NCBI GenBank assembly: GCA_021808485.1
Contig: JAKBBN010000027.1
Location: 1 to 38,479 of the forward strand
Origin: Planctomycetota bacterium
GTDB taxonomy: Bacteria > Planctomycetota > Phycisphaerae > WQYP01
Direction: 5' to 3'
DNA length: 38,479 nucleotides
Part shown: positions 1 through 38,479 of the stretch, piece after piece
Layout: each line of letters begins with the position of its first letter
Position numbering within the stretch: the stretch's first letter is position 1
The notes under the pieces: generated by a model
What the model was told of the DNA's origin: nothing
Seen by the model: the letters and a program-made list of their open reading frames with translations, nothing else
Database searches by the model: none
Made by a program: the position numbers and the translations under genes

Positions 1-1098
1 GCCGGTCGACTGGACAACCGTACCGGCGGACAGGAACAGCAGGGATTTAAAAAGCCCATGATTCCACACATGCAGGAGGCTGCCGGCCAGTCCGAGTATG
101 ATCAAGACAGGCTGGTGGACGGCCTGCCCCACCAAAGCGAGGCCCAATCCTATAAGAATGATTCCGATGTTTTCCACACTGTGATAAGCCAGCAGTTTCT
201 TTATGTCATGTTGACCAATCGCCCATAACACCCCAAGCAGGGTACTGACCACCCCCAGCAACAGGACAATAAGCCCCCACCCCAGCGGATGGCCCGGTAA
301 TAGAAAAATAATGCGCAGCATGCCGAAAATGCCCATCTTGATCATGACACCGGAGAGAATGGCCGACACGTGACTGGGTGCGGCGGCATGCGCATCCGGC
401 AGCCAGAAATGCAAGGGCATCATGCCGGCTTTTACGCCAAAAGCGAGAAGCGCTATAAAAAAAACCACATCCTGCACGCCCTGGGGCACGGCGTGCGGCC
501 CGTGGGAGTGCAGCGGCAGAATGGCCCATGTTCCGGTAAACGCGTGAAGCAGGGCAAACAGCCCGAACAGCAAGAGCGTGCTGAAATGCGTGGCTACCAG
601 ATAAAGCCACGCCGCCCGGCGGGCCGCAGGGCTCTGGTCCTGGGTTACAATCAAAAAGTAGGCGCTGAAAGCCATCACTTCCCATGCCATCAGAAAACTC
701 ATGGCACTTTCCGCGAGCGTCAGATATGCCATTGCGGCAATCAGCAGGCCAAGCCATAGCTGCAGCATGCGGCTGGAACGCGGATGACGGGTGGACGGCC
801 AGTACCCCAGTCCAAACAGGCACACCACGCCGCCGATGAAGAAGATTGGAACCAGAAAAAATGCAGCCAATGGATCCAGATTCAATCGCAAGGTCATGAT
901 GGAGAGTGGTGAGGTTATCGTCACCGGCGAGGCAAAGTTACCCGATAACACCCCACCGGCGGCGAAGAGTCCCGCGACGGCGGCGACCGCGCAAAGACCG
1001 GCGGAAAATTGGCGCCGAAAAATCAGACGACGGCCGGGAAGCAGGCCAACGACCCCGCTGACGGCAAAACCCATAATGGCCAGAATGGCAGCAATCAT
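1..1098 (-). CDS. hyfB: HyfB-like proton-translocating membrane subunit (3' end outside window)
   Basis: This is the N-terminal 366 codons of a NuoL/MrpD-superfamily protein, cut by the left window edge; full-length HyfB/HycC proteins are about 600-670 residues. The family forms the ion-pumping arm of formate hydrogenlyase-type and related energy-converting complexes in the cytoplasmic membrane. The visible part has about ten hydrophobic segments. Motifs include MAWEVMAFSAYFLIV with an acidic residue in the helix, FWLPDAHAAAPSHVSAILSG followed by VMIKMGIFG, and the lysine/histidine helix LAYHSVENIGIILIGLG, then LHVWNHGLFKSLLFL. These fit HyfB/HycC better than NuoL. I chose the ATG at 1098 because it overlaps the stop of the upstream EIIA-HTH gene as ATGA; an in-frame ATG at 1104 is also possible. 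Whether a hydrogenase lies downstream cannot be seen, so a hydrogenase-less relative or Mrp-like antiporter remains possible. Confidence 0.85.
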   Translation of the reverse strand, partial: MIAAILAIMGFAVSGVVGLLPGRRLIFRRQFSAGLCAVAAVAGLFAAGGVLSGNFASPVTITSPLSIMTLRLNLDPLAAFFLVPIFFIGGVVCLFGLGYWPSTRHPRSSRMLQLWLGLLIAAMAYLTLAESAMSFLMAWEVMAFSAYFLIVTQDQSPAARRAAWLYLVATHFSTLLLFGLFALLHAFTGTWAILPLHSHGPHAVPQGVQDVVFFIALLAFGVKAGMMPLHFWLPDAHAAAPSHVSAILSGVMIKMGIFGMLRIIFLLPGHPLGWGLIVLLLGVVSTLLGVLWAIGQHDIKKLLAYHSVENIGIILIGLGLALVGQAVHQPVLIILGLAGSLLHVWNHGLFKSLLFLSAGTVVQSTG

Positions 1099-1820
1099 CC
1101 ACATGGAGCAACCTGGCTATGATCGGCGGGAGTGGGCTGTTGAGGCGCCAAAATCCGTGATTCCGCCGATTGGAGCGAATTCAAAATCTCATCCCGTGAA
1201 GCGTACTGCAAAACCGCGGACTTGAACGCGGCATCACGGAGGACAAAGGCCAACCGGGAGAGGAGTTGCAAATGCGCGCGGACCGTGGGACTGATGAATG
1301 TAAAGAGAATATCCACGGGCTGACCGTCCAATGCGCCAAAATCAATGGGCTTCTCGAGAAAGCAGAGCGTGACCATTGGCTTGGTGACATGGAGAACAAT
1401 GGGATTCCGCACATGCGGGATGGCGATGCCTCCACCAATGCCGGTGGAGCCCAGCGCCTCACGCGCCATTAAAACTTGATAAAGAAAGCTGCGATCCACT
1501 TCCTCCGGAAGGCGCAAAATATCGACGATGGAATGAAGAGCGCTGGCTTTATCCGCACCGCAAATGCGATAATGAACGCCGCCATCACGAAGTGCGCCGG
1601 CCAAGGTAGGCGGCGGAGATTCGGTATTCTGACCTTCAACAAAAATCTCCGGTGAAACTTGAATTTTGCGGGATGTCGCCCACTCCAAAAGTTCGGCCCG
1701 ATTGAAACGGTATTGCTCATTGACCTGATAGGCCGGAATCACGCCTTGTTTTATCCAGCGGTATATGCTCTTCTCCGAAACAAACAGCAATCGTGCTGCA
1801 TCGCGAACCGTAAGCTTCAT
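1095..1820 (-). CDS. HTH plus PTS EIIA (Fru/Ntr type) regulatory protein
   Basis: A 241-residue two-domain protein. Residues 1-53 form a MerR/excisionase-type helix-turn-helix (LTVRDAARLLFVSEKSIYRW, then the wing motif YRFNRAELLEW). Residues 72-220 are a PTS EIIA domain of the fructose/PtsN class: the phosphorylatable His is H136 in GGGIAIPH, and a second conserved His, H183, lies in HLQLLSRLAFVL. Such a protein could sense phosphotransferase-system status and act on DNA or on a neighbouring protein; which one is inference. No EIIB or EIIC domain is present, so it is not a sugar transporter. I start at the ATG at 1820, which has GAGGA nine bases upstream; a TTG at 1829 is the longer alternative. 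It overlaps the HyfB-like gene by 4 nt, implying translational coupling. Confidence 0.88.
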   Translation of the reverse strand: MKLTVRDAARLLFVSEKSIYRWIKQGVIPAYQVNEQYRFNRAELLEWATSRKIQVSPEIFVEGQNTESPPPTLAGALRDGGVHYRICGADKASALHSIVDILRLPEEVDRSFLYQVLMAREALGSTGIGGGIAIPHVRNPIVLHVTKPMVTLCFLEKPIDFGALDGQPVDILFTFISPTVRAHLQLLSRLAFVLRDAAFKSAVLQYASRDEILNSLQSAESRILAPQQPTPADHSQVAPCG

Positions 1821-1847
1821 ATGAGACAATCCTCAAAACCGTGTCCG

Positions 1848-1876
1848 CTTATAGCATAAATGTCTAAAGATGTCCA
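1848..1876 (-). promoter_or_regulatory. sigma-70-type promoter for the EIIA-HTH/hyfB operon
   Basis: On the minus strand TGGACA (1876-1871) and TATAAG (1853-1848) are separated by exactly 17 bases; each matches the consensus at five of six positions. Transcription would begin near 1841, leaving a leader of about 20 nt that carries the GAGGA ribosome binding site. Two copies of GTCTAAA on the plus strand (1862-1868, 1892-1898) flank the -35 and could be operator half-sites, though this is only a suggestion. Confidence 0.6.
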
Positions 1877-2115
1877 GTGGAAAGTAATAAAGTCTAAATA
1901 AATGGAATAAAAATACATATTATTCATTTATTGAATATTTGTATCTGTATTTACGAATAAACACACAGCATAATACGATCTATTTTGTTTGACCAGTCGT
2001 CGACGGTTGGCCATGGCCAAGGGTGAAAACAGATCTCGATTTGCAAACGCCAATCCAAATGTTGATTCGATACCGTCCGCGGAAAACTCCCCTCGCCGGG
2101 CCAGCCGGTCTCTCG
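1877..2115. other. divergent spacer, AT-rich on the left
   Basis: This gene-free stretch separates the minus-strand hyfB operon from pyrC. Bases 1877-1980 are strongly AT-rich compared with the coding regions, including runs such as AATAAAAATACATATTATTC. The right half (1990-2115) returns to normal composition. I see no convincing ORF, hairpin terminator or RNA gene in it. Confidence 0.5.
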
Positions 2116-2121
2116 TATACT
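2116..2121 (+). promoter_or_regulatory. -10-like TATACT seven bases before the pyrC ATG
   Basis: TATACT is followed by seven bases and then the ATG of pyrC, so transcription would start at or next to the start codon. No Shine-Dalgarno sequence precedes the ATG, which fits a leaderless message. No good -35 is visible at the expected distance (2092-2098). The same TATACT-N7-ATG arrangement occurs at 5619. Confidence 0.4.
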
Positions 2122-2128
2122 TTCGGGT

Positions 2129-3472
2129 ATGAATCCGGATCAATTACTTATCATTAATGCCAGACTGCTGGACCCTGTTGCGTTCAAAGAACGCGACGAA
2201 GATCTGTTGATAATTGACGGGCGGATAGCGGCCGTTGGTGCGGGTTTGCGCACCGATGCGCCAAATGCCCGCGTGCTGGATGCAACCGGAAAGTGTGCGG
2301 CGCCGGGGCTGTTGGATATCCACGTGCACTTTCGCGAACCCGGGCAGGAGCATAAGGAAACAATTGCAACGGGCGCACGGGCGGCGGTGGCCGGCGGATT
2401 TACCACTGTCTGCTGTATGCCCAACACGACGCCGGCTCTGGATAACGACACGCAGATTGAATTTGTGCTTACGCAGGCTGCGCGTGCCGGATTTTGCGAC
2501 GTTTATCCATTCGGGGCAATCACCAAGGGCCGCGCCGGCACGGAATTGGCGGAAATCATGCTGATGCATGAGGCCGGCGCCATCGGTTTCAGCGATGACG
2601 GGGTGGGGGTGGCCTCACCGGCGGTGATGACCAGAGCCCTGCAGTATGTCAAAATGATTGATGGATTAATCAGCCAGCATTGTGAGGAACCGTCCCTGTC
2701 CGGCGGCAGCATGCATGCCGGCGCCGCGGCCCTGCGGCTTGGGCTGGGCGGCATACCGGCCGTAGCGGAAGAACTGATGATCGCCCGCGACCTGCAGCTA
2801 AACCAGCGGATTGGAGCACGCTACCACGTGCAGCATATCAGCACGGCCGGGGCGGTGGCGCTGGTGCGCCAGGCACGGCAGGCGGGCCAGGCGGTGACTG
2901 CGGAAGTTACGCCGCATCATCTGCTGCTTACGGATGCGGCCTGCGCGGGCTATGACACAAATTTCAAAATGAACCCGCCGCTGCGCTCCGCGGTGGATGT
3001 GGCCGCCTGCGTTGACGCGGTGGCGGACGGAACGATTGACTGCCTGGCGACGGACCATGCACCCCATGCCCGGGAAGAAAAAGACATGGAATTTGACAAA
3101 GCGCCCTTTGGCATTACCGGGCTGGAAACCGCCTTGCCATTGTATGCCGAGGCTCTGGTGCACAGCGGGAAGCTGTCATGGGTGAAGTTGATTGAAAAAA
3201 TGACGGTCAATCCGGCGCGAATCGTGCGATTGACGGACCGTGGAACCCTGAATCGCGGAGCCATCGGGGATGTGACGCTTTTTGACCCGCATGCCGTATG
3301 GAAACTGACACACGAAAGCACGCAGAGCCGCAGTCACAATTCGCCGTTTTATGATCGGCCGTTGCGGGGCCGGGTGACGCAGACCATCAAGGCGGGCCGG
3401 CTGGTTTTCAACCTGGAGCAGGCGGCGCCGAAGGGACGTGACCATTCCGGAAAAGCGGCGATCGGGCAATGA
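2129..3472 (+). CDS. pyrC: dihydroorotase (class I)
   Basis: A 447-residue amidohydrolase catalysing reversible cyclisation of N-carbamoyl-aspartate to dihydroorotate, the third step of pyrimidine synthesis, in the cytoplasm. The metal site is complete: H65 and H67 in DIHVHFREPGQ, D157 in the FSDDG segment, H184 in SQHCEEP, H236 in HVQHISTAGA and D309 in LATDHAPH. The substrate signature CMPNTTP is at 96-102 and KMNPPLR at 280-286. The length and the HVHFREPG motif place it in the long class I group rather than the short E. coli type. There is no ribosome binding site before the ATG; a TATACT lies seven bases upstream. The NYN nuclease gene follows after 6 bases. No pyrB is visible next to it. 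Confidence 0.96.
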   Translation: MNPDQLLIINARLLDPVAFKERDEDLLIIDGRIAAVGAGLRTDAPNARVLDATGKCAAPGLLDIHVHFREPGQEHKETIATGARAAVAGGFTTVCCMPNTTPALDNDTQIEFVLTQAARAGFCDVYPFGAITKGRAGTELAEIMLMHEAGAIGFSDDGVGVASPAVMTRALQYVKMIDGLISQHCEEPSLSGGSMHAGAAALRLGLGGIPAVAEELMIARDLQLNQRIGARYHVQHISTAGAVALVRQARQAGQAVTAEVTPHHLLLTDAACAGYDTNFKMNPPLRSAVDVAACVDAVADGTIDCLATDHAPHAREEKDMEFDKAPFGITGLETALPLYAEALVHSGKLSWVKLIEKMTVNPARIVRLTDRGTLNRGAIGDVTLFDPHAVWKLTHESTQSRSHNSPFYDRPLRGRVTQTIKAGRLVFNLEQAAPKGRDHSGKAAIGQ

Positions 3473-3478
3473 CAGGAC

Positions 3479-4237
3479 ATGAACAACGGCCGAATGGTAA
3501 TAATTGTAGACACATATAACTGTTTACATGCAGCGGGCAGACTTTGCGGCATCGGCGGGCCGCTGCCGCTGGCGGCTTTCTGCCGACTGTGCCGTTCCGC
3601 GCCGGGAAGGGTGATTCTGGTGATGGACGGCACGGCAAAACCCGGCGAGCCGACCGCGGATGAATTTCCAAATTTACGCTTCGTGTATCCCGGTAGCGGC
3701 AAAAAGGCGGACCCGGTGATCGGCCGGCTGGTATGCGAATTTCGCGACCGGAATCCCCTGGGCAAAGGGCTGCTGGTGATAAGTTCGGACCGGGCCGTTT
3801 TGCATCAGGCTCGCGGGGAAAAAGCAGCCACGCAATCAGCTGAGGCGTTTGTCCGTAACCTGCTCAGTCGCCGCGGAAACAGCCGTGCCGCCGGGCATTC
3901 GCCATCATCGAAGGCCGTACACCGGAACGCCGGACGCGGCACCGCCAATCTGTCCGCCGCGCGAACGGAGAAACAGGAAATCTCCGCGGAAACCCGGCGT
4001 TGGCTGGAAATATTCGGCTTTGCAACAACCGATGTTGAATCCAAGCGGCCGGCCGTAAAAGACACACAGGCCGCACGGCCGCAGGCAAAATCCCATATGG
4101 ATCATCCGGTTGACGAGGCGAAAATTTCCAATGCCGATGATTCCGCGATCAGTGCATTGCTGGGACCCGTGCAGCCGCTGAAAGCAAAAGCGGCGAGAAG
4201 CCGGGCATCGGTGATGCGCCGGCGCAAGAAGCGGTGA
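3479..4237 (+). CDS. YacP/Rae1-like NYN-domain nuclease
   Basis: A 252-residue protein with an NYN (PIN-like) fold over residues 5-130 and a low-complexity, polar C-terminal half. The conserved acidic positions of the fold are visible: D11 in VIIVDTYN, D50 in VMDGTAKPGEP, D78 in GKKADPVIG and D104 in ISSDRAVL. This pattern fits the YacP family, of which Bacillus Rae1 is a ribosome-associated mRNA endonuclease; a role in RNA cleavage is therefore likely but inferred. Residues 130-252 (Ala/Ser/Lys/Arg-rich, ending RRRKKR) could bind RNA. It starts 6 bases after pyrC and is probably cotranscribed, though no functional link to pyrimidine synthesis is known. ATG at 3494 is an alternative start. 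Confidence 0.75.
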   Translation: MNNGRMVIIVDTYNCLHAAGRLCGIGGPLPLAAFCRLCRSAPGRVILVMDGTAKPGEPTADEFPNLRFVYPGSGKKADPVIGRLVCEFRDRNPLGKGLLVISSDRAVLHQARGEKAATQSAEAFVRNLLSRRGNSRAAGHSPSSKAVHRNAGRGTANLSAARTEKQEISAETRRWLEIFGFATTDVESKRPAVKDTQAARPQAKSHMDHPVDEAKISNADDSAISALLGPVQPLKAKAARSRASVMRRRKKR

Positions 4238-4601
4238 GAAAAACGGTGCGAGCTGTACGCCAATGCGGCGGCCGGCCCGGTTCAGCCGGATCACCTGACC
4301 ACCCAGTGGAAGAATGGAACAACACGGCATTTTTTGCGACACGACGTACCGTTGCATACCGCGGATTGTGCCGTGCAGCCAGTCGAAGGGGACGATATCC
4401 GGGGTATTCCACGTCTGATAACCTTTCGCCAATGCGGCTCGTCCGGAGGCGCAATTTGCGGCCGCAATCATCTGCAAAATGGTAATTTCAAGATAAGAAA
4501 TTTTCCTGCCAATACCGCTTCAGCCCGGCGGATTTCCACCTCTCCTGAATTGCGGCGGCGCCGGAAACAACCGGCGGCCGGGAAATTTTGAAAAGTATCA
4601 A
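4238..4601. other. gene-free stretch with a possible decayed minus-strand reading frame
   Basis: No convincing plus-strand gene lies here. On the minus strand a frame is open from an ATG at 4477 back into the NYN gene; its first 60-70 codons (with GYQTWNTPDIVPFDWLHGTI) look more protein-like than the usual shadow, but it then runs antisense to the NYN gene. I treat it as a possible remnant and not as a gene. A short hairpin, CGCCGG/CCGGCG at 4559-4576, sits just before the next promoter and could help end upstream transcription; its T-run is displaced (4586-4589), so this is weak. Confidence 0.3.
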
Positions 4602-4630
4602 TTGACTTGAATTGTAATAGCCGATATTCT
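4602..4630 (+). promoter_or_regulatory. sigma-70-type promoter for the DksA-like gene
   Basis: TTGACT (4602-4607) and TATTCT (4625-4630) are separated by 17 bases, five of six consensus matches each. Transcription would start near 4637, giving a leader of roughly 110 nt before the preferred ATG at 4747. This is one of the best promoter matches in the window. Confidence 0.65.
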
Positions 4631-4746
4631 ACCCAATCTTGCCTGATTCTGCGGGTCTGCGGGGCGGGCACGGAAGAATGAGTATTGCAGTCTTCCGGAC
4701 AAAGCCGGGTAATTCTGGAATAATTTCCATCGCAGTTGGAGTATAC

Positions 4747-5460
4747 ATGGCAGTTAAACGAAAGCTCGCAGCCGAAAAAACCTCCAAGCGGGCCAAGGGT
4801 TCAGTTAAAACGGCGAAAAAGACAACCAAATCCGCCGGGGCGTCCGCGCAGCTCCGCAAACCGCAGCCGCGCGTAAGGATATCGGCGGTGCGGAAGGCCG
4901 CATCGCAACCGCGGATCGCGCAAGCGAAATCCACCGGAAAATCGGGACGTTCCGCAGTGAACGCCAAACCCTCCGTGCTGAAAAGCGCCAACGGGATTGC
5001 GACGGGCGTGAATGGCAAGTCCCAGCATGTTGAGGCAAAATTGACCCGCAATGATCTGGAACATTTCCGCGAGTTGCTGCTGGAAAAGCGCCGCGAAATC
5101 CTTGGTGATGTCGGATCCATGGAAAGCGAAGCATTCAAAAATCAGGACAACCATTCCTCCAGCCCGATGCACATGGCGGATGTGGGCACGGATAATTTCG
5201 AACAGGAATTTACGCTGGGTCTGATTGAAAGCGAACGCCAGATGCTGCGCGAAATTCATGAGGCGATCGGGCGTATCGAGGATGGCACCTACGGCGTATG
5301 CGCGGGAACGGGTCAACAGATCAGCCGCGCCCGCCTGGAGGCCACACCATGGGCCAAGTACTGCATTGAATATGCACGCATGCTGGAAAGCGGACTGGTC
5401 GGCCGCGAAAGCACCGGCGACACCGGCGGGCGTGATTCTTCGGACGAAGACGAAGACTAA
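4747..5460 (+). CDS. DksA/TraR-family protein with reduced zinc site and long basic N-terminal tail
   Basis: A 237-residue protein. Residues 1-98 are rich in Lys, Ala, Arg and Ser, like a histone H1-type tail. Residues 99-215 are a DksA/TraR module: a coiled-coil region containing MADVGTDNFEQE, then the finger segment YGVCAGTG...AKYCIEYA. The usual four zinc cysteines are cut to two, as C185-x2-T188-x17-C206-x2-Y209. Zinc-independent DksA2 of Pseudomonas has a similar C-x2-T-x17-C-x2-A pattern, so a function without zinc is plausible. The last nine residues are acidic. The family acts in the RNA polymerase secondary channel, often with ppGpp; the tail might add nucleic-acid binding. I chose ATG 4747 because GGAG lies five bases upstream; the frame is open back to an ATG at 4639. 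Confidence 0.85.
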   Translation: MAVKRKLAAEKTSKRAKGSVKTAKKTTKSAGASAQLRKPQPRVRISAVRKAASQPRIAQAKSTGKSGRSAVNAKPSVLKSANGIATGVNGKSQHVEAKLTRNDLEHFRELLLEKRREILGDVGSMESEAFKNQDNHSSSPMHMADVGTDNFEQEFTLGLIESERQMLREIHEAIGRIEDGTYGVCAGTGQQISRARLEATPWAKYCIEYARMLESGLVGRESTGDTGGRDSSDEDED

Positions 5461-5527
5461 AGCGTGTGCCGCACCGGATTTCCCGGAGCGAATTCCAACC
5501 ACCTGTTTTTCTTTTCCGCGCATTATC

Positions 5528-5554
5528 CCGCGCGGGCACAATCCGCCCGCGCGG
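5528..5554 (+). terminator. strong GC hairpin after the DksA-like gene
   Basis: A perfect 10-bp stem, CCGCGCGGGC (5528-5537) with GCCCGCGCGG (5545-5554), closes a 7-base loop. It lies 67 bases after the stop codon and before the next gene's start. There is no proper T-tract (only TT follows), so it may be a terminator of the U-poor kind, a processing barrier or a rho-assisted end. Confidence 0.5.
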
Positions 5555-5618
5555 TTAAGCCCTGCGCATTTCCATAATTTTTATCGGTCCGGCGGTGGCA
5601 GCGTCCATGGCCATCGCG

Positions 5619-5624
5619 TATACT
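5619..5624 (+). promoter_or_regulatory. -10-like TATACT seven bases before the BamD-like gene
   Basis: TATACT-N7-ATG is the same arrangement seen at pyrC, and again no Shine-Dalgarno sequence precedes the ATG. A partial -35, GTGGCA (5595-5600), lies 18 bases upstream and matches TTGACA at four positions. A leaderless transcript starting at the ATG is the simplest reading. Confidence 0.45.
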
Positions 5625-5631
5625 TCCGCGA

Positions 5632-6624
5632 ATGAAAAGGGCCGCAAAAAAGATTCCTCTTCTGATCATGCTTCTGGCTGTTGTCATAGCCGGGGGAAAA
5701 CTGTCGGCCGGGCCGGTGATCCGGCCGACCGCCCATTGGCTGCTGAAGGGCGGCGTATGGGTGCCGCTGGTTCCCGCAAACAAGACCACGCCGGAGGGAC
5801 GCGTGGCCCTGATGATCCGGAATTTTAACAATCACCATTACGGCCGGGTCATTGACCAATCGCATTCGTGGCTGCACAACAAAGCGTTGAAAAATAATCC
5901 ACTGATCCCGGAGGTATTGCTGCTGCAGGGCGATGCATTCAACGCGATCGGTGAAAAGTATGCCGCGCTTTTTCCGTATGAAGATTTGCTGGATAATTTT
6001 CCATCAAGCGATCTTTATGGCCCGTGCCTGCAGCGGGAATACAATATCGCGCAGGCGTTTCTGCACGGTTATAAACGGCGATTCCTGGGACTGCGGATTC
6101 TACCGGTATACGGCGACGCACTGCGGTTGTTGCGGCGCATCCAGGACCGGCAACGTGGATCCCCGCTGGCGGAACTTTCCGGAATAACCGTGGCCGATTA
6201 TTACTATAAAGACGGACGGTTTCAGCGGTCATTTCAATCATACAGTGATTTTCTCCGGCGCTATCCCTACAGCCAGTTTGTGGTGAAGGCGACGGTACGG
6301 CAGTGCGAAGCCCTGCTGGCGACTTTCCGCGGCGTGCGGTTTGATATGACTCCGCTGCATAACGCCCAGGCTGAACTGGAAACGTTGCAGCAGGAGTATC
6401 CACAGCAGGCCGTGCGCATTCAGGCAAAGGCCATCGAGGCGCGTATTTACGACATTGAAGGCAGGAAAGAACTGCAAATTGCGCGATTTTACATCCGGTT
6501 CAGCCACCCAAAATCGGCCGAATTTTATTACAAACGCGTCATTGCGGGCTGGCCGGATACGATATGGGCGACCAAGGCCCGCCGCGAATTAATCCGTCAT
6601 TTTGGCAAGGAGGCATCGCCATGA
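5632..6624 (+). CDS. BamD-like TPR periplasmic protein
   Basis: A 330-residue exported protein with an N-terminal signal peptide (basic MKRAAKK, hydrophobic LLIMLLAVVIAGG, cleavage near SAG) but no lipobox cysteine. The remainder is helical and TPR-like, with units such as YYKDGRFQRSFQSYSDFLRRYPYS and ARFYIRFSHPKSAEFYYKRVI, the pattern of BamD/YbgF-type outer membrane assembly factors. The usual BamD role is to help BamA insert beta-barrels. Lack of a lipid anchor distinguishes it from classical BamD. Its stop codon overlaps the start of lptE (ATGA at 6621-6624), so the two envelope-assembly genes are translationally coupled. The ATG has no ribosome binding site. The exact function is inferred from domain type and context. 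Confidence 0.7.
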   Translation: MKRAAKKIPLLIMLLAVVIAGGKLSAGPVIRPTAHWLLKGGVWVPLVPANKTTPEGRVALMIRNFNNHHYGRVIDQSHSWLHNKALKNNPLIPEVLLLQGDAFNAIGEKYAALFPYEDLLDNFPSSDLYGPCLQREYNIAQAFLHGYKRRFLGLRILPVYGDALRLLRRIQDRQRGSPLAELSGITVADYYYKDGRFQRSFQSYSDFLRRYPYSQFVVKATVRQCEALLATFRGVRFDMTPLHNAQAELETLQQEYPQQAVRIQAKAIEARIYDIEGRKELQIARFYIRFSHPKSAEFYYKRVIAGWPDTIWATKARRELIRHFGKEASP

Positions 6625-7211
6625 TGCAACGAGCGACACAACACGGGGCTGATCCGCAGCCGGTGAATTGTCCGCCGCCAGCGAAGGACGCTGCCGGTAA
6701 TCGGAACAGCCGTGCGGCCCGGATTACCGCGGGATTGTTGATGACCGTCGCCCTGCTGCTGACGGGTGGATGCGGCTACACGGGGCAATCCCTGTATCCG
6801 TCCGGCATTCAAACCGTGGCGGTTCCCATCTGGAAAAACAACACGTTCCGCCATCAGCTTGGATTCCGATTGACCGAGGCGATTGATAAAAATATTGAAT
6901 CGCGTACACCGTATCGGCTGGCGTCCATCAAACACGCCGATACCGTGCTGCGGGGCAAGATTGTGCAGGTGCAGGAGACGCTGCTTTCCAGCAGCTTTGA
7001 AACCAACCTTCCGCAGGAAACACAGGTGACTATCGTGGTGGACTTTACGTGGCGGGACCTGCGCAACGGAAAGATATTATCCGAGAGAAAAGAATTTGCC
7101 CGGTCCGCCAATACCATTCCGCAGATCGGTCAGCAGCTTGCCGATGCGGAACAAACCGCAATGGAAAAGCTGGCGCGTGCCGTGGTGGCCCAGATGCAGA
7201 AATCATTTTAA
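6621..7211 (+). CDS. lptE: LPS-assembly lipoprotein LptE
   Basis: A 196-residue lipoprotein. A signal segment (residues 34-50) ends in the lipobox LLTGGC, so C51 would be lipidated; the following residue is Gly, compatible with outer-membrane sorting. The mature part begins with GYTGQSLYPSGIQTVAVPIW and contains LTEAIDKNIE and a beta-rich core, the typical LptE pattern. LptE plugs the LptD barrel that inserts lipopolysaccharide into the outer leaflet, so the organism probably has a true LPS outer membrane. An unusual polar stretch of about 30 residues precedes the signal segment. The start at 6621 is supported by AAGGAGG seven bases upstream and by the 4-nt overlap with the BamD-like gene. 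Confidence 0.85.
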   Translation: MMQRATQHGADPQPVNCPPPAKDAAGNRNSRAARITAGLLMTVALLLTGGCGYTGQSLYPSGIQTVAVPIWKNNTFRHQLGFRLTEAIDKNIESRTPYRLASIKHADTVLRGKIVQVQETLLSSSFETNLPQETQVTIVVDFTWRDLRNGKILSERKEFARSANTIPQIGQQLADAEQTAMEKLARAVVAQMQKSF

Positions 7212-7256
7212 TTTGACTTTCGGGCCGGGACTTGCGGAAATCGGATGCCTGCCGGA

Positions 7257-7285
7257 CTGGCCGAACGCGGTTGCTCCCCTATAAT
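7257..7285 (+). promoter_or_regulatory. candidate promoter for the flavin reductase gene
   Basis: A perfect TATAAT is at 7280-7285. The -35 17 bases upstream is CTGGCC (7257-7262), only three of six. Transcription would begin near 7292, about 40 nt before the preferred GTG start at 7331. Confidence 0.45.
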
Positions 7286-7330
7286 AACAGTCAAGCGTGA
7301 TTGATGGGCGGAAGCGTTTTGGAGACGGCC

Positions 7331-7834
7331 GTGATTATTGACAGTACAGTTGAACCGATTCTGCCGTTGTGCCGGGCGGTGGGCAAGATTCCCAGCGGCT
7401 TGTTTGTTATCACGACCGGCATGGGGCCGCATAGTACCGCCATGCTGGTATCGTTTGTGCAGCAGTTGAGCCGGGAACCGATCTGCATCGGCGTAGCGTT
7501 GCATCGCAACCGGGAAGTATCGGCAATTATTGAGCGGACGGGCGGCTTTGTACTCAACATATGTCATGCGGGTGACAAGAACCTGCTGCGGAAATACGCC
7601 CGGCAAAGCCTGACGGGGGATGCGGCATTTGAAGGCATGCGAACCCACAGACTGGGGAATGGCGGGACAATATTGCTGGATGCCTGCGCATGGATATGGT
7701 GCGATTTGCACCAGCGGATTGATTTTAAAACGGATCATGAATTGATCATCGGAACAGCCACAGAGGGCGGACTTTCGGACGATGACAAGGCCAAGCCGGT
7801 GGTGCATATCCGGCATGATGGTTCAAACTATTAA
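7331..7834 (+). CDS. flavin reductase-like (FMN-binding split-barrel) protein
   Basis: A 167-residue protein of the flavin-reductase-like domain family, which binds FMN or FAD in a split barrel and passes electrons from NAD(P)H to flavin or another acceptor. Family marks are the early GKIPSGLFVITTG, the flavin-contact region AMLVSFVQQLSREPICIGV, NREVSAIIERTGGFVLNI, and the closing DHELIIGTATEG and VVHIRHDGSNY. I prefer the GTG at 7331 because GGAG lies six bases upstream; ATG 7304 and TTG 7301 are in frame but have no ribosome binding site. It is followed after 42 bases by the Lrp/AsnC-like gene, probably in one operon. The electron acceptor is unknown; a redox-sensor or heme-related role is possible from context but unproven. 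Confidence 0.8.
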   Translation: MIIDSTVEPILPLCRAVGKIPSGLFVITTGMGPHSTAMLVSFVQQLSREPICIGVALHRNREVSAIIERTGGFVLNICHAGDKNLLRKYARQSLTGDAAFEGMRTHRLGNGGTILLDACAWIWCDLHQRIDFKTDHELIIGTATEGGLSDDDKAKPVVHIRHDGSNY

Positions 7835-7876
7835 GCCGCTTCATGCGCATATGGCTCTGATTTTTCAGGTGGTGTT

Positions 7877-9031
7877 ATGACGACAGATGCGATTCATTCA
7901 ACGACGGGCGCCCGCGTCCCCATTGACATTCATGATTCGGTTAACGCGCAAATTCTGGCGGTATCGGAAGATAAAATTACAGGTTTTCAGCCCGATCCGA
8001 TGGGCGCAATCGCCCGCCTGACCGGCCTGGATATCGGAACGGTGATTGAGCGAATTGCCGCGATGCTGCGGGCGGGCGTAGTTCGCCGCGTGCGCCAGAC
8101 GCTTCTGGCCACGAGTCTGGCGGAAGGCTGTCTTGTGGCATGGGAAGTACCGGCGGAAAAACTCAACGCCGCATTTGATTATTTGTTCGTGCAGGACCCA
8201 TTTTCCGGGCATGTGGTGATACGCAGCACCGACGGCCAAACGACCGGATCCAGGTACCGGCTGTGGACCACGCTGAAAGTGCCGCAAGGTTATTCGCTGG
8301 AAAAACATTGCCGGTATCTGCAGGGTAAAATTGGCGCGATGTCATTCAAGATGATGCCCGCCAAACGGCTTTTCGCCCTGGGAGTGGGGCACGTGCGCAG
8401 GCGCGGGTTGGAACCGGGCAGTAAAGCGGATGTACCCGCTGAAGCCGTACCGACCACCCTTGTGAAACTTTCGGACAAGCAGTGGCGGGTACTGGTGGCG
8501 CTGAAGCGGGAGTTTGCTCCGGCGGAATTGTGTGAAAATATCTGGGGGCCGCGGGCCGAAGAAGCGGAAATGCCGTTGGCGGATTTCCTGCAGACAGCCG
8601 GCGAACTGCATGCGCTGGGTGTGATCGGACGGTTCTCCACGTTTCTGGAACATGTCAAAACGTTGCCCACCGGTGACAAAGTGACGCAGTATAATGCCTT
8701 GTTTCATTGGGCCGTGCCGCCGGGGCGGGAAATTGAAGCCGGTCGAGAAGTCGGCCGATTTCATATTATGACCCATGCCTATTGGCGCGAGGGCGGCGCC
8801 GAATTTGGCAATGTGAATATCATGGGCGTGGCCCATGGCAAGGACCGCAACCTGATACTGGCCCACAAAGCGGCGATTGACCGGCATCTGGAATCCGTGG
8901 GAATCACCGTTTCATATACCAACGTATTCTGGGGCGGGCGCAGTGAAATCAAGCCGAGTGAAATCGCGCCGGCGGCTTATCGTGAATGGTGCGGCAAAGC
9001 GGGCTTGGACCCGGAAGCGATGCGGTGTTAA
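7877..9031 (+). CDS. duplicated Lrp/AsnC-like protein (siroheme decarboxylase/NirDL fold)
   Basis: A 384-residue protein built as two similar halves, each with an AsnC-type winged helix followed by a ligand-binding alpha/beta domain. Half one has ARLTGLDIGTVIERIAAMLR then GVVRRVRQTLL and LVAWEVPAEKL. Half two has LADFLQTAGELHALGVIGRF, then HWAVPPG and a highly patterned end (FHIMTHAYWREGGAEF, YTNVFWGGRSEIKPSEI). This resembles fused AhbA/AhbB or NirD/NirL siroheme decarboxylases, which use this fold as enzymes rather than regulators. The histidine pattern expected for the decarboxylase is not clear in the first half, so a regulator or another ligand-binding protein is equally possible. It lies between a flavin reductase and a dehydrogenase, same strand. 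Confidence 0.55.
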   Translation: MTTDAIHSTTGARVPIDIHDSVNAQILAVSEDKITGFQPDPMGAIARLTGLDIGTVIERIAAMLRAGVVRRVRQTLLATSLAEGCLVAWEVPAEKLNAAFDYLFVQDPFSGHVVIRSTDGQTTGSRYRLWTTLKVPQGYSLEKHCRYLQGKIGAMSFKMMPAKRLFALGVGHVRRRGLEPGSKADVPAEAVPTTLVKLSDKQWRVLVALKREFAPAELCENIWGPRAEEAEMPLADFLQTAGELHALGVIGRFSTFLEHVKTLPTGDKVTQYNALFHWAVPPGREIEAGREVGRFHIMTHAYWREGGAEFGNVNIMGVAHGKDRNLILAHKAAIDRHLESVGITVSYTNVFWGGRSEIKPSEIAPAAYREWCGKAGLDPEAMRC

Positions 9032-9117
9032 AACCGGCGGGCCGGACCGGCGCCGTTCACGACATGTTTTTTCCCGCCGGCAATTCATCGCGCCGCACAA
9101 AAGAAAGCACAGCCGAA

Positions 9118-10047
9118 ATGAAATTACGAATTGTTGTGACAGAGGGTCTTGAAGAACTGCCGCTGGCATGGCTGAAAAGCGAGGTGGAGGTCATCGAGTC
9201 GAGCTGGAAGAATCCGCAGCAGTTAAGGCGGGATTTAGCCCATGCCGACGGCCTGATTGTTCGAACGTATACGCAGGTGAACACGGAACTGCTGTCCGCG
9301 GGTTCAAAACTGCGCGTGGTAGGCCGGGCCGGTGTGGGGTTGGAAAACATTGATCAGGAAGCGTGCAAGCAAAGCGACGTACAGGTCATTTCGACGCCCG
9401 GCGCCAATATGCACGCCGTGTGCGAATATGTATTCAATCTCATCTTCCATTTGGGACGGCGGCTTGTGCATGTGCCGGGTCCCATTTCCGCGGACGCCTT
9501 TCACAGTTACCGCAAAACCGTGCGTGGTTTGGAACTGCACGGCAAAACAATGGGAATTCTGGGCATGGGACGCATCGGCCGGGCTGTGGGGCGCGTGGCC
9601 CACGCGTTCGGGATGCGTGTGATTTATAACGACCTGGTAGACGTGGCTGTCCATATTGATTATCCCGCCACAAGCGTGCCCAAACCGGAGTTGTATGCCG
9701 GCGCGGACATTCTTACGATTCATGTAAGTCATTTCGAAGGAAATCGAAACCTGGTTGGAGAATCCGCCCTTCAACTGATGCGCCGGTCGGCCTATCTCAT
9801 CAATACCTCCCGCGGCGAAGTGGTGGACGCCCACGCGCTGGCGGCGGCACTGAGAGCCGGCACTATTGCCGGGGCGGCACTTGATGTGCATGAGCCGGAA
9901 CCGCCGCCCGCGGATTATCCGCTATGGGGTATGGCCAACGTGATATTGGCGCCGCACCTGGCGGCACGCACCCAGGGAGCGATGGACGCGATGAGCTGGG
10001 TGGCGCGGGACGTGGTGGAATATCTTCGACAATTGCCGACGAAATAA
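9118..10047 (+). CDS. D-2-hydroxyacid dehydrogenase (SerA-like, short form)
   Basis: A 309-residue NAD-dependent D-isomer-specific 2-hydroxyacid dehydrogenase. The nucleotide-binding motif GMGRIG is at 149-154; the catalytic triad is R232 (NTSRGE), E261 (DVHEPEP) and H280 (APHLAART). The substrate domain has VVGRAGVGLENID (68-79) and STPGANMHAVCEYV. This is the pattern of 3-phosphoglycerate dehydrogenase and relatives, but the C-terminal ACT or intervening domains of regulated SerA are absent, so substrate is uncertain; glyoxylate or phosphoglycerate are candidates. The frame is open back to 8986; I chose ATG 9118, where homology-like sequence begins, although the ribosome binding site is weak. 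It probably shares a transcript with the two genes before it. Confidence 0.85.
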   Translation: MKLRIVVTEGLEELPLAWLKSEVEVIESSWKNPQQLRRDLAHADGLIVRTYTQVNTELLSAGSKLRVVGRAGVGLENIDQEACKQSDVQVISTPGANMHAVCEYVFNLIFHLGRRLVHVPGPISADAFHSYRKTVRGLELHGKTMGILGMGRIGRAVGRVAHAFGMRVIYNDLVDVAVHIDYPATSVPKPELYAGADILTIHVSHFEGNRNLVGESALQLMRRSAYLINTSRGEVVDAHALAAALRAGTIAGAALDVHEPEPPPADYPLWGMANVILAPHLAARTQGAMDAMSWVARDVVEYLRQLPTK

Positions 10048-10117
10048 ATCAAACAAATCATTTTGCACACCGGCTGCGGCGATGTAATTTATCGGACGCT
10101 TTTGCGACGAATTTTTC

Positions 10118-10145
10118 TTGTATTATGCGCCAGGACCAATATAAT
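10118..10145 (+). promoter_or_regulatory. candidate promoter for the HAF-repeat protein
   Basis: TATAAT at 10140-10145 has TTGTAT (10118-10123) 16 bases upstream. Two other -10-like boxes (TATTAT at 10121 and TATAAT at 10177) are in the same 230-base spacer but lack partners at the right distance. The leader would be about 130 nt with a GGAG ribosome binding site at 10268. No riboswitch fold is obvious. Confidence 0.4.
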
Positions 10146-10279
10146 CAACTTTGGATGCGGAAGAGAGACGCCATTTTATAATGGGCTCTCATTCATATTC
10201 AAGCGGATTGTCAGCGCAGGCCATGAATGCTCCGCGCCGTGATGGGAATGCCGTTACCTCATTTATTGGAGAGATATAA

Positions 10280-11407
10280 ATGACTACAAAACATCGTTCA
10301 GTCATGAAATTCAGTATGATTGCGGCATTCGCCGGCGCGGCAGCGGTCGGCTTTACGGCTGCGGTTGAAGCCCAGGATTACACCATGACAATCATCCCCA
10401 ATTCCTCCGGTGCATACGGTATCAATGACAGCAATACCGTCGTGGGAATTGAAACCAACGGCTCCACGCCGTTTAGCTACAACAGCGGCACTACTGCAGC
10501 AATCGGCGGTGCGTCGCTGCTGTCGCCCAGCTTTGTCAATGCGATTAACTCCGGCGGAACGATCGTTGGCGGAAGTTGGAGCGGAGTTTCCCAACAAGCC
10601 GCCGTCTTTGGAACCAACAGCGTTACGTTCCTGGGAGCCGCCGGTTCCATCAGCCAGGCCAATGCGATAAATACCACTGGGGAAGTTGCCGGCAATGTTC
10701 AGGATACAGGCGGACTGAATCATGCGGCATTTTTTTCTTCCTCGACTCCCAATCAATCCGCCACAATTATTGACAACGTCAACAGCTTTGGGATGGGAAT
10801 CAACGATTCGGGAACCATTGTGGGCTATCAGGCAAATAGCTCCAGCAGGTTTGACGCATTCAGTTATTCCGGCGGAACTTTGACGGACCTGGGCAGTTTT
10901 GGAGTGACGGGAGCTCTCGGCGGTTATGCCAGATCAATAAACAACTCCGGGACAATCGCAGGATATTATGTGGACTCCGCCGGTTACTCCCGTGCGGTCG
11001 ACTATTCCGGGGGCGTTGCGACCACGCTTGACAGTTCCGGCGCATATTTGAACAGCCGCGCCAATGCCATTAACGGCACCGGCGTCGTCGTGGGAACGGC
11101 AGATAATGGCGGGACCACCCCCGTTGCGTTCGTGTATTCCAACGGCGTATTTACCAATCTCAACAATCTGGTGACCAACCTGCCAGTTGGCGATCAGTTG
11201 ATATCCGCCAATGCAATTAACGGCAACGGCGATATTGTCGGTTTCGGCGGATATACGGCCTCTGGTGATGTCACCTATGGCTTCCTGCTTACGCCGGTGA
11301 CCGCGGGCGCCGCTGTTCCATCGCCGGGATCGTTGGGGCTTCTTTTCGGCGGAGCCGCCGGCCTCGGGCTGATATTGCTGGCCGGCAGAATACAAAAACG
11401 CACCTGA
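10280..11407 (+). CDS. secreted HAF-repeat protein with PEP-CTERM-like sorting signal
   Basis: A 375-residue exported protein: signal peptide (residues 9-32, ending VEAQ), a repeat region and a C-terminal sorting signal. Seven repeats share a core like AIN-x-x-G-x-I-V-G (for example GINDSNTVVG, NAINSGGTIVG, GINDSGTIVG, SINNSGTIAG, NAINGNGDIVG), which is the HAF extracellular repeat, predicted to form beta-propeller-like blades. The end reads VPSPGSLGLLFG, a hydrophobic helix and the basic tail GRIQKRT, as in PEP-CTERM proteins that an exosortase processes, but with Ser-Pro-Gly in place of the usual Pro-Glu-Pro. It would be displayed on or released from the cell surface. GGAG lies upstream of the ATG. 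It is monocistronic; function unknown. Confidence 0.8.
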   Translation: MTTKHRSVMKFSMIAAFAGAAAVGFTAAVEAQDYTMTIIPNSSGAYGINDSNTVVGIETNGSTPFSYNSGTTAAIGGASLLSPSFVNAINSGGTIVGGSWSGVSQQAAVFGTNSVTFLGAAGSISQANAINTTGEVAGNVQDTGGLNHAAFFSSSTPNQSATIIDNVNSFGMGINDSGTIVGYQANSSSRFDAFSYSGGTLTDLGSFGVTGALGGYARSINNSGTIAGYYVDSAGYSRAVDYSGGVATTLDSSGAYLNSRANAINGTGVVVGTADNGGTTPVAFVYSNGVFTNLNNLVTNLPVGDQLISANAINGNGDIVGFGGYTASGDVTYGFLLTPVTAGAAVPSPGSLGLLFGGAAGLGLILLAGRIQKRT

Positions 11408-11445
11408 TTTTTACACCGCCGGTACCCATCAAAATGGAGCCAGCC

Positions 11446-12435
11446 CTATTCGCCGGGTGTTTCCGGGGGCCAGGCCCGCCCCAACGCCCGCGGACCGGGT
11501 CGATTTTTAGCCATTACCGCCAATGCCAGCAGAGCGGCCGCGTACGGTAACATTTGAAACCATTGAAATGGGATATGCTGCAGCGATTCCAGCAGGCGGT
11601 TATGCGCTGTGTAGCGCGCGGTCTGCAACACCTGCTGCAGGGCATTGATAAACCCGAACAGCAGGCAACCGGCCGTAAGGCCGAACAAATTCCAGCGGCC
11701 GAAAATAACCAGTGCGAGTACCACAAATCCCTGTCCGCCGGTCATATCCGCGGCAAAGGAATGGGTGCGCATAATGCTTAAATAAGCTCCCGCGGCGCCG
11801 GCACAGCCTCCGGCAAACAGCACCGCGCCCCACCGCCATGCCCGAACGCGAATTCCCGCGGCCTGACACGCTTCGGGAAAGTCTCCAAGCGATCGAATAA
11901 TCAGTCCCAGTCGTGCGTAGCGCAGCAACCACCAGACCAGAATTCCCAGCAGGATCGTGACATAACACAACGTGTACTGATCAAACAACGCCGGCCCGAA
12001 GAATGGCGTGCGGCTCAAAAACGGCAACGGCCATTTGTGAAAGCCGGCGCCATGCGGCAATGAAACGGACATGTCATGCTTTTGCCGCCAATTTTGAAAT
12101 ACGGCCCAGGCCGTGCCGCTGGCGCCGACGGCCAAAATATTGATCGCCGCTCCGCAGACTATTTGATCCGCCCGGCCGGAGACGGCGACGGTGGCAAACA
12201 TCGCCGCCAGTGCCATGGCCCCCAGAATGCCGGCACACAGTCCGATTGATCCGTAACCGCAACTCGCCGCGGTATACGCCGCGATACAACCGGTCAGCAT
12301 CAAACCCTCAATACCGATGTTGATCACACCGGCCAGTTCCGCCACCAGTTCGCCAATGCCGGCCATGACCAGGGGAACCGCGGCGGCGATCATCTGTTGG
12401 GCCAGAAAAGTGACAATGTTTTCACCCGCGGCCAT
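11446..12435 (-). CDS. BMP-type nucleoside ABC importer, permease 2 (YufQ-like)
   Basis: A 329-residue integral membrane protein of the BPD_transp_2 permease family, with about eight to ten membrane segments. The early motif ELAGVINIGIEGLMLTG is the hallmark of the YufQ/NupQ-type subunit, and AGIRVRAWRWGAVLFAGGCAGAAGAYLS is the cytoplasmic EAA-like loop region that contacts the ATPase. Together with the preceding permease it forms the channel for nucleosides or a related ligand. It follows the other permease after 3 bases and is the last gene of a four-gene minus-strand operon. Its end faces the end of the HAF-repeat gene 38 bases away; no clear terminator hairpin is seen between them. Confidence 0.9.
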   Translation of the reverse strand: MAAGENIVTFLAQQMIAAAVPLVMAGIGELVAELAGVINIGIEGLMLTGCIAAYTAASCGYGSIGLCAGILGAMALAAMFATVAVSGRADQIVCGAAINILAVGASGTAWAVFQNWRQKHDMSVSLPHGAGFHKWPLPFLSRTPFFGPALFDQYTLCYVTILLGILVWWLLRYARLGLIIRSLGDFPEACQAAGIRVRAWRWGAVLFAGGCAGAAGAYLSIMRTHSFAADMTGGQGFVVLALVIFGRWNLFGLTAGCLLFGFINALQQVLQTARYTAHNRLLESLQHIPFQWFQMLPYAAALLALAVMAKNRPGPRALGRAWPPETPGE

Positions 12436-12438
12436 GGT

Positions 12439-13509
12439 TCAACGCCCCTCCGTTGCGGCCGCATCCACCTTTGCGGTTGGAGATATCCGGCGGCGATTAA
12501 TAAATGCCAGCAACAGCAGCATGACCAGCAATACCGTACCTTTGACGACATCGGCAATATTGTGAGGCAGTCCGAGGGAGCTTTCCTCCACGCGCAGGGC
12601 GCCGGTATCCAACATGCCGAAAAACAGCGCCGAAAACGCAATACCCAAGGGATTCAACCGGCCCAGCAGGGCCACGGCGATTCCCGCGTAACCGTAGGAG
12701 CCGAAATTCGCGATCAAAAAATGCGTGACACCCAACACCTGAAACGCGCCTCCCAGTCCGGCAAGGCCGCCGCTGACGAAAATCACGGTCATCTGCTGAC
12801 GCGCCACCGGAATGCCGGCCAATTGCGCGGCGCGCGGGTTGAGCCCTGTCACCAGGGTTTGAAATCCAAAAACAGTTTGCCGATTCACCACATACAACAG
12901 CGCCGCCAGACAGAATGCCAACAGGACGCCGATGTGCAAACTGGAAAATTTGATCAGCACCGGCAGCCAGTAGCGACCTTGAATTTCCGCGCTCTGCGGA
13001 GCGGAGGTGCCGTGTGCCTGCAGCGGACCGCTGAGAATTATTTCCACCAGATAAAATGCCACAAAATTCAATAAGATTGTCGACAGCACCACGGGAACGC
13101 CGCGCCATCGTTCCAGCGCACCGGCCAGTACCGCCCACAGTCCGCCGCCAACAGCACCGCCGACGACAGCAATCACGATTGTCGGCATTACCGCGGGAGT
13201 GACCTGCCATCGAGTAGCCAAGCCGACACTCACCATGGCGCCGATAAGAAACTGCCCCTGCGCGCCGATATTCAGCACGCCGGACCGAAAGGCGATTCCG
13301 GCGGCCAACCCCGTCAGCAGCAGCGGGCATGTTTCCGCCAGTGAATTGCTGATGTAGTACGAATTGCCCACGGCGCCAATCAGCCAGCGGTGCAGGATTC
13401 CAAGCGGGGGATACCCGCACGCCCACAATACCAGGAGCACCGCACCGAATGCCGCAGCGCAGGCCATTACAGTGGCCCCGACGGACAGCAGACTTTGCCT
13501 GATTTTCAT
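12439..13509 (-). CDS. BMP-type nucleoside ABC importer, permease 1 (YufP-like)
   Basis: A 356-residue permease of the same family as its neighbour. GVLNIGAQGQFLIGAM is the YufP/NupP signature, and AGIPVARQQMTVIFVSGGLAGLGGAFQVLG is the coupling-loop region. About ten hydrophobic segments are predicted by eye. It pairs with the YufQ-like permease encoded 3 bases downstream and is preceded by the ATPase gene, 16 bases upstream. Known systems of this arrangement import purine or other nucleosides; the exact substrate here cannot be read from sequence. Confidence 0.9.
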   Translation of the reverse strand: MKIRQSLLSVGATVMACAAAFGAVLLVLWACGYPPLGILHRWLIGAVGNSYYISNSLAETCPLLLTGLAAGIAFRSGVLNIGAQGQFLIGAMVSVGLATRWQVTPAVMPTIVIAVVGGAVGGGLWAVLAGALERWRGVPVVLSTILLNFVAFYLVEIILSGPLQAHGTSAPQSAEIQGRYWLPVLIKFSSLHIGVLLAFCLAALLYVVNRQTVFGFQTLVTGLNPRAAQLAGIPVARQQMTVIFVSGGLAGLGGAFQVLGVTHFLIANFGSYGYAGIAVALLGRLNPLGIAFSALFFGMLDTGALRVEESSLGLPHNIADVVKGTVLLVMLLLLAFINRRRISPTAKVDAAATEGR

Positions 13510-13525
13510 CGCAGGTCTCCGTGAG

Positions 13526-15016
13526 TCATGCCCGCACTCCCAGCATCAGCCGTCCGATGGATTCCCGCGAGGTATGCGGCCAATCCGTGTCGCTCAGCTG
13601 GCCTTCATACATCACCGCCACCCGGTCACTCACGGCCAGCAGTTCATCAAGATCGGCATGAATCAGCAAAACCGCAGCACCGGCATTCCTCGCCCGGACG
13701 AGTTGATTCATCACAAATGCCGTAGCGGTAATATCCAAACCACGCGTGGGATTGACGGCAAGTATGAATTCCGGGGAATCGGACAATTCCCGCGCCAACA
13801 CCAGCTTTTGCTGGTTGCCGCCGGAGAGCGCCCCCACCGGCGTATCAAGGTCGGGGCAGCGGATATCAAACTCCTGCATTCGGCGAAGGGTAAATGACCG
13901 CCACGTGGAGAATCTTAGAAATCCCCAGCGGGCGAATGGCGGTTGATGATGGCGTTTAAGCAGCATGTTGGCCGTTACGGATAAACCGGGAACAAGACCA
14001 TCGGTTCGGCGATCCTCCGGGATTATCGCAAGCAGTTGCCGCCTGCCCGTCCTTTGCGGTGCGGAATCGCGCGTTGTGGAAAGCGTCATTTTACCGGCGG
14101 CCGGCAGGGTCGGATCGGCAATGCACTCCACCAGTGCGGATTGACCGTTCCCTTCCACTCCAGCGATGCCGACTATTTGGCCGGAATGCACCTGCAAAGA
14201 TACATGGTGTAGAACGATGGATGCCTCCCGCTTGACGGTGACATCCGCGAGTGCCAGGCGAGCCTCCCCTCCGACGGGCGGCGGGGGACGGGAAATTGCC
14301 TGCGGAACATTGCCACCGATCATTTTTTCCGCCAACATTGCATGCGTCAAACCGGCCAATTCGCCGGTATACACCGCATCGCCGCGCCGCAAAATGGTGA
14401 TGCGGCGGCAAATTTCCGTCACCTGGGCAAGTTTATGGCTGATAAACAGCACCGCTGTACCGGATGCGGCCAGTGAGCGAAGCGCGGCGAACAGGTCCTC
14501 CACTTCCATGGGAGCCAGAGAGGCGGTTGGCTCATCTAGAATCAACAGCTTGCCGCCCGCACAAAGTGCCTGAATAATCTCGACACGTTGACGCTGGCCG
14601 ATTGCAAGACGTGATACAGGTTCATCCAGCGGCAGCCGCCAGCCCAGCCTGTTCTGCCATTCTGCGGCCCGCGCCGCCACAAGGCGCCGGCCTCCGGAAA
14701 TAAGCCCGCGGCCCGCCAGGAGAATTATATTTTCCATTGCGCTCAGGGCCGGCGCAAGCTTGAAATGCTGGTGCACCATCCCAATTCCCATCCGGCGTGC
14801 AACGGCCGGCGACGTTATGCGCACGGGCGCCCCGTTGAACAGTATCGTACCGGCATCCGGCGGAAGCAGGCCGAAAAGAATGTTCATCAAGGTTGTTTTG
14901 CCGGCCCCATTTTCACCGACAACGGCGTTGATTTCCCCTGCCTGCACCCGCATGGAAACATTGTGCAATGCCCGAAAAATTCCGAAGCGCTTGCTGATAT
15001 TGCGGATTTCCATCAT
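13526..15016 (-). CDS. BMP-type nucleoside ABC importer, double ATPase (YufO-like)
   Basis: A 496-residue ATPase with two nucleotide-binding domains, the usual form for this importer family. The first has Walker A GENGAGKT (34-41), signature LAIGQRQRVEI (a variant of LSGGQ) and Walker B LLILDEPTASL. The second has a degenerate Walker A (VEGNGQSALVE), a good signature LSGGNQQKLVLARE and an altered Walker B (LAVNPTRGLD, Asn-Pro in place of Asp-Glu), which is also typical of the family, so one composite ATP site probably carries the hydrolysis. I prefer the ATG-ATG at 15016; a GTG at 15043 is in frame. It lies between the binding protein and the permeases in one operon. Confidence 0.92.
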   Translation of the reverse strand: MMEIRNISKRFGIFRALHNVSMRVQAGEINAVVGENGAGKTTLMNILFGLLPPDAGTILFNGAPVRITSPAVARRMGIGMVHQHFKLAPALSAMENIILLAGRGLISGGRRLVAARAAEWQNRLGWRLPLDEPVSRLAIGQRQRVEIIQALCAGGKLLILDEPTASLAPMEVEDLFAALRSLAASGTAVLFISHKLAQVTEICRRITILRRGDAVYTGELAGLTHAMLAEKMIGGNVPQAISRPPPPVGGEARLALADVTVKREASIVLHHVSLQVHSGQIVGIAGVEGNGQSALVECIADPTLPAAGKMTLSTTRDSAPQRTGRRQLLAIIPEDRRTDGLVPGLSVTANMLLKRHHQPPFARWGFLRFSTWRSFTLRRMQEFDIRCPDLDTPVGALSGGNQQKLVLARELSDSPEFILAVNPTRGLDITATAFVMNQLVRARNAGAAVLLIHADLDELLAVSDRVAVMYEGQLSDTDWPHTSRESIGRLMLGVRA

Positions 15017-15116
15017 GTCAACACAAGCCCTTGACCCATGCACGCGAACCGCAGGCCCGCGGATACCGGCCGCATTTCATCAATTCCGATTCACAAAAAC
15101 CTCGCCCGAAATGCGT

Positions 15117-16148
15117 TTAATGCCCCGCAACGGACAATGTTCCCGCCTTGAGCCTGCGGCCCGCGGCAGCCAGGGCCGAGCGCATCCGTGGGGTAATGAC
15201 CGAGCCAAACAGTCTGGGATTGAGCACCACCAGACAAACGCCGTTGTGCAGGTTCTCCGGCTTTATTCCCGCGGTGAATTTGCCCGTTTTTACCGCCAGC
15301 GCCACCTGCATAAAGGCCCGATCCAGCCGGATGACAGCGCTGGCCGGCGTAAATTTAGAGCAGGTTGAATTGTTGTTTTGATTGCGATTGCAGCCGAATA
15401 CGTAAATGGGATCGCCCCCTTTTTTTACGCGGCGGTCCGCCTGAGCCACGGCCTCAAATACCCCCTTGCCGGCGGCATCCACATTCTGGTAAATGACGTC
15501 AATATGCTGCTGGATAAACGCTTCAGCCTGGCTCTTGGAAAGGGCCGGCTGGTCCCAGCTTGTGTAGGCCTGGGCCACGCGGATGTGCGGATTGACGCTG
15601 CGTGCCCCGGCACGAAATCCCCGAAAACAGGCTGTTACGGAGGGAATTTTCTCACCGCCGATGAACCCGATTTTCCCGGTTTTTGACAGCATTGCCGCCA
15701 ACATTCCCAGTTGATACGAAGGCTCGGTAAGGTCAAAGTTCAACGTGGCGATGTGCGGTTTGGCAATGTCCGCCCCGCTCACGGCGAAGCGCGTTTTCAC
15801 CCCCTGTGCGGCGACCTGCGTCGCAGGCACCAGAAATTCATATCCATGCCCGATGACCAGTTGATAACCGCGCATGGCGAAATCCCGCATCACGTTCACC
15901 GCCCAGACCGGGGACACTCGTTCCACCACGGAAACGCGGGCGTGAAGTTTTTTGCCGACCCGCTCAATGGCGTCGCGTCCTTCCTGATTCCAGCCGCCGT
16001 CAGTCACCGAGCCGGAACAGATTAATGCAATTTTCATTTTGGCCAGACACGGCTTGCCGTGCACAGTTGCCAGAATTACCGGCAGAATAACCCACAACAG
16101 CACCGCGATCCGGCGAGGATTGAATAACAGCGGCAGCTTAAACGGCAT
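15117..16148 (-). CDS. BMP-family (PnrA-like) substrate-binding protein
   Basis: A 343-residue periplasmic binding protein. An N-terminal signal (residues 12-36) precedes the type I binding fold, which starts MKIALICSGSVTDGGWNQEG, the BMP/PnrA signature for nucleoside binding. Other family segments are YQLVIGHGYEF, TRFAVSGADI and IYQNVDAAGKGVFEA. A cysteine (KPCLA) is near the cleavage region but does not fit a standard lipobox, so it may be soluble. AAGGAG lies five bases before the ATG. It is the first gene of the importer operon (binding protein, ATPase, two permeases), all minus strand, with 100 bases before the ATPase start. No promoter was found in the 83-base gap upstream. Confidence 0.92.
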   Translation of the reverse strand: MPFKLPLLFNPRRIAVLLWVILPVILATVHGKPCLAKMKIALICSGSVTDGGWNQEGRDAIERVGKKLHARVSVVERVSPVWAVNVMRDFAMRGYQLVIGHGYEFLVPATQVAAQGVKTRFAVSGADIAKPHIATLNFDLTEPSYQLGMLAAMLSKTGKIGFIGGEKIPSVTACFRGFRAGARSVNPHIRVAQAYTSWDQPALSKSQAEAFIQQHIDVIYQNVDAAGKGVFEAVAQADRRVKKGGDPIYVFGCNRNQNNNSTCSKFTPASAVIRLDRAFMQVALAVKTGKFTAGIKPENLHNGVCLVVLNPRLFGSVITPRMRSALAAAGRRLKAGTLSVAGH

Positions 16149-16220
16149 GGCAGCTCCTTTTGCTCGGCCATTGGGCGGCGCAACTGTCAGGATTATTGGC
16201 TATGATTCGCGGAAAAGCCA

Positions 16221-16245
16221 GCCGCGGGAACTTATTCACCGCGGC
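16221..16245 (-). terminator. hairpin at the end of the AsmA/DUF748 gene
   Basis: On the minus strand GCCGCGG and CCGCGGC (7-bp stem, 11-base loop) enclose the stop codon of the giant gene, and TTTT follows a few bases later (16216-16213). It may reduce read-through into the BMP importer operon. The stem is short and the T-run is displaced, so this is tentative. Confidence 0.35.
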
Positions 16246-19200
16246 GCTTCACGCGTACGAGGGTAAGCGACATGTCACCGCCATTCACCGATTTCACGGG
16301 CTTTATCTGTGGAAATACAATGTGCACGCGCGCTGCGGCATGATCCACGCCCGACCTGATCAAAAGCGCTTTTATGATTTTTTCACGCCGCTGGGCAATT
16401 AGAATGGCGACCCCACGGGTGCGTCGCACGGCCTGGCGCGATGCACCAGGTTCCAATATGGAGGCCAAAAAGCCGATCGCCCGGGTGCAATCCGTCAGGC
16501 GATGATTCAACCGCGTAAGTTCCACGCGGTTAAGATTCACGGCGGCGGAACTGAGGCGTATGGCAACTTTCGCCTGCAACCGCCCCACCATTACCACCCG
16601 CTGCCGCAGCAGTTGCATCTGCCGGCGGCGCAGCGCATTGATCAATTCAACGGCCTGACCCGGGGTGGGATTGGCGCGACGCCGCGCCACCGCCATGTCC
16701 GCGGTGCTGATGACCTGCCGCACCACTACCTGAAGCGAATCGTGCGTACGCAATAAATGAATGACGCGGTTCAGGTTTTTTCCACCCTGCCAACTCAGGC
16801 CGGTCTGGCCGGGGGCGTAGTGGATGATCTCGGGGGGCCAGGGAGCGGGTACCGCCTTGCCTCCCCCAAAAAGGCCGTTGGCAAGCTTCAGCGGCGAACT
16901 TGCAATTCCGATGGCAATCGCTTTGGCCAGCGATCCGATAACCCCGCCTTCCACTGCGGACATGGATATGTGGGAGTGGCGAACCGGCACGCCGAATGAA
17001 AGCGTGATTGACCCGTCGGGCGCCTGTATGGCCGCCACGGCAACATCCAGCGGGGTGGGTAATTTCAAAACTCCGGCCAGCGGTCCTTTCGCAGGCTCGG
17101 AGAGCTTAAGATCGGTAAATACGAGTTTCACGTGCGTATCAATGTGCCGCGGGCTCAATAGACGCGTATCCGTGGAACCATCAAATACGCCGCCGTCGAG
17201 CGTAACGCCATACTTGGCCGCCGCATCATGAAACTCCGCAAGTTCCAGACCATTTAAGCTGCCCTGCACCCAGCCGTGCAGCTTCGGATATAAATACAGC
17301 TGCCCGCTGGCCGCCATTTGTGAAAACAATTTTCGGCGCGATGGGACCGGCCTCCGGGGGACCGTGGCGCGATTTATTGGAGACGGTGCAGCCGACCGAC
17401 GCGAGGGCCTTTTGATACCCGCCGGAACACTCAAGGCCTTACGGGTGGGCGTTTTTGTTTGTGCCGCCGCCAATGTTGGTTTGGCCTGATGCACGGCTCC
17501 CGTCACGAGCTTTGCAACCTCGGCCGGCTTTTTTCCGACCGGCAAATGGCCGACCGATGAAGATTGGTCAATTGACACACGCTTTGCATAGGCCAGGACA
17601 TCAAAACGGATCGGCGCCGGGCGGTGCAGGGCAGCGCTGCTTATATCCCGAGCCTCGGCTTCCATGCCGGTTACCGGGATACGAATATGCAGTCCATGAT
17701 CAAGAAATGAAAAATGACAGCCGCTGATGACCACACGGCCAATCGCAAATTGCGTCGCCGGGCCGGCAGCGACGCCAGCGGCAGTTGGAACAGGGGCATT
17801 CGTTGCCGGATAGGCCTGCGGAGCGGTCCGAACCGACTGCACGGATTTAGCGCCGGCCTTGCCCGGTGTTTTGCTCGACGGTTTGGCCAACACCAATCCA
17901 GCTGCGATCAGTTGATGCTGCTGGCGAACAATGATGCATCGCGGCGAAAGAATGTTCAGCAAAGGAATATTGATGGAATGCTGCGCCGGCGTCACTTCTA
18001 TTTTATCCGATGAAATTTCCTTAATGCCCGCCCAAATGCGCCCCCCCGGTCTTCGCTGAAAGCCGACGTTCTGAATTTTGGCGGCAAGCCTCATTGGTTG
18101 CGAAAAGTCAAAAGCGATAGGTGAAGTACGATTCATTTCGCATTGTACACTGGCATCCATTGCAAATTGGCCATCCTTCAGGCCCGCCGGATCGAACACC
18201 TTGCCGAAAACCGGCAGGATGCCCGCCAAGCCCGTGCCGCGAATTCCGGAAAGCTTCAGTTGCATGCCCACGCGCGGCACATTGGCGAACGGCCGCAGAC
18301 GCAGCCCGATGGAAAACGCATGTACCAGGCGGCCGGCCCGGCCGCGAATCACAAGCTGCGCCGGCGGCTCAGCCGCCGGCTTCGGGCCAAGAAAGCGCAT
18401 GGGCAGCCTGTTGGCCAGTTCCAAATTTGTTAACCGCAAAGTTATTCCGGAAGTTTTACCCGGATCCGCGCTTGTACCGGTTGAGCCAAACCGGGGAAAG
18501 TTTTGCACAACAATGGACTTCGCTTTTAACCGCAGTTTATGCACGACAACCAGCGGGAAAGCCGGCACGGCCGCCAATTCGCGCATCCCCGCCGCATGCA
18601 CGGGCGACACCATCGGACCCGTGGGCCGCAGCGGCCGCCCGGCTTCGGTCAGCCCCAGCGTGCTCCAATCCCCGTTTGCCCGCCGTTTAATCAGCAGGGA
18701 TTTAACCGTGATCCCGGCGAGATTCACCGCAATCAAGTGTCCGGCGGGATCCAGACGATCCGCGGTTAACGCGGCATTGCTTATGTTCAGCAGGGTTTGT
18801 GCAGGCCGTTGGGCTGCTCCGGGCGCCGCAGGATCCGCTTGCGAGAGAATCAGCGAATTCAACTTCATCCCGGCTGATATGCCCCCGCTCAAATTGTGCC
18901 TTAATTCCATGGATCCATCGAGCGTGAGTTTTCCATCATGCAGCGTGGGATTAACCGTTCGTGGAAAATATGGCGCCAGGGACCGCAGTGAAAGACCGGA
19001 AACGGCAAGATTCAATGCGGCCCGGCTGGCGCCGCCCTGGGTCAATGCGGCAAAGCGCGACGAAAGCCACAATTCCCGTACGACACCCGGAATGGCGGCG
19101 TGAATTGACAAGTGACTCCAGTGCCGGCCGACAACCTGCCCGATTCGCACATGCGATGCCGCCACATCCGCGGAAATATGCAATTCCACCGGCTTGTAAA

Positions 19201-21757
19201 CGTCGGAATCCGTCCACACCAGGCCCGCGTCCTTAACCGTCACCCGCCCCAACGAAAGTTTAATCGGTCCGCCGCCTTTCGCGGCGCCTTTCGGCAATAT
19301 GGGACCGCCTTGCCCGGCCGGTTGAAGCGGCGCCAATCGCAGCCCCAGCAGTTCTAGGTCCGCCGCGCGGGTGCGATGAATATTAATCCACGGTTTGCTG
19401 ATGCCCACCACCGCGGCTCGCAGATTTCCGGGGCTGACACTTATACCGGCCAACCGCAATGAGGCCATTGACGCCAGTGTATCGGCGCCGTTGATAAGTT
19501 TGACGCCGGATATATGTACTCCGCCGGTATAACCCTCGGCGGTGCGGTAGATATGGCCGCTGAAATCAGCCTGAAATGCGCCACGAGACAGCAGCGGAAA
19601 AACACCGCGCGGTTTCAGGTACGGACCAAGCGGCAGCAAATCCATGCCATTGGCGGCAATGTTCATTTTCAGGCCCAGACTGTTTGCGCCGGGCACAAGC
19701 CAGCCGGAAATGGATGCGGAATCTATTAATCCCGGCGCCGTCAACCATGCCTGGATTGAACCGGTTTTAGGATGCGCCGAAACATGCTGCATATCCAGCA
19801 GAAAATTCTTTAATTTAAGACCGGCATGGGATATCGAAAAACTGCGCCCGGTCGCCAATGCCTTATCGACGAAATTCACACGAATATTGTGCCAGTCAAA
19901 TGAATCAATCTGAAGCCGCGGTGGAACAGTTGCCGCGGCCGCCGCCGTTTCGACTTTCCGCACTTTTTTCCGGGGAGGTGTGCCGAAGCGGAAACCCAGC
20001 AGGGACAATGCACCGGATTTTTCCCGGACAATATTCACCTCCGGACCGGACAGATCGATATTTCCTATTTCAAACCGCCCGGTGCGCGGGTTGATGCGCG
20101 CGGAATTGATATCAACATGCCGGAAATTGAGTAACGTGCGGCCGTCATTGGCAAACCTCAGATTCTGCATTTGAAGACCAACGGAAAGCGTTCCATCGGC
20201 ACTGCGACCCGCACTTGCCTTTAAGGCTAACCCGAGCGATCCATTATTCAGTTCGCTGGTAAGACCCGCCGCACGAAGATATGGCCGGATGGCCGCGGCA
20301 GTAATTTTGGATGCGTCAAAATGCAGCGCCACGCGGGCCGGATGAGCGAAGGGCAGCGAGGTACCGGCAATGATAAATGTGTTCATCAATCCGGGAATGC
20401 CGCCTTGGCCATTGATTTGCAAATGGAATGACGGCTCTCCCGGCAAACCGCCGGAATTAATGGCGGTTAAAGAATGCAACTGCAGCGTGATGACGTTTTG
20501 CGGTGTAACAGCGGCATCCAGAAAAGTGAATTTAAGGTTATTGATATGCAGAGCCTCGACGCCCAGCGAATAATGGCCCGCCGTGGATTTTGACTGACTC
20601 ACGACTTGCGCCGCGGCCCGCAAAACCGGGCTGGCCGCCACCGCCCTGGCCACGGCCCGGGCTTCAACCGCGTGCGGCGTCCTGACCGGCCGAGTGACGG
20701 ATGTTTTTTTCAGGAGAAGACCGGCAAATTGCAGCAGACCCGCGGCGGTGCGGCGGACATACACATGGCAACCGGTCAATGTCACATTCCGCAAATTCAT
20801 CAATTTGCCTTTTAATGCCGCGGAAACGGCCAGGTTCTTAATGCTCAGGGCCGGCCGGCTGCGGGTTGCGAGCAGCATATTGTTCAGGCCAAAGGTCATG
20901 GAAATCGAATTTTGCGGCGCCGCATGCACATGCAGTTGCGCATAGGCCCGTGCATGCATGGAAAGTCCCCGGGCGGTCGGTCTGATCCCCAACGATGCCA
21001 AGTATCCGGCGATCGGCTTTAAATGCAGACCCACCATAAAGATATTGGCTTTAGCCGCCAATGTATCGGCGGAATTGGTAACCGTGCCGCGAATACGCAA
21101 GGTGTCCAACATTGATCCGGACCAGAATGAAAGCCCAAACCGCGTCGGCCGGCCCTTGCGCCCGAGTTCCGACACGCGAACGTTCATATCCAGCCACGTG
21201 TCCACCGCGGGCTTGACATTCGTATCCACAAGATGCAGGACGAGATGCTCAAGGCGAAACGCCCGGATACGCAGCGGTGAGGAAAGCGATATCTTGGAGT
21301 TTGCGGCCGATCCGGCCGGCGTCGTGGATGATTGGGATAAAAGGGCGTGCAGCAGCGGCCCATTTCCCGCGGCATCGCGCCTGATAATTACTTTGGCGCC
21401 GTCCGCCTCCACGCGACGCAGGTACAGCCTGCCGGCAAACAATTGCAGCACCGAAACGTTGCCGTGACAATATTCACTGGTAAGCACCGACGGACCGCCG
21501 GAAGCGGGACGGATTTTCAAGTCCCATATACTCAAATCCCCGCCCAGCACACTTAAGCTTAACCGCTGATAGCTTGCGTTTAATCCGTAAAAACCCAGCG
21601 CATGCTGCAGCACGGCGGGCAGGATAAAAACCAGCGAAAGGCGGAATATAATTACCGCGGCGCCCGCAATCGCCAGAATGCGTATGGTCCGTTTTTTCCA
21701 CCTGCCTTGTGCCGGCGGCTGTCCGGCTGATGATGCCTTCGGATTGCTTTCAGTCAT
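16232..21757 (-). CDS. giant AsmA/DUF748-family envelope protein with OmpA-like C-terminus
   Basis: An 1841-residue protein with one N-terminal membrane anchor (about residues 26-48, after KKRTIRI) and a very long periplasmic part dominated by beta-rich AsmA-like repeats. Near 1558-1630 the sequence LPTPLDVAVAAIQAPDGSIT, then FGVPV and SPLKLANGLFGG, is the DUF748 hallmark. Residues about 1640-1841 (IIHYAPGQTGLSWQGGKNLN, later AQRREKIIKALLIRSGVD) resemble the OmpA-like end of DUF748 proteins. A basic Pro/Ala/Lys linker is at about 1405-1480. AsmA relatives (TamB, YhdP, YdbH) form hydrophobic bridges that move phospholipids between membranes; a similar job is inferred here. The start overlaps the stop of the lipoprotein gene by 4 nt. 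A giant single frame with no interruption argues for a functional gene. Confidence 0.85.
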   Translation of the reverse strand: MTESNPKASSAGQPPAQGRWKKRTIRILAIAGAAVIIFRLSLVFILPAVLQHALGFYGLNASYQRLSLSVLGGDLSIWDLKIRPASGGPSVLTSEYCHGNVSVLQLFAGRLYLRRVEADGAKVIIRRDAAGNGPLLHALLSQSSTTPAGSAANSKISLSSPLRIRAFRLEHLVLHLVDTNVKPAVDTWLDMNVRVSELGRKGRPTRFGLSFWSGSMLDTLRIRGTVTNSADTLAAKANIFMVGLHLKPIAGYLASLGIRPTARGLSMHARAYAQLHVHAAPQNSISMTFGLNNMLLATRSRPALSIKNLAVSAALKGKLMNLRNVTLTGCHVYVRRTAAGLLQFAGLLLKKTSVTRPVRTPHAVEARAVARAVAASPVLRAAAQVVSQSKSTAGHYSLGVEALHINNLKFTFLDAAVTPQNVITLQLHSLTAINSGGLPGEPSFHLQINGQGGIPGLMNTFIIAGTSLPFAHPARVALHFDASKITAAAIRPYLRAAGLTSELNNGSLGLALKASAGRSADGTLSVGLQMQNLRFANDGRTLLNFRHVDINSARINPRTGRFEIGNIDLSGPEVNIVREKSGALSLLGFRFGTPPRKKVRKVETAAAAATVPPRLQIDSFDWHNIRVNFVDKALATGRSFSISHAGLKLKNFLLDMQHVSAHPKTGSIQAWLTAPGLIDSASISGWLVPGANSLGLKMNIAANGMDLLPLGPYLKPRGVFPLLSRGAFQADFSGHIYRTAEGYTGGVHISGVKLINGADTLASMASLRLAGISVSPGNLRAAVVGISKPWINIHRTRAADLELLGLRLAPLQPAGQGGPILPKGAAKGGGPIKLSLGRVTVKDAGLVWTDSDVYKPVELHISADVAASHVRIGQVVGRHWSHLSIHAAIPGVVRELWLSSRFAALTQGGASRAALNLAVSGLSLRSLAPYFPRTVNPTLHDGKLTLDGSMELRHNLSGGISAGMKLNSLILSQADPAAPGAAQRPAQTLLNISNAALTADRLDPAGHLIAVNLAGITVKSLLIKRRANGDWSTLGLTEAGRPLRPTGPMVSPVHAAGMRELAAVPAFPLVVVHKLRLKAKSIVVQNFPRFGSTGTSADPGKTSGITLRLTNLELANRLPMRFLGPKPAAEPPAQLVIRGRAGRLVHAFSIGLRLRPFANVPRVGMQLKLSGIRGTGLAGILPVFGKVFDPAGLKDGQFAMDASVQCEMNRTSPIAFDFSQPMRLAAKIQNVGFQRRPGGRIWAGIKEISSDKIEVTPAQHSINIPLLNILSPRCIIVRQQHQLIAAGLVLAKPSSKTPGKAGAKSVQSVRTAPQAYPATNAPVPTAAGVAAGPATQFAIGRVVISGCHFSFLDHGLHIRIPVTGMEAEARDISSAALHRPAPIRFDVLAYAKRVSIDQSSSVGHLPVGKKPAEVAKLVTGAVHQAKPTLAAAQTKTPTRKALSVPAGIKRPSRRSAAPSPINRATVPRRPVPSRRKLFSQMAASGQLYLYPKLHGWVQGSLNGLELAEFHDAAAKYGVTLDGGVFDGSTDTRLLSPRHIDTHVKLVFTDLKLSEPAKGPLAGVLKLPTPLDVAVAAIQAPDGSITLSFGVPVRHSHISMSAVEGGVIGSLAKAIAIGIASSPLKLANGLFGGGKAVPAPWPPEIIHYAPGQTGLSWQGGKNLNRVIHLLRTHDSLQVVVRQVISTADMAVARRRANPTPGQAVELINALRRRQMQLLRQRVVMVGRLQAKVAIRLSSAAVNLNRVELTRLNHRLTDCTRAIGFLASILEPGASRQAVRRTRGVAILIAQRREKIIKALLIRSGVDHAAARVHIVFPQIKPVKSVNGGDMSLTLVRVKRRGE

Positions 21758-23160
21758 GGCTGAATCCTTTTGAGAAACGCCGGATTGCCCACCGCTTTAT
21801 CAAGAGCTGCATTTCGCCGATTAATCGGACCCAGCGGATGGTAGCCGGGAGGCGCCCAGCCGCGGCGGTTAAGCCAGTCAAATGCGCCAATGCGATCCGC
21901 CGGCGATGTGTCCTGAAGATAGATATAGTTTTCCGCAATAATCTGCCTTTCAAACAGCCTTCTGGACCCAAGCGCCCCGGCTATCTGATCCAGCGACGAA
22001 CTGTGATATGCCGCCTCGCCAAGATGCAGCGACAACACTGTCTGCAATTCCGGCACAAGCGGCGATTTCTTCTGCATGGTGTACAGGAATTCATAAGCGG
22101 CCCGATCCAGCTGCCAGCCCAGGTCCGCGACGGATAATCCGGGGGCTCCCGGCCGCACCGAGGTGAAAATATTTTCCGCCAGCGGTGCAAGTTGTGAATC
22201 GTTTACGGTCAACACCGTATCCTCGCACAAATGCGCACCGGTTTGAGCCGAAAGATAGATCAGTGCCGCCCGCCGGACCGATTTATCCCGCAGACGCCCC
22301 AAAGCCTCGACCAGGTCCGGACGGTTGAGTTTATCCGCGGTGCTCGCGGGCCGCAGCGGCGGTCTGGCGGCCAGAATCGCGGCATGTTCAAGCATGCCCT
22401 TATCAGCCGGACCGGCCGGACGAATATTTATTTCAACAGCCACCGCCTGTCCGCTCCCGGAAACGAAGCGGAATGGGAGAATAAAGGCATATTTCCCCGG
22501 CGCCGCAGGCGTGGCGACGATCTGCGTCTCACGGTTGAATGCCAGCCCACCCGCCGCGCCCGCGGACGAATACCGCGACGCCGCCAGCGCAATCTGGGGC
22601 TTAACCGGCGCCGGGCCGGCCGGCAACCAAATATCGACACTTACGACGGCCCGGTGCAGCGGTCCGCCGGTGTGACCGGCATATCTGAAATGGTCGCGCA
22701 GTTGAAAACGAAGATATGCACCGGCGAACAGACCCGATCGAATCGGCGCAAATGCCTTTACCCCGCCGGCGGCTTGCAGCATTTGCCGGGTAAACGTCGC
22801 CCGGGATTTTATTTCTCCGAATCGCGCCCCTCGCGTCAGGCGGGCAACGGAAAGTGTCGCCCGCCGCCCGCGACCGGTTAAAACCAGCGAATCCTGGCTG
22901 CCCAGCGGCGAAAGCATATTTTCCGGCATGCGATTGAGTATGAAAAACCTGGCATCCACAACCAGTCCCGAGGATGCCTTGCCGCCGGTAAAAACCGAAT
23001 ATCCGGAAAGAGGCGACCCGCCGTGAATATGCACCCGTTCATAGGCGACAGGCTGCTTCTGCACAACCACGGGGTGCACAGTTTGGCAGGCCTGCATGGA
23101 AATTGCCGCCAGAACAGCGGTTAAGATGCGCCACGGCAACGAAAGACGACCGGATCTCAT
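21754..23160 (-). CDS. lipoprotein of unknown family, coupled to the AsmA/DUF748 gene
   Basis: A 468-residue protein I do not recognise. It has a signal peptide ending in a lipobox-like SMQAC, giving lipidated C25 followed by Gln, compatible with outer-membrane sorting. Residues 30-280 look beta-rich; residues 290-330 (LVEALGRLRDKSVRRAALIYL) look like a HEAT-type helical pair, and a helical region follows to the end. It overlaps the 1841-residue gene by 4 nt, so the two are made together. E. coli YdbH works with a small lipoprotein, YnbE, which is a precedent for an AsmA-lipoprotein pair, although this protein is far larger and not similar to it. ATG 23160 is preferred (AAGGG eight bases upstream, normal signal peptide); GTG 23187 is in frame. 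Confidence 0.7.
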   Translation of the reverse strand: MRSGRLSLPWRILTAVLAAISMQACQTVHPVVVQKQPVAYERVHIHGGSPLSGYSVFTGGKASSGLVVDARFFILNRMPENMLSPLGSQDSLVLTGRGRRATLSVARLTRGARFGEIKSRATFTRQMLQAAGGVKAFAPIRSGLFAGAYLRFQLRDHFRYAGHTGGPLHRAVVSVDIWLPAGPAPVKPQIALAASRYSSAGAAGGLAFNRETQIVATPAAPGKYAFILPFRFVSGSGQAVAVEINIRPAGPADKGMLEHAAILAARPPLRPASTADKLNRPDLVEALGRLRDKSVRRAALIYLSAQTGAHLCEDTVLTVNDSQLAPLAENIFTSVRPGAPGLSVADLGWQLDRAAYEFLYTMQKKSPLVPELQTVLSLHLGEAAYHSSSLDQIAGALGSRRLFERQIIAENYIYLQDTSPADRIGAFDWLNRRGWAPPGYHPLGPINRRNAALDKAVGNPAFLKRIQP

Positions 23161-23320
23161 TGCAAAAGCCCTTACCTTCCATAACACCCAGCACTGATAA
23201 TTATGTTACCGCCTGCCAAATTCTTACTCAAGCCGCGTCAGTGGAAGCCGCGCTTATCCGGATATTAGCATAAGATTGCATTGCGTGTATCCGGAGAATT
23301 CACCGATCCATCGGGACGGT

Positions 23321-23349
23321 TTTAACCACGCCGGCAAATCCTGTATAAT
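23321..23349 (+). promoter_or_regulatory. sigma-70-type promoter for the divergent membrane protein gene
   Basis: TTTAAC (23321-23326) and a perfect TATAAT (23344-23349) are 17 bases apart. Transcription would start near 23356, giving a leader of about 47 nt with GAGG five bases before ATG 23403. The 240-base spacer is shared with the minus-strand lipoprotein operon, for which only a weak candidate promoter (TTGAGT-N17-TAACAT, about 23200-23230) can be seen. Confidence 0.6.
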
Positions 23350-23402
23350 TTGGGCATTCATAATTCATGCTCAGCCGCGTCCGGCTGACAACCGAGGTAT
23401 TT

Positions 23403-24260
23403 ATGGCAAATACAAATCCGGGCAAATTGGCTCTCTGGCTGGTGATACTTGTCGTTGGGGGGGCCGGTGTTTTCTGGTTCATGCACCGCCCAAATCCGAA
23501 TCCGATCCGTGTTTACCCTACCAGCCGGGCGGCGCTGGCAAAAAAGTTTTTCCAACTTGTCGGCAGCAATCAGCCGGGCGGCTATCAAAAGGCCTTTGAC
23601 ATGATCAGCTGGCCCATCCGGAAAATGCACCGGAATCATGCCGGACGGTACCGCCAGCGCTTTGAAAATCTGAATGCCTATCTTACGGGACTGTTTGGCG
23701 CACAATGGGCCTCGCACATCCACGTAACCGCGACTGACGATTTAACCTCCGCCGGCAACGCAAAATGGCCTCTGACCGTGCGAATACGAACGGAGGAATT
23801 TCACCTGAAGATACAGAATCAGAACCGGTATTCCACTTCCGGAAGCTTAAGCCGCAATCATTTCGGCTTGACGGCTATACGCGAGTTTTCCTTTTCGGGC
23901 GGCGCTCGCGCCCAACAGGTGGCGGGAACATCAGACCTGCTGAACATGGTGGGCGCCGGCGGCGCGGCCCGGAATATTACCGGCATTTCCGCCGCCTACG
24001 GCAGTTCCGCCGACGAAAAGCCATGGCAAATCAAACAGCGGCTGCTGCCGGTGGTGGAAGATCCAAATACCGCCGGCCTGCAGCAATGCGTTTATCAACT
24101 CTGGCCCGTACGCAAGGATCCAACCGTGCGGCTGGTGCTCAATCGCATCGCTCATGATCATCGCTACGCCGTGAATATTCAGCAGGAAGCCGCGGCCGTG
24201 CTGGCCGGCCGGGTGGATAAAGCGATTCTGATCGGCAACGGCGTGGTTAACACAAAATAA
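23403..24260 (+). CDS. membrane-anchored protein of unknown function
   Basis: A 285-residue protein with a single N-terminal membrane segment (LALWLVILVVGGAGVFWFM, residues 9-27) and a periplasmic or extracytoplasmic remainder. I do not recognise the family. Residues 40-140 are helical with many aromatics; a beta-rich part follows; the last 60 residues (LQQCVYQLWPVRKDPTVRLV) look like a helical repeat. Its position, divergent from the lipoprotein/AsmA operon with a shared control region, makes an envelope role plausible. Start chosen at ATG 23403 (GAGG at 23394, five-base spacing); the frame is open to ATG 23367, which would lie just after the predicted transcription start. Its end faces the end of prmC, two bases apart. 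Confidence 0.7.
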   Translation: MANTNPGKLALWLVILVVGGAGVFWFMHRPNPNPIRVYPTSRAALAKKFFQLVGSNQPGGYQKAFDMISWPIRKMHRNHAGRYRQRFENLNAYLTGLFGAQWASHIHVTATDDLTSAGNAKWPLTVRIRTEEFHLKIQNQNRYSTSGSLSRNHFGLTAIREFSFSGGARAQQVAGTSDLLNMVGAGGAARNITGISAAYGSSADEKPWQIKQRLLPVVEDPNTAGLQQCVYQLWPVRKDPTVRLVLNRIAHDHRYAVNIQQEAAAVLAGRVDKAILIGNGVVNTK

Positions 24261-24262
24261 TT

Positions 24263-25189
24263 CTACGGATGATTCCCCGCCGGTTCCGTGAGGAGTTGGG
24301 CAATGACGCATCGCTGACGGCCGGCGGCATCACGGGCAATTCGCGCATTGCCGAAGCAACCGGCTGCCAGCAGATTTTTTTCCACCGCCGCCGCCTGATT
24401 AAATGCGGTTTCCATGGCCAGAACGCCCCCCGGCTCCAGCCAGTCCGGCGCCGACTTCGCTATACGCTCAAAGAACCGCAATCCATCTGACCCGCCATCC
24501 AGTGCCAATCGCGGCTCGTGCCTGCTTACTTCCGGCATCAGCCCATCCACTTGGCTGCCAGGTATGTAAGGCGGATTGGAGACAATCACCTTAAACCGGA
24601 CGGGCGGGGATAACGCTTCAATCGCCGCGAACAAATCCCCCTGCAGCCAGCGAATAGACGAAGCAGGTTGAATAGACTCGGCATTCGATTTGGCGACGGC
24701 CAGTGCGGCCGCGCTGATGTCCGTCGCGGTCAGGCGTGCCGCGGGTAGATTTTTGGCCAAAGCAAGGGCTATGCAACCGCTGCCGGTGCCGAGGTCCAGA
24801 ATTTCCGGTGCGGCCCAGTCCGGTCGCGATCTGACCAGGCTGATCACCTGCTCCACCAGCGTTTCCGTATCCGGCCGGGGAATCAACACATCCGGTGAGA
24901 CGGAGAACTCCAGTGAAAAGAACCATGCTTTGCCGACCAGATAAGCGACGGGCGTATGATCTTTGCGCCGGCGCACAAGTTCGCGAAATGCCGCCACTTT
25001 TTCCGGCGGGGGAAACTGGTCATACTGGGTATACAACGCCATTCTGGAAACACCCAGCGCATGCGCCAGGAGTAATTCCGCTGAAAGCCGCGGGTCTTCA
25101 ATTTCGCATCGGGTAAAGAACTGCGTCGTCCAGTCCAGCAATTCACCGGTTTTCCAGGCAATTTTGTCAGTCGTCCGGGCCATGTTCAT
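24263..25189 (-). CDS. prmC: release factor glutamine methyltransferase PrmC
   Basis: A 308-residue SAM-dependent methyltransferase. The N-terminal helical domain (ELLDWTTQF, then ELLLAHALGVSR) binds the release factor; the catalytic domain carries DVLIPRPDTETLVE, the SAM-binding motif LDLGTGSGCIAL (GTGSG at 134-138) and the active-site motif NPPYIP (205-210), which is diagnostic for the PrmC/HemK family. It methylates the GGQ glutamine of RF1 and RF2 to speed translation termination. prfA usually precedes it; it is not visible here. The start is uncertain (ATG 25213, 25189 or 25183); none has a good ribosome binding site. I chose 25189, which gives a normal family N-terminus. Confidence 0.95.
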   Translation of the reverse strand: MNMARTTDKIAWKTGELLDWTTQFFTRCEIEDPRLSAELLLAHALGVSRMALYTQYDQFPPPEKVAAFRELVRRRKDHTPVAYLVGKAWFFSLEFSVSPDVLIPRPDTETLVEQVISLVRSRPDWAAPEILDLGTGSGCIALALAKNLPAARLTATDISAAALAVAKSNAESIQPASSIRWLQGDLFAAIEALSPPVRFKVIVSNPPYIPGSQVDGLMPEVSRHEPRLALDGGSDGLRFFERIAKSAPDWLEPGGVLAMETAFNQAAAVEKNLLAAGCFGNARIARDAAGRQRCVIAQLLTEPAGNHP

Positions 25190-25348
25190 GGTGTAGTTGT
25201 AGCATGGGGCCACAAAAAATGCATGGTGTCGGCGATTGACCCCGCGGTTTATGACAGCCGGGAATTATGCAGCCCGGCGGCGGCAAACACCGCCCGCCAT
25301 ATTGAACTCCAGAATAACCGCGGCACGCCCCTGCCCATCCCGGGTGAA

Positions 25349-25624
25349 TCAGTCATTCCTGATTGCGGCCTGCACCGCGGCCTGCATGCGAAGTTTTGAT
25401 GTCGATGAAAGCCGCTGCCGGCCTGTCTGCACTGGCCATGTGCCGCCGGATTGGGCCAATTTCAGTGTGCGCTCAATGATTGCGACCTGCCGGCGAATCC
25501 TCCGGCAGGTACCGCAAGCCAAAAGATGCACGCGCAGCCATAAACGCTCGCCGAAAGACAGCGTCGCCATCGTCTGTTTCGCCGAAAGTTCCAGTGAATG
25601 TCTGCAGGACAATATATTCGTCAC
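25349..25624 (-). CDS. soluble ZAS-type anti-sigma factor
   Basis: A 91-residue protein with a zinc-binding anti-sigma (ZAS/zf-HC2) motif: C7 near the start and H33-x3-C37-x2-C40 in RVHLLACGTCRR. There is no membrane segment, so it would be a cytoplasmic, possibly redox- or metal-sensing, partner of the sigma factor encoded just upstream. The start codon overlaps the sigma stop by 4 nt, the usual layout of a sigma/anti-sigma pair. The C-terminal half is basic and probably disordered. Similar small proteins follow ECF factors of the TIGR02943-like group. Confidence 0.8.
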   Translation of the reverse strand: MTNILSCRHSLELSAKQTMATLSFGERLWLRVHLLACGTCRRIRRQVAIIERTLKLAQSGGTWPVQTGRQRLSSTSKLRMQAAVQAAIRND

Positions 25625-26259
25625 GGCCGGCCTCCGGCCGATTCTTCCACCCTGTCGGGGACCTTCGGCCGATCAAATCCCTTACCCTGCAGGCACTCGC
25701 GCAGCCGCAAGCGGGCGCGGTGCAGCAACACCCATAGGTTCGTCGGCGTAATACCAAGTTCCTTACACACCTCCTCGGCCGGCTGTTCATCCACCGTCCG
25801 TAATAAAAATGTCTGTCTCTGCCCGTCCGGCAGGTCCTCCACGCAATCCTGAAGAATTTGTAAAAACTGCTCGTTTTCCATCAATTCCGCCGGGTCGGCA
25901 TTCCATGAAGGCGGGCGGCGTTTTCGATGCCCGAACGGCTTGAAGAGTCCATCTACCATGGCATCCGGCGTATCCGAAAAATTGACTTCCCGTCCGCGTT
26001 TCCGCAGATAATCGATCACTTTATGCTTGAGAATTCCGACCAGCCAGGTGGATTCAGTCGATTGCCCGCGGAATTCCGACCGCACCTTAATGGCCGCCAG
26101 AAAGGCATCTTGAACAAGTTCTTCAGCCGCGGCGGTATCGCGTACCCGCGAACGGGCGAACCGGAAAAGCATATCACCATATTTTCCAACCCATTCCGCA
26201 GGATCACTTGGCTGTCTCGCAGCTGACTTCGCAGCATCGGTAGTTATGCCCATATACAT
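25621..26259 (-). CDS. ECF-type RNA polymerase sigma factor
   Basis: A 212-residue sigma-70-family factor with only regions 2 and 4. Region 2 spans about 20-95 (LFRFARSRVRDTAAAEELVQ for core binding; STWLVGILKHKVIDYLRKRG for -10 recognition). Region 4 spans about 140-195 (LPDGQRQTFLLRTVDEQPAE, then CKELGITPTNLWVLLHRARL) and recognises the -35. The linker motif NFSDTPD and the segment PPSWNADPAELMENEQF match the ECF group described by TIGR02943. It probably directs transcription of a stress regulon and of its own operon. No ribosome binding site is visible; ATG 26259 or 26253 both fit and the frame is open to 26355. It is coupled to the anti-sigma gene by a 4-nt overlap. Confidence 0.88.
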   Translation of the reverse strand: MYMGITTDAAKSAARQPSDPAEWVGKYGDMLFRFARSRVRDTAAAEELVQDAFLAAIKVRSEFRGQSTESTWLVGILKHKVIDYLRKRGREVNFSDTPDAMVDGLFKPFGHRKRRPPSWNADPAELMENEQFLQILQDCVEDLPDGQRQTFLLRTVDEQPAEEVCKELGITPTNLWVLLHRARLRLRECLQGKGFDRPKVPDRVEESAGGRP

Positions 26260-26330
26260 CCAGTTCAGCCGTGTTGGCCGCTTGCCATCGCTTGCACCAC
26301 CCGCTTCACGCGGGATTTTTTTGGGACAGC

Positions 26331-26347
26331 CGCCCGGAACCCGGGCG
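26331..26347 (-). terminator. hairpin after the APH-fold gene
   Basis: CGCCCGG and CCGGGCG form a perfect 7-bp stem with a 3-base loop, 13 bases after the stop codon of the APH-fold gene. No T-run follows on the minus strand, so it may only stall polymerase or be rho-assisted. It lies in the 100-base gap before the sigma factor gene. Confidence 0.3.
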
Positions 26348-26359
26348 ACCGGCACTGAA

Positions 26360-27361
26360 TTATAGCTTGCTCTGGCAGATAGTCAGCGTGGCGGAGAGGG
26401 AATGGGGATTTTCCAGGATACCGGCAAAACCACGCGGAAGATGCTTGCGTCCCAGAACGGCGGCTCCCAGGCGTGCGGCACACCAGCTGATAACCGCCGA
26501 ATACCACTGATCGCCGCGGAATTTTTCCAGCGAAAGATAGGCCTGCAGCAGCGCCTGCGCCGCATCCGCCCGCACTTCTCCATCCTTGTGCACACACCAT
26601 GACACAAACGCATCAATCACATCCTGGGCGGGTATGCCGGTTGAAAAAACGCCCCAATCCACGATGGATGCAATATGGCGGTCATGATCCAGCAGCACCG
26701 ATTCCGGAGAAATCCCGCCGTGTACATAGCCCGCACCGGCGGCAAACACTTTCTCCAATTTTTCGAGTTCCGCCAGCAGCCGGTCCAGTGCGGCAGCCGG
26801 CAGCATCTGCCGGACCTGCTGCCCGCGAGAGGTGCCCGATTCCAGCGCGGCCACCAGCCGCATCGCCGGTGCCTGCACCTTGGCCCTGTCCGGCCGGGGA
26901 ACGCCCGCGGCAGGTTGACTGTCCGCGGCCAGCGCGTCGCGCATGGACCGGTGCATCCAGCCCAGCCGCAGGCCAAGGTTGCTTAAATCATGATTGGACC
27001 AGTCCGCGGCCGCCGCCATCTGTCCAGGCGCAATCGTTGTAACAAAAAAATGCGAACCCTGCGGCCCTTCAATTGCGAACAACGGGGCGCCGGAAGAACT
27101 ACGCTGCCGGCTTGCGACCGGCCGCGATACCGGAAAACCCGCGGAGGCCAGCTGTTCCATGATCGGCGCGGCATCGGCAAGCGACTGGCGCGAAAACTCC
27201 GGCGGAAATAGAAACAGCGTGAACTCATTGTGTTCAGCGGTCAGAAGTTCATAACAGTCCGCCTGCGTCCCGCGCCGCATCTGTCGGAACCGCAGGATGC
27301 GTCCCATGTCATAATGGTCATTCAGCAGCGCGTGAAGAGCGTAAGCCATGCGATCATTCAT
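26360..27361 (-). CDS. APH/ChoK-fold protein lacking catalytic residues (probable pseudokinase)
   Basis: A 333-residue protein with the aminoglycoside/choline kinase fold. The Brenner motif HGD-L-x-x-x-N is recognisable as HGGISPESVL at 214-223, but the catalytic Asp is Gly216 and the Asn is Ser221; the metal-binding Asp is kept (D235 in SIVDWG). The usual VLK lysine in the N-lobe also appears absent, with TLFLFPPE in its place. It is therefore probably inactive or highly diverged, perhaps a regulatory or binding protein. The C-terminal helical lobe (about 240-333) is intact. It lies upstream of the sigma/anti-sigma pair on the same strand, which may be a functional link. ATG 27361 is preferred; the frame is open to 27397. 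Confidence 0.75.
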   Translation of the reverse strand: MNDRMAYALHALLNDHYDMGRILRFRQMRRGTQADCYELLTAEHNEFTLFLFPPEFSRQSLADAAPIMEQLASAGFPVSRPVASRQRSSSGAPLFAIEGPQGSHFFVTTIAPGQMAAAADWSNHDLSNLGLRLGWMHRSMRDALAADSQPAAGVPRPDRAKVQAPAMRLVAALESGTSRGQQVRQMLPAAALDRLLAELEKLEKVFAAGAGYVHGGISPESVLLDHDRHIASIVDWGVFSTGIPAQDVIDAFVSWCVHKDGEVRADAAQALLQAYLSLEKFRGDQWYSAVISWCAARLGAAVLGRKHLPRGFAGILENPHSLSATLTICQSKL

Positions 27362-27591
27362 TTTTATTGCCACCCCGCCGAACGTTACGGCGAACAATTC
27401 TTATTTATCATAGGGCGCTCCGGCCGAAATTCCCGCGCCAAGGCGCTGCCATTTTCCGGATGCGACAACGGCAGTGCACACCACGGGGATTTTTTCCGGA
27501 CCCGCGCGGCATCCGGTTGCCGCCGCCATCGGTCATCGGCATCTTAACCTATTTTGCTCTTGCGCACAGAATTTCAGAACGCCATTGCGGG
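27362..27591. other. spacer upstream of the APH-fold gene
   Basis: No gene is seen. On the minus strand TATGAT lies about 50 bases before the APH-fold start, but the -35 position is a poor match, so no promoter is called. The short ORFs crossing this stretch have no protein-like features. Confidence 0.35.
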
Positions 27592-27840
27592 CTATGAACC
27601 AACATCAAATTCGCCGATAAATTTAACTGATTTTATCACGCGGTCTTTGCGGCGGAGTGTCTTGACCGCGCAGTGGCATTTCAATTCCATCCCACGAAAT
27701 ACGGGCCCAAATCCAGCTGTTTGATGGCCATTGCAGTGCGGGCACAGTCGCCGGAAACAAGGTGCATCAGGCGGTTGCCGTTGAAGGCCTTGTGCCGCGG
27801 CGCACAACAATTGAAAATCAAGTGTCCGCCGCGGCCGCGG
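27592..27840 (-). CDS. possible small cysteine-rich protein
   Basis: A short frame of 82 codons that begins inside the end of the CorC-like gene (overlap of 23 nt). The later part contains LCPHCNGHQ and MELKCHC, a CxxC followed about 20 residues later by CxC, which could form one zinc site, and ends in a basic stretch (KTLRRKDRVIKSVKFIGE). No good ribosome binding site is seen and several starts are possible. It could be the last gene of the CorC/YbeY/HD operon or chance coding in a spacer; I give it low weight. Confidence 0.3.
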   Translation of the reverse strand, partial: PRPRRTLDFQLLCAAAQGLQRQPPDAPCFRRLCPHCNGHQTAGFGPVFRGMELKCHCAVKTLRRKDRVIKSVKFIGEFDVGS

Positions 27841-29110
27841 CATGGCTTTCCGCCGCGACGATTTGAATCTGCACCTTCCGAATCCTCCGGGCATCACTTT
27901 CCGTCACGGTAATGTGTAGATTGTCAATTTCAATGGATACTCCCTGGACCGGTATGGTGCCCAACTGGTTGATGATGAGTCCACTGATTGTCTGATAATC
28001 CTGACTCTCGGGCAAATGCAGATCGAGTTCACGATTGATATCCGTAATGTTTGTACGCCCGTCAAGCTCGACGGTTGTGGGAGTCAGCCGGCGGAATTGT
28101 TTGGGAGGCGGCGTTTCAAACTCATCGGTGATCTCCCCGACGATTTCCTCCAGAATGTCCTCGCTGGTGATCAGCCCCGCGGTGCCGCCGAATTCATCCA
28201 GTACAATCGCCATATGCACCCGCTGCATGCGGAATTGCCGCAGCAGATCCCGCAGCGGCTTGGTGTGCGGCACAAACAGCGGCGGCCGCATCAAAGCTCG
28301 CACATCAAACGGGGCTTCCGCCGATGACCCCGGCGCCGGCGCCAGCAGGTCCTTGGCATATAAAATCCCCAGTATATTGTCCAGATTTCCGTCATGCACC
28401 GGCAGGCGGGACAGTCCGTCACGCAGAATGCGATCCCGTATCTCTTCCAGGGACGAATGCACGCTGACGGTCACCATATCCGTCCGCGGAGTCATGATCT
28501 GGCTTACCTGAAGGTCCTGAAAACTCATCACACCTTCGATCATTTTCTTCTGATCTTCATCGACGGCCCCCTCCGAAACGGCCGCAAGGAATTCTTCCTT
28601 GTTTTCCACCGCTTCGCCCTGGGCCAGGGACTGTTCCGTAACCCCGCACAACCGCCGCACCAGTCCGTCAAAAAGCTTCATAAACACTATCAGCGGATAC
28701 AGCATCGTGCTTACGGGAAGCAGCACATTGGGACCGAATAAGGCCACCATCGCCTCGCCGGCGTAAATGGCCCACGCATTGGCAATCGCCACGGAAAACA
28801 CCAGTAGAATCGTCGCCGCAATGGCCGTACCGGCGGCAAATGTCATGGCGGAAGGAGCGGCATTAAGTTCATCCAAACTGTGAATGGTCAGCGCCACCAC
28901 GCTGACATTGCAGATAATGCGCACCGTTGAAGCCGCCAGCGCAAGCTGATCCTGCTTTTGAATCAGGGGTTCCAACCAACGGCTCCGGCCGCGTTTCTCC
29001 AGTTCTTTTTCCAATGTCACATGCGAAATGGTGCGCAGCGCATAAGCCAGGGTGGACGCAAACAACGTGCCCAAGATTGCGGGAAACAGAAGCCAGAACG
29101 CCCAGTTCAT
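27818..29110 (-). CDS. CorC/HlyC-type hemolysin-family protein (DUF21, CBS pair)
   Basis: A 430-residue membrane protein. Residues 1-160 are a DUF21 (CNNM) transmembrane domain with about four hydrophobic segments. VSQIMTPRTDMV at 202-213 opens a CBS-domain pair (about 205-330, including VHDGNLDNILGILYAKDLL), which in relatives binds adenine nucleotides. Residues 345-425 are the CorC_HlyC (transporter-associated) domain, with FRRLTPTTVELDGRTNI. The family is linked to magnesium or cobalt efflux and, in some bacteria, to resistance to stress; it is not a proven hemolysin. The start overlaps the ybeY stop by 4 nt (29107-29110) and has GGGAGG upstream. This gene order (HD, ybeY, CorC) is common in bacteria. 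Confidence 0.92.
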   Translation of the reverse strand: MNWAFWLLFPAILGTLFASTLAYALRTISHVTLEKELEKRGRSRWLEPLIQKQDQLALAASTVRIICNVSVVALTIHSLDELNAAPSAMTFAAGTAIAATILLVFSVAIANAWAIYAGEAMVALFGPNVLLPVSTMLYPLIVFMKLFDGLVRRLCGVTEQSLAQGEAVENKEEFLAAVSEGAVDEDQKKMIEGVMSFQDLQVSQIMTPRTDMVTVSVHSSLEEIRDRILRDGLSRLPVHDGNLDNILGILYAKDLLAPAPGSSAEAPFDVRALMRPPLFVPHTKPLRDLLRQFRMQRVHMAIVLDEFGGTAGLITSEDILEEIVGEITDEFETPPPKQFRRLTPTTVELDGRTNITDINRELDLHLPESQDYQTISGLIINQLGTIPVQGVSIEIDNLHITVTESDARRIRKVQIQIVAAESHAAAAADT

Positions 29111-29688
29111 CCGGCCCTCCCACCTGAAGCGACTTTATTCCGGCGCCGGCCGGCGCCCTTTCGCGCCCGATAAACCGGAACGGAAAGCATTTGAGTCAGA
29201 ATTTCATCTTCACGACGATGCATGCGACGGGCCTCATGCGCCGTCAGATCATTATAACCCCGCACATGCAGCAGGCTGTGCACCATATAAAGCAACAACT
29301 CATGGCTGACCGAATGCCCCCGCCGGACCGCCTCCCGCCGCGCCACATCCAGGCACACGGCGGTATCCAGCTCAATATGGCGGTCCATCCCTTCGCCGCC
29401 TGAATAATCGAAGGTCAGCACATCCGTCGGAGCAGGGATATTCATCGTCCGCAGATGCAGTTCCGCCATAGCTTCGGCGGTAAGCAGCCGCACCGCCCAG
29501 AATCCGGTACAAATGCCTTCCATGCGCAGCACATTCATAAGCAAAGGTCTAAACCAGCCGACGGACAGGTGGCCCCGTCGGGCTCCCGGCGAACCGCAGG
29601 CTGGAAGACCGGTCAGCGTAAGTTCGAAGGCCTCATTCGGTGGCGCGATGGAACTTGGCACAGCGGCATTGGGTGGTCTGTATTTCAT
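29107..29688 (-). CDS. ybeY: endoribonuclease YbeY
   Basis: A 193-residue protein of the UPF0054 family, a metal-dependent endoribonuclease for 16S rRNA 3' maturation and ribosome quality control. The family strand PTDVLTFDY is at 87-95. The zinc motif, normally H-x3-H-x5-H, reads HSLLHVRGYND: H137 and H141 are kept but the third ligand is D147. Asp can bind zinc, so activity is possible, and this substitution may be lineage-specific. The N-terminal 40 residues are a low-complexity extension and the C-terminus is a basic tail (RARKGAGRRRNK). Start 29688 overlaps the stop of the HD gene by 4 nt. The frame is open to 29778. Confidence 0.88.
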   Translation of the reverse strand: MKYRPPNAAVPSSIAPPNEAFELTLTGLPACGSPGARRGHLSVGWFRPLLMNVLRMEGICTGFWAVRLLTAEAMAELHLRTMNIPAPTDVLTFDYSGGEGMDRHIELDTAVCLDVARREAVRRGHSVSHELLLYMVHSLLHVRGYNDLTAHEARRMHRREDEILTQMLSVPVYRARKGAGRRRNKVASGGRAG

Positions 29689-32021
29689 GCCGGCCTGGAA
29701 ATTCTGACGGGCTGCTCCTGGCCGCCTGGGTAGGCGACACGCGAATGATGCACTCCGGCAAGCGTGCGCACAAGGCATTGTTCAATTTTCCCCAGGTCGC
29801 GCAGTGTCAGATCACACTGGTCAAACTGCCCGTCAAGCAGGCGTTTCATGATCAGTTGATGCACCGCCCCTTCGATTCGCGCCGGCGTTGGATCCGCCAA
29901 TGCACGCACCATGCTTTCCACGCCGTCGGATATCATCAGAATGGCGGTTTCACGGGACTCGGGCCGCGGCCCGGGATACCGAAATTCGGTTTCATTCAGC
30001 GCTCCGCCCTGCCCGCCGGCAAGTTCCTCCCGCGCCTTGCGCTCGCGTGCCTGCTGGTAAAAATATTCCACAACCGTGGTGCCGTGGTGTTCACCGATAA
30101 ACCGCTGAACCGCCTCCGGCACGCCATATTCGCGTGCGAGTTCCAAACCATCTTTAACGTGGCCCACCACAATCAACACACTCATCGCCGGCGAAAGTTT
30201 GTCGTGCCGGTTGCCGCGGCCCGTGTTGTTCTCCACAAAATACGCGGGTTTAAGCAGCTTGCCCACATCGTGGTAATAGGCCCCCACGCGGCAAAGAAGC
30301 GCATTGGCCCCTACCTGCCGCGCCGCGGCTTCCGCCAGCACACCCACGATCAGCGAATGGTTAAAAGTACCCGGCGCCTCCATCGCCAGCCGCCGCAGCA
30401 GCGGACGATTCGTGTCGGAAAGTTCCAATAACGACATCGCCGTGGGATGCCGGAACAGTTGTTCCACCACCGGAATCAGCAGGAGGCTCAGCAGCACGGC
30501 CGCCAGCACGGCCCCGCCGGCAAATACCGTATCATGGAGCAACATCGGAAAATCCGGATGCCGGTCCAGCCACAGCCAGTCCAGCGGTGCGGCCCGGCCG
30601 AGCCGTGAATGCAGCAATCCAAAACCAAGCACGGTCAGGCTTACCGTCAAGCCGGTAATAGTGCCTACCCGCAGCAACTGCGTTCGTGTGCGGATTTCGC
30701 CCAGCAGCAGCACCAGAAGCACCGAACCCACGAACCCGGCAAGGAAAAAACTCATCCCTTCGCCCAGCACCACTTTCGCCAAAAGTGCATTAAGCATGGA
30801 AAATCCGACGGCAAACCGCTGGTCAAAGCCGACGGACAAAATAAGAGCCACCAGAAAAATGGGACCAAGTCCCAGCAGGTAAATTGCCGACGACATGCCC
30901 ACCAAGACGGCTGATTTCGCCAGCAGCAGCGTCAGGAGCACAAGAATCGCCGGGGTCCAGGCCTGCCGCCGCATATTGCGCAGCCGCCACGCCAGGTACA
31001 GCACACCCACCATGGTTAAAACGGCGGCAACAAGGTCCATTCCCACCAGGTGCTCTTCCACCAGCCATGGATGCCGCTGGTGCAGCGCCGCCATGTAAGC
31101 GTCATGCGCCGCCAACAAAAGGGACCGCTCCGCCGGATCCAGTTTCTGCCCGGCCCGAACCAGCACATCACCACGGTGATACAGCGTGCGGGGAAATCGA
31201 ACGGCGGCTATGTTGTGTCGGGCCGCCGCGGCGGTGGCGACCGGGTCCAGCCGGTAGGACGGCTGATTCACCGCCGTCAGATAGGCGGCGAACGCGCTCC
31301 AGGCCGGCTCCGGAAAGCAGCGACGCACGATGCGGCTGAATACCGCGCTATGCCCGCCCAATACGCCCAGGTCGTTCAAGGGAATGGAGGTATAGGCCGG
31401 CCGCGAGCCGGGCGCGGAAAAACCCGACGGCTGCGGGCCTGGAATCAGAACATGATCCGCACGCTGGTGATAAATCCGCTTCCATGCCGCCTTGTTCACA
31501 ATCGGCTGCTGTTTCAGGGAATTAATCAGCAGTTGCACATCGCGGGCGTAGGCCTGGAATTGATTCTGCCGCACCACGTTGTGCAGCCACTGCAAAGCGC
31601 TGGCGGAGAGAACGGGGAATCGATGCTTTAACGGCGGAGGCAGATCCGCCGGCGACTTTATCGCCGCCACATCATACGGCAAATTGGTCAGCTGGCCTTG
31701 AATGAGGTTAAAATAATCCGTGGTCGAATTCAACCGCAACACCACCGGCGAGCGAATACGGGCCTGATCCTTCAGCCGCGTAAAAGCATCCGGATTCGGA
31801 ATACTGAATGATACGGGCGAAAGAATAGTGGTCCGTGCGGTGGTGCCCAGCGGTAACGGATTGCCGTTAGGCAGCATCATCAGCGCGACCAAGACCGCGA
31901 AGAACACCGCTCCAGCCAAGAACCACGGCCAGGTTTTATCGGCCGGACCGGCTTCCGCCGGACCGATCATCGCATCCTGCGCTACCGCCTGCCGCCGCAA
32001 ACTCTTTTTCTGGAACCACAT
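29685..32021 (-). CDS. 7TM-HD domain phosphodiesterase (PgpH-like)
   Basis: A 778-residue membrane protein. An N-terminal membrane helix (about 30-50) leads to a large extracytoplasmic 7TMR-HDED-type domain (about 60-290), then a block of about seven membrane helices (300-510), then a cytoplasmic HD domain (about 540-710). The HD signature is complete: HSLIVGVLAEAAA gives the first His and GAYYHDVGKLLKPAYF the HD pair at 584-585. In Listeria, PgpH of this architecture degrades cyclic-di-AMP; the same role is inferred here. It is the first gene of a run with ybeY and the CorC-like gene, joined by 4-nt overlaps. No Shine-Dalgarno sequence precedes ATG 32021; TTG 32030 is also in frame. Confidence 0.9.
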   Translation of the reverse strand: MWFQKKSLRRQAVAQDAMIGPAEAGPADKTWPWFLAGAVFFAVLVALMMLPNGNPLPLGTTARTTILSPVSFSIPNPDAFTRLKDQARIRSPVVLRLNSTTDYFNLIQGQLTNLPYDVAAIKSPADLPPPLKHRFPVLSASALQWLHNVVRQNQFQAYARDVQLLINSLKQQPIVNKAAWKRIYHQRADHVLIPGPQPSGFSAPGSRPAYTSIPLNDLGVLGGHSAVFSRIVRRCFPEPAWSAFAAYLTAVNQPSYRLDPVATAAAARHNIAAVRFPRTLYHRGDVLVRAGQKLDPAERSLLLAAHDAYMAALHQRHPWLVEEHLVGMDLVAAVLTMVGVLYLAWRLRNMRRQAWTPAILVLLTLLLAKSAVLVGMSSAIYLLGLGPIFLVALILSVGFDQRFAVGFSMLNALLAKVVLGEGMSFFLAGFVGSVLLVLLLGEIRTRTQLLRVGTITGLTVSLTVLGFGLLHSRLGRAAPLDWLWLDRHPDFPMLLHDTVFAGGAVLAAVLLSLLLIPVVEQLFRHPTAMSLLELSDTNRPLLRRLAMEAPGTFNHSLIVGVLAEAAARQVGANALLCRVGAYYHDVGKLLKPAYFVENNTGRGNRHDKLSPAMSVLIVVGHVKDGLELAREYGVPEAVQRFIGEHHGTTVVEYFYQQARERKAREELAGGQGGALNETEFRYPGPRPESRETAILMISDGVESMVRALADPTPARIEGAVHQLIMKRLLDGQFDQCDLTLRDLGKIEQCLVRTLAGVHHSRVAYPGGQEQPVRISRPA

Positions 32022-32032
32022 TTCAGTCAATC

Positions 32033-32052
32033 AAGGCGGACACAACCGCCTT
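32033..32052 (-). promoter_or_regulatory. hairpin just upstream of the HD phosphodiesterase start
   Basis: AAGGCGG and CCGCCTT form a perfect 7-bp stem with a 6-base loop, 12 bases before ATG 32021. The leader carries GGAAAGG at the 5' foot of the stem, so pairing might expose or hide a ribosome binding site. A weak promoter (TTGATC-N18-CTTAAT) lies upstream. Regulation by this structure is only a possibility. Confidence 0.35.
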
Positions 32053-32235
32053 TCCTGCATTAAGCTGGCTATCACGTCACGCGATCAACATGGCCCGAGC
32101 CACAGCTTTGTCCGGCCAAAAAAAACGGGCTGTCGATTCTGTATGTCGGTCAGAATAATGCCCGTACCGTAACCCATATTCTATCAATCATGGAGGGCAA
32201 GTTGAAGAGGCAGGATCCATAAAACGAACGCTATT

Positions 32236-32365
32236 GTGAAAAATATCCATAATATGCATTATAATGCATATTTTATTGCTATAATAAAATTATTAATTCG
32301 TTTATACAACTTATTTTATATTTTTAACGAAATTTATGATCGTACTTGGATTATAATTATTTTTC
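32236..32365. other. AT-rich island in the divergent spacer
   Basis: The 588-base spacer between the HD phosphodiesterase (minus) and the DUF1015 gene (plus) holds no convincing gene. About 130 bases of it are extremely AT-rich beside GC-rich flanks. The only ORF in it (32236-32436) is rich in Ile, Tyr and Asn, as chance translation of AT-rich DNA would be. The remaining parts, 32053-32235 and 32366-32609, contain no RNA gene I recognise. The island could hold promoters or bind a nucleoid protein. Confidence 0.45.
32251..32272. promoter_or_regulatory. 22-bp perfect palindrome (possible operator)
   Basis: The half-site AATATGCATTA is followed directly by its exact reverse complement, giving a gapless 22-bp palindrome with embedded ATGCAT boxes. 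It lies inside the AT-rich island between two divergent genes, where a dimeric regulator would be expected to bind. AT-rich DNA produces palindromes by chance more often, but a perfect 22-bp one in 130 bases is still notable. Confidence 0.4.
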
Positions 32366-32609
32366 TTTCACCAACTGGCGTAGCACCAACCTTTCACCTT
32401 ACAATCGTCGAGGCAAGTGACGATCCGGCGGCTTAATTCTGCCCGTCGCTAAATTAGCTGGTTACTGCTGTGGAATCAGTTAGCCCTGGTGCCTTTTGGC
32501 GGCGGCAACAGCTTTACCGGACCAGCACGGGCTGGAACGTAAAGAATGCCGCTTGGCAGTTAACAGCCGCGCAAACATAAACCTCACGAAACAGAAAGGT
32601 AATCCATAC

Positions 32610-33947
32610 ATGGCTCGCATTGAACCACTGCAGGCGATTCGCTATCCAAAAAATGAGCAGACCTTATTGGTCAGCCCCCCGTACGACGTGCTGTCCGCCG
32701 CGGACAAAGCCAACCTCCTCGCGGCCTGCCCGGAGAATATTACGGCACTCGATCTGCCGCATGTTCCACCGAAAAATGCCGGACCGGCCGAAGCATATGA
32801 AGCCGCCGGACGCACATTTCGCCAATGGCTTGAGAACGGCACACTGAAACAGGACACTCAGCCGGCGATTTATGCCTACGAACAGACCTATCACCACGCC
32901 GGCGTGGAATATCACCGCCGCGGTCTGTTCTGCCGGGTCAGGCTGCAAGAGTTCGGCCCGCAAAGTGTCATTCATCCCCACGAACAGACTTTCAGCGGCC
33001 CAAAGGAAGATCGTCTGTTGCTGATGCGTGCCACCCACGCCAACCTGTCGCCGGTTTTCGGCCTGTATGACGACCCGGCAAATGCGATAACCAGCCGCCT
33101 GTTCAGTGCCATTGGCGCGGCCAAACCCACCGCCACGGCCCAGCTTCCAACTCAGGACGGCGCCGGCAAGGTACGGTCCGATCTTTGGGCTTTGACCGAT
33201 CCGTTGGTTATAAAACAAATTGCCGAAATGCTGCGGAGCAAGCATGTTTATATCGCCGACGGCCATCACCGTTACACCACCTGCCTGACCTACCGGCGTG
33301 AGCTGGCCGGCAAAACTCCGGGCGGTCTGTCCGAAAATCACCCGGCTGATTTTGCGATGTTTGTGCTGGTGGCTATGCAGGACCCCGGACTTATCGTGCT
33401 GCCAACCCACCGCGTGGTGTCCGGACTGAAAGATTTTTCCATTAACAACTTTATAAAAGGCGGCAATTCGGTGATCCGCCAATTGCCCGGCCGCTGGACG
33501 GGCGCACAACTGCCCGACCTTGAAACAAAGCTGCCCGCAATGGGCAGACACGCCATGGGAATTTACGATCCATCCACGGATCAGGCGGTGGCGATTGCCC
33601 CTGTCGCCGCGGACCCGCTGGCGGCCCTGTCACAGAATGCCGCAGTGGCCGGCAAATCCGCGGATTGGCGGCAACTGGATGTGGCCATTCTTCAACACCT
33701 TGTTTTTGACGCAATTGTGCGCCCGGTATTTGCCGGCGGCAATGACCTGCATTGGGGATTTCCCCATGAAGCCCATGAGGTGCATACGCATTGCCGATCC
33801 GGTGAATTTCAGGCGGGGTTCCTGCTGCAACCCACGCCGCTTGAAGCCGTGCGGCAACTGTGCAATGCCAATGAACTGATGCCGCAGAAGAGCACGTTTT
33901 TTTATCCGAAACTGGCCACCGGCATGGTCATTAACCCGCTGTTTTAA
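32610..33947 (+). CDS. DUF1015-family protein (SerC-associated type)
   Basis: A 445-residue cytoplasmic protein of the DUF1015 family, whose members often sit beside serine biosynthesis genes but lack a proven function. Family marks are VSPPYDVL (21-28), IHPHEQTFSGPKEDRL (121-136) and the strongly conserved ADGHHRYTT (216-224), which suggests a metal- or phosphate-binding site. The start is set at ATG 32610 (AAGG about 10 bases upstream); the frame is open to 32496, but upstream residues are not family-like. It is followed after 133 bases by the RbsD/FucU gene, with a short hairpin (GCGCCG/CGGCGC, 33993-34010) between them. Confidence 0.9.
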   Translation: MARIEPLQAIRYPKNEQTLLVSPPYDVLSAADKANLLAACPENITALDLPHVPPKNAGPAEAYEAAGRTFRQWLENGTLKQDTQPAIYAYEQTYHHAGVEYHRRGLFCRVRLQEFGPQSVIHPHEQTFSGPKEDRLLLMRATHANLSPVFGLYDDPANAITSRLFSAIGAAKPTATAQLPTQDGAGKVRSDLWALTDPLVIKQIAEMLRSKHVYIADGHHRYTTCLTYRRELAGKTPGGLSENHPADFAMFVLVAMQDPGLIVLPTHRVVSGLKDFSINNFIKGGNSVIRQLPGRWTGAQLPDLETKLPAMGRHAMGIYDPSTDQAVAIAPVAADPLAALSQNAAVAGKSADWRQLDVAILQHLVFDAIVRPVFAGGNDLHWGFPHEAHEVHTHCRSGEFQAGFLLQPTPLEAVRQLCNANELMPQKSTFFYPKLATGMVINPLF

Positions 33948-34080
33948 CCGCCGTTAAGACAGCATGTCGCCAAATGCCATCGGCGTCATGTCGCGCCGGC
34001 CCAACGGCGCGGCCGGACCGCCCCATCCGCCACGTGAATCCCGTGTTCAATCGGGAGCCGGCAAAAGCAAAGGAATAAGT

Positions 34081-34524
34081 ATGATTACTGGCAAACTGCT
34101 GCACCCGGAAATACTCCACGCCTTGGCCAGGGCCGGCCACTCCAGCCGGGTATTAATTTCCGACGGCAATTTTCCGCACGTCACCCGCTGCGGCCCCAAC
34201 AGCAAACTGGTATTCATGAACTTCCGCCCCGGCCTGCTTACCGTTACACAGGTATTGGAAACACTGCTGGACACGATTCCCATTGAAGACGCCGTTGTAA
34301 TGAAGCCCGGCCGCCGCGGCCCTTATGCCATGAAAAACGATCCCCCGATTTTCAAGGAATTTACCGCCATTTTATCCGCCGCTGGAACCGGGGTGAAAAT
34401 CCGCGGGCTGGAACGCTTTAAGTTCTATGAGCAGGCCGCCTCGCCGGATGTCTGCCTTACCATCGCCACCGGAGAACAGCGCCTCTACGCAAACCTGCTG
34501 CTGACCATCGGCGTCGTAAAATAA
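34081..34524 (+). CDS. RbsD/FucU-family sugar mutarotase
   Basis: A 147-residue protein of the RbsD/FucU family, which interconverts ring forms of ribose or fucose in the cytoplasm. The early motif ALARAGHSSRVLISDGNFP includes the catalytic His (H20) and conserved Asp28; the C-terminal region reads RFKFYEQA, then TIATGEQRLYANLLLTIGV, matching the Tyr/Asn sugar contacts. FucU and RbsD cannot be told apart with confidence by eye. AAGGA lies six bases upstream of the ATG. The shikimate kinase gene follows after 17 bases, so they are probably cotranscribed, although no sugar transporter or kinase is nearby to name the substrate. Confidence 0.88.
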   Translation: MITGKLLHPEILHALARAGHSSRVLISDGNFPHVTRCGPNSKLVFMNFRPGLLTVTQVLETLLDTIPIEDAVVMKPGRRGPYAMKNDPPIFKEFTAILSAAGTGVKIRGLERFKFYEQAASPDVCLTIATGEQRLYANLLLTIGVVK

Positions 34525-34541
34525 TATCGCGAGTGAATATC

Positions 34542-35051
34542 ATGAACATTGTTCTGATCGGTTACCGCGGATCGGGCAAATCCACCATCGGCCGCGGATT
34601 GGCGGCACGGCTCGGGCTGGGCTTTGTTGATACGGATGATCTTATTGCCGCCCGTTCCGGCAAAACAATCCGCGAATTGTTTGAAGAGGTGGGCGAAAGC
34701 GGTTTTCGCGATCTGGAAACAGCGGCCGTGCAGCAAGCCGCCAATCGGGATGATGTTGTAATTTCCGCGGGCGGAGGGGCCGTTCTGCGGCGGGAAAACG
34801 TAACTTTGCTCAAACGCAATGCCCGTGTCGTATGGCTGACCGCTCCGGCGGAAGTGCTTTATGCACGCATCAAGGCGGATGCGCAAACCGCGGCCAACCG
34901 CCCTAATTTGACGGCCCGCGGCGGCCTGCCGGAAGTCCGGCGGCTTCTTGCCCAGCGAACGCCGCTGTATTCATCCATGGCGGATATTGTCGTGGATGTA
35001 TCCGACATGGATGTAACCCAGGCCGTGCGCTATTTAAGTGAAATGGTGTAA
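34542..35051 (+). CDS. aroK: shikimate kinase
   Basis: A 169-residue P-loop kinase that phosphorylates shikimate at O-3, the fifth step of chorismate synthesis. It is complete: Walker A GYRGSGKS (7-14), DTDDLI with the shikimate-binding Asp at about 33, GFRDLE with R56, the GGG motif SAGGGAV (75-81) and the lid region with AANRPNL. The length is normal for the family. A GTG at 34533 is in frame, but ATG 34542 fits the family start; a GAG lies eight bases upstream. It follows the mutarotase gene closely and converges with the dehydrogenase gene (46 bases apart). No other aro gene is visible. Confidence 0.95.
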   Translation: MNIVLIGYRGSGKSTIGRGLAARLGLGFVDTDDLIAARSGKTIRELFEEVGESGFRDLETAAVQQAANRDDVVISAGGGAVLRRENVTLLKRNARVVWLTAPAEVLYARIKADAQTAANRPNLTARGGLPEVRRLLAQRTPLYSSMADIVVDVSDMDVTQAVRYLSEMV

Positions 35052-35096
35052 ATGCCGGCAGTTCCCTTTTCACCGGCGTATTGCCGCAACTACAAG

Positions 35097-35981
35097 TCAG
35101 GCCGGCAGCCCGGCATCCTCCCTGGCGCCGGAGGCCAGGCCCGTCCAATGTTGATCCCCCCGATTTTTCGCCGCCTGGCTCAGCAATCGGTTAAACACCA
35201 CATCCACAACAGGCATGGGAGTTTTGGCCGCATCGGCCATTTGGCGGGTTAATCGCATATCCTTTAACCCCAGCAGCAGTTGAAACCCGGCCGGCAAATG
35301 CTCACGCGAAAGCACCCGCGAACCATACCTTTGGTAAACCGCCCCGCCAAACAGTTTTTCACACAACATCCGGTTCATGGCCGTCAGGTTCACACCCTGC
35401 TTTTCCGCAACCGTAAAGGCTTCCGCCAGGGCTTCGGTTGCCGCGGCAATAAGAAAATTCCCGCATAGCTTTACCACATTGGCGGCCGCGGGATCGGTGC
35501 CCATATCTTCCACATCACGGCCCAATTTTTCCAGAATCGGCCGGGCGCGTTGCTTGGCCGACTCCTCACCGGATACACAGATCCATATCTGGGCCGCAGC
35601 CGTCTGCTCCGGTCCGCCGAAGACCGGTGAGGCCACATAGGCGGCCCCCGCCGCCTGATGAATGGCCGCCATTTTGCCCGCCGTGGCCGGCGAAATGGTG
35701 CTCATGGAAATGTGCAACCCGCCGGGCCCCAGTCGTGCCGCCAACGCCGGCGTAAATGTCTGCTCGAGTGCCGCATCATCCGCCAGCATTGAAATCACCA
35801 CGCCGCCCGGCACGATGGTATCCACCGCGGCCTCGCACACAACCGCCCCGTTTGTCGCCAACTCCGCGGCCTTTTGCTTTGAACGGTTGTACACCCGCAA
35901 GGCCGCCCCCGCTTTCAGCAGGTTGTGCGCCATTGGCAAGCCCATGCGGCCCAAACCGATAAATCCTATGCTGCGTTCCAT
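35097..35981 (-). CDS. beta-hydroxyacid dehydrogenase (3-hydroxyisobutyrate dehydrogenase family)
   Basis: A 294-residue NAD(P)-dependent oxidoreductase. The Rossmann motif GFIGLGRMGLPMAHNLL opens the protein; the second domain has SPVFGGPEQTAAAQIWICVSG and the catalytic Lys in VVKLCGNFLIAAATEALAEA. This is the family of 3-hydroxyisobutyrate, tartronate semialdehyde and GLYR1-type succinic/glyoxylate reductases; the R-N pattern after the Rossmann motif (YNRSK) suggests NADPH preference. The substrate cannot be fixed from sequence. AGGAG lies seven bases before ATG 35981; the frame is open to 36026. It is 54 bases after the regulator gene on the same strand, so they may share a transcript. Confidence 0.9.
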   Translation of the reverse strand: MERSIGFIGLGRMGLPMAHNLLKAGAALRVYNRSKQKAAELATNGAVVCEAAVDTIVPGGVVISMLADDAALEQTFTPALAARLGPGGLHISMSTISPATAGKMAAIHQAAGAAYVASPVFGGPEQTAAAQIWICVSGEESAKQRARPILEKLGRDVEDMGTDPAAANVVKLCGNFLIAAATEALAEAFTVAEKQGVNLTAMNRMLCEKLFGGAVYQRYGSRVLSREHLPAGFQLLLGLKDMRLTRQMADAAKTPMPVVDVVFNRLLSQAAKNRGDQHWTGLASGAREDAGLPA

Positions 35982-36035
35982 TAACTGCTCCTGAAACCAA
36001 ACCAAAAACCCAACCCGCAACTGCATGGCGCCAAT

Positions 36036-36704
36036 CTATAAAAGTTCAAACTTGGCGGCCGCGGAAAAGCTGAGCGTCACCGGTGGAAACCCCCCGGATT
36101 CCACGGCGACCGATTGGGCATGCGGATCCACGGCTACCACTTTAATCGCCGCCCCCGGCGCCAAACCATGCTTCTGGGCAAATTTTAAAAATGTACTGCT
36201 CTGATCCAGAACGCGGGTTACCTTGGCGCAACGGCCCGGGGTACTCTGGGCCAGATCGGTATGGCGGGCGCAGGATGCCGGGGCACCCAGCCGCCCCTGC
36301 CGATCCGGAATCGGATCGCCGTGGGGATCCACCTGAGGATGGTTCAGCATCGCATCCATCTTTTCCAACACCCGGTCGGAAATCACGTGCTCCAGTTCTT
36401 CGGCTTCCTCATGCACATCCGCCCAGTCCATCTCCATAATCCGCACCAAAAAAAGCTCCACAATGCGGTGCCGCCGCAGCACCAGCATCGCCAGTTCCTC
36501 GCCTTGCTTCGTCAACCGTACGCCGCTGCGTTTAGCATAGCGAGCCAGGCCCGAATGGGCGATCGCCTTGATCATGGTGGTGGCCGTGCCGGCCGTTACG
36601 CCCACTCTGGCGGCCACCCGGCCCAGCGGCACGGCGCGATTGCCGGTTTCCTGCTGCTCCAGATACAGCTGCTTGAGATAATTCTCAATGGTTCTTGTCG
36701 CCAT
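36036..36704 (-). CDS. DtxR/MntR-family metal-dependent repressor
   Basis: A 222-residue regulator. Residues 5-70 form the winged helix (TIENYLKQLYLEQQETGN, VAARVGVTAGTATTMIKAI), 71-135 the dimerisation and metal domain, and about 150-222 an FeoA/SH3-like domain. Metal ligands aligned to DtxR are H79, E83, H98, E102, E105 and H106. Glu at 102 (Cys in DtxR, Glu in MntR) points to manganese, but position 8 is Asn where MntR has Asp and DtxR has Met. Such proteins repress metal uptake genes when metal is plentiful; targets are not in this window. ATG 36704 is the family start and lacks a ribosome binding site; the frame is open to 36809. Confidence 0.88.
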   Translation of the reverse strand: MATRTIENYLKQLYLEQQETGNRAVPLGRVAARVGVTAGTATTMIKAIAHSGLARYAKRSGVRLTKQGEELAMLVLRRHRIVELFLVRIMEMDWADVHEEAEELEHVISDRVLEKMDAMLNHPQVDPHGDPIPDRQGRLGAPASCARHTDLAQSTPGRCAKVTRVLDQSSTFLKFAQKHGLAPGAAIKVVAVDPHAQSVAVESGGFPPVTLSFSAAAKFELL

Positions 36705-36855
36705 GAAATATACTTTAACCGCATCATCGGCAAAACGCGCGGCTGCCGCGGGCGGATACCCGCGGTGCATATCGCACACGAGTTTCATGCTCCGGCGTGT
36801 GCGGCGCAACCGCCGGAATCACACCGCCGCCGCGATGACAACCGTTCACCACGGC

Positions 36856-37524
36856 CTATTTCCTGTTCGGCCAATGAAACTGGTTCGTCAGGACCAGCCC
36901 GGGCTTATATTGCAGACTGGTATGAAGATGGTAATTAAAATTCGCCTGGTAGCGCGCAAAAAGCTTCGGTTCGCCGCGGATAACCAGCATATTTTCCGCG
37001 TTATAGTGAGCCGCGGCATAACTGAAATTAAAGCTGCCGGTGGTGACGGTGCCGCCGTCAATCAGCATGATTTTATTGTGCGCAATCAGGTAGCGATCGT
37101 CAATATAAGTCGGAATACCGGCGGAATAAAAGGCCTGCAATGCCGGGCTTATTTTTCGCTGAAAGCGGCGCGTTCGATAATTCCTGCGTTCAACATGCGA
37201 ACGATCCAGAATAATGCAAACCGCCACGCCCCGTCTTTCCGCGGCGATAAGCGCGCGTATCAGCGGCCGGCTGGTAAAGCTGTAGGCCTGCACCTCAACG
37301 GAATGACGGGCGGCATCAATCAGGGATACGAGTTCACGGGTGGCGCCGCCGTCCGGGGAAAAGTAAACGCGCACCGATCCGTCTGGTGAAAGTAATATGG
37401 CGGGCCGCCGGTGGCCCACCTGCCACTGCCCGAACCATACCCCGGCCAGAAACAGCGCGCAGGCCAGCACAATATTGCGGAAATTCCACGTTGTGGAGGC
37501 GGGTTTAACGATTCGCGCGGACAA
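36856..37524 (-). CDS. single-HKD phospholipase D-like protein (Nuc-type)
   Basis: A 222-residue exported or membrane-anchored protein: hydrophobic segment at 19-32 (LACALFLAGVWFG), then a PLD domain. The HKD motif is complete: H149, K151, D156 in AHNKIMLIDGG, followed by GSFNFS. One motif per chain is typical of Nuc-type endonucleases and some phospholipases, which dimerise. Either nucleic acid or lipid could be the substrate, and location outside the cytoplasm would fit scavenging. The start is the TTG at 37524, supported by GAGGA seven bases upstream; there is no usable ATG before the domain. The small basic protein gene lies upstream, 31 bases away. Confidence 0.85.
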   Translation of the reverse strand: MSARIVKPASTTWNFRNIVLACALFLAGVWFGQWQVGHRRPAILLSPDGSVRVYFSPDGGATRELVSLIDAARHSVEVQAYSFTSRPLIRALIAAERRGVAVCIILDRSHVERRNYRTRRFQRKISPALQAFYSAGIPTYIDDRYLIAHNKIMLIDGGTVTTGSFNFSYAAAHYNAENMLVIRGEPKLFARYQANFNYHLHTSLQYKPGLVLTNQFHWPNRK

Positions 37525-37555
37525 TGGCGGTTCCTCACGAAATCGAAGGGTGAGT

Positions 37556-37837
37556 TTATTTTTTGCCCTTGGCCGCGGGAGCGGCTGGAGCCCCTGCGGC
37601 CCCCGCCGCCGGCGCTGCGCCAGGTGTGGCCACGGTGGCCCCGGCCTCCGCAGCCTTCGGCGCCTTCTTCGCTGCGACAGCTTTGCGATGGCCGACTTTC
37701 ACCAGTCCAAACACACTGGATCGCTCTTGCGACCATTTATCGTTGTCTTCAAGTACGGCAACGCGCTCTGAACGCTTTAACACATTGCGATGACGTTCCA
37801 ACGAGCTTTTACCCTTCAAGCTGACATCCAGCGACAT
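37556..37837 (-). CDS. PVC-superphylum small basic protein with Ala/Pro-rich tail
   Basis: A 93-residue protein. Residues 1-55 (MSLDVSLKGKSSLERHRNVL, KRSERVAVL, GLVKVGHRK) match the conserved small basic protein family (TIGR04137) of Planctomycetes, Verrucomicrobia and Chlamydiae; its function is unproven, though its composition suggests RNA or ribosome binding. Residues 56-93 are an Ala/Pro/Gly/Lys extension (GAAPAAGAAGAPAAPAAKGKK) longer than the typical form. GGAG lies eight bases upstream of ATG 37837, and a strong promoter lies about 60 bases further up. It is a useful taxonomic marker for the window. The frame is open to 37885. Confidence 0.85.
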   Translation of the reverse strand: MSLDVSLKGKSSLERHRNVLKRSERVAVLEDNDKWSQERSSVFGLVKVGHRKAVAAKKAPKAAEAGATVATPGAAPAAGAAGAPAAPAAKGKK

Positions 37838-37902
37838 GGCGATTTCTCCGATTGAGTCTGGCAAGGACCGAAATATCAGGCCCAAAAAATTACAGATTCG
37901 TA

Positions 37903-37931
37903 ACTATACCGGAATACGCGAATCGGTACAA
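37903..37931 (-). promoter_or_regulatory. sigma-70-type promoter for the small basic protein gene
   Basis: On the minus strand TTGTAC (37931-37926) and TATAGT (37908-37903) are separated by 17 bases. Transcription would begin near 37896, giving a leader of about 59 nt. This fits an abundant housekeeping protein. Confidence 0.6.
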
Positions 37932-38020
37932 GAACTTTTCAACCATTGTTTGTCACCTTGGAATCATCATCGCACCAAGTCCCGAGGAAAGATAAACGCC
38001 GGCGGATTGGCTCCTTGACT

Positions 38021-38479
38021 TTATCGTGCACGTAAAATAAATCGCCCATGATTATTTGCGGCTATCTTACGCATTTGCGACCGATTTACCTGTCCACCCC
38101 GCACGTTCATTATTGTGAATATACGCACTTTGAGATCTGTATTCAGCTTCGCGATTACATCAATTAGCTTCGGATCAAATGATTCATCCGAGTAAAAATA
38201 AATGGCATCCGGATGCAATACAAAGGCTTTTTTGAATGCCCGCTGAAAGTAAATCAGCGGATGCATTTTTGGTTCATCGACCTTTATTCGATGAATAGCG
38301 GCAATGACGTTATGTTTCACCCGGCGACTTGCCGGCTCCAGCGACCCGCTGCGCGCGGATGGCCCCAACAGGCGGCATCGCGTGCTGATTGCGATCACCG
38401 CAAATTCCTGTTTCGCTGTTAATTTTCGGATACGCAATCCGATTGAGTTTTTAAACTCCACACCGGCAGACCGCCCCCC
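38021..38479 (-). CDS. VWA-like domain protein, C-terminal part (5' end outside window)
   Basis: The frame is open to the window edge, so only the last 153 codons are seen. The sequence follows the second half of a von Willebrand A fold as found in many planctomycete proteins: a strand FAVIAISTRC, a connecting helix, AFVLHPDAIYFYSDESFDPKL (strand and acidic turn), KVRIFTIMNVRGG, and a final helix-strand (MRKIAANNHGRFI). The metal-site start (DxSxS) would lie outside. Such proteins bind ligands or assemble complexes at the envelope; a specific role cannot be given. It precedes the small basic protein gene on the same strand, but that gene has its own promoter. Confidence 0.6.
   Translation of the reverse strand, partial: GGRSAGVEFKNSIGLRIRKLTAKQEFAVIAISTRCRLLGPSARSGSLEPASRRVKHNVIAAIHRIKVDEPKMHPLIYFQRAFKKAFVLHPDAIYFYSDESFDPKLIDVIAKLNTDLKVRIFTIMNVRGGQVNRSQMRKIAANNHGRFILRAR

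Follow-up and report, generated by a model that had tools for sequence, protein, structure and literature searches.

What do a lipoprotein and the giant AsmA-like protein encoded next to it do together in the envelope of a planctomycete? The question was raised by an earlier note, made from the letters alone, which proposed that the two proteins span both membranes, with the lipoprotein as outer-membrane receptor. The window, that is, the whole stretch of DNA analysed, has 38,479 bases and is one entire contig of a 3.3-Mb genome (93% complete, 147 contigs); its relatives in the collections are metagenome assemblies of Phycisphaerales and other Planctomycetota. The analysis below indicates that the pair is probably a dedicated lipid bridge together with its own outer-membrane lipoprotein. 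The genes are laid out as follows.

21754 to 23160, minus strand: lipoprotein gene, 468 aa from ATG (477 aa from GTG at 23187), of a family without a name
16232 to 21757, minus strand: gene for the giant, a DUF748 (AsmA-like clan) protein of 1841 aa (Pfam PF05359, E = 2e-73)
21754 to 21757, minus strand: stop/start overlap ATGA between the lipoprotein gene and the giant gene, read from the sequence

The 4-nt overlap said to join the two genes is present as ATGA at positions 21757 to 21754, and the giant begins with an ATG. The longer form of the lipoprotein ORF (21754 to 23187, minus strand) starts at a GTG. An in-frame ATG, preceded by the purine-rich stretch GGAAGGTAAGGG, lies at 23160, the end given for this gene previously, and it is the better start because of that stretch and because it leaves a signal peptide of normal length. 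Around both genes, consensus promoters and terminators occurred at a frequency no higher than chance. Downstream of the giant and on the same strand (11446 to 16148) are genes for a PnrA-like (Bmp) substrate-binding protein, an ABC ATPase (two matched stretches), and two permeases. These make up a nucleoside-type ABC transporter that is not kept beside the pair elsewhere, and they were not counted in the system because neighbourhood clustering gave no shared third gene. Positions 23367 to 24260 encode a divergent protein of 297 aa that has a hydrophobic segment at its N-terminus and matched no Pfam or NCBIfam family.

The lipoprotein itself has three recognizable parts.

23086 to 23160, minus strand: signal peptide with lipobox ISMQAC; the lipidated Cys is residue 34 in the GTG form and 25 in the ATG form
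22417 to 23046, minus strand: beta domain, residues 48 to 257 (GTG form), predicted by AlphaFold2
21763 to 22410, minus strand: helical HEAT-like domain, residues 260 to 475 (GTG form), predicted by AlphaFold2

The SMQAC lipobox picked out in the earlier note is well kept, its Cys (Cys34 in the GTG form) being invariant in 22 of 22 aligned lipoproteins. The residue at +2 after the Cys is Q, A, G, or R, and Asp was found there in none of the 22. By the enterobacterial sorting rule, lipoproteins without Asp at +2 go to the outer membrane, a rule that may not hold in Planctomycetota. The +2 residues are thus consistent, and only consistent, with an outer-membrane location, which we infer also from the analogy with YnbE and TamL. 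Compared with the small YnbE, the lipoprotein studied here is, as had been stated, far larger, its mature form having about 440 residues and two domains. It matched no Pfam or NCBIfam model, and Foldseek gave no match to a solved fold with E < 1e-3, so no fold name can be assigned; the suspicion that this family is not a known one is borne out. The AlphaFold2 model, built from 22 sequences (mean pLDDT 82, pTM 0.50), shows a tether, then the beta domain, then the helical domain, with an uncertain placing of the two domains relative to each other. The helical domain is the best conserved part of the protein and weakly resembles designed alphaREP HEAT-like repeats (profile match, E = 0.01).

Several lines of evidence show that the pair is real and old. 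First, within a set of 28 same-family genomes, strong lipoprotein scores came from eight besides the window's own, and the giant occurred in eleven besides it, with a further match that was weak and short; the giants standing alone within this set were all at contig ends. Second, profile searches found the lipoprotein in 23 of 347 genomes of the class and in 32 of 392 genomes of a phylum sample, the window's genome included. This gives a total of 54 genomes (23 plus 31 more, own included) from about 18 Planctomycetota families. Third, when the DNA around these lipoproteins was read, 55 separate loci had the lipoprotein first and the giant next on the same strand, with lipoproteins as little as about 21% identical to that of the window. 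The gene pair is therefore conserved in relatives, a point on which the earlier note had made its proposal depend. The sole lipoprotein outside these loci is L117, which sits at the end of a contig. Finally, lipoprotein distances and giant distances are correlated across 49 loci (r = 0.90; 0 of 999 permutations were as high), which fits one co-inherited unit and shows co-inheritance, not contact. Within the stretches read, neighbourhood clustering detected no third gene common to the loci, and only common ABC ATPases and small groups of close relatives recurred. Most complete members of the giant family are open frames of about 1620 to 2000 aa. One of the 55 loci, L188 (G514:C78:16000-33000), is a second copy of the pair with a decayed giant, fragmented across several frames, and an open lipoprotein frame. 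In L176 (G464:C365), a shared open frame of 2579 aa had the appearance of a lipoprotein-giant fusion; this was rejected because the last 45 lipoprotein residues lie in another frame, and the fusion is probably a sequence frameshift.

A reverse test, in which 392 genomes were searched with a profile of the giant's end, recovered the same genomes and a few more, and six further giant loci were read. L218, L219, and L220 are cut by contig edges. The giant-type genes in L216, L221, and L217 lie mid-contig without the lipoprotein, which means that the lipoprotein is not always needed. L216 encodes 1641 aa and has 2.1 kb visible upstream, where the lipoprotein is absent; L217:7128-9257 (G472:C211) is a 710-aa frame with the C-terminal third of the giant only; and L221 is a further giant copy in its genome. 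In the last of these (L221:1130-7993, G514:C23), a Wzz/GumC-like segment and a low-complexity GAET/SDSAS stretch open the giant-type DUF748 frame with no stop between. The neighbours of L221 look like polysaccharide export genes, and the frame is either a true fusion or an assembly chimera. None of the canonical DUF748 genes examined in the class and the phylum (about 1000 to 1320 aa, similar in size to EpaF of Pseudomonas aeruginosa) adjoins such a lipoprotein, which ties the lipoprotein to the giant subfamily. Judged by where the genes occur, the dependence is stronger for the lipoprotein than for the giant. Very many Phycisphaerae also carry a short ORF (about 260 to 340 aa) matching the first ~160 DUF748 positions only, like a stand-alone N-terminal domain (for instance, G097:C108:19147-19626 and G076:C1:2656762-2657256; compare the small PA2708 of Pseudomonas).

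This pattern of occurrence bears on the main rival of the bridge reading, that the lipoprotein is cargo. On this reading, which follows a proposal made for GspN and surface lipoproteins, the groove of the giant would shield the acyl chains of the lipoprotein and deliver it to the outer membrane or across it. The lipoprotein was never found beside anything but the giant, while a few giants stand alone, and its large, two-domained form is unlike a simple plug; moreover, GspN, which is AsmA-like, is needed for the surface placement of certain lipoproteins (PMC12802150). However, a bridge of 1841 residues would be costly for one cargo, and GspN acts with a type II secretion system, whereas no linked shared neighbour of any kind is found here, so that we regard the lipoprotein as cargo as unlikely. 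That the two proteins are co-transcribed and serve the same envelope without contact, the lipoprotein being, for example, a peptidoglycan or lipid-metabolism factor, would suit the few giants that lack the lipoprotein and the fact that co-inheritance alone means functional linkage and not contact, but it is improbable, as exclusive two-gene linkage over 55 loci at such low identities with no third gene is the pattern of obligate partners.

If the pair is instead a lipid bridge with its own lipoprotein, the giant would have to reach across the periplasm. Its parts are as follows.

21623 to 21679, minus strand: single N-terminal membrane anchor, about residues 27 to 45, from hydropathy
16955 to 21601, minus strand: putative beta-groove body, about residues 53 to 1601; the modelled part starts at 962 and has about 20 long strands
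16235 to 16834, minus strand: C-terminal OmpA/Pal-like domain, about residues 1642 to 1841, split by a helical hairpin at about 1699 to 1767
16697 to 16699, minus strand: Asp1687, invariant in 43 of 43 sequences
16385 to 16387, minus strand: Arg1791, invariant in 43 of 43 sequences, aligned with the Arg of the OmpA/Pal LSxxRA motif

The giant scores 248.4 bits against the Pfam DUF748 model, for which the gathering cut-off is 50. Its description as a single-frame giant with one N-terminal anchor holds: the 1841 aa are uninterrupted, and hydropathy found no second hydrophobic segment in the window's protein besides that at about 27 to 45. The DUF748 match spans residues 20 to 862 and is followed by a second one within 863 to 1446, which argues for a longer groove than in canonical members. 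An AlphaFold2 model of the C-terminal 880 residues (962 to 1841; pLDDT 80, pTM 0.65) consists of about 20 long strands followed by a beta-alpha-beta unit, a helical hairpin, a long helix, and two strands. Its top solved match was TamB in TamAB (Foldseek E = 3.7e-3, prob 0.90), the E-values being weak. The AsmA-like beta repeats reported earlier thus agree with the DUF748 membership and with the predicted fold of the C-terminal half. The long hydrophobic beta groove stands in part and for the C-terminal half only: the strands are long and TamB is the top match, but hydrophobic alternation between strand faces exceeded that of shuffled strands only modestly (45/5000 for the family and 337/5000 for the window alone). 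By our own estimate, a body built throughout like the modelled part, with about 20 strands in 630 residues, would have roughly 50 strands and measure about 240 Angstrom. In length and predicted fold, the giant could therefore span a periplasm.

The likeness to TamB in the TamAB complex, the best solved match of the groove, would also suit a TAM-like role. The giant would then chiefly serve as a scaffold on which outer-membrane proteins or lipoproteins are assembled, the lipoprotein would be its docking subunit, and lipid transport would be minor. TamL of Bacteroidota, the lipoprotein partner of TamB, seems to be no lipid transporter (PMC12045153). However, the lipoprotein here gave no beta-barrel or POTRA-like match with Pfam or Foldseek, and EpaF, the DUF748 protein that has been characterised, is tied to lipid homeostasis of the outer membrane, with direct transport a deduction there too; we consider such a role doubtful. 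The giant has no match to TamB (PF04357), and no TamB-family gene was found in the 93% complete genome; one MCE protein was found in it.

The C-terminal end of the giant is of a different kind. After TamB, many Pal/OmpA structures were matched by Foldseek (prob mostly 0.9 to 0.99, target TM mostly 0.55 to 0.74, with weak E-values), and one of these structures was determined together with a peptidoglycan peptide. When the hairpin was removed, a profile of the end matched Pal (4g4v) with E = 0.0008. In a plain profile comparison with a genuine OmpA of the same genome only 25 residues were aligned, which means that the Pal match becomes visible only once the hairpin is removed. Of the Asp and Arg with which OmpA/Pal domains bind diaminopimelate, the Arg of Pal aligns with Arg1791, and the invariant Asp1687 lies in the loop corresponding to that of the Asp but is shifted by about 2 to 3 residues. 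Even with the hairpin removed, the end does not reach the Pfam PF00691 cut-off (14.7 bits versus 27.2). The OmpA-like end claimed in the earlier note is thus upheld by a predicted fold that matches Pal/OmpA structures, though its sequence match stays below the Pfam cut-off. The further claim that this end lies near peptidoglycan is strengthened by the invariant Asp and Arg and by the fold, from which we infer peptidoglycan binding. Residues 1447 to 1841 also match DUF748 profile positions 786 to 925 (E = 0.0017, below the cut-off). A canonical DUF748 relative passes PF00691 with 33.1 bits, and in canonical DUF748 ends (for example, L225:7622-8401 and L189:8185-8964) the OmpA model matches in two halves around an insert. 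On these sequence matches, a split OmpA-like end seems to be general to DUF748 proteins, of which no statement was found in the literature accessible to the search.

The lipid bridge could work as follows. The N-terminal helix would hold the giant in the inner membrane, and the beta-groove body would cross the periplasm and offer a hydrophobic path for phospholipids, the presumed cargo. The split OmpA-like end would bind peptidoglycan beside the outer membrane and so fix the far end. The acylated Cys, on its flexible tether, would fix the lipoprotein to the outer membrane's inner leaflet, and the beta and HEAT-like domains may act as a receptor that docks on the giant's far end, so that no gap is left between the groove and the membrane. 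The modest face alternation, the weak Foldseek E-values (best, 3.7e-3), the three giants without the lipoprotein, and the enterobacterial origin of the sorting rule speak against this bridge. What the pair offers is a concrete partner for a DUF748 bridge. The lipoprotein is the likely outer-membrane partner, a component that is missing for most such bridges, and the split OmpA-like end, present also in shorter DUF748 proteins, suggests how the far end may be held at the cell wall.

Comparison with known systems places the pair among AsmA-type bridges and apart from each of them. PA4735/EpaF of Pseudomonas aeruginosa is listed as PF05359 (PMC10900882, Table 1); in that paper it belongs with YhdP, TamB, and YdbH to a redundantly essential set on which growth and an intact outer membrane depend. 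For the function of DUF748, EpaF is the only guide available here. EpaF (1088 aa) belongs to the same Pfam family and is AsmA-like, whereas the giant is about 1.7 times longer, and no lipoprotein partner is named for EpaF (PMC10900882), whereas the giant has an adjoining lipoprotein gene. The canonical Planctomycetota DUF748 proteins share the giant's split OmpA-like end. GspN of type II secretion is, like the giant, an AsmA-like beta-taco protein linked to lipoproteins, but it belongs to a secretion system, whereas there are no shared neighbours around the pair. TamB-TamL of Bacteroidota is, as here, an AsmA-type bridge with a lipidated partner, and TamB is what the giant's groove resembles best among solved folds. 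However, TamL is a TamA-like barrel with POTRA domains, whereas the lipoprotein here is beta plus HEAT-like, and that essential pair is not encoded in a single operon, whereas the lipoprotein here is encoded next to its bridge. YdbH-YnbE of Escherichia coli, in the account of a review citing Kumar 2024, is likewise an AsmA-like bridge with an outer-membrane lipoprotein. YdbH, however, is PF11739, and identity of the pair with YdbH-YnbE was rejected, as the giant matches DUF748 only and the lipoprotein is large and unlike any Pfam family. The literature search found no lipoprotein partner for DUF748 and no paper on this pair. The known lipoprotein partners are thus those of YdbH (YnbE) and TamB (TamL), and the lipoprotein described here resembles neither. 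We put it at an even chance that, after YnbE and TamL, it is a third and unrelated type of partner lipoprotein among AsmA-type bridges, and for DUF748 the first; large and with two domains, it would dock a peptidoglycan-anchored giant bridge to the outer membrane in Planctomycetota.
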